A DNA stretch of 42,874 bases from Streptococcaceae bacterium (GTDB lineage: Bacteria; Bacillota; Bacilli; Lactobacillales; Streptococcaceae): positions 1-42,874 of the forward strand of contig JAIRUS010000031.1 in NCBI GenBank assembly GCA_031254295.1, in the 5' to 3' direction. How positions within the stretch are numbered: position 1 is the first letter of the stretch; the number at the start of each line of letters is the position of its first letter. Positions 1 through 42,874 of the stretch are shown here, one piece after another. Under the pieces are notes generated by a model. It was not told the origin of the DNA. It made no database searches and saw only the letters and a program-made list of their open reading frames with translations. The translations under genes and the position numbers were made by a program.

Positions 1-324
1 ATTTTTGACGAAACAAAGTTAAGATAGAATGATTTATGACAGAATCGTTTCAAAAACTTGCTTCAACGCAAGATTTTTTGCGTTCCTCAGCTGGCATTTC
101 ACTACCAAAAATGATAAAACGGGTTTGCATCCCCCAGACGATTTCCTAACTTGGCTAACAAGTTTATCGCAGAGGGGGTGTTTTTTTATTTCCTTAGAAA
201 TTACTTTTTTCTTGACTTTTTATATAGAATGTCTCCTTATAGCTATTATATAACAACCTCAAAGCAATAGTGCTAAAACTCTTATCAAACTTTGACTTTC
301 TCAAATATTCACTCAAAAATGCAA
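1..324. other. AT-rich intergenic stretch at left edge
   Basis: No convincing complete gene is seen. In frame 1 the first 27 bases could be the last eight codons of a plus-strand gene (ending in TAG at 25-27), but this is too short to test. A 5-bp hairpin at 57-72 followed by a T-run (74-79) could be its terminator. A second, larger hairpin (128-187) is listed separately. A sequence at 213-238 recurs at 13551-13577. Confidence 0.4.
128..187 (+). terminator. Tiered hairpin with T-run
   Basis: CCCCC at 131-135 pairs with GGGGG at 174-178, CGAT at 139-142 with ATCG at 166-169, and AACTT at 148-152 with AAGTT at 160-164. The stem is followed by seven T at 181-187. This fits a large intrinsic terminator or the 3' end of a small plus-strand RNA. 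No clear gene precedes it in the window. Confidence 0.5.
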
Positions 325-499
325 CAAAAAAGCACTGATTGAATGCCGTTAGCTCACTCCTTGTATTGATCCGTCGACTAGGTCAAAGGGGGTACTCTCG
401 CTCTAGCTAAGCAAAAGCTGCTAGATGTCATCGGTCCCAAGCAATACATAAATAGTCGGTCAAAGTTTGAGTAAGCGCGCACATTCCAGTGCTCTTTAT
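325..499 (-). ncRNA. Structured small RNA, 6S-like candidate
   Basis: The region folds as one long interrupted hairpin. GCACTG (332-337) pairs with CAGTGC (487-492), GAATG (341-345) with CATTC (482-486), GCTCACTC (352-359) with GAGTAAGC with one mismatch, and GTATTG (363-368) with CAATAC (442-447). There is an apical stem TCTAGC/GCTAGA around an AGC-AAAA-GCT hairpin. On the minus strand a TTGATT-17-TAATAT promoter with extended TG precedes it, and the closing stem is followed by six U (331-326). That gives a transcript of about 175 nt. A rod with a closing stem, an internal unpaired region and no protein fits 6S RNA (ssrS), which binds the housekeeping RNA polymerase. The open region is asymmetric, so another structured RNA is possible. 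Confidence 0.5.
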
Positions 500-505
500 A
501 GGTTT

Positions 506-534
506 ATATTAGCATTTTCAGACTAAAAAATCAA
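506..534 (-). promoter_or_regulatory. Promoter of the structured RNA
   Basis: On the minus strand TTGATT (534-529) and TAATAT (511-506) are 17 bp apart, with TG one base before the -10 box. Start of transcription is expected near 499, just before the closing stem. Confidence 0.7.
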
Positions 535-639
535 TCTTTTTGAAAATTCTTTTTGTTTCTATTAAGGAATTCTTTTTCAATTTTTCATCAAGATAATCAA
601 ATAAATAAAAAAGCAGTCCTTAAACTGCTTACTACTTCT

Positions 640-717
640 TGGATGCTCCGGCAGGGACTCGAACCCTGGACCCATAGATTAAGAGTCTACTGCTCTACCA
701 ACTGAGCTACCAAAGCA
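640..717 (-). tRNA. tRNA-Lys (anticodon CTT)
   Basis: The acceptor stem is TGCTTTG/CGGAGCA with G-U pairs. The anticodon loop is CTCTTAA, giving CUU (Lys), and the T-arm GGTTCGAGTCC is normal. CCA is encoded (642-640). It is the last tRNA of the leftward array. Confidence 0.9.
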
Positions 718-719
718 AA

Positions 720-793
720 CTGCGGTTGTCGGACTCGAACCGACGACATCATGATTAACAGTCATGCGCTACTACCAACTGAGCTAAACCGCA
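720..793 (-). tRNA. tRNA-Asn (anticodon GTT)
   Basis: The acceptor stem is TGCGGTT/AACCGCA and the anticodon loop in GACTGTTAATC gives GUU (Asn). CCA is not encoded. It lies two bases upstream of tRNA-Lys in the same transcript. Confidence 0.93.
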
Positions 794-799
794 ATAATA

Positions 800-893
800 A
801 ATAGGTATTACCCCAGTTGCTAGATAGGTTGCAAACTTCGTTTGCTGTATCCACCACCTTGAAACATGTTTCAAGCCAACTGAGCTAAACCGT
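800..893 (-). pseudogene. Decayed tRNA 5' half interrupted by hairpins
   Basis: Positions 892-876 reproduce the 5' part of the neighbouring tRNA-Asn up to the D-loop (GGTTTAGCTCAGTTGG). The D-loop is followed by a perfect 18-bp palindrome (858-875) and then a GCAAAC-GAA-GTTTGC hairpin. No anticodon or T-arm follows, so this is a relic or a structured spacer, not a working tRNA. Confidence 0.55.
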
Positions 894-911
894 AATAGTG
901 ACAAGCACTAA

Positions 912-1025
912 CTTGGCAATGACCTTATCTCACAGGAGGCAACCTCCAACTACTTCCGGCCCGAGAGGACTTAACTTCTGTGTTCGACATGGGAACAGGT
1001 GTATCTCCTCTGGAATAATTACCAA
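912..1025 (-). rRNA. rrf: 5S ribosomal RNA
   Basis: The core matches Firmicutes 5S rRNA, including GGAGATACACCTGTTCCCAT, the GTCGAACACAGAAGTTAAG-type segment, and GGAGGTTGCCTCCTGTGAGA. The ends pair (TGGTAATTA near 1024 with TCATTGCCA near 914). It sits inside the tRNA array, four bases after tRNA-Ile. No 16S or 23S sequence is present in the window, so this 5S gene is separated from a conventional rRNA operon. Confidence 0.88.
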
Positions 1026-1028
1026 ATA

Positions 1029-1102
1029 TGGGAATTCCAGGATTCGAACCTGGGACCCCTGCGTTATCAACACAGTGCTCTAACCGACTGAGCTAAACTC
1101 CC
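1029..1102 (-). tRNA. tRNA-Ile (anticodon GAT)
   Basis: The acceptor stem is GGGAGTT/AATTCCC and the anticodon loop TTGATAA gives GAU (Ile). The D-arm and T-arm are regular, and CCA is not encoded. It lies immediately upstream of the 5S gene. Confidence 0.93.
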
Positions 1103-1195
1103 TAGTTATGAAATTTTTCATTAGACGATGAAGAAACGATTGAAGCGTACTCAAGTACGCGATTGAGTTTCTGAAGAAGTATAATGAAAAATTTA

Positions 1196-1266
1196 AGCGG
1201 GTGACGAGAATCGAACTCGCGACAACAGCTTGGAAGGCTGTGGTTTTACCACTAAACTACACCCGC
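1196..1266 (-). tRNA. tRNA-Gly (anticodon TCC)
   Basis: The acceptor stem is GCGGGTG/CACCCGC and the anticodon loop CTTCCAA gives UCC (Gly). It has the short D-loop usual for tRNA-Gly. The spacer to tRNA-Ile (1121-1195) contains a palindromic repeat also found at 1881-1901. Confidence 0.93.
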
Positions 1267-1324
1267 TAATAAATACTGTTTCAACAGATATCTATCGCGA
1301 TGAAACTTTAAACCAAGTTTCAAA

Positions 1325-1397
1325 TGGCGCGAGACGGAATCGAACCGCCGACACAAGGAGCTTCAATCCTTTGCTCTACCAACTGAGCTACCGAGCC
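1325..1397 (-). tRNA. tRNA-Phe (anticodon GAA)
   Basis: The anticodon stem-loop AAGGA-TTGAAGC-TCCTT gives GAA (Phe). D-arm and T-arm are intact. The acceptor stem GGCTCGG/TCGCGCC has one internal T-C mismatch, so it is slightly imperfect but probably functional. Its 5' half is the likely parent of the relics in the repeat at 1381-1712. Confidence 0.87.
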
Positions 1398-1712
1398 ATA
1401 TTTTTATTAGTAAGTCCAGAAACTCAGCTTCTTCTATTTATTGAAACTTAAACAGGTTTGTCCATTCCATCAGCAATAGACCATTTGCTCTAACCAGCTA
1501 AAGCTGGAGGCAAATCGCAATTTGCTGATGGCAGGGCAACTGAGCTACCAAGCCATATTTTTATTAGTGAGTCCAGAAACTCAGCTTCTTCTGTTTATTC
1601 AAACTTAAACAGGTTTGTCCATTCCATCTAGCAATAGACCATTTGCTCTAACCAGCTAAAGCTGAAGGCAAATCGCAATTTACTGATGGTAAGGCAACTA
1701 GGCTACCGAGCC
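1381..1712 (-). repeat. Two tandem 158-bp spacer units with tRNA 5'-half relics
   Basis: The sequence starting at 1381 repeats at 1538 with few changes and ends in a third partial copy at 1696. On the minus strand each unit starts with a tRNA-Phe-like 5' half (GGCTTGGTAGCTCAGTTG), interrupted in the D-loop by a structured insert and then resuming as GGTTAGAGCAAATGG. CCATCAGCAA and TTGCTGATGG form a 10-bp inverted repeat inside the first unit. No complete tRNA can be folded. The units look like duplicated tRNA-spacer remnants. Confidence 0.75.
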
Positions 1713-1743
1713 ATTTTTTTAAATCTTCTTGAAATCAAGAAAA

Positions 1744-1817
<74 letters not shown>

Positions 1818-1939
1818 ATAATGTTATTATTTCTACAACTAGTTGTAGAATAGAAATTTATTTGAGTTCAAGGAAGGAAAAGCCGAAGCGTACTTAAGTA
1901 CGTGAGGTTTTTACTGACGAAGAAATCGAGTAAATTTTT

Positions 1940-2029
1940 AGGAGGATGTGGGATTCGAACCCACGCACGGTTTTACCCGCCTGACGGTTTTCAAGACCGT
2001 TCCCTTCAGCCGGACTTGGGTAATCCTCC
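1940..2029 (-). tRNA. tRNA-Ser (anticodon TGA)
   Basis: This is a class II tRNA with a long variable arm. The acceptor stem is GGAGGAT/ATCCTCC and the anticodon loop CTTGAAA gives UGA (Ser). Confidence 0.94.
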
Positions 2030-2069
2030 AAAGCTGAAAATCTTAGCAATTCCTTTCAAAGGAATCAAT

Positions 2070-2140
2070 AGTCCGTACGGGACTCGAACCCGTGTTACCG
2101 CGATGAAAACGCGGTGTCTTAACCTCTTGACCAACGGACC
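2070..2140 (-). tRNA. tRNA-Glu (anticodon TTC)
   Basis: The acceptor stem is GGTCCGT/ACGGAC and the anticodon stem-loop CCGCG-TTTTCAT-CGCGG gives UUC (Glu). It is the first tRNA of the array, about 30 bp from the promoter. Confidence 0.94.
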
Positions 2141-2172
2141 AAGTTTTGTTTCTCTCGAAACGTTACTTTAAC

Positions 2173-2200
2173 ATTCTAACATATTTTTTTTAAAACGCAA
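2173..2200 (-). promoter_or_regulatory. Promoter of the tRNA/5S array
   Basis: On the minus strand TTGCGT (2200-2195) and TAGAAT (2178-2173) are 16 bp apart, with an extended -10 TGT. They lie just upstream of tRNA-Glu and would drive the whole leftward array. Confidence 0.65.
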
Positions 2201-2311
2201 GTCTTAATTATAATTTTTTTAAATATTTTTAGATAATATTTGTCTTTTTGTGAATCTTCTGTCCAAAGCAGATTGGATATCAATCTCACAACTTTGAAAT
2301 TTTACCAAAAA

Positions 2312-2347
2312 AATACAAATCTGGCAAGCGGATTTGTATTCTTTTTT
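2312..2347 (-). terminator. Terminator after polA
   Basis: A 10-bp perfect hairpin (AATACAAATC...GATTTGTATT) lies just beyond the polA stop. It is flanked by T-runs on both strands, so it could also act on plus-strand transcripts. Confidence 0.85.
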
Positions 2348-2351
2348 TAAA

Positions 2352-5027
2352 TTATTTTGCTTCAAACCATGTTTCGCCCACATTTTCTTCAACTTTAAGT
2401 GGTACAGAAAGTTGAATGGCAGTCTCCATTGTCATTTTCACAAGCTCTTGAACAACTTCAAGTTCTATTTTAGGCACATCGAGAATAATTTCATCATGCA
2501 CTTGCAGGAGTATTTTCGCTTTTAGTCCTTCTGATATAAGGGCTTTGTCAAGCTCTATCATTGCGATTTTTAAAATATCACCTGCCGAGCCTTGAATCGG
2601 CGCATTGATAGCTTGACGCTCGGCTGCTTGGCGGACTGCAAAATTACGCGCATTGATATCCGGTAACTTACGGCGGCGATTAAACATCGTGCTAACATAG
2701 CCGGTATTTTTTGCCTCGCGCTTGGTCGTCTCAATATAGTGAGCAATCTCAGGATAACGTTCAAAATATGTTCTGATAATTCGCTGAGCTTCTTTGTTTC
2801 CAATACTTAGGCGACGCGCTAGGCCATACTCTGTTTCCCCATAGGAAATTCCGAAGTTGACAGCCTTAGCCGAGCGACGGTCATTTGATGTTACATCTTC
2901 TGCTTTGGCTATGTCAAAGACACGCATTGCGGTAGCCGTATGAACATCTTCATCATTTTGAAAGGCCGAGATCAGATTAGGATCTTGGCTCATATGCGCA
3001 AGCACGCGCAATTCTACTTGTGAATAGTCAGAACTCAACAAAACGCTATCTTCACTTGGAACAAAGGCCTTACGAATTTTTCGGCCTTCTTCTAGTCGAA
3101 TCGGAATATTTTGGAGATTTGGCTCAACACTTGACAAGCGACCAGTTTGTGTCAAATCTTGCACATAACGGGTATGAATTTTTCCATCTTCTGCAATTTG
3201 GGGTATTAAGCCTTGAACATAGGTCGACTGTACCTTATTTACCTGTCGATATTCTAGAATCTTTGCAACAATATCATGCTCTGCTGCAAGACCTTCGAGT
3301 ACGTCTACAGCTGTTGAATAACCTGTCTTCGTCTTTTTTCCATGCGGAAGTTCAAGCTTTTCAAAAAGGATTTCTCCAAGCTGTTTTGGCGAATTAATAT
3401 TAAAATCTATCCCTGCCAACTCATAGATTTCTTTCGTCAAGGTTGAGAGTTTTAGCTTATTTTCATCACCAATCTGGTAAAGTGTCTGAGCTTTGACTGA
3501 GATACCTGTGATTTCCATTTTCGCTAAGACTTCTGCTAATGGCAGTTCCATATCTGTCAAAAGTTTATACTGATCATTTTCTTCAAGCGCCGTAATCAAC
3601 GGCGCTTTTGTTTCAGCTAAAACCTTAATCTTGCGGGCAAGGTGTGGAAATAATTCCTCATCAAAAGGTACTGCACGTTTTACACCTTTCCCATAGAGAA
3701 TTTCATCACTCACAAGATATTTCTGACTGTACAGTTCTGCAATTGTCGAAATTTTATTGTCCTCAGTTGTAGAAACCAAATATTTGGCCAGCATACTGTC
3801 AAAGCTAGCTGGTTTTAGTTCGATCCCTAAACGGTTGAGGACTACACGATTTTTTTTGTAATCATAGGTATTTTCTGGAAAGTTAAAGTCTTTCAGAAGC
3901 TCGATATTTTTAGAGACATATTGCTTCTCTGCATTTCCCCAAGCAAACGCAACAATTTGCTCACGATGATAGTTCTCATTGAGTAGCTCAATATAGAAGA
4001 AATCATCTGGCTTGACCTGTGGATTTTCATTGACTTCTTCAAAATTTACAGAAATCTCTTCTTTCGAAATTTCAGCTTTGGCAACTGAAAAGTCTGTGTA
4101 TTGTACTTGTTCTTTAGGGTTGACTTCTAACTTACCTGACAACAACTGCTCTTTAAATTGACGGAAGCCAAGCTCGTCATAAAACTTAACAAGTTCGTCT
4201 TTTTTCGGACCATTATAGGCAATATTATCCAAGCCAATCTCAATCGGAGCTTGAACATTAATTGTAGCCAAAGTACGTGCCAAATAAGCCTGTTCCTTAT
4301 CCGCAATGATGTTCTCTTTTAGCTTAGAGGGCTTCATCTCGTCCACATGGGCATAAAGGCCATCAAGATGTTCATACTCGGACAAAAGTTTTAAAGCTGT
4401 TTTTTCGCCCACCTTTGTGATACCTGGATAATTATCCGAGTTATCGCCCATCATCGCTTTCAGGTCGATAAATTGGTCTGGCGTTAGGCCCATCTTGGCT
4501 TTTAGATAAGCTGGTGTAAAGGCCTCAAACTCAGCCACGCCTTTCTTAGAAATCTCAACTGTCGTATTCGCATCTGTCAGCTGAATCATGTCCTTGTCAC
4601 CTGTAACAATCGTGACAGACCAGTCTCCGTTTTCAGGAAGCTCAGCCATCTTATCCAGCGTTCCGATAATGTCGTCGGCTTCATAATTTACAAGCTCATA
4701 ATGCGCAATACCCAGTTTTTCAATCATTTCCTTGATGAAAGGCATTTGCTCACGAAATTCATCTGGTGTCTTCGCCCGTCCACCTTTATAATCCGCAAAC
4801 ATCTCCGTACGAAATGTTGTCTTCCCAGCATCAAAAGCCACCAGTACATGCGTTGGGGCTATACGTTGTAAAAGATTTTGCAACATCAGGTGGAAACCAT
4901 AAATCGCATTGGTGTGCAAACCGCTTGGCGACTTAAATCTATCAATCTGGTTATAAAGTGCAAAAAAGGCTCTAAAAGCGACGCTCGAACCATCTATTAA
5001 GAGTAATTTTTTCTGTGTAGTTGACAT
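2352..5027 (-). CDS. polA: DNA polymerase I
   Basis: Family A polymerase of 891 aa acting in Okazaki-fragment maturation and excision repair. The N-terminal 5' nuclease domain (about 1-290) contains the metal-site motif GDNSDNYPGI. The polymerase domain shows motif A (DYSQVELRVLAH), motif B (RRSAKAVNFGISYG) and motif C (QVHDEI, near residue 845). In the 3'-5' exonuclease domain the usual DxE site is replaced by FFYIELL, so proofreading is probably lost, as known for streptococcal Pol I. There is no Shine-Dalgarno. A TGATATAAT extended -10 box ends 6 nt before the ATG, suggesting a leaderless transcript that starts in the gap after the ABC exporter gene. Confidence 0.97.
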   Translation of the reverse strand: MSTTQKKLLLIDGSSVAFRAFFALYNQIDRFKSPSGLHTNAIYGFHLMLQNLLQRIAPTHVLVAFDAGKTTFRTEMFADYKGGRAKTPDEFREQMPFIKEMIEKLGIAHYELVNYEADDIIGTLDKMAELPENGDWSVTIVTGDKDMIQLTDANTTVEISKKGVAEFEAFTPAYLKAKMGLTPDQFIDLKAMMGDNSDNYPGITKVGEKTALKLLSEYEHLDGLYAHVDEMKPSKLKENIIADKEQAYLARTLATINVQAPIEIGLDNIAYNGPKKDELVKFYDELGFRQFKEQLLSGKLEVNPKEQVQYTDFSVAKAEISKEEISVNFEEVNENPQVKPDDFFYIELLNENYHREQIVAFAWGNAEKQYVSKNIELLKDFNFPENTYDYKKNRVVLNRLGIELKPASFDSMLAKYLVSTTEDNKISTIAELYSQKYLVSDEILYGKGVKRAVPFDEELFPHLARKIKVLAETKAPLITALEENDQYKLLTDMELPLAEVLAKMEITGISVKAQTLYQIGDENKLKLSTLTKEIYELAGIDFNINSPKQLGEILFEKLELPHGKKTKTGYSTAVDVLEGLAAEHDIVAKILEYRQVNKVQSTYVQGLIPQIAEDGKIHTRYVQDLTQTGRLSSVEPNLQNIPIRLEEGRKIRKAFVPSEDSVLLSSDYSQVELRVLAHMSQDPNLISAFQNDEDVHTATAMRVFDIAKAEDVTSNDRRSAKAVNFGISYGETEYGLARRLSIGNKEAQRIIRTYFERYPEIAHYIETTKREAKNTGYVSTMFNRRRKLPDINARNFAVRQAAERQAINAPIQGSAGDILKIAMIELDKALISEGLKAKILLQVHDEIILDVPKIELEVVQELVKMTMETAIQLSVPLKVEENVGETWFEAK

Positions 5028-5042
5028 AGTTTGATTATATCA
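5028..5042 (-). promoter_or_regulatory. Extended -10 promoter abutting polA start
   Basis: TGATATAAT on the minus strand has its TATAAT at 5039-5034, exactly 6 nt before the ATG at 5027. No purine-rich ribosome site lies between them. Transcription would start at or within a base or two of the start codon. Confidence 0.6.
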
Positions 5043-5082
5043 GATTTCTGCTTTTCGAGTTTTTATATCTGCTTATTTGACT

Positions 5083-6918
5083 TTATTGAGAATAAAATTT
5101 CGGCTCCGTCAAATTTATATCAAACTCATCATTTTTATCGACGCTCTCCAAAGTAAGTTGCTCAGCAACATATTCAGCATATAGTTTATGATTTTTAAGG
5201 AGGTCGCTATGGTTTCCTGATCCCGTAATTTTGCCATTTTCGATAAAATATATATTGTCAGCCCCCACTATTGTAGATAATCTATGCGCAATAACTAGTG
5301 TTATCCTGCCTTTCATCAGCGATTTCAACGCAAGCTGTACCATAGCTTCCGACTCTGAATCAAGCGACGCTGTTGCCTCATCTAATAAAAGAATTTTAGG
5401 ATTTCTCAAGAATGCACGAGCAATTGCCAAACGTTGTCGTTGTCCTCCCGATATCTTTGCACCACGCTCACCAACTTTTGTATTTAATTGTTCTGGCATA
5501 TTTTTAACAAATTCTTCTGCAAATGACATATTTAACACTTCCCAAAGTTTTTGGTCATCATAATCTTTATTAAGACCGAAAATTAAATTTTCACGAATAC
5601 TGCCATCAATTATTGCCGATTCCTGACTTACAAAGCCAATTTGCTTACGCCAATTGGCTAATGAAATTTTACTAATCTCTATATTTCCTATTTTAATTTC
5701 TCCAAGTGATGGTTCATAAAATCTTTCCAAGAGATTAAAAATAGTCGATTTACCGCTACCTGATGGCCCTACAAAGGCAGTAACTGTATCAAGATAGGAT
5801 ATAAAGGATATATTTTTCAAGATTAATTTTTTTCCAACGTAACTAAAACTCAAATTTTCAACCGATAACGAATTATATTCTATATTATTAGAAATACCTA
5901 GATTTAAAACTTCTTGCTTTTCCTCCAATAGATTTGAAATATATAAAGTTGAGCCTAATGTTTTGGCATAACTTGATAGCAATGTTGATAACATGGGAAC
6001 AGCCGAAATAAGATTCATAAGATAAATCATCATTCCTGTAAGGGCTCCAACTGTTAGTTGACCTGCTACAACTCGTTTCATTCCATAAGCGAGAACTCCG
6101 AACATCATAAGCATCATGCTCAACATCATAATAGGAGAAATAATACCGTCAAGTTTTGCTTCCTTAATTCCAATTTTATACAACTGCTTACTTTTATGAT
6201 TAATCTGTTGAGTAATCTCTGTTTCTCCGTTTGAAGCCTTGACTAGACGAATTTCTGATAGATAGCCTGTCACTCTCCCTTGGAACTCTGCCAATATATT
6301 TTGCCTCTCAAACCCAATTTTTTTACCGATAAATGTAAGAGGAATTGTAACTGAAAGCCCGATTGGTACTACAATTATCATAGCAAGAGTTAAGTGCCAG
6401 TCTAATAAAAACATCATAAAAATTGAACCTACAAGTAAAAGACAACTAGAAATTGCCTGTGGTATTACATTTGAAAGGAAATCTTTTATCTGTACGGTGT
6501 CATTTACAAGTCTAGACGATATTTCGCCTGTTTTCACATCATCAAAATATCTAATTCTTAAATGAACAATTTTATCCCATAGATTCTCTCGAAGTTTTCT
6601 AACCGCATCTTCTCCAAAGATACCTAATGAAATACTTGATAAGGTTGTAAGGAATGCTATAAGTAGATAAAGAGCTATCACGATACTCACTCTGCTTATA
6701 TCAACACCATTTTTGATATTATTTATCAAAGGAACAACTAGTTTAGGTATTTGTAGATTAGTTAAAGCACTCAAGATACTCATGATTAATCCTATAAAAA
6801 ATAATAGATATCTAGGCCTAGCATTTTTAATTAACTTAAAAAAAGTATAACTTAATTTTTTTCTCTCCTGTTTTTGTCTTAGATTTTCTTTTGATGAAAA
6901 AACTGTCCGATTCTTCAT
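5083..6918 (-). CDS. ABC exporter, fused membrane and ATPase domains
   Basis: A 611-aa half-transporter of the LmrA/MsbA type. An N-terminal six-helix membrane domain (about 35-330) is followed by an ATPase domain with Walker A GPSGSGKST (near 383), signature SGGQRQR (near 490) and Walker B ILLLDEATASLD (near 506). There is no N-terminal C39 peptidase domain; that activity is encoded separately at 8342-8761. It has a good ribosome site (AGGAGATG) and follows the upstream membrane gene by 4 nt. As last gene of the bacteriocin-like operon it probably exports the peptide, or removes it as self-protection. Substrate is inferred from context only. Confidence 0.88.
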   Translation of the reverse strand: MKNRTVFSSKENLRQKQERKKLSYTFFKLIKNARPRYLLFFIGLIMSILSALTNLQIPKLVVPLINNIKNGVDISRVSIVIALYLLIAFLTTLSSISLGIFGEDAVRKLRENLWDKIVHLRIRYFDDVKTGEISSRLVNDTVQIKDFLSNVIPQAISSCLLLVGSIFMMFLLDWHLTLAMIIVVPIGLSVTIPLTFIGKKIGFERQNILAEFQGRVTGYLSEIRLVKASNGETEITQQINHKSKQLYKIGIKEAKLDGIISPIMMLSMMLMMFGVLAYGMKRVVAGQLTVGALTGMMIYLMNLISAVPMLSTLLSSYAKTLGSTLYISNLLEEKQEVLNLGISNNIEYNSLSVENLSFSYVGKKLILKNISFISYLDTVTAFVGPSGSGKSTIFNLLERFYEPSLGEIKIGNIEISKISLANWRKQIGFVSQESAIIDGSIRENLIFGLNKDYDDQKLWEVLNMSFAEEFVKNMPEQLNTKVGERGAKISGGQRQRLAIARAFLRNPKILLLDEATASLDSESEAMVQLALKSLMKGRITLVIAHRLSTIVGADNIYFIENGKITGSGNHSDLLKNHKLYAEYVAEQLTLESVDKNDEFDINLTEPKFYSQ

Positions 6919-6922
6919 TTTT

Positions 6923-7519
6923 TCATCTCCTATACAAAGTTCTTTTCAATCTGTGCTTCTGATAAAAATAAAATAAAATCCCCATAAATAAACTTACAAA
7001 TACTTGGGACAAAAGAAAATTCATTTTCAACTCAATCGTGAAACCTTTAAACAAATAAATTGATTTAAGAGGAGACAGAATAATCCGCACTACTATCCAA
7101 CTGACAAAAAAGATAATTACTTGAAAAAAATATATATAAAATAAACGTGTGATAAAAAATTCTTGTAATACATAATCAATTTTTTCAATTATCTTTATTC
7201 TTGCTTTTATATTTTGACTAGCTAACAGAACTTCTCTTACGACATAATTTTTATAATAGAAAAAAAGATAAATTGATAAACTGGTAAATAACAATTCCAA
7301 TGAGATTCTAATCCCCCCTATAAAGAATGCTGGATCTCCTAGTGAAAAAGGCGAATTAGAAGTCATTCGTAATTCTGCAAAAGTAAAGAGATTTACCATA
7401 TAATAAAGGAAATTTAAAATAAAAAATAAAACAATCGAAATTATACTTTCACGACTATAGCGACCAAAATCTCTTTTCAAAAATTTACACGCCCCTAAAA
7501 ATAAATATTTATACTTCAT
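6923..7519 (-). CDS. Multi-spanning membrane protein of the bacteriocin locus
   Basis: A 198-aa, very hydrophobic protein with about four membrane segments (near 25-50, 65-88, 118-145 and 168-188) and a basic C-terminal tail. Its start overlaps the end of the ABC ATPase gene by 11 nt, so it is probably the membrane partner of that ATPase, although it is shorter than usual ABC permeases. No family was recognised. A role as a dedicated immunity protein is the main alternative. Confidence 0.75.
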   Translation of the reverse strand: MKYKYLFLGACKFLKRDFGRYSRESIISIVLFFILNFLYYMVNLFTFAELRMTSNSPFSLGDPAFFIGGIRISLELLFTSLSIYLFFYYKNYVVREVLLASQNIKARIKIIEKIDYVLQEFFITRLFYIYFFQVIIFFVSWIVVRIILSPLKSIYLFKGFTIELKMNFLLSQVFVSLFMGILFYFYQKHRLKRTLYRR

Positions 7520-8147
7520 GCAAAGTTCCTCTTATTTTCCCGTCTGATAAATATAATTCACGATGTGGAATTTTTTTAATAAGAGAAAAGTCATGTATTG
7601 CAATAAGAACAATAGTTGTAGGCTCTTTTTTTATATAGGCTTCTAAGGTTTTGAGAACATTTTGAGAACTAGCCGGATCTAAATTACTAGTTGGTTCATC
7701 TAAGAGAATAATTTTCGGCTTTTTTAAGAGTCCTTGAGCTAAATAGACACGGTCTGCTTCTCCTCCCGAAATATCATCCGGAAAATGAGATAGTATATCC
7801 TGAATCCCAAATTCTTTGCTTATCTCTTGAATCAACTGATGAATTACGGATAAGTTTCTTCCTTGAAATTCTAAATAATATGCTAAATTTTCATAAATTG
7901 TCTTATCTGAAATTAATTGTGTTGGTTTTTCCAGAAAAAAAAGCTCCATCTTCTCCCTTAATCCATTACCTATAATAACTTCTCCACTATCTGGTAATAA
8001 TTGTTTCGCAATCAATTTCATGAGTGTCGATTTTCCTGAACCACTCTTTCCTGTCAAATAAACGAATTCACCTGCCATGATTTTAAAACTTATGTTATCT
8101 AAAATCTTATCGTCATAAGAATAACTAACTTTTTCAAAACTAATCAT
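7509..8147 (-). CDS. ABC transporter ATP-binding protein
   Basis: A stand-alone 212-aa ATPase. Walker A is G33-T41 (GKSGSGKST), the signature is SGGEADR near 127, Walker B IILLDEPTSNLD near 146-157, and the switch histidine lies in AIHDFS. It overlaps the small membrane gene upstream by 8 nt and the membrane gene downstream by 11 nt, so the three are translationally coupled. In bacteriocin clusters such an ATPase with a separate membrane subunit commonly gives self-immunity or assists export. The specific role here is inferred. Confidence 0.88.
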   Translation of the reverse strand: MISFEKVSYSYDDKILDNISFKIMAGEFVYLTGKSGSGKSTLMKLIAKQLLPDSGEVIIGNGLREKMELFFLEKPTQLISDKTIYENLAYYLEFQGRNLSVIHQLIQEISKEFGIQDILSHFPDDISGGEADRVYLAQGLLKKPKIILLDEPTSNLDPASSQNVLKTLEAYIKKEPTTIVLIAIHDFSLIKKIPHRELYLSDGKIRGTLHEV

Positions 8148-8355
8148 CTTTTAGCCCCTCATGTTCATGTGGAACAATCATTGCAATTATGGATAAAAAA
8201 CTCAAGCAAATGATTGATCCTAAAAAAAGATAAATTGATATTTTTTGGAATGCTGTAAAGGCATCTATCTCTTTATAAAAAACGATTAGCAAAAGAATCG
8301 CACTAAGTGGGAATATAAAATTTAACATTTTCATTGCAATACTAATAATCTTCAT
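8140..8355 (-). CDS. Small two-helix membrane protein
   Basis: A 71-aa protein with two membrane helices (about 9-27 and 40-62) and a charged His/Glu-rich C terminus. It overlaps the C39 peptidase gene upstream by 14 nt and the ATPase gene downstream by 8 nt. Size and position suggest an immunity protein or a membrane anchor for the detached peptidase. No family was recognised. Confidence 0.7.
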   Translation of the reverse strand: MKIISIAMKMLNFIFPLSAILLLIVFYKEIDAFTAFQKISIYLFLGSIICLSFLSIIAMIVPHEHEGLKDD

Positions 8356-8761
8356 TACTAACTCCTAGCTTTCTAAAATTGATAAGATACCCCGTCCATT
8401 TTGATTGAAACTCCGCAATTGTGTAAACTTTAAAATCACTTGCTGGATCGTAACTTAAAACTTGCTTTTTCGATATTTCAAAAATAACTTCATAATGCAT
8501 TCCAAACTCTTTTTCAAAATGAGCGATTACCGGAAGTTTAATTTCCTCAGCTAGGATTGCTTTCTCCAACTCATTGAAATCTCCTTTCATAGCATGCGCT
8601 ACCAAACCATTTTTCTCACTTTCAATAACAATATCGTACAATGATAAGGGAGCCTTATATTTTGAAATTCTAGATTTAACATCATAGAATTTCAAAATTG
8701 TTTTTAGGCAAGCTTCTCCACAATCAAACTCATTTCTTTGCCTATATCCTTTATATTTCAT
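8342..8761 (-). CDS. Free-standing C39 peptidase, bacteriocin leader protease
   Basis: A 139-aa protein that corresponds to just the peptidase domain of bacteriocin-processing exporters. The expected catalytic triad is visible: Cys14 in the motif QRNEFDCGEAC (with oxyanion Gln8), His89 (GMHYEVIF) and Asp105 (SYDPASD). C39 peptidases cut precursors after a double-glycine-type site during export. Here the domain is detached from its transporter, which has no peptidase domain of its own. The ribosome site (GGAGAT) overlaps the T-run of the upstream hairpin (8771-8797), so expression probably depends on readthrough. Confidence 0.9.
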   Translation of the reverse strand: MKYKGYRQRNEFDCGEACLKTILKFYDVKSRISKYKAPLSLYDIVIESEKNGLVAHAMKGDFNELEKAILAEEIKLPVIAHFEKEFGMHYEVIFEISKKQVLSYDPASDFKVYTIAEFQSKWTGYLINFRKLGVSNEDY

Positions 8762-8770
8762 AATATCTCC

Positions 8771-8797
8771 AAAAAAAGCTCATCCTTTTGGACGAGC
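8771..8797 (-). terminator. Attenuating terminator between peptide and peptidase genes
   Basis: GGACGAGC/GCTCATCC form an 8-bp stem with a 4-nt loop, followed by seven U on the minus strand. It sits 20 bp after the peptide stop and 10 bp before the peptidase start. This is the usual way to keep the peptide mRNA in excess over the processing genes. Confidence 0.85.
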
Positions 8798-8816
8798 TAA
8801 AACTTCACCTACTTGG

Positions 8817-8957
8817 TTATAAACCAATAGTGTAGCTGATAAACTTGGACGTGACGTGACGTGCATAACTGCCACTATCCCATCCGTGGGCACCACAAAG
8901 CCAACATGTCCAGCCAGCTTTAACCGCTTTTGCTTCATTCACCGTAATGACTTTCAT
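8817..8957 (-). CDS. Bacteriocin-like peptide precursor, 46 aa
   Basis: The 46-aa ORF has a strong ribosome site (AGGAGGAATTC) and heads the C39/ABC operon. The first 15 residues (MKVITVNEAKAVKAG) look like a leader. Cutting after Ala-Gly would release a 31-residue, aromatic and histidine-containing core starting WTCWLCGAHGWDSGSYARH, with a CxxC pair. The leader lacks the usual LSxxEL...GG consensus. A C-G-A-x-x-x-D-S-G arrangement recalls glycocin F-type peptides, but no glycosyltransferase is nearby. Three CACGT repeats lie inside the coding sequence near 8853-8870. An upstream in-frame ATG would add 16 residues but lacks a ribosome site. The operon position makes a bacteriocin precursor likely; its class is unknown. 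Confidence 0.78.
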   Translation of the reverse strand: MKVITVNEAKAVKAGWTCWLCGAHGWDSGSYARHVTSKFISYTIGL

Positions 8958-8986
8958 GATGAATTCCTCCTGTTGTTTGTAAATGC

Positions 8987-9010
8987 ATTCCATGCACAAT
9001 TGCATGGAAT
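8987..9010. promoter_or_regulatory. Perfect 10-bp inverted repeat upstream of the peptide gene
   Basis: ATTCCATGCA and TGCATGGAAT surround a 4-nt centre about 30 bp before the peptide start. It could be an operator or an RNA hairpin in the leader. A second inverted repeat, TAGAAGTAT (9010-9018) with ATACTTCTA (9093-9101), brackets the presumed promoter region. No consensus -35/-10 pair was found between them, so activation by a regulator is plausible. Confidence 0.5.
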
Positions 9011-9137
9011 AGAAGTATTAACACTTTTAATCCAATATGTTATCGCTTCCAAAAACAGTATATATCTTTTTGATTTTTAAATCAAGGATTTGATACTTCT
9101 ATACTCTATTTATTTCACATTCATATATTCTAGTTGC

Positions 9138-9160
9138 AAAAAAAGCCTGTTAAACAGACT
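9138..9160 (-). terminator. Terminator after DUF975 gene
   Basis: AGTCTGT/ACAGGCT pair around TTA (one G-U) and are followed by seven U on the minus strand. It lies 19 bp beyond the stop. Confidence 0.8.
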
Positions 9161-9178
9161 TTTACATTATTTATTCTT

Positions 9179-9919
9179 TTAAAACTTTCCATTAAGGCGT
9201 TGGTGATAGTAAATCGCACGCGTCATGATTGTATAAGGAGACACCCAGAAAGAGGCTAGACCAAAGGTTACACCAACAAGTAAATCCCAGAGAATAAAAC
9301 TCAAAAGAAAAACAAAATAATTCCAACGATAGCCTCTCATCAAGGCTGATGAAGCTCGCAGAACACCTAATGGCCCTGCATAACTGCCATCTTCCAACTG
9401 ATCATGTAAGACATAAACAGCTTGTGACCAGCCTAGTGCAAAATAAATCAAGAAAATCCAGCCAACGATTGGCACAATAGTAAGCCCAATCAGTATCAAG
9501 CCTTCCACAATAAGAAAAGCATAAACCTTTGGCCAAGTCCCATCTTTGTAAGCTTTGGCAATACTCGAAAATGCAGGTTTCTCATCGTTTTCAGGCCCTC
9601 CACGGAAAATTTCAAGATATTTCCATTGCCCTCCAACTACCAAGATTTGTAGAAAGATGACCAGCGAAAGTACGGCAACCGCAACAAGCAAGCTAAAGAC
9701 GATAAGCAATACTCCAAACACGAGCAAAGCATCTATATTTATTGAGCCAAAACCGAGATTTCCGCTTGCTTCTGTCGTATTACCTGTAAAGTTCCGCACC
9801 ACACTGCTCGCAGTACCATAGCCCATTCCCAAAATACTAAAGATAACCAAAAGCATCTTAGCCCCATAAAAATTCCGTAGGGCTGCTTTAGCCTGTTTTT
9901 TCATTTCTTTTCTTGTCAT
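9179..9919 (-). CDS. DUF975 family integral membrane protein
   Basis: A 246-aa protein that begins with the characteristic short basic amphipathic segment (MTRKEMKKQAKAALRNFYG) and has about five or six membrane helices. The layout matches the DUF975 family common in lactic acid bacteria, whose function is unknown. The ribosome site AAGGAGG is strong. It has its own terminator and is probably monocistronic. It is not obviously part of the bacteriocin locus, from which it is separated by that terminator. Confidence 0.8.
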   Translation of the reverse strand: MTRKEMKKQAKAALRNFYGAKMLLVIFSILGMGYGTASSVVRNFTGNTTEASGNLGFGSINIDALLVFGVLLIVFSLLVAVAVLSLVIFLQILVVGGQWKYLEIFRGGPENDEKPAFSSIAKAYKDGTWPKVYAFLIVEGLILIGLTIVPIVGWIFLIYFALGWSQAVYVLHDQLEDGSYAGPLGVLRASSALMRGYRWNYFVFLLSFILWDLLVGVTFGLASFWVSPYTIMTRAIYYHQRLNGKF

Positions 9920-10013
9920 AACTTTCCTCCTTGAGTTTATTTTAACACACTTTCATATTCTAGCCACTTCAGAAAATTTTCAGAAATTACGAGCTTAAAA
10001 TCCAGCTAAAATA

Positions 10014-10090
10014 TGCTACAATACATAGTAAATAAATTTTTAATTTCACTAAATTTGCTTACCAAAAAAACTCTCGGAAACGGGAGTTTT
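10014..10090 (+). promoter_or_regulatory. Promoter and leader hairpin of the MFS gene
   Basis: An extended -10 box TGCTACAAT (10012-10020 region) is followed by a long leader. AAAACTCTCG (10067-10076) pairs with CGGGAGTTTT (10081-10090) around a GAAA tetraloop and runs into a short T-tract. This is terminator-like and may attenuate the downstream transporter gene. The sensed signal is unknown. Confidence 0.5.
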
Positions 10091-10160
10091 GCTAATTTAT
10101 AACGGCATTGGTAGGGCATACAACTAAAAATTATAGAGGAGGTTTTTACTAAAAAACAAA

Positions 10161-11339
10161 ATGAAAAAAGAAAAATTATGGACTCACACGTTTGTTATTA
10201 ACATGATGTTAAACTTGATAATTTACCTAGTATTTTATATTCCAACAATTGCGATCGGCTCTCATGTCATGAAAGAATACCATGCCTCAGCAGCGCTTGC
10301 AGGTATTTTGACAGGAATATTTATTCTGGGTGGCTTCTTTGCTCGTCTATGGGCAGGAAATAATATTGCCAAATTTGGCGCAAAGAAAATGCTCTATTTG
10401 GGTATTATCATTTACTTGATTTTTGGTATCGCTTATTACTTTGTACCTAATATTGAATCCTTACTTTTATTACGCTTCTTGGATGGACTTGGCTTTGGTA
10501 TTGCAGGAACAGCTTCGGGAACACTCGCTGCCGCTTCGGTACCGGCTACTAGACGTGGGGAGGGTATCGGCTATTACGCTTTATCCGTAACGATGTCTTC
10601 TGCCATTGGACCTTTTGTCTCTATGTCCTTATACGGTGCTTATGGCTTTACTATTTTGCTACATCTTTCAAATATTCTTTTAGTCGTTGCACTGATTGGT
10701 ATTTTCTTTGTGAAAAATCCTCAAATCCAACTACCAGTCTCAACTGAAAAGAAAAAATTTGCCTGGTCAAATTATTTTGAAAAGAGTGCCATCTCTATCT
10801 CTATAGTTGGACTTTTAGTTGGTGTTGCTTATTCAAGCATTCTTGCCTTTATGGATGTTTATTCTTCATCAATTAACTTAGCCGTTGCAGGTTCATTTTT
10901 CTTCTTGGTTTATGCGGTCTCTGTATTGGTGTCACGTCCTGTGACAGGCCGTGTATTTGATATTAAGGGAGACAACTATGTCATGTATCCAACTTATGTC
11001 TTCTTTGCCATTGGACTATATTTGATCGGCTTTGCCCACAGTAGTATTGTTCTTTTGATTGCGGCTATCTTTATTGGTTTGGGTTATGGGTCATTTGCCC
11101 CTTTTGCTCAGGTTATTGCCATTCGTTCAGCTGATGGACACCGCCTGGGTGTCGCAACCTCTACATTCTATGGTTTCCTTGACATCGGAGTTGGTGTTGG
11201 CCCATTCATCATGGGAATGCTCGCACCTAGCCTTGGCTATCGCGATGTGTTTTATGTATCTGCAGCTCTCGCCTTGGTTATCGGTGTAATCTATTACTTT
11301 GTACACGGAAAAAATGTAGCCCTAACAAAGACAAATTAG
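10161..11339 (+). CDS. Major facilitator superfamily transporter
   Basis: A 392-aa protein with 12 predicted membrane helices and the MFS loop motif between helices 2 and 3 (GGFFARLWAGNNIAKFGAKK). It resembles drug or sugar efflux proteins of the YfcJ/AraJ sort; the substrate cannot be read from sequence. The nearest strong ribosome site (GAGGAGG) is 18 nt from this ATG, which is unusually far, but an in-frame stop (TAA at 10149) excludes a start between them. It is transcribed alone, opposite to its neighbours, and ends in a clear terminator. Confidence 0.88.
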   Translation: MKKEKLWTHTFVINMMLNLIIYLVFYIPTIAIGSHVMKEYHASAALAGILTGIFILGGFFARLWAGNNIAKFGAKKMLYLGIIIYLIFGIAYYFVPNIESLLLLRFLDGLGFGIAGTASGTLAAASVPATRRGEGIGYYALSVTMSSAIGPFVSMSLYGAYGFTILLHLSNILLVVALIGIFFVKNPQIQLPVSTEKKKFAWSNYFEKSAISISIVGLLVGVAYSSILAFMDVYSSSINLAVAGSFFFLVYAVSVLVSRPVTGRVFDIKGDNYVMYPTYVFFAIGLYLIGFAHSSIVLLIAAIFIGLGYGSFAPFAQVIAIRSADGHRLGVATSTFYGFLDIGVGVGPFIMGMLAPSLGYRDVFYVSAALALVIGVIYYFVHGKNVALTKTN

Positions 11340-11360
11340 TTCTATCTACAACTTAAACCA

Positions 11361-11384
11361 AAAAAGCCCCAACGGGCTTTTTTA
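11361..11384 (+). terminator. Terminator after MFS gene
   Basis: AAAAGCCC/GGGCTTTT hairpin with a short loop followed by a T-run, 21 bp beyond the stop. Confidence 0.9.
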
Positions 11385-11552
11385 TGTTTTTAGGAGTTAT
11401 TTATGAAAAAGTTTTGAAGCTTTCGCTTCAGGAATGTTAGGAGTCATTCCTTATGTTTGTATTATATAGCGAATTTCTTAATTTTTCCTGAAATTATTAC
11501 TTATAACCTAAAATAGTCTATAGCTCCCTAATAAAAAGTGGCTTAGCCAATT
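11385..11552. other. Intergenic region with two adjacent short hairpins
   Basis: A ribosome-site-like AGGAG precedes a four-codon ORF (ATGAAAAAGTTTTGA). GAAGC-TTTC-GCTTC (11416-11429) and AGGAATG...CATTCCT (11430-11451) follow back to back. No T-run follows and no gene is recognised. Confidence 0.3.
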
Positions 11553-11948
11553 TTACAATCCTGGGATAGGTTCAGAAAGCAAGAGTTCATCTTCCCAGCC
11601 ATAATAATTCACAACTTTTTTTACTAAGTCTGAACGCCAATAAATCACACCTGCTAGGCTGGCACGTTGGCAGAAAGCATCAAAGTTTGCTAGTTTTCCT
11701 GCCTGTGCTGAACGCACCGCTTCCTCAATCAGCTCAGCTTTTGACTCTGGCATGATTGGATGAGGAATGCCGTTCAGTTGTAAATCCACTATGTCGCCAG
11801 CTGCATCATAGTAACGATAGAGTCCATCTGCGACAAGATAGTCATAACTTACGATACCAATTTTGACAAATTCTTGCATCATCTGAGCAAAGTTTGCCAC
11901 ATTACCTTCGTTATTTACAATACTTTCAAGTTTGACAGCATCAATCAT
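11553..11948 (-). CDS. DUF1398 family protein
   Basis: A 131-aa soluble protein matching DUF1398 (sometimes labelled phage envelope protein without functional proof), with conserved GIVSYDYLVADGLYRYYD and YWRSDLVKKVVNYYG segments. It starts within the stop of the VOC gene (ATGA overlap), so the two are co-translated. No enzymatic motif is evident. Confidence 0.75.
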   Translation of the reverse strand: MIDAVKLESIVNNEGNVANFAQMMQEFVKIGIVSYDYLVADGLYRYYDAAGDIVDLQLNGIPHPIMPESKAELIEEAVRSAQAGKLANFDAFCQRASLAGVIYWRSDLVKKVVNYYGWEDELLLSEPIPGL

Positions 11949-12322
11949 GATGGCAATTCACTTTCTGCAAAAGCATAGTAGTTGCCATCTGGATCTGCAA
12001 AGTTAAAATTTTTAAATGGCACTTCATTGATTGCACTTATTGTTTTTGCCAGTTTTGAAATCTTTTCGTGCCAAGCTTCAAGATTCTCAACTGTGAAAAG
12101 AAGACTTGGTTTTGACTCTGCAACCTCTGGAGAAACCTTACGAATGAAGTCAATATCCCAAAGTTGAAGACGGGCATTTGAATCAGCTGATGGAGCTACA
12201 ACCACTGTGAGTTCCTGCCCTTCGCCTTGACGCTTAAGCTCTACAAATCCTGCAGCCTTCCAAAACTCTGCAACTTCAGCGACATTATGGATATAAAGCA
12301 TATTACAAATATTTACAGACAT
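11945..12322 (-). CDS. VOC (glyoxalase/bleomycin-resistance) fold protein
   Basis: A 125-aa protein with the paired beta-alpha-beta pattern of the vicinal-oxygen-chelate superfamily and the typical end FNFADPDGNYYAFAE. It has a good ribosome site and is followed by the overlapping DUF1398 gene. The substrate is unknown; members include glyoxalases, dioxygenases and drug-binding proteins. Confidence 0.82.
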   Translation of the reverse strand: MSVNICNMLYIHNVAEVAEFWKAAGFVELKRQGEGQELTVVVAPSADSNARLQLWDIDFIRKVSPEVAESKPSLLFTVENLEAWHEKISKLAKTISAINEVPFKNFNFADPDGNYYAFAESELPS

Positions 12323-12351
12323 GATAAACCTCTTTTTTCTATTTTTATTAA

Positions 12352-12705
12352 TTAACGTGTGATATTATGCGTCACATTATAAGTGATAATTTCATGAATC
12401 AGTTCGGATAACTTTTCTTGAGAATAATCAAAAGGAACTTGAATGGCGCCTTTTGAAAATTTTAGCTTTTCAGTTCGCAAGAACTCTGCATGCTCCATAA
12501 TATAAGGCGGATGAGGATAAAGTCCCAGATGTTTTTCTGTTGCCATAGCGTAGAAAAGCACTTTTCCATCTGCACCTGCCCAAGCTGGCATATTGTAGGA
12601 AATCTTTTCAACTGCATCTGGAAGACTATCTAAAACTGACTGACGAACAAAGTTCATCAGACCTGAATGCACTGCGTCTTTGTTAAAATAATCAAGAAAA
12701 TTCAT
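12352..12705 (-). CDS. DUF1801 (YdhG-like) protein
   Basis: A 117-aa protein with the family pattern: SLPDAVEKISYNMPAW near 30-45, then a segment like HLGLYPHPPYI and a C-terminal amphipathic helix. Related Bacillus proteins are annotated as frataxin-like iron chaperones, but that function should not be assumed here. It lies 28 bp after the YebC-type gene in the same direction. There is no clear Shine-Dalgarno, and a TGATATCAT box lies 9 nt upstream of the ATG. Confidence 0.8.
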   Translation of the reverse strand: MNFLDYFNKDAVHSGLMNFVRQSVLDSLPDAVEKISYNMPAWAGADGKVLFYAMATEKHLGLYPHPPYIMEHAEFLRTEKLKFSKGAIQVPFDYSQEKLSELIHEIITYNVTHNITR

Positions 12706-12733
12706 ACATCACTTATGATATCAGATTGTCTCA

Positions 12734-13453
12734 TTAGAGATTTGAGACGTTGTGATAGACCTTTTGAACATCGTCATTCTCTTCAAGCGCATCTACTAGT
12801 CCTTGGAAAACTTCAAGCTCTTCGGCAGATAATTCAACCTCGCCTTGTGGAATTAATTCAAGCTCTGTTTGCTCAAATTCTTCGATACCACTATCTTTCA
12901 AGGCTTGAATGGCTTTGTGGAGATCAGTTGGCTCAGTATAAACTTGAATGTAACCACCTTCACCAGTCACATCACGGACATCAACTTCTGCTTCCATCAA
13001 GGTTTCAAAGTAATCATCTGGATTTTCACCTTTAAAGACAATCACGCCTGTATTGTCATAAGCATAGCTAACCGCACCTTCACCTGCAATATTTCCTCCA
13101 TTTTTGTGGAAAATCGTACGGACATCTGCAATTGTACGATTTACGTTTGAAGTTAGTGTTTCACAGATAATCGTTGATCCGCTTGGCCCAAAGCCTTCAT
13201 AGCGTCCATCTACGAAGGTTTCATCTGATTTACCCTCGGCCTTTTTCAAAGCATTGTCAATGACGTGACGAGGCACTTGCGCCTGCTTGGCTTTTTCGAT
13301 TGTGAACTTCAGCATTGAATTTGCTTCTGGTTCTGCTGATCCGCCACGTTTGGCTGCTACATAGATTTCTACGCCGAATTTTGCGTAGACTTTAGAGTTC
13401 GCTCCGTCTTTCGCTGTTTTTTTTGCGACAATATTTGCCCATTTACGTCCCAT
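12734..13453 (-). CDS. YebC/PmpR family protein, YeeI-like branch
   Basis: A 239-aa protein with the YebC signature from its start ([20 protein letters not shown]) and the later conserved [20 protein letters not shown] and [10 protein letters not shown] segments. This start type belongs to the YeeI/YebC2 branch. YebC proteins were long called transcriptional regulators. Recent work on the Bacillus branch links YebC2 to relief of ribosome stalling at proline runs, so a translational role is likely. Length and domains are complete. Its start follows a GAAAGTGAG sequence that can serve as a ribosome site. Confidence 0.92.
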
Positions 13454-13660
13454 TGGAATGGCTCACTTTCGTTCGTTTTATTCTTGATAATTATAACGTA
13501 TGAGAGGCAAAACTACAAATTTTTTCTTCTTATATTCATGTTTTATTCCTGACTTTTAATATAGAATGTCTCCTACTTTTATTTGCTTCATGGAAAGTTT
13601 GAGCTTTCTACCAGAGTGTGTCCATTTTTCAATAATGACAGTAAGAAAAAATAATAAATT
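13454..13660. other. Intergenic region with copy of a 27-bp repeat
   Basis: Positions 13551-13577 match 213-238 (GACTTTT-A/T-ATATAGAATGTCTCCT) in the same orientation. Apart from a short GAAAG/CTTTC hairpin near 13598-13612, which has no T-run, nothing else is seen. No clear terminator for the immunity gene was found. Confidence 0.45.
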
Positions 13661-14041
13661 TTATCCCTCAATTTCTTCTAACTTTGGCTCTTCAAAAGTC
13701 AATAATTCAACAACTGTATCAACTTTATCAAATAAGATAAAATCTCTTAACTCTTTTGTTGGGCGGGTTCCTGAGATTTGCCCTTCAAAGTATTTTATAT
13801 AGTCTGAATTTTTTACTTCAACGACACTACTTTTTTTCACCTCCTCGCGTTCAAATTTAGTAGCTCTATCAATGTAGCCATTCTCTATTGAATAGCGCAT
13901 ATCCCAAACAGGATCAAAGCAGAGTTTAACCTTTCTACCGTCCGTTAAAATAACCAATATTTCAAATTCCTGATTTCCTCCCGAAATATTTTCTATCATA
14001 TGAATATCTAAAAACACATCACAATTTATTAATTTTTCCAT
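13661..14041 (-). CDS. Probable immunity protein of the adjacent toxin-like protein
   Basis: A 126-aa, acidic, soluble protein without signal peptide. It starts 16 nt after the stop of the large secreted protein with a strong ribosome site (GGAGAGA). It contains VKLCFDPVWDMRYSIENGYI and YIKYFEGQISGTRPTKELRD, a pattern I recognise from small immunity-type proteins encoded after polymorphic toxins. The toxin-then-immunity order supports this. No domain name is assigned, and direct binding to the toxin is inference. Confidence 0.65.
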   Translation of the reverse strand: MEKLINCDVFLDIHMIENISGGNQEFEILVILTDGRKVKLCFDPVWDMRYSIENGYIDRATKFEREEVKKSSVVEVKNSDYIKYFEGQISGTRPTKELRDFILFDKVDTVVELLTFEEPKLEEIEG

Positions 14042-14056
14042 CTTCTCTCCATTAAC

Positions 14057-16654
14057 TTAATATCTAATTTTTATGCTTGTTTCTGTCGTATGATCGTATA
14101 TCTCAACTGTAGGCGTTCCATCAAGTGTTTTCGACGGATGAAGATTTAATGTACGGCCATCTGATAAATCTCCAGCTTGTGTTCCATTCGGATATGTCCT
14201 AACATTTGTTGGGTTCATTGCTCCAAAATCCTGTGTTGCAGCATCATTTCCTGTTATATCTGATATATAATTAGTTGTTCTTGTCTTCTGATCTGTTAGA
14301 GTTTTATTATCCAATATATTTTGAAGATTGTCTTCTGTAGTGTTCTCAGTGGTATCTACCACAGTTTCACTTACAGTATCCTCAGTTTCCGTCGCGAGTG
14401 CATCTTCAAGCTCGGCTGTCAGAGCGGCGTCCGCTGTTATGCCTGCCGCATCTGATGCACCAAGTGTTTCTGGAGTCAAAAAGATAGAAGCCGCTGTAAC
14501 TCCAAGCATGGTGACACCATCTCCAACTACTCGGAGATAATCTGGGCTTTTCTTATGTCTTCCAGTTGCTTGAGTATTATTTCTTGGACTATCTGTAAGC
14601 TGTGGACCCATTGGGTGCGGTATTGTAAAGTTCCCAGCGCCTCCTGTATCCGCTGAAACTGGCTTCGGTGTGAGTTGGCCATTATCCACTGTAAAGTAGC
14701 GCTCGACAACGTTTTGCTCGATTGTCGGCTCTGCGTAGTAAGCATAATATTCATACCAAGCTGCCGAGCCTGGATCTCCTGCGGCTGCGTAAGTCGCAAA
14801 GGTCGCCATGCCTGACTTCGACACGTACTGCTCCCATGACATATGCGCACTTGGTCCCACCCATGGGTTCGCCGCTAGATAAGCCACTTGTGCAGCTTCA
14901 TAGTCCATGGCGGCCACAATGTCTGGATTATAGTTTGGATTCGCAACTTCTTCTGTTACTTCTCGGGTGACCTGAATTACGGGTGGATTGTAATTATAAT
15001 AGACATTAATTGTCTGGTCTGTCATGCCAAAGCTTCCAGAATAATGTCCGTTCCCGATTAAATCATAATACGCAATATGATTTGGGGCGTCAAAGCTATA
15101 GGGTGTTCCTGCACGCTCTGTATCTGAGTTACTCCCAAGATACACGCCATTTGTGCCATAGAAATTGATGGTGACGGTACTGAGTTTTGTATAATGCCAA
15201 TTTAAAACTGGGGAGTTAGAACTTCCTGTTTCTTCCCAAGAATCTTGAGCATAGTTATCAAAGTGAGACATCGGAATATTTACATCTGCGTCTGGGAACC
15301 AGATAAAATTATCTGTATTATGGAATTGTGTGCCTTGATTATCATAGTAGAAAATCTGACCGTGCACACGTGTTTGCGTGATGAGGTGCGCTTGAAGTGC
15401 ACTCCCAAATAAATCATAGCGCACACCTGCGGAGTAAGGAAGAGACGTGCCTGACATCGCAGGCGCTGGACTGTAGAAGTGATAATCAAAATGTGACACA
15501 AAACCAACACCGAGATAACCTCCATAGGGCAGACTTGACGCACCGTTTAGATTTTGATTACTTGTATCATACTTAATCTTACCATCATCTTGAAGGTTTG
15601 TCGTATTTGGTGTAAGGGTCAAGATGTTATTCAGATTCGTTGTCACACCTTGTCCGTTGTCAATGTCTGTACTGATGAACGAAGCGAGAACTGGCGCTTC
15701 GATTACGGTGCCTGAGAGCACAACTTGATAAAGAATATCGAGTTGATTCGTCCCGTAATACAATGCGACGATGGAGTTACCATCTGCGCCATTTATATTT
15801 TGTTCACCTGTAAAGGCCAATCCTTGCGGCGTAGTCGGATCTGGATTTGTAACAGCTGCCTGCCAAGCGGGGGCGTCGTTTGACACCACCGTGTAAAGCA
15901 TGTCAAGTTTCAGACCTGATAGCGTTTGGCCGACATCGGTGATCCGCCCTGAATCTCCCGGATTGAATGTATAGGCAGTTGCAGGAGTTGTCGGGCCATC
16001 TACGCCAAAGTTCGCGCTTGAAATCGTGCCGAGGGCTGTGCCACGAATTGGGACAACGGTTGTATCATCTGACCAGTGTAACCCATCTGGTGTGAGAAGA
16101 TTATTTGGCGTGATATTTTTTGAATCAATCGTAACTTCTAGATTATCCAACACACCTGAACCTGTCATATCGTTATTAATGGAGCCTGTGACTTTGATTC
16201 CATCTATTTTGGGGTCTTGATTTGGAGAAATGGAAGCAAGGAGATTGCTTGTACTTGTAGTCGTGGGACTGACCGCTGCTGTTTTTGTTTCATCTACGAC
16301 TGTTCCAGTGCCTGTCACACTGGGATCAACCGAAACAACAGCAGGTGTAGAAACTGTAGTACCTGTGCTTTGCGATAGTTCCGCTGCCTTTTGAGCATCA
16401 TTGACAACTGGTGTTGTCAGGACGCTTTGGACAAGCTGATTTGTCGCATAGCTAAGTGGAGAAATTGTCACAGGTTTCGTGATTGGCGCGAGTCCTTTTG
16501 GAACTGGACTTGTCGCCGCAAACACAGGCGCCGTCAAAAATAGCGCCACAGTCATTAGACCGAGCGTTACAATGTATTTTCTAAATAATACTTTCCTTAA
16601 TTTCATAAATACTTCACAATTCCCCTGATCTTGTTTTTCAATTACTTTCATCAT
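14057..16654 (-). CDS. Large secreted MucBP-like protein with toxin-like C terminus
   Basis: An 865-aa protein with a long signal peptide (hydrophobic core about 25-45, cleavage near VFAATSP). A Thr/Ser/Asn-rich region follows, resembling surface adhesins, then a MucBP/beta-grasp-like repeat (about 490-565, from VTINFYGTNG to the Tyr-rich NVYYNY). Next are an Ala/Tyr-rich linker (about 570-640), a hydrophobic segment (about 708-730) and an acidic linker. The final 80-90 residues end DGRTLNLHPSK...TVEIYDHTTETSIKIRY, a style seen at the ends of polymorphic toxins. There is no LPxTG anchor. An immunity-like gene follows directly. Likely role is contact-dependent competition. The toxin activity cannot be read. 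An internal Met17 start is possible but has a poorer ribosome site. Confidence 0.72.
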   Translation of the reverse strand: MMKVIEKQDQGNCEVFMKLRKVLFRKYIVTLGLMTVALFLTAPVFAATSPVPKGLAPITKPVTISPLSYATNQLVQSVLTTPVVNDAQKAAELSQSTGTTVSTPAVVSVDPSVTGTGTVVDETKTAAVSPTTTSTSNLLASISPNQDPKIDGIKVTGSINNDMTGSGVLDNLEVTIDSKNITPNNLLTPDGLHWSDDTTVVPIRGTALGTISSANFGVDGPTTPATAYTFNPGDSGRITDVGQTLSGLKLDMLYTVVSNDAPAWQAAVTNPDPTTPQGLAFTGEQNINGADGNSIVALYYGTNQLDILYQVVLSGTVIEAPVLASFISTDIDNGQGVTTNLNNILTLTPNTTNLQDDGKIKYDTSNQNLNGASSLPYGGYLGVGFVSHFDYHFYSPAPAMSGTSLPYSAGVRYDLFGSALQAHLITQTRVHGQIFYYDNQGTQFHNTDNFIWFPDADVNIPMSHFDNYAQDSWEETGSSNSPVLNWHYTKLSTVTINFYGTNGVYLGSNSDTERAGTPYSFDAPNHIAYYDLIGNGHYSGSFGMTDQTINVYYNYNPPVIQVTREVTEEVANPNYNPDIVAAMDYEAAQVAYLAANPWVGPSAHMSWEQYVSKSGMATFATYAAAGDPGSAAWYEYYAYYAEPTIEQNVVERYFTVDNGQLTPKPVSADTGGAGNFTIPHPMGPQLTDSPRNNTQATGRHKKSPDYLRVVGDGVTMLGVTAASIFLTPETLGASDAAGITADAALTAELEDALATETEDTVSETVVDTTENTTEDNLQNILDNKTLTDQKTRTTNYISDITGNDAATQDFGAMNPTNVRTYPNGTQAGDLSDGRTLNLHPSKTLDGTPTVEIYDHTTETSIKIRY

Positions 16655-16880
16655 CTTACGCCTCTATGTCCTAGTTGCCAAGAACTTCTTACACCAAAGT
16701 TGAATTTTTCTTTGGTGTAAAGGTAATGTAAATCAAGCCAACAGATACTATAGCCCCTTTATTTTCCTGCTTTTGAAGATTTTTGATCGCTATTTTTAAC
16801 TTACTTGGTTATACCAAAATATTTTATAATTTGCGTTCTTATTATCACTGAAATAGCAATAAATAATCTAGAGAATTCAT
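16655..16880. promoter_or_regulatory. Leader/promoter region of the toxin gene with palindromes
   Basis: A perfect 11-bp inverted repeat (TTACACCAAAG at 16689-16699, CTTTGGTGTAA at 16710-16720) lies about 35 bp before the toxin start. A second TTGGT/ACCAA palindrome lies at 16805-16817. Both contain TTGGT-x-TAA, which may be a shared regulator site. No strong consensus promoter was found. Confidence 0.45.
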
Positions 16881-18920
16881 TTAGTATTCTTGTACAAATG
16901 AGTAAACATCCTTCTCTGCTTCAAGGACGTCTCGCACATGGTCTGAGTCTCCTAGATTGACGACGTTCAACTGTTTTTCCTTTAAGGCCTCATAAAGACC
17001 AGATTCTGAGCGATAGCCTAGAGCTAGAACAACTTCATCCGCTGGAATTTGGATAGTTTCTGCACCCTCTTGTGCAAGCAAGATATGATCTGAATCTATT
17101 TCTACAAGTCGAGACTTCGTAAAGCGTGTAATCTCATGGTGGTCAAGTAATTCGAGCATCATTTGCCAGTTTGGATGTGGCGCGCCTTTTGGCAATACAG
17201 TCTCTGCCATTTCAATAATTTGAGATTTTTTGCCGTGCTTGGCCAACCAAATCGCAATCTCAACGCCAACAGTGCCGCCGCCAATGATTGTTGTCAACTC
17301 GCCCGCTGCATCAGCCCCTCTAGCTAAAAATTCTTTGGCTTTCAACACATTTGGCAAATCAACTCCTGCCACTGATGGAATAAAGTCATTTGAGCCTGTC
17401 GCTGTGATAATCAGGTCTGCTTTTGCAAGCTCTGAACTTTCAACATCAATAGTCTTTCCAAGATGTAGCTCAACAGCGTATTTTTCTAACTGTCTGCCCC
17501 ACCAAGCAATCAAATCGCGTCCGCCTTTTTTAAATTCTGGCACAACGCCATAGCTAAAGAGACCTCCGATTTCTTGGGCTCGATCAAATAGCTGAACAGA
17601 ATGTCCTTTTCTTGCCAGTCTCCACGAAGCTTCCAAACCTGCAGGGCCTGCCCCAATCACGACAATTTTCTTACGGTCATTTTCAGCGACTTTTTGCTTC
17701 TCTGCTTCAAGAGGATAGAGATATTCTTCTCCTGCACGAGGATTGACTGTGCAGTGTGATTTTCTATGCTCTACTTGATTGAAACAGCCTTCATGGCAAT
17801 ATTGGCAAGGCGTCACGTCTTCATACTGATCATTTTGGATTTTATTGACAATCTGAGAATCCGCAATAAGAGGACGCCCCAGAGCTACCATATCCAACTG
17901 TTGATTTTCAAGAGCTTGCGCGGCCAAATCTGGATTTGCCATCATGCCTGACACGATAACTGGAATATTTACAACTTTCTTAACTTCTTCCGACAAAGGC
18001 AGATACGGGCCTTCGTTGAAAAAAAGTGGCGGATGCGCCCAATACCAACTATCATAATTCCCGCCATCAACTGAAAGATGGGCGTAGCCATAGCCCTCAA
18101 GCATTTTCGCCACTTGAAGGCCCTCCGCAAAGTCACGTCCCACCTCAAGTGGATCTTGTCTGTCTTTATTGATTTCTGTTTCTTCTGGCAAGATACCTTT
18201 ACGTAAGTCTTTGACAAAAGACTTCAAGCTTAGGCGCATGCCAACGGGGAACTCATCTCCGCAAACGCGATGGATTTCATCAATGATTTCTTTGGCAAAA
18301 CGCAAGCGATTTTCTAAAGTTCCTCCAAACTCATCTTCTCGGTGATTGTAGAAAGACATGGAAAACTGATCCAGCAAGTAGCCCTCATGCAGCGCATGGA
18401 TTTCAATCCCTGCGGCGCCACCTTCTTGTGCAGTCTTGGCAGCTGTTCCAAATTTTTTGATGATGCTACGAATTTCTTCAATCGTCAGAGCGCGTTGTTC
18501 TTTAGATGGATCCCAGCGGTTTGTGATTTGACTTGGCGCCACATAAGAGGCTTCGCTTGTTGTCACAACTGGAAAAATTGCCCGCCCAAAGCCTGCCGTC
18601 AACTGAACAAATAATTTTGAATTATAAGCAGCCATCTTGTCTGTCAGATTTTTTAATCTCTCTTTGAATAGTTCTGGGTTTTGATTTGGCATCGGCATTC
18701 CGAGACTGACATTTTCTACTTCATTATCGACCTTACACAGACTTGTGAAAAGTAAGCCTACTCCACCTTTCGCCCGCTCTAAATAGTACTCTGTCGCGGT
18801 TGGACCGAAAGCTCCATCTTCATAATCATGGACAAAAAGCATCGGCGCTAAGGCATAGCGATTTTTAAGTTCTACATTACCAATTTTAATTGGCTGAAAA
18901 AGTGATTTATATTTTTGCAT
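16881..18920 (-). CDS. NADH:flavin oxidoreductase, 2,4-dienoyl-CoA reductase-like
   Basis: About 679 aa in the two-part layout of FadH-type enzymes. An Old Yellow Enzyme FMN barrel (about 1-335, with IEIHALHEGYLLDQF and NHREDEFGG) is followed by the iron-sulfur cysteine cluster PCQYCHEGC...HC (about 365-390). An FAD/NAD(P) domain starts with GAGPAGLEASWRLA (near 420) and carries a second dinucleotide site GGGTVGVEIA. It should reduce activated C=C bonds. The physiological substrate in a lactic acid bacterium is uncertain; bile-acid or enoate reductases share this layout. Start chosen at 18920 because AAAGGG sits 6 nt upstream; a start at 18938 lacks a ribosome site. Confidence 0.88.
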   Translation of the reverse strand: MQKYKSLFQPIKIGNVELKNRYALAPMLFVHDYEDGAFGPTATEYYLERAKGGVGLLFTSLCKVDNEVENVSLGMPMPNQNPELFKERLKNLTDKMAAYNSKLFVQLTAGFGRAIFPVVTTSEASYVAPSQITNRWDPSKEQRALTIEEIRSIIKKFGTAAKTAQEGGAAGIEIHALHEGYLLDQFSMSFYNHREDEFGGTLENRLRFAKEIIDEIHRVCGDEFPVGMRLSLKSFVKDLRKGILPEETEINKDRQDPLEVGRDFAEGLQVAKMLEGYGYAHLSVDGGNYDSWYWAHPPLFFNEGPYLPLSEEVKKVVNIPVIVSGMMANPDLAAQALENQQLDMVALGRPLIADSQIVNKIQNDQYEDVTPCQYCHEGCFNQVEHRKSHCTVNPRAGEEYLYPLEAEKQKVAENDRKKIVVIGAGPAGLEASWRLARKGHSVQLFDRAQEIGGLFSYGVVPEFKKGGRDLIAWWGRQLEKYAVELHLGKTIDVESSELAKADLIITATGSNDFIPSVAGVDLPNVLKAKEFLARGADAAGELTTIIGGGTVGVEIAIWLAKHGKKSQIIEMAETVLPKGAPHPNWQMMLELLDHHEITRFTKSRLVEIDSDHILLAQEGAETIQIPADEVVLALGYRSESGLYEALKEKQLNVVNLGDSDHVRDVLEAEKDVYSFVQEY

Positions 18921-19006
18921 TTTATCCCTTTGTTCCATTTTTGTTCTATTCTTGACATTGCTTTTAAATATTTTACCACTATATTTAAAATTCTTGAAAA
19001 CATAAA

Positions 19007-19030
19007 AACACTTCGTTTTCCCGAAGTGTT
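19007..19030 (-). terminator. Terminator after the 128-aa membrane protein gene
   Basis: AACACTTCG/CGAAGTGTT form a 9-bp hairpin followed by a short U-run on the minus strand, 23 bp beyond the stop. Confidence 0.85.
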
Positions 19031-19052
19031 CGTGAGTATCATATTTTATCTA

Positions 19053-19439
19053 TTAGAATACTTGCTCTTGCTCCTCTTCATCATCCTCATCAAACTTCAA
19101 TCTGAACAAGAAGATTCCCGCAATAATCCAGAGTACAAGTGCGACAAATGTAATAATCCAGGAAAATCCTCCTGCAATAATAAGCAGAACTCCTGCCACA
19201 ACTGGCTTTCCAGCTTTATTAAGTCTCACGATTAAAAGAATTCCCAAAACAAGGGTTGCAAGACCGATAAGGCCAATAGCAATCGCCACTGGAAATAGTG
19301 CCTTCGTGGTTTCTATGAAATCTTTGCCTTGTGAGCCGAGAATCCCTCCATAAATCATACTAATGATGACAGCTAAGACACCGACAAAACTGAGAATTGC
19401 CGTTATTTTAGCCATTTGCTTGGTTGTTTGTATATTCAT
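19053..19439 (-). CDS. Four-helix membrane protein
   Basis: A 128-aa protein with hydrophobic segments near 12-33, 47-70, 82-100 and 101-117 and a strongly acidic tail (FDEDDEEEQEQ). It resembles small DUF4064-like membrane proteins but I cannot name the family with certainty. It has a strong ribosome site (GGAGGATATTT) and its own terminator, and is separated by 24 bp from the GNAT gene upstream. Confidence 0.75.
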   Translation of the reverse strand: MNIQTTKQMAKITAILSFVGVLAVIISMIYGGILGSQGKDFIETTKALFPVAIAIGLIGLATLVLGILLIVRLNKAGKPVVAGVLLIIAGGFSWIITFVALVLWIIAGIFLFRLKFDEDDEEEQEQVF

Positions 19440-19463
19440 AAATATCCTCCAAACTTGATTTTA

Positions 19464-19970
19464 TCAAATTTCTGAGTTTTTGTCAGAAAGCAAGTCCAAT
19501 TCCATCAAGTAAACAGGATTTGCCCGTTCCCCCAGTGACTTTGTCGCTTTAAGAACTTTATAGCCTTGCCTCTGCCAAAACCTAAGACCCGCAGGATTAT
19601 TTCTCAACACGCCCAGACGAAGCTTATCTCCACCTGACTCTATGACTTGTTGACAGATCTCCTGATGCGCTTGACTTCCCAGTCCTTGGTTTCTTACTTT
19701 TGGAAGAAACAAGAGAAGCCCCAGAAAATAAGTACCTTGAATCGGATAGTTCTCAGCTAGGTCGATAAGGCCTACAAGTTCTGTGCTTTCATAAATCCCC
19801 ATTGTCTGCTTGTCTTTGTATGTCTTGCCAGGTGGTAAAGTATCGAAGAAATCTCTGCTTGCTTCTTTGATATCTAGTTCTCCATTTTCGAGCCTGAGAT
19901 AATCTGTTGAAGACGCAAAAACTTCTTCTACTTCACGAAGTTGTGAGCGCTTAAGAACTTTTAACTCCAT
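19464..19970 (-). CDS. GNAT family N-acetyltransferase
   Basis: A 168-aa GNAT fold protein. The acetyl-CoA loop region is LLFLPKVRNQGLGSQAHQEI (R/Q-x-x-G-x-G/A) and is followed by LRLGVLRNNPAGLRFWQRQGY, typical of this superfamily. It overlaps the end of tmcAL by 10 nt, so it is translationally coupled to it. The acceptor substrate is unknown. Confidence 0.85.
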   Translation of the reverse strand: MELKVLKRSQLREVEEVFASSTDYLRLENGELDIKEASRDFFDTLPPGKTYKDKQTMGIYESTELVGLIDLAENYPIQGTYFLGLLLFLPKVRNQGLGSQAHQEICQQVIESGGDKLRLGVLRNNPAGLRFWQRQGYKVLKATKSLGERANPVYLMELDLLSDKNSEI

Positions 19971-21055
19971 ATAATCGGACGCCTTCTATAGCTTTGCTCT
20001 TTAATTTCAGGATTACCCAGACGATAGATTTCATCTGCACGCTGTGTCACTGCATCCCATGGATGTTTTCCTATTTTCGTTGCGACAGGAATTTCACGTT
20101 TACGCGCCTGAGCTAGCACTTTTTGTCCTTTCTCAGAAAAGCCCAAGACATGGATACTTTCTGGCATCTTAAAATCTCGCGGAATATCGAGCAGTATGTA
20201 TGTCAAGAGCCGACGAATATGACCTTTTGTATAACGTTTTGTATAGACTTGCTCAATCAACTCTGACAAATTTGATGAGCTTTTGATATAAGTTTTGATG
20301 CGCTGTGACAGTTCTTCATTGACCTGATAAATATGCGTCAGCGTCGTAGAAGCAGTAATTTTATAGCGCAAAAACTCCCAGAAATCTGGCCAACCTGTTT
20401 GGGCTGCAACTTCTAAAAGCGCCCAACTTTCGCTTGGTATAAAATCTCTCGCCTGGCTGAAATTCTCACGAATCGCCGTCGCACTGGCAACTTGACCTGC
20501 CAGCTTGGTGTCATTGTAGCCTGTCTCGCGTTTTATCGTTCGCAGTTGAATATTTGTTCCCATCACCGCTTTCGCATAGGCCAATCCTAAGATGTGATTT
20601 GGTGTGCCACCATCAAATCGGACGCCCGCAAAATGTGCCCAAGCCTTCTCTGCCTTTAACGGATAAGCCATTAGCTCAGGAAGCTCAGCCATATAAGCCT
20701 TCATTTCATCCGCATTTTCAGCATAAATCTCAGAAATCCGCTGATAGTCCAGCTCTGACTCGCTCCCGAATAAAATCTCATCTACAGCGAGTTGATTCAA
20801 AATACGAACCGCCCCCTCGGCAAAAAAATCAGCCCCTTGCAAGGCACTCATGACTGGTAACTCAACCACAAGATCTGCCCCTGCGCGCAAGGCCATTTCC
20901 GTCCGCGTCCATTTATCCACAAATGCTGGCTCGCCTCGCTGCATCCAATTTCCTGACATCACGATTACCTTCGTTCCTTCAGCCTGATCCAGTAAGAGTT
21001 GATGCCCATTGTGAAAGGGGTTGAACTCTGCGATGATACCTGTAATTTTATCCAT
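19961..21055 (-). CDS. tmcAL: tRNA(Met) cytidine acetate ligase
   Basis: A 364-aa member of the YlbM/TmcAL family, which activates acetate with ATP to make N4-acetylcytidine at the wobble position of elongator tRNA-Met. The nucleotidyl-transferase motif is intact at the N terminus: GIIAEFNPFHNGH (residues 6-18, with HxGH at 15-18). Other conserved parts are VVELP and GSESE. It has no Shine-Dalgarno; a TATAAT box ends 6 nt before the ATG, so the mRNA is probably leaderless. It is followed by the overlapping GNAT gene. Confidence 0.93.
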   Translation of the reverse strand: MDKITGIIAEFNPFHNGHQLLLDQAEGTKVIVMSGNWMQRGEPAFVDKWTRTEMALRAGADLVVELPVMSALQGADFFAEGAVRILNQLAVDEILFGSESELDYQRISEIYAENADEMKAYMAELPELMAYPLKAEKAWAHFAGVRFDGGTPNHILGLAYAKAVMGTNIQLRTIKRETGYNDTKLAGQVASATAIRENFSQARDFIPSESWALLEVAAQTGWPDFWEFLRYKITASTTLTHIYQVNEELSQRIKTYIKSSSNLSELIEQVYTKRYTKGHIRRLLTYILLDIPRDFKMPESIHVLGFSEKGQKVLAQARKREIPVATKIGKHPWDAVTQRADEIYRLGNPEIKEQSYRRRPIIWS

Positions 21056-21070
21056 GAAAAGATTATAACG
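21056..21070 (-). promoter_or_regulatory. -10 box abutting tmcAL start
   Basis: TATAAT on the minus strand (21067-21062) lies exactly 6 nt before the ATG at 21055, the same distance as at polA and dut. The -35 is weak. Confidence 0.55.
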
Positions 21071-21120
21071 TATGGCAAGCTTTTTCGCTAGTTTGGCTGA
21101 GACGAAATAAATCGGACTTT

Positions 21121-21131
21121 TTGTTATAATA
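21121..21131 (+). promoter_or_regulatory. Extended -10 promoter of the SDR gene
   Basis: TTGTTATAAT on the plus strand contains TGT-TATAAT at about 21122-21130. It would give a leader of about 120 nt before the SDR start. The -35 box is poor. Confidence 0.55.
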
Positions 21132-21257
21132 AATCCTTATTAATTTTTAGACTACTTGTACTCGTGAAATACAGGCGACTTGAAAAATAAACATTTGTAT
21201 GAATATCATTCAAAGCCGAATGCTTGCACGAAGGCAATTAAAAGGAGAAATCTAAAT

Positions 21258-21989
21258 ATGGAAAAACCACTCATTGTTATTACTGGCGCAAGCTCAGGAT
21301 TTGGTGCTGAGATTGCCAAACTTTTCAACAAGGAAAACTATCCGATGTTACTACTTGGACGACGCGTCGAAAAAATCAAAGCGCTCCCCCTTAACTTTGA
21401 CAAAGTCCTTGTCGAAGCCGTTGATGTGACGGATAAAGAGCAATTTGAAACTGCCGTCCGAAAAGCTGAAGCCCTCTACGGTAAAACTGACCTCCTCGTT
21501 AATAACGCAGGTGTGATGCTACTTGGCAATGTTTTGATACAAGATCCAGCCGAGTGGAAACAAATGATGGATACCAACGTCCTCGGCGTGCTTAACGGCA
21601 TGCAAATTGTCCTTCCAGATATGGTTGCCCGTGAAACAGGCACTGTCATCAACATGTCTTCAATCGCTGGAAGAAAAACATTTGGCAATCACGCAGCTTA
21701 TGTCGCAACTAAGTTTGGCGTACACGGCCTAAGCGAAACAGTTCGCGAAGAAGTCTCAGCTAAAAACGTGCGTATTTCCCTCGTCGCACCCGGTGCAGCT
21801 GAAACTGAGCTCTTAACTCATGTCACAGATCAAAACGCACTCGATAGCTACAACGCATGGAAACAGACCATGGGAGGCAAATCAATGGCTCCTGAAGCTG
21901 TCGCCGAAACCGTTAAATTCATCTATGACATGCCACAATCTGTCAACATCCGTGAAATCGACATTGCGGCGACAAATCAGAACGCCTGA
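21258..21989 (+). CDS. Short-chain dehydrogenase/reductase
   Basis: A 243-aa classical SDR. The cofactor motif TGASSGFG is at residues 9-16, NNAG follows in the fourth strand, the catalytic Ser is in NMSSIAGR and the YxxxK motif in HAAYVATKFG. It resembles NADP-dependent YdfG-type enzymes acting on small hydroxy acids or aldehydes; the true substrate is unknown. Start chosen at 21258 because AAAGGAGAAA lies just upstream. An in-frame upstream start adds 26 residues unlike any SDR. Confidence 0.9.
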   Translation: MEKPLIVITGASSGFGAEIAKLFNKENYPMLLLGRRVEKIKALPLNFDKVLVEAVDVTDKEQFETAVRKAEALYGKTDLLVNNAGVMLLGNVLIQDPAEWKQMMDTNVLGVLNGMQIVLPDMVARETGTVINMSSIAGRKTFGNHAAYVATKFGVHGLSETVREEVSAKNVRISLVAPGAAETELLTHVTDQNALDSYNAWKQTMGGKSMAPEAVAETVKFIYDMPQSVNIREIDIAATNQNA

Positions 21990-22000
21990 TCAAACAAAAT

Positions 22001-22029
22001 TTGAAAAATCATTGAAAATTTGTTAATAT
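22001..22029 (+). promoter_or_regulatory. Antisense-RNA promoter of the relic cassette
   Basis: TTGAAA (22001-22006), 17 bp, TAATAT (22024-22029), with extended TGT. It is nearly identical to the promoter at 22351-22379. It reads into the leftover toxin leader. Confidence 0.75.
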
Positions 22030-22065
22030 AAACTTATCACCTTTCCGAGAAGCGTCATTTACCAT
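22009..22065 (-). pseudogene. Truncated type I toxin gene (relic cassette)
   Basis: The 5' leader, start and first 11 codons (MVNDASRKGDK) match the intact toxin at 22461-22589. After GATAAG the reading frame runs straight into the antisense promoter and stops after 18 codons. The hydrophobic part is absent. The junction fits a deletion between GATAAG (after codon 8) and GATAAAC (before the antisense promoter), leaving an antisense promoter facing a toxin leader. Confidence 0.7.
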
Positions 22066-22194
22066 ATGAATAGCTTTCTCATATTGTCTAGAGTGTGGGG
22101 AGTCATATTCCCTTCTCGCTAAGAACGGCTATTCTTAGCGAACTGGACATAACATAAAAAGAAGAATTTATCTCAGATAATTCTTCTTTTTTTA
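22036..22194 (+). ncRNA. Predicted antisense RNA of the relic cassette
   Basis: From the promoter at 22001-22029 to the AAGAAGAATT/AATTCTTCTT terminator with a T-run (22159-22194) gives an RNA of about 160 nt. It is complementary to the relic leader and, with mismatches, to the leader of the intact toxin at 22461-22589. It might act on that toxin in trans. Confidence 0.55.
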
Positions 22195-22350
22195 TCCTAA
22201 ATATAAAATTTGTTATCCATTTGCTGTAAGCCACTAAGAGTGGCAACGCAAATCGCACGTAAAATATTTGAATTTGTTTCAACTAACTTCGTCTTTTCTT
22301 GATAATTAAATTTCTCCAGATTTATTACTTCTCCTCACTAAGATTAAAAC
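22195..22350. other. Spacer between relic and intact toxin cassettes
   Basis: AT-rich. Contains one small hairpin GCCAC-TAAGA-GTGGC (near 22231-22245). No gene or promoter is evident. Confidence 0.4.
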
Positions 22351-22379
22351 TTGAAAATCTAACTCAAATTTGTTAATAT
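22351..22379 (+). promoter_or_regulatory. Antisense-RNA promoter of toxin cassette 1
   Basis: TTGAAA (22351-22356), 17 bp, TAATAT (22374-22379) with extended TGT. It lies downstream of toxin 1 and faces it, as in convergent type I toxin-antitoxin loci. Confidence 0.78.
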
Positions 22380-22402
22380 AAGTTTATCAGAGAAAGGCAC
22401 AT

Positions 22403-22429
22403 AAAAAAGACGAGCCTGCCAGCTCGTCT
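22403..22429 (-). terminator. Terminator of toxin 1 mRNA
   Basis: AGACGAGC/GCTCGTCT form an 8-bp stem followed by six U on the minus strand. The same stem ends the toxin 2 mRNA at 23056-23082. Confidence 0.85.
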
Positions 22430-22460
22430 GTGTCAAAAATTCTCGGTGATAACGTGGGGC

Positions 22461-22589
22461 TTAATCTTTACAATTAAGCTTTTTGATTTCTACTATAAGA
22501 CTAAGTACAATCAGAACAATCTGAAGCGACTCAACTACCAAAAGTAGAAATACCATCTTATCACCTTTCCGAGAAGTGCCTTTTACCAT
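22461..22589 (-). CDS. Type I toxin-like hydrophobic peptide 1
   Basis: A 42-aa peptide: a basic start MVKGTSRKGDK, one long hydrophobic helix (residues 12-34) and a charged end (EIKKLNCKD). The start at 22589 has a strong GGGGAGG site 7 nt upstream; an internal ATG at codon 12, also preceded by GGAAAGG, would give a 31-aa peptide. The size, single helix, charged tail and convergent antisense promoter match Hol-Tox/TxpA-like type I toxins that damage the membrane when not repressed. The 5' leader holds a perfect 10-bp hairpin (CGCTAAGAAT/ATTCTTAGCG, near 22643-22667). A toxic effect is inferred. Confidence 0.72.
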   Translation of the reverse strand: MVKGTSRKGDKMVFLLLVVESLQIVLIVLSLIVEIKKLNCKD

Positions 22590-22893
22590 ATGAAGACCTC
22601 CCCTCATATTGTCTAGAATGTGTGAGGGTTGTATCCCCCTCTCGCTAAGAATGACTATTCTTAGCGAATTGGACATAACATAAAAAGAAGAATTTGTTTT
22701 AGATAATTCTTCTTTTTTATATTTAAATGCAATTTTCTTATAATTTTATACTTTCATTCAAAAAAACTAAAATTTTTGAAACAATTTTATATTTTTTACG
22801 TATATATAAGTAAGAGGAAATTTCCTCTCTGTCAAAATTGCTCAGGTGATTTGACTCCACACATTCTAGAAAGTGAAAAGGGAGGATAAACAC

Positions 22894-22923
22894 ATGGCAA
22901 AGGCCAAATCTCAAGAAAGGTGA
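22894..22923 (+). CDS. Nine-codon upstream ORF of toxin 2
   Basis: ATG with a strong GGGAGG site encodes MAKAKSQER and stops with TGA, which overlaps the next ATG (TGATG). It aligns with the first codons of toxin 1, where the frame is open; a one-base length difference closes it here. It may be a coupling leader peptide or the scar of a frameshift. Confidence 0.5.
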   Translation: MAKAKSQER

Positions 22924-23024
22924 TGCAGGTGACTTTAGCGCTCCTGATGATTGATTCAATTCGACTTATCGTTGATATAGTCTCAATCATCGTGAAACTA
23001 AAAAAACTTAATCCTAAAGATTAA
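22923..23024 (+). CDS. Type I toxin-like hydrophobic peptide 2
   Basis: A 33-aa peptide, almost all one hydrophobic helix, ending KLKKLNPKD, homologous to toxin 1 (shared pattern LLxxxSxxLIVxIVSIIVxxKKLNxKD-like). Translation may start at the ATG overlapping the upstream ORF stop or at GTG 22929, which aligns with the internal ATG of toxin 1 and has the same distance from GAAAGG. An antisense promoter faces it at 23105-23133. It is oriented opposite to toxin 1, so the two mRNAs diverge from 22720-22860. Confidence 0.68.
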   Translation: MQVTLALLMIDSIRLIVDIVSIIVKLKKLNPKD

Positions 23025-23055
23025 GTTTACCCAAATCACCGAGATATTTGACAGG

Positions 23056-23082
23056 AGACGAGCTGGCATGCTCGTCTTTTTT
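23056..23082 (+). terminator. Terminator of toxin 2 mRNA
   Basis: AGACGAGC/GCTCGTCT 8-bp stem then six T, the same stem as toxin 1. Confidence 0.85.
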
Positions 23083-23104
23083 CCTTTATCTCTTTGATGG
23101 GTAT

Positions 23105-23133
23105 AGTATAACATTTTGTTTTGAGGATTTCAA
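23105..23133 (-). promoter_or_regulatory. Antisense-RNA promoter of toxin cassette 2
   Basis: On the minus strand TTGAAA (23133-23128), 17 bp, TATACT (23110-23105) with TGT before the -10. It faces toxin 2 from downstream, mirroring cassette 1. Confidence 0.75.
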
Positions 23134-23367
23134 ATTTCTGAAGATGGCGAGTGAAATCTAGATTTCCTCAGATTTATCCGTTTTGGATTTTTCCACGGTA
23201 ATTTTCCCTTGGCTTTGTAGTTTCTCTCTTTTTCTGTTAATATTATTTTCTCTTCTCAACGCATGAACGTTTTACCTGACAGAGCCATTCAGCGTGAACT
23301 CAGAAGTCAATTTTCAAAATCTAGAACAATCAAACAGCTTCTCTTCATCACAAAAAATCTGAAATTA
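23134..23367. other. AT-rich region without recognised gene
   Basis: A 40-codon plus-strand reading frame starts at ATG near 23263 but has no ribosome site, so it is not called. Nothing else is recognised. Confidence 0.3.
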
Positions 23368-23448
23368 TTGACATCTCAACCTTAAAATGATATATTTTAG
23401 TCAACAAGATTTGCACGGAGCAGGATGCTCCTGCCGCAAGTCTTTTTT
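23368..23448 (+). promoter_or_regulatory. Consensus promoter followed at once by a terminator
   Basis: TTGACA (23368-23373), 17 bp, TATATT (23391-23396) is a near-perfect promoter. Ten bases after the expected start, AAGATTTGC/GCAAGTCTT with an inner GGAGCA/TGCTCC forms a strong hairpin ending in T6 (23407-23448). The product would be about 45 nt. It may be a tiny RNA, or a surviving promoter-attenuator whose gene was lost when the adjoining island was joined. Confidence 0.55.
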
Positions 23449-23449
23449 G

Positions 23450-23572
23450 TTACGACTGCTCAATTTGCTTCGTTTGCCAGACGTACTCACGCTGATAAAA
23501 GTCAACATCGTATTTGTCTGCAAAAAGTGTTTTGAGTGGAAATACCTTGCTATCTACTGTTTTCTGTGTCAT
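23450..23572 (-). pseudogene. N-terminal fragment of a DUF262 (GmrS-like) gene
   Basis: A 40-codon frame starting with an ATGA overlap on the FRG gene. It contains IPLK-type and YDVDFYQREYVWQTKQIEQ, the conserved N-terminal motif of DUF262 proteins (GmrSD-type modification-dependent restriction, where this domain is a nucleotide-dependent nuclease). Intact proteins are several hundred residues long; this one stops right after the motif, beside the hairpin at 23407-23444. It is a truncated gene at the edge of the defence island. Confidence 0.7.
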
Positions 23573-24780
23573 AAATTTTCTTCCTTTATTTTTTGCCTAG
23601 CATTAATCTGGTCTCGAAAATTATCTCTTTCATATCTTTGACGCTCCATCACATACTCCGCTGTATTATCTAAATCTGAGAATATAAATTCACGGTTGAT
23701 ACCAATATAATCCAGCTCTCTCAAAATTTGTGACTTAGCATTTGAGCTAATAATGAATTTCTTTTCAAATGGAATTTTTTGGGTATACGGTTCCATAAGC
23801 GGATATACACTCAACTGATAAATAAAAGCAGCCTGTTGATTTTTGAGTCTATCAAATATAATATTTGGTTTATACACTAATGTTGGAAAAGGTGGAAAAT
23901 CTATCTGCTTTGAAGCAATATCAAATAAGTCAAAAACAAGTATTAAACGAATAAGATTATTCTTTACTATTTTTGAGGGATTTCTGTCTACATTTGGTGA
24001 AATCTTTATCGTTTTGACTTGTTCCAAAGAAAATAGTTGGCCATCAAAATCAGCAATAGTTTCGGCTGTTAATTCTTTGGAAATATACTCTTCAATTAAG
24101 GCATTAATCTCATCAAATTTAAAATTGCTCTGAAATTTCTTTAGACTAAAAACATCTACCTCTTTTTTTGTACCAACGCTAGCTAAAACTCTCTTCCATC
24201 CTTGTAAAATAAATTTATTAAAGTCTTTTTTATCTGGAAATTTCGACATACTGCTAAATCCTGACATACTGTAAGTAATTAGTGAGATAATAGTGTCTTG
24301 GATTATTCTTTCCGTCCCTCCATAGTTGGATTGTAAAATATTGGAAGTAAGGGAATCCATTAATTTCCTGATATCAAGTCTAGTATTTACTCCCACATAT
24401 TCTTCCAGGATTCCAGGAAAATCCAAAGTCTTCCGTTTATCCAGACAATAAATAATCCCTGTTTCTTCTTCATCTGAAACTGCAAAATAAAGTGATACTA
24501 AAGGATTTTCAGAAATGTCCAAAAGCTCCGTTGCCAAACCATGATGTTGAGATAACGCTGTAAAATTTTCTTTTTCAATCTCAGAAAGATGAATACCTAT
24601 TTTCGAAAAATAATCTGATTTCAATTCATCTAGCTTGTAATAAAATCCTTTTTTATTTTTTCTAAATCCCTTTGCTACATTTGCTGTTTCCCTATTATCT
24701 CTTAATAATAATCTCCAGTTTTCCTTAATTTATCTATCTCTTCAATGAATTGAGATAAACTATTTATTGCTATTGTCATA
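23569..24780 (-). pseudogene. FRG-domain protein gene, frameshifted near its start
   Basis: The long frame (to 23569) contains the FRG-domain core LSQHHGLATELLDISENPLVSLYFA and then about 300 residues without recognised motifs. A proper start (ATG 24780, ribosome site AAGGAG) lies in another frame and encodes about 25 residues ending LRKTGDYY before a stop. Shifting by -1 at about 24705 restores one protein of about 403 aa. The region does not look like a classic programmed slip site, so it is probably a mutated gene, although translation from an alternative start near 24610 (TTG) is possible. FRG domains occur in many phage-defence loci; their activity is not established. Confidence 0.68.
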
Positions 24781-24798
24781 GCATTCTCCTTAGTTTTT

Positions 24799-26403
24799 TT
24801 ATTTAACATTAGGGTTCCAACTAAATTCATAATTCCCAATTCTTTGCTTTTTTAGATTTCCTCGTAAAGCTATATCTTTTATCGGAAAATGTTTATCTTT
24901 ATCATATTGTACAAGCCCAATAAAATTTTCGTTTGTTTCAAATTGTTCTTTATGTTTACCACGCCTATACTTCTTTTTGTATATAGATAAAAAGACAATA
25001 TCTGCTTCCATTTTCCCATACTTAACTTTGTCTTTGGGATTTCCAAAATTTTCTGTAGTTACTAACTTTGAAACAGCCTCAATAACCATTTTTTCTAATT
25101 GCTTCTTTTTAAGAGACTCCTCGATATATATATCCCCAATCATTCTTTTTTTATCTTCTAAACTAGAATCATATATATCCGTAATTGTATAATCATTGCC
25201 CTTAATATCTGAAAATCCCTTAAATGAATCTAAAGTTTCATTTCTCACTTCCGTATTTGGCTCAAACATCATACAACCACCATCAGCAATGATCTTACTT
25301 ACTGCCTGCTCAAGACTTATTTTTTCTGAAATTAACTCTTTAATAATATCTACATTTATTAATAGAAATGAATTCATTGTCCTCGAAGCATAAAAGCTAA
25401 CATAGATAGACCTAACAAAATCATTATCAAATAATTTATATCCATAAATCGCTACATACAGCGCAAAGCCAAGTCTTTCATTCACAGATAAATTAGGGTG
25501 AGTAAATTCAAAATTGAGTTGCTGATCATCTTCATTGCCTAATATATTAATCGTCTCAATAGATTCACAACTATTTTCAAGCGTCGAAAAAGCTAAACGA
25601 ATAACATCTTTATCCAAATTTCGCATTCCAACAGAATTAATTTTCTTTTCAAATTCAGCTATATGCCTAGCGCATAAGCTTAGCCAGCCATAGAGCATAG
25701 CGGTAAGACAATCATAAAATTTTTGAATTTCATCTTTTAACTGAAAATAACTAAACTCCGTTGTAACAAATTCTGTTACTTTATTAACAGTTTCAGCATA
25801 AGTGAGCATTAACTTATCTTGCCCATAAACTACTTTTCCATGAGCCATCGCATTCCTAAGACTATGATTTACTATTTCAATCAGTTTAGCATAGCTAATT
25901 GTACGTTTTCCCCCAGATAAATAATTAATCTTCTGAGTTAAAGAAACATTATTTTGCTCTGTTTGCTCAGTCTTTTCTTGAAAACAGATAAATAAATCTA
26001 AAATATCACTATATGAATAATTTAATAAATCACTGAAAATAGGAACTGTAAAGGCTTGAGCTTTTATATCTTCCCTTTCCTGAAATTTTTCTAATAAATC
26101 TAGCCTTGAACTAATTGACTCCAGTGTTTTTATTGTAGAAACTAGTTTAGAGAATTTTGAAACAAAGAGTTCTGCTATTTCACCACTTGACAAATACTGC
26201 TCATAATTTTCAAATATTCCCCTTATTTCATTTTGGTAGTCAACATCAAAATTTTTCATTTGATTATCTACATAAAATTTATTCAAAAGCGGATAAAGCA
26301 ATCTAGGGATTTCTGCTTGGAACAGCTTCTCTATCTTTTCTGTCCCTGCTGCTTCCTTATTATTTTCCCACCATACGATAAAATCAACCAATTCCTTATT
26401 CAT
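24799..26403 (-). CDS. 534-aa protein with HEPN-like motif in defence operon
   Basis: A 534-aa, largely helical, soluble protein. The segment IEIVNHSLRNAMAHGKVVYG has an R-x4-H motif (R183-H188) within LRNAxAHG, the typical catalytic-site pattern of HEPN ribonucleases and HEPN-like proteins. No other domain is recognised. The C terminus is basic with a beta-rich look. It overlaps the 147-aa membrane gene by 4 nt and precedes the FRG gene by 18 nt, so it is part of one operon. An RNase effector role in abortive infection is a reasonable hypothesis, not shown. Confidence 0.72.
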   Translation of the reverse strand: MNKELVDFIVWWENNKEAAGTEKIEKLFQAEIPRLLYPLLNKFYVDNQMKNFDVDYQNEIRGIFENYEQYLSSGEIAELFVSKFSKLVSTIKTLESISSRLDLLEKFQEREDIKAQAFTVPIFSDLLNYSYSDILDLFICFQEKTEQTEQNNVSLTQKINYLSGGKRTISYAKLIEIVNHSLRNAMAHGKVVYGQDKLMLTYAETVNKVTEFVTTEFSYFQLKDEIQKFYDCLTAMLYGWLSLCARHIAEFEKKINSVGMRNLDKDVIRLAFSTLENSCESIETINILGNEDDQQLNFEFTHPNLSVNERLGFALYVAIYGYKLFDNDFVRSIYVSFYASRTMNSFLLINVDIIKELISEKISLEQAVSKIIADGGCMMFEPNTEVRNETLDSFKGFSDIKGNDYTITDIYDSSLEDKKRMIGDIYIEESLKKKQLEKMVIEAVSKLVTTENFGNPKDKVKYGKMEADIVFLSIYKKKYRRGKHKEQFETNENFIGLVQYDKDKHFPIKDIALRGNLKKQRIGNYEFSWNPNVK

Positions 26404-26843
26404 TTTTTTACTTTTTCTTTCTTCTTATACGTTTGAGTAAACCCAAATACAATCAATGCTAATAAAAATATAATAAATCCACAGAAAACTAACAGCAATA
26501 CAGACGAAAAAATTCCTGTAGTGTGATTCACCGACCATATTAAACCATACGAAATTACTCCACCAATAATTGCACTTAAAAATACTGCACCCAAACTAAT
26601 TGGATCAATTTCTTTTTCAAGATTTGAAATCTCTTTTTCCATGAGATTTTCTATCCTCTTCCTAAGCTCAGGGTTTTCAACTAACGTTGAATAAATTTCT
26701 GTGTATTTGGATAATGTTCCTAATCGGGATTTATTATTTTTTATCACTCCACTTAAAAATTTAATTAAGCCTGCTAGAAATGTAAATATTGATACTCCTA
26801 ATGCTGAAATTAGCGGCATATTTTTTGATAACCAATCTATCAT
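26400..26843 (-). CDS. 147-aa membrane protein of the defence operon
   Basis: Three probable membrane segments (about 8-30, 84-105 and 112-135) surround a cytoplasmic, charged helical middle (ENPELRKRIENLMEKEISNLEKE). The C-terminal tail is lysine-rich. It resembles in outline the two-helix effector proteins of defence systems, but no family was recognised. It starts 9 nt after the 286-aa gene and overlaps the HEPN-motif gene. Confidence 0.68.
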   Translation of the reverse strand: MIDWLSKNMPLISALGVSIFTFLAGLIKFLSGVIKNNKSRLGTLSKYTEIYSTLVENPELRKRIENLMEKEISNLEKEIDPISLGAVFLSAIIGGVISYGLIWSVNHTTGIFSSVLLLVFCGFIIFLLALIVFGFTQTYKKKEKVKK

Positions 26844-26852
26844 TATTTTCTC

Positions 26853-27713
26853 TCACAATACTTTATTATCTTGATTCTTTAGCGCCCGTTCTCTAATTGC
26901 TTCATCATCAATTTTAAAATTCCACATTTCATTTATTTCTGCTTTCATTTCAGAGGAATTCAAATTGCTAAATTTGTCATTTTCAAATCGTTCAAGAAAT
27001 ATATCATTTGCAGCCATATATTCCTGACACATATCGTGTAATTCGATAGTACTAGTTAAAACAAGTTGAGCCAAAGTGACAATGGTCCGATTAATATTTT
27101 TCCGTTGATTCATTTCCGAAATTGGAGAGTTAGGCTGCGCAAATAGAATGATAGAATCCAAACTAAAATAATAGCTGTTAAATCTTTCAATCTTTTTATT
27201 GTAAAAATGACCTGCATTTTTAATTCCAACAATTCCTGAGATGAGTTCTTGAGATACCCCATCGATCCCTTGATAAATGCCTTCCAGATGAATTTGATTT
27301 AACATTTCAAAATTTGTGTGTACATCATTTAACTCACCTTGAGAATCTTTTTGAAAATACGGACTTCGAATCAAGTTTTCCAATAGTTTCTTGTTCATAT
27401 CTAGTTGAATTCTCATAGTTACAATTACACTATAGTGCTGATTTCTTTGTTTTCTCTGCTCACGAAATATGCTTAAATATTTCTCTTTATCATATTTTTC
27501 AACTTCTATTGCTACATCTTCTTTTCGGCGCCTATCTAGCTCATTAAAATCTTGCTGCCTATATTTATCTGTATTGTGCTTACTCCATAATGCAATTCCT
27601 ATTGCAATTATTATTGCAATGAACGTTAAAATGAACATTGCAATATCGAATGGACGAACTTCAGATATAGATTTTATGGCTTTAATTATTTCTTCAAATT
27701 GTTTTTCGTTCAT
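26853..27713 (-). CDS. 286-aa membrane-anchored protein of the defence operon
   Basis: A single N-terminal membrane helix (about 24-43) is followed by a long charged helical region (about 45-130, rich in Lys, Glu, Arg, Gln) and a helical C-terminal domain. The start overlaps the stop of the restriction-modification gene by 4 nt with its own GAGGAG site, so the two are linked in translation. No family recognised. A sensor or scaffold at the membrane is possible. Confidence 0.68.
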   Translation of the reverse strand: MNEKQFEEIIKAIKSISEVRPFDIAMFILTFIAIIIAIGIALWSKHNTDKYRQQDFNELDRRRKEDVAIEVEKYDKEKYLSIFREQRKQRNQHYSVIVTMRIQLDMNKKLLENLIRSPYFQKDSQGELNDVHTNFEMLNQIHLEGIYQGIDGVSQELISGIVGIKNAGHFYNKKIERFNSYYFSLDSIILFAQPNSPISEMNQRKNINRTIVTLAQLVLTSTIELHDMCQEYMAANDIFLERFENDKFSNLNSSEMKAEINEMWNFKIDDEAIRERALKNQDNKVL

Positions 27714-30442
27714 TTCTCCTCCTCATACAATCTCATCAACTCAGCCACACGCTCTTCTTTGGTCGGGTTTTTCAGGTTGTAGAGGCTGTCCACGAGTTTA
27801 TCGTTTTCTTGGTGGGCGCGGCGGAGGTCGGTGGGCATGAGGAGTGGGTCGTACATGTCGGCGAGGGAGTTGCCTTGGGCGCTGTAGTTTTCGCGAATTT
27901 TGAGGATTTTATCAGCGCTGACAGTAAGTTTTTCTTTGTCTGTGTCGGCCAAGTCTGGGACGACAAAGGTATTATAGACGAGGGTGTTCGAGTAGCGGTA
28001 ACGTCCTTCAAGTTTTCCGCCAACGGTGTCTAGCCAGGCCATGTGGAGTTTGGATTGGAGGAGGGCGAAGAGGTCAAGGCTTGCAGGAACTTGTAAATGT
28101 GGCGCCGCAACTATCGTTGGGTATTCTAATAAAGCCATCGGCACATAATTTCGTGCTTCTGATGAAACCTGCGGTATCATGATGAATTGACCGTATAACA
28201 CATGATCTTGCTGATAAAGCGTTGGAGTATCCGAATCCGCCAGAGTAGCTTTGTCCTTACTCGCTAAACGATTTTCGCGCACTGCTTGAACACGTTCACG
28301 AATAACTGAATTTTGTAAAATTTTCAACGGAGCATCTTTGAGATAAAGAGCATAGCGTTTTTTGTTATTTAGCATATCTTGTGCCGATAAATAAACATGG
28401 AAAAGCTCTGCCAGCTCAGGATATTTTTTAATTGTCTCTTCAAATTCTTCAGGTGTAAACAAGAAATTCTGTCCATCTGTCAATTTAGAACCCCAGCCCA
28501 TTTCGGGCAATCCAGATATTTGTTTGTTTGCAGATTTGACAAAAACAGTCGGAGCAGGTAATAAGTTTTGGTTGATATTCTGCACCTCTACTTTGACAGC
28601 TTCTCCCTTTATATCTTCATACTCAAAAATATTCTTAGTAGTTTTATCGAATAGTGCAAAGCCAATGATAACAACAAAAACAGCCGCCCCGTTATTGTCC
28701 CATTTGAATGTCTGGTGCGCAAAGTTAATTTTCACATTAAGTTTCTCAAACAAAGGTTGCCAAATGTCTGTTGCTTGTGTTCCTTGTACCACAGAATTTG
28801 TGGAAACAAGCGTAGCCTGTAAGTTCGGGAACTTTTGCATGAGTTCCGCAGCTTTGAAATACCAACCTGAAACAAAATCTAATGCTTTAGCTTTAGTATA
28901 AGTCTTAGTTACGGCGACCAAACTTGCTTTTTGCTCTGATGAAGAAACACGATTCCCGATAAACGGCGGATTCCCCAGCACAAAGTCAATCTTGTCAGCG
29001 CTGACAAATTCCTCTGTGTCAAATACTTCCAACCAGTCCACTGCCAGTGCGTCGGCTTTGGCGATGTTGCCGCCTGTGTGCAGGGGCAAGCGGACGTAGT
29101 AGCTGCCAAAGAGGCTGCTGGCTTCGAGGTTCATGATGTGGTCCATCAGCCAGAGGCCGAGGCGCGCGATGCTGGTGGCGTAGGCGTTGATTTCAATGCC
29201 GTAAAACTGGCTGACTTCGACTTTGAGGAGGTCGGAGATTTCGAGCAGGGAGATTTGCCCTTGGACGAGGCTGTCGATGACGTCGTGCTCGAGCCGTCGG
29301 AGTTCGCGGTAAGCCACGATGAGGAAGTTACCTGAGCCGCAGGCTGGATCTAGGAATTTCAGGCTGGCGAGTTTTCTGTGAAAGTCTTGGAGGGCTTCTT
29401 CGCGCTTGGTCTTTCTTGTCTTAATTTGCTCAAACTCTGCGCGGAGATCGTCCATGAACAGGCTGTCCGTCACTTTTAGGATATTTTTCTCACTCGTATA
29501 GTGGGCGCCCAGATTGTGGCGTTTTTCTTTATCCATTGCCCCTTCGAACATGGAGCCAAAAATGACTGGGCTAATGTTGCGCCAGTTCAGAGTCGATATT
29601 TCAAGGAGATTGTCGCGGATTTCTTGGGTCAGCGCAAGGCCTGATAGCTGCGGAAGTTTGAACAGGCCACCATTGATATAGGGAAATTCAGCCAGTAAGC
29701 CAGTTTGAAAGCGCGCGGTCTCTGGTGTATCAAGGACTTGGAAGAGGACTGACAGCTGGTTGACGAGGTCTGAGCCGTCATCAAGAGTCTGGCTCTGGAT
29801 ATATTCCTGAAAGAGGCCATTTCTGAAAATCTGGGTGTCGTCCGCAAAGAGACAGAAAACCAATCGTGTCATGAGGAGATCGGCGTAGTTACGCGGATAG
29901 TTGGCCGAGAGGAGCTGACTGTGAATCGTCTCGAGCAGCATCGCCGCCTTGGCATTGACAGGGTCGATGTTATCTGTTGTAAGACGGGCTTTTTTCTGCC
30001 CAAGGAGGAAGTCAAAATCGTCCAGATGGGCGAGTAGGTCAACCGTCGCAAAGTCTATCGTCTCCTGACTTTCTAGCTTGATCAGACGAATCGTCTCAAA
30101 GTTACAGAGCATGAGATAGTTTGGCTTGTCTCGGTCGTCAAGGTGCTGATAATAGCGCTCCGCCTGACTGAGCGGGCTCGTCGTATGCCCTGGCTCGAGC
30201 TTGTCAAAGTCGATACCACGCCCTTTCATCTCACAAAGCAAAACGCCCGGCCAGAGATAGTCAATCCGTCTGGGCGAGCCATTGACATTGACCTGATACT
30301 CAAAGCCGACACGCGCCTGCGCAGGGTTGAAAATGTCAATGAAATCACGCATGAACTGCTGGGCTTCCTGTGTCTCTTTGGCATCGTCTTTGTGGTTTTG
30401 GATAAAGGCCAATGCCTTGTTTTTCATGACTTCTGTTATCAT
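27710..30442 (-). CDS. Type IIL restriction-modification enzyme, MmeI-like
   Basis: A 910-aa single-chain enzyme, close to MmeI in length. The N-terminal PD-(D/E)xK nuclease site is D61-x9-E71-M-K73 (spacing as in MmeI). A helical spacer follows, then an N6-adenine methyltransferase domain with motif I DPACGSGNF (near 363) and motif IV GNPPF (near 488). The C-terminal part should hold the target recognition domain. The enzyme would methylate one strand of an asymmetric site and cut about two helical turns away. Base composition is mosaic: the ends are GC-rich, while codons about 500-784 (28090-28940) are AT-rich, suggesting exchange of the recognition part. A promoter lies at 30478-30506. Confidence 0.9.
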   Translation of the reverse strand: MITEVMKNKALAFIQNHKDDAKETQEAQQFMRDFIDIFNPAQARVGFEYQVNVNGSPRRIDYLWPGVLLCEMKGRGIDFDKLEPGHTTSPLSQAERYYQHLDDRDKPNYLMLCNFETIRLIKLESQETIDFATVDLLAHLDDFDFLLGQKKARLTTDNIDPVNAKAAMLLETIHSQLLSANYPRNYADLLMTRLVFCLFADDTQIFRNGLFQEYIQSQTLDDGSDLVNQLSVLFQVLDTPETARFQTGLLAEFPYINGGLFKLPQLSGLALTQEIRDNLLEISTLNWRNISPVIFGSMFEGAMDKEKRHNLGAHYTSEKNILKVTDSLFMDDLRAEFEQIKTRKTKREEALQDFHRKLASLKFLDPACGSGNFLIVAYRELRRLEHDVIDSLVQGQISLLEISDLLKVEVSQFYGIEINAYATSIARLGLWLMDHIMNLEASSLFGSYYVRLPLHTGGNIAKADALAVDWLEVFDTEEFVSADKIDFVLGNPPFIGNRVSSSEQKASLVAVTKTYTKAKALDFVSGWYFKAAELMQKFPNLQATLVSTNSVVQGTQATDIWQPLFEKLNVKINFAHQTFKWDNNGAAVFVVIIGFALFDKTTKNIFEYEDIKGEAVKVEVQNINQNLLPAPTVFVKSANKQISGLPEMGWGSKLTDGQNFLFTPEEFEETIKKYPELAELFHVYLSAQDMLNNKKRYALYLKDAPLKILQNSVIRERVQAVRENRLASKDKATLADSDTPTLYQQDHVLYGQFIMIPQVSSEARNYVPMALLEYPTIVAAPHLQVPASLDLFALLQSKLHMAWLDTVGGKLEGRYRYSNTLVYNTFVVPDLADTDKEKLTVSADKILKIRENYSAQGNSLADMYDPLLMPTDLRRAHQENDKLVDSLYNLKNPTKEERVAELMRLYEEEK

Positions 30443-30477
30443 ACAAGCTGTCTTTCTAAAGCGTTTTCTCAGCTTCT

Positions 30478-30506
30478 ATCTTATCATTTTTTAGACGACT
30501 TGACCA
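30478..30506 (-). promoter_or_regulatory. Promoter of the defence operon
   Basis: On the minus strand TGGTCA (30506-30501), 17 bp, TAAGAT (30483-30478) with TGA before the -10. It is the only good candidate between the secreted-protein terminator and the MmeI-like gene. Confidence 0.5.
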
Positions 30507-30533
30507 GTTTTTCCCTCTCCCAGAAATTAAAAA

Positions 30534-30560
30534 ATCGAAGTATTTCTACTTCGATATCTA
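30534..30560 (-). terminator. Terminator after the secreted lipase-like gene
   Basis: ATCGAAGTA/TACTTCGAT stem with a short loop and a U-run on the minus strand. It separates the secreted protein from the defence operon. Confidence 0.85.
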
Positions 30561-30599
30561 GGTATCTCTATGCGCAAGCGTTGAAAACTCTCACACGAT

Positions 30600-32273
30600 T
30601 TACCACCATTTTAGCCATGAAGTTGCGGCTGCAACTGTATTACTCACAGCACTTGTTACATTTCCAACTGCAGCCGCCACATTTGTGATGGTATTTGCCG
30701 TGGCTGTTGCAATTGTCGTGATGGCGTTACCTGTCGCAGCAAGGGCTGACAAAGCTGTGTCAACCGTTGATTTGGCCGCTGTGGTTACAAGCGTGGCCGT
30801 CGCGTTTGTCACATTGCTCACTGTTGTCGTTACAGCATTTTCAATGCTATTTGCAAGCCCGTGATTGACTTGAAGAGGGAGAAGCGGATATGGGCTTGTT
30901 GTGTCAAGATTTAGCGCCCCTGCAACCAGATTTCCTGTCGCAAGACCAACTGCATCTCCCGCGGCTGCAATACCATTTTCAACTTGACTCACAGCGCCAC
31001 CAGTTACTGTATCTGCTGCATTAAGCACATTTCCAAGAAGTGGAAGCGCCGAAGTTATTGTCGCCGCGATAGGACTGATGATAAAGTCAGGGCTCGTCAT
31101 AATTGCATTTAACATAGGGCCAAGATCTGCTGAGACAGGATTCGTCACGTTTCCTGCTGCATCAAAGGTATAACCGAATGCATGGCTAAAAATTGGTCCT
31201 GCAAAATTCATCGCAAAATAAGAAGCCGTGCCAAGACCATTTCCTCCGTAAGCGCCGAGCAGTGTATCCCAAGAGTTGCGATAGTCCACATAGGCAGATG
31301 GGTTCGCCTTGACATAGGCAATGTCCTCAGCCGATAGAATATTTTCTGGACTCGGTCCTTCAAACGCTACTATAGCTTGTTTTTCCTCTGCTCCAATTGC
31401 CATGGCAAGGTAGCCACCGAGTGAAAAACCAGTGATGGCAAACTTTGAACTTGGATAAGCCGCAATGATTTCATCCGCAAATTGCTTGGCTGTCACAGCT
31501 TGACTTGGCAATGTCACACGCCCATCAAGTGACGTATAAGTGTTTGAACCAGCTATTACAGTCTCAACATCTGTCAACCAATCTTGCGGCTCAGAAAAGA
31601 ATGTATAAGGACTTGTCGGCGCAAAGGCAATGATAATCTGGCTTGTATCTGTAGCTTCGTTAATGACAGGTGAAACTGCCATCGCTTGCATTCCATTTGC
31701 AGGATAGCCAGATGTTTGATCTGCAGAATCGACCGCACGGAGAATCTGATAGGCTTGTCCTGTTTTATCGGCATTTTCATAAAAAATATCCCCTGTCTTA
31801 TAGGTTGTACTTCCACTTGTATTCTTTGTGAAGTCTTGTCCTACACCCATGACAAGATTTGCAATTGTATAAAACTGCTGAGTGGTCGTATTATTTACAA
31901 CCGTCATATCTGGCGCAGCTAAGCTAGAGCTAGAAATAGAAGTCTGTGATGCTAATGAGCTTACACTCACTAAAGACTCTGTATTCACTGATGACGCCAC
32001 TGACGATGCAGTGATTGAGTTACTTGTCGCATTGGCTGTACCCGATGTTGCGACTGAGTTTGTACTACTGCTTTGTGTGACAGAGATCGCTACACTCGGA
32101 TCAGCTGCAGCTAAACTCGCCACAACAGCACTTGGACTTACAACAAGTGTATCCGCCTGTGCCTGTGTAACAAGCGCTCCGCCCCCTGATAGCGTCGCCA
32201 CTACTGTTACCGCATAAAGCCATTGCTTTCCTTTTTTCCAAACTCGGAAATTTTGAGTATTATTTTCTGCCAT
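30600..32273 (-). CDS. KxYKxGKxW-signal secreted lipase-like protein
   Basis: A 557-aa surface or secreted protein. The N terminus has the KxYKxGKxW-type export motif (FRVWKKGKQW, residues 9-18) plus a hydrophobic core, a signal linked in lactobacilli and streptococci to large Ser-rich proteins. A Ser/Thr/Ala-rich stalk follows (about 45-120). The next domain has an alpha/beta-hydrolase nucleophile elbow GFSLGG (near 280), with FEGPSPENI further on, as in lipase-like proteins. The Ala/Thr/Val-rich C-terminal 150 residues end in SWLKWW, with no LPxTG anchor. The substrate is unknown. Confidence 0.78.
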   Translation of the reverse strand: MAENNTQNFRVWKKGKQWLYAVTVVATLSGGGALVTQAQADTLVVSPSAVVASLAAADPSVAISVTQSSSTNSVATSGTANATSNSITASSVASSVNTESLVSVSSLASQTSISSSSLAAPDMTVVNNTTTQQFYTIANLVMGVGQDFTKNTSGSTTYKTGDIFYENADKTGQAYQILRAVDSADQTSGYPANGMQAMAVSPVINEATDTSQIIIAFAPTSPYTFFSEPQDWLTDVETVIAGSNTYTSLDGRVTLPSQAVTAKQFADEIIAAYPSSKFAITGFSLGGYLAMAIGAEEKQAIVAFEGPSPENILSAEDIAYVKANPSAYVDYRNSWDTLLGAYGGNGLGTASYFAMNFAGPIFSHAFGYTFDAAGNVTNPVSADLGPMLNAIMTSPDFIISPIAATITSALPLLGNVLNAADTVTGGAVSQVENGIAAAGDAVGLATGNLVAGALNLDTTSPYPLLPLQVNHGLANSIENAVTTTVSNVTNATATLVTTAAKSTVDTALSALAATGNAITTIATATANTITNVAAAVGNVTSAVSNTVAAATSWLKWW

Positions 32274-32348
32274 GAATATTCCCCTTTTCTATTTTTGGCT
32301 ATATATAAGAAAGACCCATTGTATAAAATAAATCTTTTTTACCTAAAA

Positions 32349-33086
32349 TTATTTTTTCGCAACGAAGAACCATCGCAGGCTTTCGTCCGTTGGTGCTTTG
32401 TCTGCAAAGTCTGCAAAAAACTGACAGTCTGTAAAGCCCACTTCTGTCAGCGCTGACAGGTACTGCTCTATCTCATAGGTTCGTTCTTCGTGCACTTCAT
32501 CTTTTCGGATGAATTTTCCGTCTTTATCTTTGATAAAAAAGGTCAGCTCATGTGTCACCGAGTGCGCGACATCACCAGCATAGACGTCCCACATGAAGGC
32601 AAAATCCTCGGCATTGTCATGATAGGCAAAACCTGGAAAGGCGCTGTCAGTCTGGTAAGTCGAGTGAACGTCAAAGAGAAAACTACCACCTGAGCGCAAG
32701 CTCTTGTAAACACCTTTGAAAGTCTTTGTCAGGTCTGACAAGTCAGGTAGGTAACAAAGCGAATCACTGTAACAGGTCACGGCATCAAAGCTTTCTTGAT
32801 AGTCAAGCTCTCGCATATCAGCTTGCGCAAAGCTAGCTTCTGGCAGGCGTTTTTTTGCAATTTCAAGCATCTCGGCTGACAAGTCCACACCTGTTATCGC
32901 ATAACCTGCCGCTGCAAATTTTTGACTGAGAATCCCTGTCCCACACGCCAGTTCGAGGATTTCATGCGTCCTTACAGAAGGTGAAGACGGGAAATGACGC
33001 CCAGAAAAATCCAACCACTTCTCGTAAAGTGATTGGTCCATAATCTCATCATAAACTTGTGAGAAAAGTGTGTAGTTTTCTTCCAT
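32349..33086 (-). CDS. SAM-dependent methyltransferase, YqeM-like
   Basis: A 245-aa class I methyltransferase. Motif I is LELACGTGILSQKFA (about 45-60), the acidic residue of motif II is in GVDLSAEML, and later motifs include DAVTCYSDSLCYL. Its position as last gene of the YhbY-NadD-YqeK-RsfS operon identifies it as the YqeM-type gene. The substrate is not known. It starts 25 bp after rsfS. Confidence 0.88.
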   Translation of the reverse strand: MEENYTLFSQVYDEIMDQSLYEKWLDFSGRHFPSSPSVRTHEILELACGTGILSQKFAAAGYAITGVDLSAEMLEIAKKRLPEASFAQADMRELDYQESFDAVTCYSDSLCYLPDLSDLTKTFKGVYKSLRSGGSFLFDVHSTYQTDSAFPGFAYHDNAEDFAFMWDVYAGDVAHSVTHELTFFIKDKDGKFIRKDEVHEERTYEIEQYLSALTEVGFTDCQFFADFADKAPTDESLRWFFVAKK

Positions 33087-33110
33087 TTTAGTGTCTGTTT
33101 CGTTATCTAA

Positions 33111-33473
33111 TTATTCTGGTTTAATCCATGCACTTAAATCCACAAGTGGAGCATCGTTCCAGAGCTTTTCTAGGTTGTAGCGCAAGCGTGTGTCCTCATC
33201 AAAGACTGAGATGACCACATCGCCAAGGTCAAGCAGCACCCAACCTGAGTCAGGCATGCCTTCCTTACCCGCCCCAACTTCAACGCCAGCTAGATGAGCA
33301 GCTTCGTCAATCGCATCGACGATGGCGCCTAATTGACGTGAGTTCATCCCTTGCATGATGACAAAATAATCGGCAATGCCTGATACTTGTGACACGTCAA
33401 GTGCTACAATGTCCTGAGCTTTCTTGCTATCCGCAGCTTTTACAACAAGTTTCAATAATTCTTTTGTTTCCAA
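33111..33473 (-). CDS. rsfS: Ribosomal silencing factor RsfS
   Basis: A 120-aa member of the RsfS/Iojap family, which binds L14 and keeps 50S subunits from joining 30S during starvation. The conserved segments KAQDIVALDVSQVSGIADYF, GMNSRQLGAIVDAI and GWVLLDLGDVVISVFD are present. The best start is TTG at 33473 (METKELLKLV...) with only a weak AGAG-like ribosome site; no in-frame ATG fits the family start. Confidence 0.93.
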   Translation of the reverse strand: METKELLKLVVKAADSKKAQDIVALDVSQVSGIADYFVIMQGMNSRQLGAIVDAIDEAAHLAGVEVGAGKEGMPDSGWVLLDLGDVVISVFDEDTRLRYNLEKLWNDAPLVDLSAWIKPE

Positions 33474-33517
33474 TATTTTCTCTTTTTCTAATTTAGTTCT
33501 TTTATAAAACTATTTTT

Positions 33518-33943
33518 TTACAGTTCTTTACCAAATTTTTTCTGCATATGATCCATAACATAACCATGTTTCTCATAAAAATCGTGCGCAAGATGTCGGC
33601 TCTCACCTGATGTCAATACTACTTTGTGTACACCAAGCCTCAAGACTTCTAGTTCAAAAACCTTGATTAACTCTCCTCCAAGCCCCTGATCTTGAAACTC
33701 AGAATCTACAACAAGCCCCAATACTCTGTAAACAGGTTCTGTACAAAGCGAAGAATAGCGATCCGCTTCAATATAACCATGTACAGCTCCATCAATCTCG
33801 GCTACAAATAAAAGATGTCCTGCACTGACCAATAGCTCAGCCAAACGTTTCTTAAATTCTAACAAATCTCTCACAGGGTACCCAAGTATTTTTGCCAACC
33901 GCACAAGATCATTAAAATCCTGAAGTTCTGCTTTTCTAATCAT
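33518..33943 (-). CDS. GNAT family N-acetyltransferase
   Basis: A 141-aa GNAT protein with the acetyl-CoA binding region [20 protein letters not shown] and the end HDFYEKHGY. It is inserted between yqeK and rsfS, overlapping yqeK by 8 nt. It is not part of the conserved operon in other Firmicutes, so it looks like a lineage-specific addition. The substrate is unknown. Confidence 0.86.
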
Positions 33944-34532
33944 TATTAAGTACCTTAATATACGCGTTATATGTCGCTATCGTATCTGGATAGATAGGGA
34001 GATTGCGCGCGGCCAGATACTTCACCGTCTCACGCGTCTCATATGCGACCGCTTTGTCAAGCGAGACTTTGGCTAACTCACGCGCTTCATCAACGCCTAG
34101 AAAATCGCGCCCGTCCTCAATATAGTCGGCTACATAGATGATTTTATCAAGTAAGGCCATTTCACGCGCCCCCACAGTGTGCACCTGAATTGCGCGCAAA
34201 ATCTCCGCATTATCAAGACCAAGATCTTCTTTAACCTTCAGAAATCCTACCTTTCCATGCCAAACCGCGTTTCCCCAATTTTTAAGGTCCGGATCAAGCT
34301 GATAGGTCTCAATCAGCTTGATGAAATCTGTGTCACTGACTTCTTTTGCATAGTCATGGAGAAGCCCCGCAAGGCTAGCCGAGTAAATATTCCCCATATA
34401 ACGTTTTGCCAGTTCAACTGCTGCCTTTTCAACGCCGAGCATATGCTCAAAGCGGGCAGGTTTAACCATTGTTTGAATTTTTTCAAGTAACTCAGCACGG
34501 CTCATGCCCATTTCGTCATAGTAATCAAACAT
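33936..34532 (-). CDS. yqeK: Ap4A hydrolase of the HD family, YqeK
   Basis: A 198-aa HD-domain protein. The metal ligands are visible as [13 protein letters not shown] (first His), GLLHDYAKE (HD pair) and QVHTVGA (later His). YqeK enzymes cut diadenosine tetraphosphate symmetrically to ADP. It overlaps nadD by 8 nt upstream and the GNAT gene downstream, consistent with tight co-translation. Confidence 0.92.
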
Positions 34533-35124
34533 TTTTCTTGTATAGTCCTTCTTTTTTTATATAGGCCAAAACCTGAGGAGCCACTAGAAAATTTGGCGTG
34601 ATACCTTTTGCAATTTGTTCACGTATTTGAGTAGAAGATACGTCCATCTGTGGGCAATCCACCCAAAGAATAGGATATGACGTACCCGCCCGATACCTAG
34701 GCCGTTGTACGCCGACAAAGGTGATAAGTTCCAGAAGTTCATCAATCCGTGGCCAGCGAGAGAGTGAACTCACCATATCACCTCCGATGATAAAGTATAA
34801 ATCTGTGTCTGGAAATTTCTTCTTCAAAGTTTCCACCGACTCATATATCCCACAAGAGGCGCTACAACGTGCTTCTTCGACCTCTAAATTCGGCTTTCCA
34901 TCGGTTGCGAGTCTTAACATCTCAAGCACAGCCTCACTCGGATTTTCTGGCAAGAATCTCACCGTATCCAGATGAAGCTGCTGCCGTACCTGATCAGCTA
35001 TCGTCAGATGTGCTACATGCACTGGATTGAAAGCCCCCCAAAAGAGACCAATCCCATGCTTATGTGCATCAGTTTTAAGCTTTATTTCAACTTTTGTAAA
35101 TGGCGTGAGTAAGTCGACAGTCAT
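34525..35124 (-). CDS. nadD: Nicotinate-mononucleotide adenylyltransferase
   Basis: A 199-aa NadD, which makes deamido-NAD in NAD synthesis. The nucleotidyl-transferase motif reads [14 protein letters not shown], with H-x-A-H in place of H-x-G-H, as in streptococcal NadD. The second motif DVSSTQIRE is intact, as is [11 protein letters not shown]. It follows yhbY by 4 nt; no clear ribosome site is visible, so coupling to yhbY is likely. Confidence 0.93.
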
Positions 35125-35128
35125 AGTT

Positions 35129-35443
35129 TTATTTTATCAAATTCTTGATGACTTCGCTGATTTTTCGATGTTCTTTTTTAGCTGCGACTTTAAAGACAAC
35201 GAGATTGCGTCCAATGATTTGCACAACGTCAAGTCCCATCTCTTCAATCAGCTCGGCTAGTTCGGCTGCTTCTACATCTGAGTTCTGTAAAATCTGCACC
35301 TTTATCAGCTCACGCGCATCACATGCAAGGCGAATGCTTGTCAAGATTTCATTTGACACACCAGATTTTCCAACTTGTACGATTGGCTTTAGATTGACTG
35401 CTAAACTGCGCAGATAGCGTTTTTGTTTACCTGTTAATTCCAT
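35129..35443 (-). CDS. yhbY: Ribosome-associated RNA-binding protein YhbY
   Basis: A 104-aa CRS1-YhbY (CRM) domain protein with the classical start LTGKQKRYLRSLAVNLKPIVQVGK and GxxG-like loop (GKSG). It associates with 50S precursors. It overlaps the HIT gene upstream by 17 nt. In many Firmicutes YqeG and YqeH genes precede yhbY; they are absent here. Confidence 0.93.
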   Translation of the reverse strand: MELTGKQKRYLRSLAVNLKPIVQVGKSGVSNEILTSIRLACDARELIKVQILQNSDVEAAELAELIEEMGLDVVQIIGRNLVVFKVAAKKEHRKISEVIKNLIK

Positions 35444-35825
35444 TTATTTTCCTTTTCAATTCATTTATATTATTTTCATGTAGCTGAATAACTTGATGTT
35501 TCCAAAAGTCATCTTCTTTATATCTTGGGATGACATGAACGTGCAGATGTGTTCCCTCATCCATGACTGCCCCATTATTTTCCACAATGGTCACGCCATC
35601 AATTTTATCAAAACTTTCATAAATTGCTGCCGTCAGATCTCGCTCTAATCTGACAAGTTCGAGCAATTCAGGCGAGGATAACTCTCTAATATCCACTCGA
35701 TGGGCTTTCGAAATAATCAAAAGATGCCCCTGCTGAATTGGCTGAATATCAAAAACGACTTTGAAATAGTCTGTTTCAGCCAAAATCTGCTCTGGACGAA
35801 TGTCATTACAAAAAATACAGGTCAT
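35427..35825 (-). CDS. HIT family nucleotide hydrolase
   Basis: A 132-aa histidine-triad protein with Zn-type CxxC start (CIFC) and the active-site motif HLHVHVIPR (HxHxH). HIT enzymes hydrolyse nucleoside phosphoramidates or dinucleotides. Strong ribosome site GAGGGAGGG. It is the first gene of the yhbY-nadD operon here. Confidence 0.9.
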   Translation of the reverse strand: MTCIFCNDIRPEQILAETDYFKVVFDIQPIQQGHLLIISKAHRVDIRELSSPELLELVRLERDLTAAIYESFDKIDGVTIVENNGAVMDEGTHLHVHVIPRYKEDDFWKHQVIQLHENNINELKRKINGINR

Positions 35826-35937
35826 CTCATTTCCCTCCCTCTAGTAAGAAGTTTTTGATATTAAAGTGTCCTGATAATTATACACTAAATTCTCCAGCAT
35901 ACGGCATAAATTCTCGCTAACCAAGCTTTTTAACTAA

Positions 35938-35950
35938 AACTTTGCTATAC
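35938..35950 (+). promoter_or_regulatory. Extended -10 promoter of the lipoprotein gene
   Basis: TTGCTATACT contains TGC-TATACT. It is about 45 bp upstream of the ATG at 35996; the -35 is poor. Confidence 0.5.
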
Positions 35951-35995
35951 TGAATTTCAAGTTTATTTTACTTGATAATAGGAGCTTAATCTCAC

Positions 35996-36745
35996 ATGAA
36001 TCAAAAAATCAAAGTCGCTACTTTTGCCCTAACTGCTACTCTCGGCCTCTTTTTATCTGCTTGTACAAAGCAACAAACCACTCAAGTCTCATCAGATATC
36101 AAGACTCAACTCATCAAATATACAGATGACAGCTCTGCTGGCCCAACCAGCAATTATTACTACAAAAATGGAACAGCCAACATGTCAAACTTCGGAACAC
36201 TCTCCAACGGTCAGACTTCCTTTGACGGTGACAGTCAGGGGCGTACTGGCATTGCTAAGGCCGTTTTGACTTATGATGAATTTAAGGCCTCAATCGGATC
36301 CAGGCAGGGAACGCCTCTCAAGCCGCCATTCTATCCTCACAATGTCAAAGTTGCGATAAGCTTTTCAATGACTGGAAAAACTTATCACGGCTACCTTTGG
36401 AACAAAAGCCATTCTATCGCTGACAGCCTGCTTGGTACGTTGTCTTATACCTCTCAATATAATTTCACTGCAGGCACACGCTCACAAAATGTTGGAGCCG
36501 ATCAAAATGGGGGCATGCGTGCCGCAGAAGAAATTGCCGAAAATTACTGGAAAGCTCACCCGAATACGAGTGAAACAATTTCCTATATGACAGCGCCGAT
36601 TTACAAGGGGAATGAAAAAATTCCGCGCGGCTCCATCGTTGATGAAAAGTCTTCCGACGGAAAAATCAATGTTGAGCTTGTGATTATCAACTCGGCTGAG
36701 GGTTATGCGATTGATTACAATACTGGGACCTACACGAAGAAATAA
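35996..36745 (+). CDS. Lipoprotein DNA/RNA non-specific endonuclease
   Basis: A 249-aa protein with a lipobox signal (LFLSAC, Cys22-23 region). The mature part resembles streptodornase/EndA-type beta-beta-alpha-metal nucleases: YHGYLWNKSHSIADSLLG (the His is the catalytic base position), GTRSQNVGADQNGGMRAAEE (Asn metal ligand region) and the C-terminal IPRGSIVDEKSSDGK. The usual SHLIADSLGG core reads SHSIADSLLG, so two positions near the active site differ. It is likely surface-bound and degrades extracellular nucleic acid. Divergently transcribed from the HIT operon. Confidence 0.78.
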   Translation: MNQKIKVATFALTATLGLFLSACTKQQTTQVSSDIKTQLIKYTDDSSAGPTSNYYYKNGTANMSNFGTLSNGQTSFDGDSQGRTGIAKAVLTYDEFKASIGSRQGTPLKPPFYPHNVKVAISFSMTGKTYHGYLWNKSHSIADSLLGTLSYTSQYNFTAGTRSQNVGADQNGGMRAAEEIAENYWKAHPNTSETISYMTAPIYKGNEKIPRGSIVDEKSSDGKINVELVIINSAEGYAIDYNTGTYTKK

Positions 36746-36767
36746 AAAATTCGGATAAACATTGTTT

Positions 36768-36875
36768 TGTACATATTTCCTTTGTATTTCCAGCACTCGG
36801 TAATTCAATTTCAATATTTATTCGTTGTCCATATTGATCTAATTTTCCAAGAGTATAGTCTCCAGAATTATATTT
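36768..36875 (-). pseudogene. Possible remnant of a toxin C-terminal domain
   Basis: On the minus strand about 36 codons (SGDYTLGKLDQYGQRINIEI and on to ELPSAGNTKEIC) read like a conserved beta-strand end of a nuclease-type polymorphic toxin rather than random sequence. Open frame flanks do not fit a complete gene. Low certainty; no start or partner is visible. Confidence 0.25.
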
Positions 36876-36954
36876 TTGGATATGTACTATAAATATGGAC
36901 AGAGAAATGAATGTTCTCCTCTGTCTCATAAGACAGAAAGCTAGAAAGGTTTTT

Positions 36955-37143
36955 ATGCCAACAACAAAATGCTACGATGAAGATTTTAAACAATCTCTCG
37001 TCAATCTTTACCAAATAAGGATAGGCATGACTACTGAATTAAAAATTCTAAGTCATACTTCTTATAAGAGAAAAAAGAAAAAATTGAATTGGCAGAGTCC
37101 AATTCAATTTCACTTAAATTATTTTTTGTTTATACAATTTTAA
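36955..37143 (+). pseudogene. IS3-type OrfA fragment
   Basis: The frame starts MPTTKCYDEDFKQSLVNLYQ, the typical first helix of the IS3-family OrfA DNA-binding domain, then loses similarity after about 20 codons. A hairpin GACAGAG/CTCTGTC lies just upstream (near 36899-36925). There is no OrfB. This is a relic of an insertion sequence between the DNase and nitroreductase genes. Confidence 0.5.
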
Positions 37144-37741
37144 ACATCATATCAGCTGGAAGATTCAGGTGAGGCTCACCCTTTTCTTCACTACGGCCAA
37201 GCGTGATAATGATTTCTGGTCTATAACGCAAAGGAACACCCAAGGCTTCGTTGACATGATCTGTTTTATGGAAGCCAAGAATAATATTTGACTTATAGCC
37301 CATATCATTGATTGCCAACACAAGATTCATTGTGATAATACCAGCATTCAAAGCAAGATAATCTGAAGTATAACTTGGACTATACTGACTAAAACGCTCT
37401 GGATAGATTTTATTATAGCGCTGAAGCATTTCTGGACTCATTTCGCTGCCCATTTTTTGAGCAATTTCACGTGAACGCTCCGAAATAGCTGTGTCACTAA
37501 AAACAACAATAATCGCCCCTGCTTGCTCAAGTTGAGATGCGTTTCCTTGTTCAACCTCATCAATTAAGAGTTGACGTTTCTCATTTGAATCAACTATGGC
37601 AAAAAACCAAGGTTGAAGATTATGAGCAGAAGGTGCAAGCACTGCTGTTGAGATAATCTGTTTCACATCGACCGTTGCAATTCGACTGCCATCAAAATGC
37701 TTCACTGCATGGCGTGATTTGTTAAGTTTTAAATATTCCAT
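37130..37741 (-). CDS. Nitroreductase family protein
   Basis: A 203-aa FMN-dependent oxidoreductase with the family start SRHAVKHFDG (R-S-x-R position), SAHNLQPWFFAIVDS and the C-terminal IITLGRSEEK. It would reduce nitro groups or quinones with NAD(P)H. Strong ribosome site (AGAGGATG). The gene is monocistronic as far as can be seen. Confidence 0.88.
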   Translation of the reverse strand: MEYLKLNKSRHAVKHFDGSRIATVDVKQIISTAVLAPSAHNLQPWFFAIVDSNEKRQLLIDEVEQGNASQLEQAGAIIVVFSDTAISERSREIAQKMGSEMSPEMLQRYNKIYPERFSQYSPSYTSDYLALNAGIITMNLVLAINDMGYKSNIILGFHKTDHVNEALGVPLRYRPEIIITLGRSEEKGEPHLNLPADMMFKIV

Positions 37742-37852
37742 GAATTACATCCTCTATCCTAGACCTAATAACTTATTTTTATTATTTTACCCTACTTCAA
37801 CGATTTCATCAAGTAATTTTTTATATTTTGCTCCTTTTAAACATCATTAAGA

Positions 37853-38941
37853 TCAAGCTATTACTTTTTTCTCAATATTTTTGCTTCTAAGTTGCCCACA
37901 AGCTGCATCAATATCTGCACCGTGCTCTTGACGAATCACACAGTTGATGCCATTCTTTTTCAAGACATCGTAGAATTTCAAAACATCGTCTTTTCTTGAA
38001 CGTTCGTATTTAATATGTTCCGCAACCGGATTGTAAGGAATTAAATTAACATAAGCTAGTTTATTACGTGGTTTAATCCAGTTTGCAAGCTCCTGTGCTA
38101 CTTCAGGTGTATCGTTCACCCCTGACAGCATGATATATTCGTAAGTCACACGACGATTCGTCGTCTCTGTATAATAGTCAATCGCATCAAACAACTTTTC
38201 AAGTGGCACACTACGATTGATACGCATAAGACTACTACGAAGATCATTGTTTGGCGCATGAAGACTGATTGCGAGATTAATCTGTAAATCTTCGTGAGCA
38301 AATTCGCGAATTTTTTTCGGGTTGAAACCACATGTTGAAACCGTGATATGTCTAGCCCCAATCGCTAAACCATTGTCATTATTGATAATATAGAGGAAAT
38401 CCATGAGATTACCATAGTTTTCAAACGGCTCGCCAATTCCCATTACAACAACATGGCTCACGCGTTCATCAAGTCCACGCTCATCAAAATATTTTTGTAC
38501 AAGCATAATCTGTGCCACAATCTCACCTGCTGTAACATCACGTTCCTTTTTCAAGATACCTGAAGCACAGAAAGTGCAGCCCATATTACACCCAACCTGT
38601 GTTGTCACACATACAGACAAGCCGTAACTCTGGCGCATCAAAACTGTTTCAATCATCATACGATCTGGTAGCATGAAAAGATATTTAACCGTGCCATCTT
38701 CAGACTCTTGCACGACTACCTGTTGCAAAGGGTTCATGATGAAGCTTTCATTAAGTTTTTCAACTACAGAAGCAGACAGATTCGTCATTTCTTCAAAAGT
38801 CTGCACACGGCTACGATAAAGCCAGTCCCAGATTTGTTTGGCACGGAATTTCTTTTCCCCAGCAGACTCCACCCATTCCGTTAAGGCAGCAATGGTCAAG
38901 CCATAAATTGTCGGCTTTTCTACGGATGTCATTTCTTTCAT
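37853..38941 (-). CDS. rlmN: 23S rRNA/tRNA m2A methyltransferase RlmN
   Basis: A 362-aa radical SAM enzyme with the CxxxCxxC motif in [12 protein letters not shown] (near residues 118-125), the conserved [21 protein letters not shown] and the second catalytic cysteine near the end (AACGQL). It methylates A2503 of 23S rRNA and A37 of some tRNAs. It follows yutD by 6 nt in an operon dut-HIT-yutD-rlmN. Confidence 0.95.
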
Positions 38942-38947
38942 TATGGA

Positions 38948-39646
38948 TTAACCTTTTCTTTCACGAATTGTAAATTTCTTTTCAGATTTTTGAGGGCTGA
39001 CTTTACGATTAGATTTAGAGCGTTGTTTATTCTCTGGCTTCGCCTCAAATTTTATATCATTTTTGTTGTTCTTCCGCCCTATATTAGCCTTAGTAACAGC
39101 CTTAGATGACGTATTTGTTGGCTTTCCATCTGGACGAACAGTTGAGAAACCAGAGGCATAATCACTATCACGATTATGACGATTTTTATCATCACGGCCT
39201 CCGCGATTACGCGCTTGTGTGTTGCGTGAATTTTTTACCTTTAGAGTTTGTAAATCTGCCTTATCCGCAACAAAGGGAGCATCTACTTCACCTTCTGCTC
39301 GCGCACGTTGTAAAACAAAATATCTCGCACCAAAAGCGCAATATTCTTGCAGATAGTCAGCTAGATGATCTATCTTTTCATCTGCTTCTACATTTTTGTG
39401 GGTATTTTCATAAAAACCACGTAAACGAAGCAGCTCGTGTCCCCAGTCCCCAACGACATAGTCAAACTTATCAAAGACATGACCATAACGCTGTTCAAAT
39501 GCTAACGCTTCAAAAGCCCCTTTGAAATCCTTAACCAAGCGAAAAGATTTCTCACCTACTTTTATCAAGCCCTCAGAAAGCATCATCACTTGCTCTCCTG
39601 GGTACTTATTGTAATTTTTTAATTCTTCTGAAATTTCTTTTGCCAT
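38948..39646 (-). CDS. yutD: YutD-like protein
   Basis: A 232-aa protein. The first about 125 residues are the YutD (DUF1027) domain (KDFKGAFEALAFEQRYGHVF, FDYVVGDWGHELLRLRGFY). The remainder is a very basic, low-complexity tail rich in Arg, Lys, Asn and Ser, which suggests nucleic-acid contact. The family function is unknown. Its ATG overlaps the HIT stop (TAATG). Confidence 0.9.
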   Translation of the reverse strand: MAKEISEELKNYNKYPGEQVMMLSEGLIKVGEKSFRLVKDFKGAFEALAFEQRYGHVFDKFDYVVGDWGHELLRLRGFYENTHKNVEADEKIDHLADYLQEYCAFGARYFVLQRARAEGEVDAPFVADKADLQTLKVKNSRNTQARNRGGRDDKNRHNRDSDYASGFSTVRPDGKPTNTSSKAVTKANIGRKNNKNDIKFEAKPENKQRSKSNRKVSPQKSEKKFTIRERKG

Positions 39647-40101
39647 TATTTTATAACTCTATCAAGTTCTGCACCCAAACTTGATGCCATTTCTTTTAAT
39701 TCTTCCCTACTTAACTCCGTATCTGGTGCATCAAATGGGCGCCACCAAACCGGACCTTTCTCTGCATAGGGAAGTAAATCGCCTTGACGACGAGGAAATA
39801 AATGCCAATGTACGTGAGTATCCCCATTACCAAGCATTTCAAGATTCATCTTTTCAGCGTTAAAAACTTTTGCCACAGCTTCTTCAACTAGAGACATTTC
39901 TTCCAGATATTTTAGCTTAAAGCTCTTCTCGAAATAATGAAGCTCTGTCACATGGACTTTCGCTAAGAAAAGCGTATAGCCTCGAAAATGTTGACTATCG
40001 CCAATCACAACATAACCTGTTTCGAGCTCTCTGACAAAATATGGATTCGTTCCATTTTTTATCATCGTAATACGCTCACAAATTAAGCAATTCTCTAACA
40101 T
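39646..40101 (-). CDS. HIT family hydrolase, second copy
   Basis: About 151 aa. It has a CxxC-type start (ENCLICERI) and the triad motif THVHWHLFPR. It differs from the 35427-35825 HIT protein and has a longer Trp-rich C-terminal part. Start set at 40101 because the family start is here and a GGGAAAG site precedes it; upstream Met codons overlap the dut reading frame. One base separates it from the dut stop. Confidence 0.88.
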   Translation of the reverse strand: MLENCLICERITMIKNGTNPYFVRELETGYVVIGDSQHFRGYTLFLAKVHVTELHYFEKSFKLKYLEEMSLVEEAVAKVFNAEKMNLEMLGNGDTHVHWHLFPRRQGDLLPYAEKGPVWWRPFDAPDTELSREELKEMASSLGAELDRVIK

Positions 40102-40102
40102 T

Positions 40103-40558
40103 TTACTTTCCCGTACTTCCAAAGCCACCTGTACGATCTGATTTATCGGCTTCATCATCAGCATCTGCAATCAAGAAGGGCATGAAAACGCCTTGACAGA
40201 CGCGCTCTCCTTTTTCAACGATAACATCATGATCCGTGATATTTCGCATCTGCATAAACATTTCGCCTTCGTTATTAGGATTATTGTAATAATCGCCATC
40301 AATAACTCCGACTGAATTAATCAAGACCAGACCTTTTTTGTGCGGATTTGACGAACGGCTATACATATAAAGCACTTCCCCTGCTTGCATGTAAGCTTTT
40401 ATTCCTGTGGAAATCAACTTAATTTCACCTGAGTGTAAGACAACACGTTCGGCTGCTTCGATATCATAGCCTGCTGCCTGCTTTGTCGCACGTTGTGGCA
40501 AATGAAGACGTGCATTTTTATATTTAGTAACAACCTCAAAACCACGGACTTTTTCCAT
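40103..40558 (-). CDS. dut: dUTP diphosphatase
   Basis: About 151 aa trimeric-type dUTPase, cutting dUTP to dUMP to keep uracil out of DNA. Motifs: AAGYDIEA (I), YSRSSNPHKKGL (II), GVIDGDYYNN (III), ERVCQGVF (IV) and RTGGFGSTGK (V). Start is ATG 40558. A TGTTATAAT box ends 6 nt before it and there is no ribosome site, so the mRNA is probably leaderless. Some codons further upstream are open but carry no family similarity. Confidence 0.93.
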   Translation of the reverse strand: MEKVRGFEVVTKYKNARLHLPQRATKQAAGYDIEAAERVVLHSGEIKLISTGIKAYMQAGEVLYMYSRSSNPHKKGLVLINSVGVIDGDYYNNPNNEGEMFMQMRNITDHDVIVEKGERVCQGVFMPFLIADADDEADKSDRTGGFGSTGK

Positions 40559-40564
40559 TTTTAC

Positions 40565-40573
40565 ATTATAACA
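40565..40573 (-). promoter_or_regulatory. Extended -10 box abutting dut start
   Basis: On the minus strand TGTTATAAT, with TATAAT at 40570-40565, six bases before ATG 40558. Confidence 0.6.
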
Positions 40574-40582
40574 CAATCTAAT

Positions 40583-40608
40583 AAACAGGCTTTTTGCAAG
40601 CCTGTTTT
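40583..40608 (-). terminator. Hairpin between rhomboid gene and dut
   Basis: AAACAGGC/GCCTGTTT 8-bp stem. T-rich flank is better on the plus strand than on the minus, so termination of the rhomboid mRNA may be partial. Confidence 0.6.
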
Positions 40609-40619
40609 TATTCAAACCA

Positions 40620-41312
40620 TTATCCCAACCTACTAAAAGTCAAAACGATAAACATTACAAACAACACGATTGTAAGCAAGGCACAAATAATCTGGACATT
40701 GCGAGGCACCCATTTCTTATAGCGGGCTGGTGGCCAAGCCCCTGCCAGAAGGCCTCCACCTAGTACACCCCCAATATGGCCGACAATTGACACGCCTGAT
40801 TGGAAAAAGTTCAACATTAAGTTAGCAGCAATTAAAATCAAGAAGCCTTGACCAATTTGCTTCAATCGAGGACTATTTGTAAAATATCCTAATGTTCCCA
40901 TCGCGCCAAAAATTCCAAAAAGAGAGGTTGATGCGCCTGCCGCCAACGTATCTGGCGAGATAAAGAAAGTCAACGCATTTGCAAATATCCCAGACAGCAG
41001 ATAAATCTCTGCATAACGTAAACTGCCAAACTCTTCCTCAATCATACGACCAATCATAAGCAAAGTAATCATATTCATTAAGAAGTGTGACCAACTAAGA
41101 TGCACGAAAATAGGCGTCACAAGTCGCCAAATCTGATCTGGATATTGAATAATCTGCCAGCCCCACAAGGCACCTGAATTCAACAGATTTTGTGTAGCTG
41201 CAGTCTGCGAGCCAAAAAGAAATACTTGCGATAACCAGACAACCGTCGTTATCGCTAATATCACATAGGTCACCACATGTTTTTTATTATATTTAAGTTC
41301 TAAACTATACAC
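40620..41312 (-). CDS. Rhomboid-family intramembrane serine protease
   Basis: A 230-aa protein with about seven membrane helices. The catalytic Ser is in GASTSLFGIFG (GxSx) and the His in VGHIGGVLGG. The WSHFLMNMITLL segment supplies the conserved HxxxN helix. It cleaves membrane proteins within the bilayer; targets unknown. It overlaps the cyclo-ligase gene by 8 nt. Confidence 0.92.
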   Translation of the reverse strand: MYSLELKYNKKHVVTYVILAITTVVWLSQVFLFGSQTAATQNLLNSGALWGWQIIQYPDQIWRLVTPIFVHLSWSHFLMNMITLLMIGRMIEEEFGSLRYAEIYLLSGIFANALTFFISPDTLAAGASTSLFGIFGAMGTLGYFTNSPRLKQIGQGFLILIAANLMLNFFQSGVSIVGHIGGVLGGGLLAGAWPPARYKKWVPRNVQIICALLTIVLFVMFIVLTFSRLG

Positions 41313-41838
41313 TAAAAATCTCCTTTATAGCTACATCATGTATTTCGGGCTCAAAGTCAACACGCTGAAAGTCATAAGCCAAGCTTACTGTATCTCCCTT
41401 AAAGCTCGCCAAATATCTATCATAATAGCCAGCACCGAAACCAATTCGATGGCCTGTTTTATTCCAAGCAAGCCCCGGTACAACAATGAGATCTGGAATA
41501 CCTATCTCACCCCATTTTGGTTCTAATATCCCAAACTCCGTTCGAGCAAGTTGCTGAGAATTATAAGGCATTTCAAGTTGAACAAAACTCATATGATAAT
41601 CTGGCAGAGTTCTTGGAACAAAAATCTTCTTTCCAGCAGCTTCAGACACAACAAACAACTCTTTTAGCTCAAACTCAATGGCTGTATTCATATAGAGCCC
41701 AATACTCCGTGCTCGCTGAAATTTTTTGGACCGAATAAAGGCTGATAGAATCTCTGACGTCTGTTGTTTCTTTGTTAAAACACTGAAATTCCGCAACTTC
41801 ATAAGAATCTCTTCTCGGGTTATTGCTTTATTTTTCAT
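41305..41838 (-). CDS. 5-formyltetrahydrofolate cyclo-ligase
   Basis: A 177-aa enzyme (YqgN/MTHFS family) turning 5-formyl-THF into 5,10-methenyl-THF with ATP. Conserved KIFVPRTLPDYHMSF, FGILEPK and the phosphate-loop-like GHRIGFGAGYYDRYL are present. No ribosome site precedes the ATG. TGTTATCAT ends 7 nt upstream, so the mRNA may be leaderless. Confidence 0.92.
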   Translation of the reverse strand: MKNKAITREEILMKLRNFSVLTKKQQTSEILSAFIRSKKFQRARSIGLYMNTAIEFELKELFVVSEAAGKKIFVPRTLPDYHMSFVQLEMPYNSQQLARTEFGILEPKWGEIGIPDLIVVPGLAWNKTGHRIGFGAGYYDRYLASFKGDTVSLAYDFQRVDFEPEIHDVAIKEIFSV

Positions 41839-41944
41839 TATAATTATGATAACATAGTCAAGTAAGTTTTTGTTTTAAGATTTGTTGTCAGAGACACCTT
41901 TCTCGAAGTGAATGCTACAGAAATAAGAAAGGACTCAATCAACT

Positions 41945-42142
41945 ATGGCAACTGGAACAGTTAAATGGTTTAACGCTACTAAAGGCTTTGGCTTCATCAC
42001 TACTGAAGATGGAAAAGATGTATTCGTACACTTTTCAGCAATTCAAACAGATGGCTTCAAAACTCTTGAAGATGGCCAAGCAGTACACTTTGATCTTGAA
42101 GATGGCCCTCGCGGACCTCAAGCAATCAACGTTACTAAGTAA
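41945..42142 (+). CDS. Cold-shock protein (CspA family)
   Basis: A 65-aa single cold-shock domain protein with RNA-binding motifs GFGFI (RNP1: KGFGFI) and VFVHFS (RNP2), acting as RNA chaperone. It starts [18 protein letters not shown], typical for this family. A leader of about 90 nt precedes it, often regulatory in csp genes. It ends in a terminator. Confidence 0.96.
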
Positions 42143-42147
42143 TTATT

Positions 42148-42171
42148 AAAAAGTCCCTTGTGGACTTTTTT
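42148..42171 (+). terminator. Terminator after csp
   Basis: AAAAGTCC/GGACTTTT hairpin followed by T6, about 6 bp after the stop. Confidence 0.9.
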
Positions 42172-42202
42172 GTTTGGCATTATTTAGAACTGTTTATCCA
42201 AT

Positions 42203-42535
42203 TTATTTTTCATTCCGCTCTTTCATCGTTTTTATCATAGCTAGAACACGATGAGCAGATTCATATTCTGGGTCAACTTCAAGAATTTGATTTGCATAAA
42301 AGCGTGCCTTTTCAATTGACAAAGGGCGTTCTGGAACTTCAAAATAATATAATAGCTCTATTTTATTTCCAATATCTTCAGGATTTAACTCTATAGCTCT
42401 CAATAAATGATGCATTGCGATGTAATAAGCGCCTGGCATCCAATTAAGAAAAAATTCCATGATGGCAGAGGCTAGATATTGAAGTTCAGCAGTCTCATTT
42501 TCAAAATTTAGATATTCTACAAATTGATAAAACAC
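42203..42535 (-). CDS. Small TPR-like protein
   Basis: A 110-aa all-helical protein with two TPR-style repeats: AYYIAMHHLLRAIELNPEDI and ARFYANQILEVDPEYESAHRVLA. Such repeats bind other proteins. It is shorter than most TPR proteins and its family is not recognised. It lies close to the left end of an IS110 element but appears complete. Confidence 0.7.
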   Translation of the reverse strand: MFYQFVEYLNFENETAELQYLASAIMEFFLNWMPGAYYIAMHHLLRAIELNPEDIGNKIELLYYFEVPERPLSIEKARFYANQILEVDPEYESAHRVLAMIKTMKERNEK

Positions 42536-42561
42536 TATCCCTTTTTCTTATATTTATATTA

Positions 42562-42840
42562 GTGCAGTTCGCCACTGCCAAATGCACAAGTGTTAAACTT
42601 GTTGTATGCGCTGTGGATTAGTACCTTCCTTTCAATCGCTAGACGATTTAAAACAGAATCTAACCACAGCTTTTTGTTTCATTGGTAATCAGTTTGATAA
42701 CGCGATAGGATAGCCGTTGTGAGTTTACTCATTTACGGATAGGCTAGTATTTTCTCAAGACGTTTTATTTCCAGTAAGAATACAAGGCAAAAAGTGCGTG
42801 GGGTTTACAACAGTGCAAATATTATACTTAAGAGAAACCT
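42562..42840 (+). mobile_element. Non-coding end of an IS110 element with bridge-RNA-like structure
   Basis: The region before the transposase start is rich in local structure. A small hairpin GCAGT-TCGCC-ACTGC lies at 42564-42577. The loop CTGTGG-A-TTAG (42611-42621) pairs with CTAA-CCACAG (42660-42669) and holds an inner AATCG/CGATT hairpin (42634-42648). A second loop has TAGCC (42711-42715) pairing with GGCTA (42742-42746) around a GAGT/ACTC hairpin. This order, 5' hairpin and two loops, matches bridge (seek) RNAs that IS110 recombinases use to choose target and donor DNA. The exact ends of the RNA are not known. Confidence 0.65.
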
Positions 42841-42841
42841 T

Positions 42842-42874
42842 ATGGTTCTTTATGTCGGAATTGACGTGGCTAAG
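42842..42874 (+). CDS. IS110-family transposase, N-terminal fragment
   Basis: The last 11 codons of the window read MVLYVGIDVAK, the typical start of an IS110 DEDD transposase (the Asp in GIDVAK is the first RuvC-like catalytic residue). A ribosome-like AGAGAAA precedes it. The gene continues beyond the edge. Confidence 0.8.
   Translation, partial: MVLYVGIDVAK

Follow-up and report, generated by a model that had tools for sequence, protein, structure and literature searches.

PCAT/AMS exporters such as PCAT1, ComA and LahT combine a C39 peptidase with the TMD and NBD of an ABC exporter in one polypeptide. Stand-alone C39 peptidases are also known: FapD of the Pseudomonas amyloid system and NapP of Neisseria (PMC11798529) are separate polypeptides that handle double-glycine peptides, and their partner is an outer-membrane FapF-type channel in Gram-negatives. 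Here we describe an operon of a Streptococcaceae bacterium (assembly GCA_031254295.1, contig JAIRUS010000031.1; the whole stretch of 42,874 nucleotides that was analysed is referred to as the window) in which a free-standing C39 peptidase lies between a small peptide gene and an ABC exporter without peptidase domain. We give about even chances to the reading that the operon as a whole makes and exports a zinc-finger-like class II-type bacteriocin, with a split C39, an LmrA-type exporter and immunity genes.

The six genes proposed in the initial annotation are all present at the same positions on the minus strand (Table 1), and all reading frames are intact. Overlaps or gaps of at most 4 nt join the last five genes, with junctions of -14, -8, -11 and +4 nt downstream of the C39 start, so that they form an operon and are not together by chance. 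Three genes separate the C39 gene from the exporter gene. A tRNA-Leu predicted at 5308-5391, within the exporter gene, looks spurious.

Table 1. Features of the peptide operon (positions in the window)
Feature	Position	Strand	Basis or remark
5' leader 11-bp perfect palindrome/hairpin	8986..9011	-	fold -14.4 kcal/mol, z -4.39
Precursor peptide gene, 46 aa	8957-8820, stop 8819-8817 (span 8817..8957)	-	MKVITVNEAKAVKAG / WTCWLCGAHGWDSGSYARHVTSKFISYTIGL
Peptide leader, 15 aa	8913..8957	-	double-glycine type, Ala at -2
Peptide core, 31 aa	8820..8912	-	C18-x2-C21-x12-H34 zinc-finger spacing
Intrinsic terminator between peptide and C39 genes	8777..8798	-	fold and shuffle z-score
Free-standing C39 peptidase, 139 aa	8342..8761	-	Pfam PF03412, catalytic residues
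Two-TM protein, 71 aa, candidate immunity protein	8140..8355	-	two hydrophobic helices
FtsE/LolD-like ABC ATPase, 212 aa	7509..8147	-	NCBIfam FtsE best model, motifs
FtsX-like membrane protein, 198 aa, partner of the ATPase	6923..7519	-	counterparts matching FtsX
LmrA/BmrA-type ABC exporter, 611 aa, without peptidase domain	5083..6918	-	sequence matches, tree

An AGGAGG ribosome-binding site (8971-8966) is located 8 nt upstream of the peptide gene, and the 5' leader contains a perfect palindrome that was absent from the initial annotation and was not equalled by any of 200 shuffled sequences; it may serve as an operator or as an RNA hairpin. The promoter candidate upstream of the peptide gene was no better than chance. 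The terminator noted earlier behind the peptide gene was recovered as a Rho-independent terminator with a 9 bp stem (-14.4 kcal/mol, z -3.7). It is probably partial, setting a high ratio of peptide to machinery, and the precursor would be made in excess because the terminator separates the peptide gene from the machinery genes.

The peptidase matches the Pfam family Peptidase_C39 with an E-value of 4.2e-21, and its PDB matches are PCAT1-type and ComA peptidase domains. Aligning it with about 25 PCAT C39 domains placed C14, H89 and D105, the residues from which an intact active site had been deduced initially, in the catalytic columns, together with Q8. The host genome gave no match to another C39 at E<=1e-6, and viral contigs contained no relative of it. 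The operon structure, the intact active site and the lack of another C39 match in the genome make it well supported that the detached C39 serves the peptidase-free exporter, a partnership that we infer from these features.

Pfam recognises ABC_membrane and ABC_tran only in the exporter, in line with the peptidase-free protein described before. Its sequence gives 348 bits over 243 aa to PDB entry 1mv5_A, whose title names only a multidrug ABC transporter and which we take to be the NBD of lactococcal LmrA, and 458 bits to BmrA. In the tree the exporter falls into the LmrA clade with a support of 100/99, apart from the PCAT cores, and it is 50-55% identical to LmrA-type exporters of related genomes. 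This position in the LmrA clade rules out that the exporter is the split-off half of a PCAT.

A second split locus (L065) contains a homologous peptide, a detached C39 and a related exporter. This locus is decayed, with a frameshifted exporter, a C39 that has Cys in place of the Asp, and damage to a Walker A motif; the intact split arrangement was seen once, in the window. The C39 tree, with a support of 35, does not distinguish one origin of the two splits from two, and in an empty-site comparison the polA-side flank differed in every relative. We rejected a detached C39 as the rule for the peptide family: nearly all C39 matches in 147 Streptococcaceae genomes belong to frames some 700 aa long, and the other short C39 frames comprise a PCAT that is broken (L063), a fragment at a contig end (L064) and the decayed locus. 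In E. gallinarum, E. ratti and others, the relatives of the peptide are accompanied by ordinary fused PCATs. The initial annotation had allowed for these genes always serving another export task. Relatives instead group C39 and exporter, mostly fused, with the peptide, the ATPase and the FtsX-like protein. With a fused PCAT in most relatives, the split is a rare variant and not the rule.

The ATPase and the membrane protein annotated between peptidase and exporter can be assigned more closely. The ATPase has FtsE as best NCBIfam model, with 162 bits, which is below the cut-off of the model; its Walker A, signature and Walker B motifs are intact, and homologues with 35-41% identity adjoin peptide relatives. 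The 198-aa membrane protein has no family match or FtsX match of its own and is termed FtsX-like on the basis of its aligned positional counterparts, three out of seven of which match FtsX (PF02687, best E 3.9e-6). The role of this pair is probably immunity, and an orphan ATPase/FtsX-like pair without peptide or C39 (L066) is as expected of immunity genes. The small two-helix protein of the annotation has 71 aa and two hydrophobic helices; no sequence homologue of it was found, and at locus L006 a 65-aa two-TM protein follows the PCAT.

We judged the leader by the -12, -8/-7, -4 pattern of double-glycine leaders followed by GG, GA or GS at -2/-1. Contrary to the initial annotation, which stated that the double-glycine consensus is lacking, I-12, E-8, V-4 and G-1 are kept and only position -2 deviates, being Ala instead of Gly. 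Ala is atypical at this position, where the relatives carry GG, and cleavage would occur after Gly15, that is, after Ala-Gly. The resulting core has 31 residues, a mass of 3504 Da and a charge of about +0.9. The alignment revealed a His, not mentioned initially, that is conserved 12 residues past the second Cys; C18, C21 and H34 have the spacing C-x(2-4)-C-x12-H of zinc fingers. The fourth ligand, a His or Cys shortly behind the first His, is missing from the window core and is found 6-9 residues after the first His at five other loci (L004, L009, L010, L065 and L073). The zinc site that the window core may form would have three ligands and would be weaker. AlphaFold (AF2) models have a beta-beta-helix arrangement with a mean pLDDT of 64 for the window peptide and 74 for that of E. 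gallinarum, and structure matches are mostly C2H2 fingers, none of them significant (Foldseek E >1, VIA Z <=3.5). The AF2 fold may be biased by the CxxC...H pattern. The likeness to C2H2 zinc fingers is probably convergent.

Homologues of the peptide occur in E. gallinarum, E. ratti and Streptococcaceae MAGs. The two Enterococcus copies differ with dN 0.044 and dS 0.576 (dN/dS 0.08), demonstrating purifying selection on the family in this pair. As the homologues also adjoin C39 transporters in other genera, the peptide ORF of the window is more than a chance reading frame. The family motif is W-x-C-x2(4)-C-x12-H, with W, both Cys and His invariant and a fourth His/Cys usual; among 4202 distinct small ORFs it was present in 3, each of them adjoining a C39 gene. 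Every sub-family A peptide whose surroundings were read lies near a C39 and an ATPase and membrane protein pair. Sub-families A and B are related (probability 96%, E 4e-9), and a sister family, some members of which have Sec signals, was found in 18 of 196 Streptococcaceae genomes. Plasmid and viral collections contained no relative of the peptides, and a class-level search returned the window peptide only. Neither the window peptide nor its relatives belong to a family in Pfam or NCBIfam, and the peptide family is unnamed; bacteriocin models of both collections gave nothing above cut-off, the relatives yielding sub-threshold matches only. Nothing relevant on zinc-finger or metal-binding bacteriocins was found in the open-access literature. 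The new bacteriocin type suggested initially is plausible, and membership in a family of exported zinc-finger-like peptides is better supported.

The conserved zinc-finger spacing could also belong to a secreted, zincophore-like zinc carrier or scavenger that is retrieved by some importer, and the Sec-signal sister peptides, in which His/Asp-rich linkers (ATHDHDHDDADHKD and KSDHDEEEHEK, for example) precede the same core, fit this idea. We consider it unlikely, as the Sec-type genes viewed are not beside recognisable zinc transporters, no AdcR/ZitR-type operator was seen by eye upstream, FtsE/FtsX-type pairs are not importers, and the diversity of the peptides and their patchy distribution are more in keeping with bacteriocins. 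Similarly improbable is a bacteriocin in which the Cys pair is oxidised to a disulfide after export, zinc plays no part and the His is kept for target binding. Many two-Cys class II bacteriocins contain a disulfide and provide a precedent, a CxxC motif is redox-prone outside the cell, and the window peptide lacks the fourth ligand. However, the His located 12 residues past the second Cys does not vary within sub-family A, a fourth His/Cys is present in all full-length members except that of the window, and the operon has no thiol oxidoreductase gene.

C39 exporters also serve pheromones, for example ComC/BlpC, and a gene that by eye encodes an Rgg-like regulator precedes a sister peptide at L068/L070, so the processed peptide might be sensed by neighbours instead of being a toxin. 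Yet the window cluster encodes neither a histidine kinase nor a regulator, a folded core of 31 aa exceeds the typical pheromone length, and the FtsEX-like and two-TM partners would be left unexplained, which makes signalling very unlikely. The exporter, finally, lies in the LmrA clade and none of the other LmrA-like matches in the host genome exceeds 32% identity, as would be the case for a housekeeping LmrA placed by chance in a decaying island. This, too, is hardly probable: the start of the exporter gene is 4 nt from the end of the FtsX-like gene, whose stop is overlapped by the ribosome site of the exporter, the LmrA-type genes of G018 and G040 adjoin apparent copper-ATPase genes and not such a cluster, G040 carries an intact LmrA in addition to the locus exporter, and the intact frames of the window operon do not point to decay.

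If the operon produces a zinc-finger-like bacteriocin, the core, probably unmodified, would fold as a miniature C2H2 zinc finger with the CxxC on a beta hairpin and the His on the following helix. The cytoplasmic C39 would recognise the leader through I-12, E-8 and V-4 before cutting it, the LmrA-type exporter would move the core out, so that two polypeptides do the job of one PCAT, and the FtsE/FtsX-like pair and the 71-aa protein would protect the producer. More broadly, and with less confidence than for the operon itself, we propose that Streptococcaceae and Enterococcaceae may export a family of single zinc fingers as weapons or metal effectors via C39 or Sec, the C39 having been uncoupled here and re-partnered with an LmrA-type drug exporter. 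Should the core bind zinc and kill, current bacteriocin models would have missed a zinc-finger bacteriocin family with close members in E. gallinarum and E. ratti and a sister family in about one tenth of the sampled Streptococcaceae genomes.

Like class II double-glycine bacteriocins, the window system has the leader pattern, apart from the atypical Ala at -2, a small peptide, dedicated export and putative immunity genes, but its core is spaced like a zinc finger and reaches the cut-off of no class II model. With C2H2 zinc fingers (Miz-1 finger 10, ZFY and the C2HR finger of Nizp1) the core shares C-x2-C-x12-H and the predicted beta-beta-helix, whereas it is an exported single unit missing the fourth ligand. 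FtsEX/LolD/MacB-type ABC pairs resemble the ATPase and its FtsX-like partner; here, however, the membrane proteins are short (198-222 aa) and encoded inside a peptide cluster. In contrast to FapD and NapP, the window C39 belongs to a single-membrane host and its putative partner is an ABC exporter. PCATs share the C39 catalytic residues, the double-glycine-like leader of the substrate and the TMD and NBD, but in the window C39 and TMD/NBD are not one polypeptide and the exporter lies outside the PCAT lineage. Split C39 and LmrA-type exporter would be a natural two-part PCAT, useful for studying communication between protease and pump, and would show that a multidrug-type exporter was recruited to peptide secretion. 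The exporter shares the sequence clade of LmrA/BmrA and differs from them by its place inside a peptide-export operon.

The locus lies on a 42.9-kb contig of G000, a Streptococcaceae-type genome of 2.12 Mb that is 96% complete, where its six minus-strand genes are flanked by polA and a DUF975 gene. The initial annotation had the coordinates and gene list right, and all six genes were recovered. From the second gene to the sixth, neighbours overlap by 14, 8 and 11 nt and, at the last junction, lie 4 nt apart; there the ribosome site of the exporter overlaps the stop codon of the preceding membrane-protein gene.

Features of the operon and its surroundings
Feature	Size	Position	Strand	Remark
Precursor peptide	46 aa	8957-8820	minus	First gene of operon
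Terminator		8798-8777	minus	z -3.7; separates precursor and C39 genes
C39 peptidase	139 aa		minus	Second gene
Protein with two hydrophobic helices	71 aa		minus	Third gene
FtsE-like ATPase	212 aa		minus	Fourth gene
Membrane protein	198 aa		minus	Fifth gene
Exporter	611 aa		minus	Sixth gene
Perfect palindrome	11 bp	8986-9011		Untranslated leader of peptide gene; no U-run 3' of it; possible operator
Eight clustered tRNA genes		640-2141	minus	Downstream of polA
Candidate defence island		23569-30442	minus	
Type IIG restriction-modification protein	910 aa	within 23569-30442	minus	PADLOC E 9e-287
PDC-S15-like protein	351 aa	within 23569-30442	minus	E 3e-28
Three genes without assignment	534, 147, 286 aa	between type IIG and PDC-S15-like genes	minus	

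Although it lacks a match in Pfam and NCBIfam, the precursor peptide is a real gene, since relatives in other genomes (E. gallinarum NBRC 100675, E. ratti DSM 15687 and one Streptococcaceae MAG) open with a matching pattern of leader and core. Comparison of the E. gallinarum and E. ratti genes gave a dN of 0.044 and a dS of 0.576, and a scan of small ORFs adjoining C39 transporters added two relatives, at loci L065 and L073. The invariant core columns of the alignment are W16, C18, C21, G25 and H34, and this sub-family A follows the pattern W-x-C-x2(4)-C-x12-H, continued by His or Cys 6-9 residues on in the other full-length members (5/5). The Cys/His spacing is that of C2H2 zinc fingers. The window copy, unlike these other members, has lost the last ligand (His/Cys). 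In the scanned stretches, which comprise 4202 distinct small ORFs, the motif W.C.{2,4}C.{12}H matches only 3, each of them adjoined by a C39 gene, a count that speaks for specificity rather than independent discovery because the stretches included the loci where L065 and L073 had been found. One close relative of the enterococcal peptide (L003/L005, G010:C9, near 4598-4473) has an in-frame TAA at codon 35; it looks recently truncated, as the frame beyond still encodes the conserved tail.

The leader had been described as lacking the double-glycine consensus, which did not hold: I-12, E-8, V-4 and G-1 are retained and only position -2 deviates, being Ala. As Ala-Gly also ends the leader in L004 and the other members have Gly-Gly there, cleavage after Gly15 is the natural reading. 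In Enterococcus-family genomes (L011-L013, L017, L018, L029-L035) nearly identical 27-aa precursors, e.g. MKKMTRTEKTEVKAGWVCVLWGAVCWG, are repeated in tandem, up to five to seven per array, beside genes for an ABC ATPase and for one or two thioredoxin-like proteins; they have a short two-Cys core and a leader ending in Ala-Gly before Trp as in the window peptide.

The detachment of the C39 peptidase from a peptidase-free exporter was confirmed: the two are separate genes, and the four active-site residues of the peptidase all align with those of about 25 fused C39 domains. It is similar to the peptidase domains of ComA and of bacteriocin transporters with solved structures, and at E<=1e-6 it is the sole C39 match in G000. 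Among the relatives of the peptide, C39 is in most cases fused to its own PCAT core. In G040, L065 combines a sub-family A peptide, ATPase, membrane protein, free C39 and LmrA-type exporter (NBD 58% identical), and with a frameshift in the exporter, the C39 Asp changed to Cys and a Cys in Walker A it is a decayed case of the split arrangement. The split is thus rare and intact in one case. Two other PCAT loci were noted: in E. ratti (L025, 4383-6528) the PCAT beside an intact peptide is split over two frames (296 and 415 aa) and apparently frameshifted, and in L081 (G067:C136, 3160-3880) three tandem double-glycine-leader peptides of 66-79 aa with alternating, beta-prone sequence, e.g. NIKISGSNNSVNFYK, adjoin a PCAT whose C39 has Asn at the catalytic Asp position.

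The window exporter scores far higher against LmrA, BmrA and P-glycoprotein types than against any PCAT, and in the tree it falls into the LmrA clade (support 100/99), apart from PCAT cores. The LmrA-type gene of G018 and G040 adjoins apparent copper-transport genes, a place the window exporter does not occupy; with no second LmrA found in G000, it may be an LmrA ortholog that has moved or diverged.

Of 196 Streptococcaceae genomes sampled, 18 carry a sister family, sub-family B (56-60 aa; W-x-C-x2-C-x3-S-x2-H-x4-TA-x3-A-x2-H-x3-Y, followed by His), which matches the window family in profile comparison across 27 columns from the leader and CxxC (probability 96%, E 4e-9); the full ligand set is incomplete in its member L153. 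At L104, L107, L108 and L113 an apparent Sec-type signal and a linker, His/Asp-rich in three of the four, replace the double-glycine leader, and in the stretches inspected (L146, L147) no neighbouring C39 gene was noticed. This replacement argues that the core would act outside the cell by either route.

The closest models of the window ATPase are FtsE, and three of seven positional counterparts of the membrane protein match FtsX. The pair accompanies sub-family A peptides in the loci whose surroundings were read, and stands alone, without peptide or C39, in G043 (L066). Immunity genes often stand alone. No sequence relative of the 71-aa protein was found in the material searched; a two-TM gene of similar size is present in L006, and a lipoprotein in the enterococcal cluster. 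A role in immunity for the FtsEX-like pair, the two-TM protein or both is thus an inference.

With an input of four sequences only, AlphaFold modelled the window peptide as a helix in the leader, a short hairpin with the CxxC and a helix 28-44 with H34 (mean pLDDT 64); the E. gallinarum peptide has a similar predicted layout (pLDDT 74). Zinc fingers, C2H2 or other, make up nearly all of the best Foldseek matches of the window model in the PDB, every E being above 1, and VIA-align reached a Z of 3.5 at most, with Miz-1 finger 10 superposed at 1.4 A over 31 residues. The best matches to the E. gallinarum model are mostly zinc-binding proteins, with unrelated ones among them. These results are consistent with a zinc-finger-like fold and fall short of proof, as the CxxC...H pattern itself may steer the predictor.

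Most likely, the terminator after the peptide gene would cause the peptide to be made in excess, the free C39 would remove the leader after Ala-Gly, the LmrA-type pump would export the core, the FtsEX-like pair and/or two-TM protein would protect the producer, and the core would act outside as a zinc-finger-like bacteriocin. The observation of the initial annotation is confirmed and its bacteriocin interpretation supported in part: it keeps the split C39/exporter locus and gains a peptide family with relatives, loses the claim about the leader and is sharpened to a zinc-finger-like peptide. No paper on zinc-finger bacteriocins was found in the open-access literature, and the peptide family looks undescribed. 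In RiPP systems, according to a review (PMC10885120), C39 is a component of PCATs, and stand-alone C39 proteins have precedents in FapD and NapP (PMC11798529).

Follow-up and report, generated by a model that had tools for sequence, protein, structure and literature searches.

An unnamed family of HEPN-like proteins, with a member encoded behind an MmeI-type restriction gene in a Streptococcaceae bacterium

Introduction

MmeI and other type IIL enzymes, HepT-type HEPN toxins, PrrC-type guards of restriction-modification (R-M), SEC-C motif proteins, FRG-domain proteins and GmrSD/DUF262 proteins are the described systems closest to a row of minus-strand genes in the window, the whole 42,874-nucleotide stretch of Streptococcaceae DNA analysed here (contig JAIRUS010000031.1). 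The restriction enzyme of this row shares with MmeI its five domains in order as well as the nuclease and methylase motifs, with no differing feature among those compared. A 534-aa protein encoded further along resembles HepT-type toxins (PDB 8xdj and 7ae8) in its helical bundle (VIA-align Z 9.7 each), its R-x4-H motif and the polar residue that follows the arginine, but differs in a beta-hairpin after the motif, in the extra N- and C-terminal parts of its 534-aa chain, and in lacking both an MNT antitoxin partner and any Pfam or NCBIfam match. A HEPN-MNT toxin-antitoxin pair was considered and rejected: no nucleotidyltransferase family was detected among the operon proteins scanned, and the neighbours are a 147-aa membrane protein and an FRG gene. 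In PrrC-type guards, too, a HEPN protein has its gene next to restriction genes, but the 534-aa protein has no ATPase match, its partner is MmeI-type rather than type Ic, and its family shows no conserved association with MmeI in five neighbourhoods. A SEC-C tail occurs in 10 of 25 family members, all in the more distant part of alignment A2, and is absent from the window copy. FRG-domain proteins (PADLOC PDC-S15) and GmrSD/DUF262 are matched by sequence, although both window pieces are broken remnants. Judged by motif and modelled fold, the 534-aa protein fits the known HEPN superfamily, and the real find of the locus is its family in Bacillota, unnamed in the libraries searched (no Pfam, NCBIfam or PADLOC model).

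Results

The gene row lies in a variable interval (21056..32348) between a methyltransferase gene (32349-33086) and a gene at 19961-21055 that we take to be tmcAL-like; these two are directly adjacent in all four other genomes of the genus compared (L073-L076). The initial annotation described six leftward genes with tight gaps or overlaps. Coordinates and overlaps bear out this layout, but only four of the genes are intact (MmeI, 286, 147 and 534, the last three named by protein length) and the last two (FRG and DUF262) are remnants. ATGA overlaps of 4 nt join the MmeI/286, 147/534 and FRG/DUF262 pairs, spacers of 9 nt and 19 nt separate 286 from 147 and 534 from FRG, respectively, and no minus-strand terminator-like site was found inside the row. 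A DNA search with the long row matched nothing beyond short stretches of MmeI on two Paracoccus plasmids.

The first gene (27710..30442, minus strand) is intact and encodes a 910-aa protein in which all five Pfam MmeI domains (nuclease, helical spacer, N6-MTase, TRD and C-terminal) score above cut-off and in order. PADLOC assigns residues 6-908 to its type IIG model PDLC03598 (E=9.4e-287), and the motifs D61-x9-E-M-K, DPACGSG and NPPF are all present. The five domains, together with the nuclease and methylase motifs, confirm the earlier identification as a type IIL (MmeI-like) enzyme. Several hundred relatives were found, and the neighbourhoods of five were examined. The G+C content of this gene is 0.476, versus 0.293-0.312 in the downstream genes (0.308 in the 286 gene and 0.293 in the 147 gene), and its GC3 is 0.543, versus 0.22-0.25 in these AT-rich genes; the break in composition coincides with the stop of the restriction gene.

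Next follows the gene of a 286-aa protein (26853..27713, minus strand) with one N-terminal transmembrane (TM) helix at residues 24-42; AGGAGGAG, a strong ribosome-binding site, stands directly 5' of its ATG, within the end of the MmeI gene. The gene behind it (26400..26843, minus strand) encodes a 147-aa protein with three TM helices, and hydropathy agrees with the number of segments originally given for each protein. Both are near-orphans. For the 286-aa protein, Pfam and NCBIfam gave nothing above cut-off and PADLOC nothing at all; it weakly matches PHROG 10669, a family of unknown function (E=7.5e-5, residues 26-101), and its own genome was the sole one matched in sets of 246 genomes from the order and 398 from the class. 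For the 147-aa protein, Pfam matches are sub-threshold throughout (best DUF1673, E=0.0012), and its own genome alone was matched among 378 class genomes at E<=1e-5. Weak matches to it (1.5e-4 to 5.8e-4) in three other of the 246 order genomes were set aside as likely reflecting membrane composition, one of them reading through seven stops. No convincing relative of either protein was found in plasmids, in order and class genomes, or in viral contigs, where exact short patterns from one sequence reach close relatives only; nor was one of the 286-aa protein found in phages.

With phmmer, no match to the 286- or 147-aa protein (E<=0.1 or E<=10) turned up in the 291 ORFs that lie up to six genes away from 29 relatives of the 534-aa protein, and there was likewise no match at E<=1 around the five MmeI relatives. 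Because the two proteins have almost no detectable relatives, such co-occurrence would hardly be detectable even if real. Given their absence from both sets of neighbourhoods, the sequence evidence lends no support to the original proposal of a single membrane-linked abortive system, made up of the middle four genes and coupled to R-M.

The 534-aa protein (24799..26403, minus strand) comprises a HEPN domain at about residues 72-260 with the motif R183-N184-x3-H188, a middle region, and a C-terminal domain at about 401-534. The LRNAMAHG string noted originally is present, running from R183 to H188 in its core, and R183, N184 and H188 are invariant in 6/6 rows of alignment A1 and 25/25 rows of A2 (which is without L063, L069, L005, L006 and L009). 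RN-x3-H was found by pattern in 28 of 29 relative ORFs, and in the 29th (L063), where the gene is split, it lies on the N-terminal piece; the motif thus stands at 30 of 30 places examined, including this frame-split copy and excluding the partial matches L017-L019. In shuffles of the protein (n=2000), RN-x3-H arose by chance in 1.45% and the looser R-x4-H in 19%, so the motif is weak in a single sequence and it is its presence in every examined relative that counts. The asparagine after the arginine agrees with the HEPN consensus as given in PMC3710099.

Structure models (AF2) reached a pLDDT of 80.9 for the whole protein and 89.4 for the HEPN domain alone. With the domain alone, the ten best VIA-align rows scored Z 8.2-9.7, and seven of these are titled HEPN (8xdj, 7ae8, 8yuf, 8xeh, 7ae2, 7ae6 and 4nqf), several being entries of the same protein; the rows 3c18, 1ylm (YutE) and 7bxo are presumably HEPN superfamily members as well. 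Sacsin HEPN (7.3), TM0613 (7.1) and Csm6' (7.1) follow, and with the full model the two top-ranked structures are again HEPN. These values are modest for a helical bundle, for which Z below about 13 may be chance, and designed bundles score 8.0 and 7.8 against the same domain. Foldseek returned no match at E<=0.001 with either the whole model or the domain, a fold search in viral models nothing at E<=0.001, and a sequence search of solved structures with A1 only ribosomal L14 and other noise (E 0.011 or worse). The modelled HEPN-like fold found by VIA-align, combined with the invariant RN-x3-H motif, nevertheless supports the original HEPN assignment; most likely, the protein cleaves RNA independently of metal. 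Its C-terminal domain shows some likeness, which we take to be DHHA1-like, to DUF487 and to portions of family II pyrophosphatases, NrnA and GdpP, but the scores (Z 5.0-7.5) are too low to carry a conclusion.

A single-sequence scan of genome contigs with the 534-aa protein yielded no relative, and one with a profile found 26 loci, all titled Bacillota except for one 'Mollicutes' record; a scan of viral contigs found no relative. The family is patchy, occurring besides the source genome in 3 of 117 relatives and in 4 of 294 order genomes (one match weak, one fragmentary); Priestia and Leuconostoc plasmids also carry copies. Near the copies in L047, L053, L055 and L057 lie DUF961 and other transfer genes, presumably Tn916-like. 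Most relatives have no shared partner: 17 of 29 loci lack a same-strand ORF of at least 80 aa within 60 nt (three of them cut by a contig end), and of the 12 that have one, L063 and L069 owe it to the splitting of the family gene itself, L067 and L070 to an overlapping ORF. Among the matches listed (25 of about 150 families, a list without background rate), neighbours include type II MTases, REases, MADS, AriA, FRG and a 4TM effector-like protein. Family pairs with dS below 1 show purifying selection (dN/dS 0.10-0.24), the window copy lying outside these pairs; near-duplicates were retained (L050/L051, 99.4% aa identity; L061/L072, 98.7%). A literature search found no paper joining the SEC-C motif with HEPN and none with SEC-C, HEPN and defense, and a search for HEPN with MmeI found nothing related. 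What emerges is a distinct, scattered family of predicted HEPN proteins, with or without a SEC-C tail, whose residues and relatives are now available for testing as RNases and in phage defence.

The FRG gene (23569..24779, minus strand) is frame-broken in the assembled sequence: its first frame (ATG at 24779; 24779-24702) stops after 25 codons, and the rest (24729-23569) continues in another. It is 34% identical to the relative L077 over 375 columns, but the FRG motif of that relative (FYFRGES) is missing, and the break falls at the expected motif site. Its earlier identification as FRG holds for the remainder, which matches Pfam FRG at profile positions 30-91 of 94 (E=5.6e-12), though not as an intact ORF. 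The last piece (23450..23572, minus strand) encodes 40 aa before a stop, a stub of which the DUF262 identity is upheld by a Pfam GmrSD_N match that falls short of the curated cut-off (E=0.00076, positions 2-30 of 199) and by tblastn matches to plasmid genes of 1.7-2.4 kb annotated as DUF262. DGQQR, the nucleotide-binding motif of this domain according to PMC10952713, is absent from the 40 aa. Being broken, neither gene can be a working part in the window. Among 144 neighbour proteins of the 534 family (A3), two matched Pfam FRG, one encoded by the next gene after the family member (L057, 198 nt) and the other by the second gene (L065); with the window, these loci suggest that FRG may be a recurrent companion. 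The refuting observation named originally, a lack of co-occurrence elsewhere, held for the 286- and 147-aa proteins across all neighbourhoods and samples searched, but FRG is seen in 2 of 29 loci. The A3 set holds 144 of 146 listed neighbour genes (a split-gene piece of L069 and an ORF overlapping the L067 target were dropped), retains one fragment of the split L063 gene, and is confined to genes of at least 90 aa that are complete within their locus.

Discussion

The gene row is real, yet one single system cannot be demonstrated from it: given the break in composition and the broken downstream genes, translational coupling is no proof of one. Genes from different origins, partly decayed and probably anti-phage, make up this patchwork locus, whose modules would have been acquired separately. 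In other words, an operon may look tidy, its stops overlapping starts, and still be a patchwork. The AT-rich genes have one common composition, an observation that also fits their joint arrival as a unit and counts against the patchwork reading.

We consider it somewhat better than an even bet that the 534-aa protein is a HEPN RNase effector that works alone and was captured behind a restriction gene, in a composite cargo locus with a housekeeping gene on either side in this Streptococcaceae genome. The first module, a single-chain MmeI-type restriction-methyltransferase, would mark host DNA and cut unmarked DNA. AT-rich genes of other origin may have joined behind its stop codon in a fusion that left the ATGA overlap, bringing two membrane proteins, the 534-aa protein, and what are now the FRG and DUF262 remnants. 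We infer that the 534-aa RNase would act as a second-line effector, abortive or translation-blocking, with its C-terminal domain probably sensing a ligand or partner and holding the HEPN part inactive until infection.

The tight spacing, the ATGA overlaps, the uninterrupted run without terminator-like sites and the uniform composition of the AT-rich genes would also suit one integrated system, PrrC-like in design, in which R-M is the first line, the 286- and 147-aa proteins a membrane sensor or anchor, and the HEPN RNase the effector; HEPN genes often accompany R-M, as PMC3710099 describes. The composition break after MmeI, the missing 286 and 147 matches around relatives of 534 and MmeI, the 17 of 29 relatives with no close same-strand gene, and the broken FRG and DUF262 genes make such a system unlikely. 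We rate as likewise unlikely an undescribed membrane-tethered HEPN system formed by the 286-147-534 trio, put together recently within this lineage and with its translation coupled to that of MmeI, whose RNase would be released upon restriction failure or phage membrane perturbation. Should the downstream genes instead all be non-working and ride behind a functional restriction gene, the frame-broken FRG and truncated DUF262 genes would be expected, but the 286-, 147- and 534-aa ORFs are intact, as are the 534-aa motif and the strong ribosome-binding site of the 286 gene, and we regard general decay as decidedly improbable.

Copies of the family among transfer genes (L047, L055 and L057) and on the Priestia and Leuconostoc plasmids could mean that the protein serves conjugative elements and plasmids in RNA processing or maintenance and is not a defence effector; with patchy occurrence, changing contexts and defence-type neighbours against it, this seems highly unlikely. 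Least probable, and very much so, is a HEPN-FRG pair in which the family RNase and the FRG protein cooperate with the membrane proteins as bystanders. In the window, L057 and L065 the family gene does have an FRG gene downstream, but none was seen in the other 27 loci, and the three FRG proteins differ strongly in length and sequence; with its FRG gene broken, the pair would be dead or half-dead in the window.

As to the standalone effector, the ATGA coupling of the 534 gene to the 147 gene is unusual for a solitary protein, and the close same-strand ORFs in 12 of 29 loci and the FRG gene after the family member in two of them likewise count against that reading.

Gene row and its flanks

The initial annotation described a minus-strand row of six genes, and the first four are indeed intact, tightly joined ORFs: an MmeI-like restriction gene (910 aa, 30442-27710), the genes for a 286-aa (27713-26853) and a 147-aa (26843-26400) protein, and that for a 534-aa protein (26403-24799). 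The last two on that strand do not stand as described: the FRG gene (24779-23569) is broken, and the DUF262 gene (23572-23450) is a truncated 40-aa stub. Genes meet in ATGA overlaps or across gaps of 9 or 19 nt, with no terminator-like site on the minus strand within the row and no excess of promoter-like sites over the two strands together (19, versus 22.0 in shuffles, sd 4.7). The opening frame of the FRG gene stops after 25 codons and the remainder lies in another frame; an alignment of 375 columns with L077, an FRG protein from Lactiplantibacillus (34% identity), shows that the FRG motif is absent at the break. Four plasmid genes related to the DUF262 piece, which ends at 40 aa, measure 1.7-2.4 kb. 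Unless these breaks are assembly errors, FRG and DUF262 cannot act here as described.

The locus is probably composite. The MmeI gene has a G+C of 0.476 (GC3 0.543) and the four genes after it 0.293-0.312 (GC3 0.22-0.25), the shift sitting within ~100 nt of the MmeI gene end; two flanking housekeeping genes have 0.455 and the remaining window, with intergenic DNA, 0.385-0.395. The genes downstream of MmeI are of a different stock from the MmeI gene. Some 11.3 kb including the whole row is variable, because its flanking genes, a methyltransferase gene (32349-33086) and one that we take to be tmcAL-like (19961-21055), are adjacent in all four other genus genomes compared; it may have come in by one step or by several. 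The MmeI-like gene is an ordinary part of the locus: its product has all five Pfam MmeI domains above cut-off and in order, is covered nearly whole by the PADLOC type IIG model, and carries nuclease (D61-x9-E-M-K), SAM (DPACGSG) and NPPF motifs, with relatives in 467 plasmid records, 187 of which cover at least 80% of the query.

A hairpin repeat 5' of the MmeI gene (30524-30556), scored terminator-like on the minus strand, recurs exactly over 33 nt and 31 nt at two sites on contig 24 of genome G001 and over 26 nt in G004. The variable interval also encodes a 557-aa protein (30600-32273) with a KxYKxGKxW signal peptide and alpha/beta-hydrolase matches, all sub-threshold.

A probable HEPN family and its neighbours

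The valuable component of this composite locus is the family of the 534-aa protein, unnamed in the libraries searched and very probably HEPN, as the initial annotation had it. That assignment, which we accept, rests on predicted fold and an invariant motif, despite Foldseek, which returned no match at E<=0.001 for residues 72-260. Predicted alone (pLDDT 89.4), this domain gave ten best VIA-align rows at Z 8.2-9.7, seven titled HEPN (several being entries of one protein) and three, 3c18, 1ylm and 7bxo, which we presume to be HEPN; two designed bundles (Z 8.0 and 7.8) come next, then sacsin HEPN (7.3), TM0613 (7.1) and Csm6' (7.1). R183, N184, H188 and G189 are invariant in 25/25 rows of the larger family alignment; a Leuconostoc copy has N in place of G189.

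Of the 117 other genomes in the relatives set, 3 encode relatives (31-35% identity); two plasmids carry others at 26-27%, and a profile search of the genome collection gave 26 loci, all Bacillota by record title except one 'Mollicutes'. No Pfam, NCBIfam or PADLOC model scored above cut-off against the window protein; PADLOC matches in relatives (PDC-S12, E2; each in at most 10/25 members) probably reflect the SEC-C motif added in the more distant part of the alignment (10/25 members). In pairs with dS <1, dN/dS is 0.10-0.24, these pairs comprising relatives only, as the window copy is without a near relative.

A membrane-linked abortive system coupled to restriction-modification, as first proposed, is improbable. 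The 286- and 147-aa proteins have one and three predicted transmembrane helices. Comparison lends the proposal no support: at 29 family loci, some short, down to one neighbour, the 291 ORFs lying up to six genes from the 534-aa relative included no match to either (E<=0.1 or E<=10). Convincing relatives of either were found in none of the sets searched, the 286-aa protein weakly matching a phage family of unknown function, and with so few relatives the missing co-occurrence is weak evidence. At 17 of the 29 loci (three cut by a contig end) no same-strand ORF of at least 80 aa lies within 60 nt. No link to the two membrane proteins is seen at the 29 loci, while FRG recurs at two of them: it is the next gene downstream of the 534-aa relative in L057 (198 nt) and the second in L065, after a weakly NACHT-like protein. 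Because the window shares this arrangement, a HEPN-FRG association is possible.

For the 144 proteins within three genes of a relative, the 25 families listed first, out of about 150, cover DUF961, resolvases, restriction endonucleases and methyltransferases of type II, MADS, AriA and Schlafen-type helicases; two of the proteins match FRG. The copies in L047, L053, L055 (Floricoccus penangensis) and L057 have DUF961 and further transfer genes nearby, at differing distances. A 274-aa neighbour in L047 (6335-7159, the same sequence as L007 11164-11988) carries IRNKVAHG and is possibly a second HEPN protein of the same element. A Priestia plasmid (L005, 4401-9311) carries its 534-aa relative in a row with a nucleotidyltransferase, a 4TM effector-like protein (E=4.4e-93 to PADLOC PDLC00719) and two other proteins, an arrangement that looks CBASS-like. 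Related RNA uracil-5-methyltransferase-like genes sit one or two genes upstream in L052 (5628-7043), L053 (6409-7785) and L062 (5923-7617), and we presume that they may mark a shared integration site.

Within the window, 22000-23100 holds related short repeats (22106-22192 / 22632-22718, 91%) and an inverted pair (22403-22450 / 23035-23082, 81%), accompanied by small hydrophobic ORFs, two of them without a Pfam match, which in our estimation resemble toxins of type I toxin-antitoxin loci. Similar stretches occur on other contigs of the same genome and in congeners.
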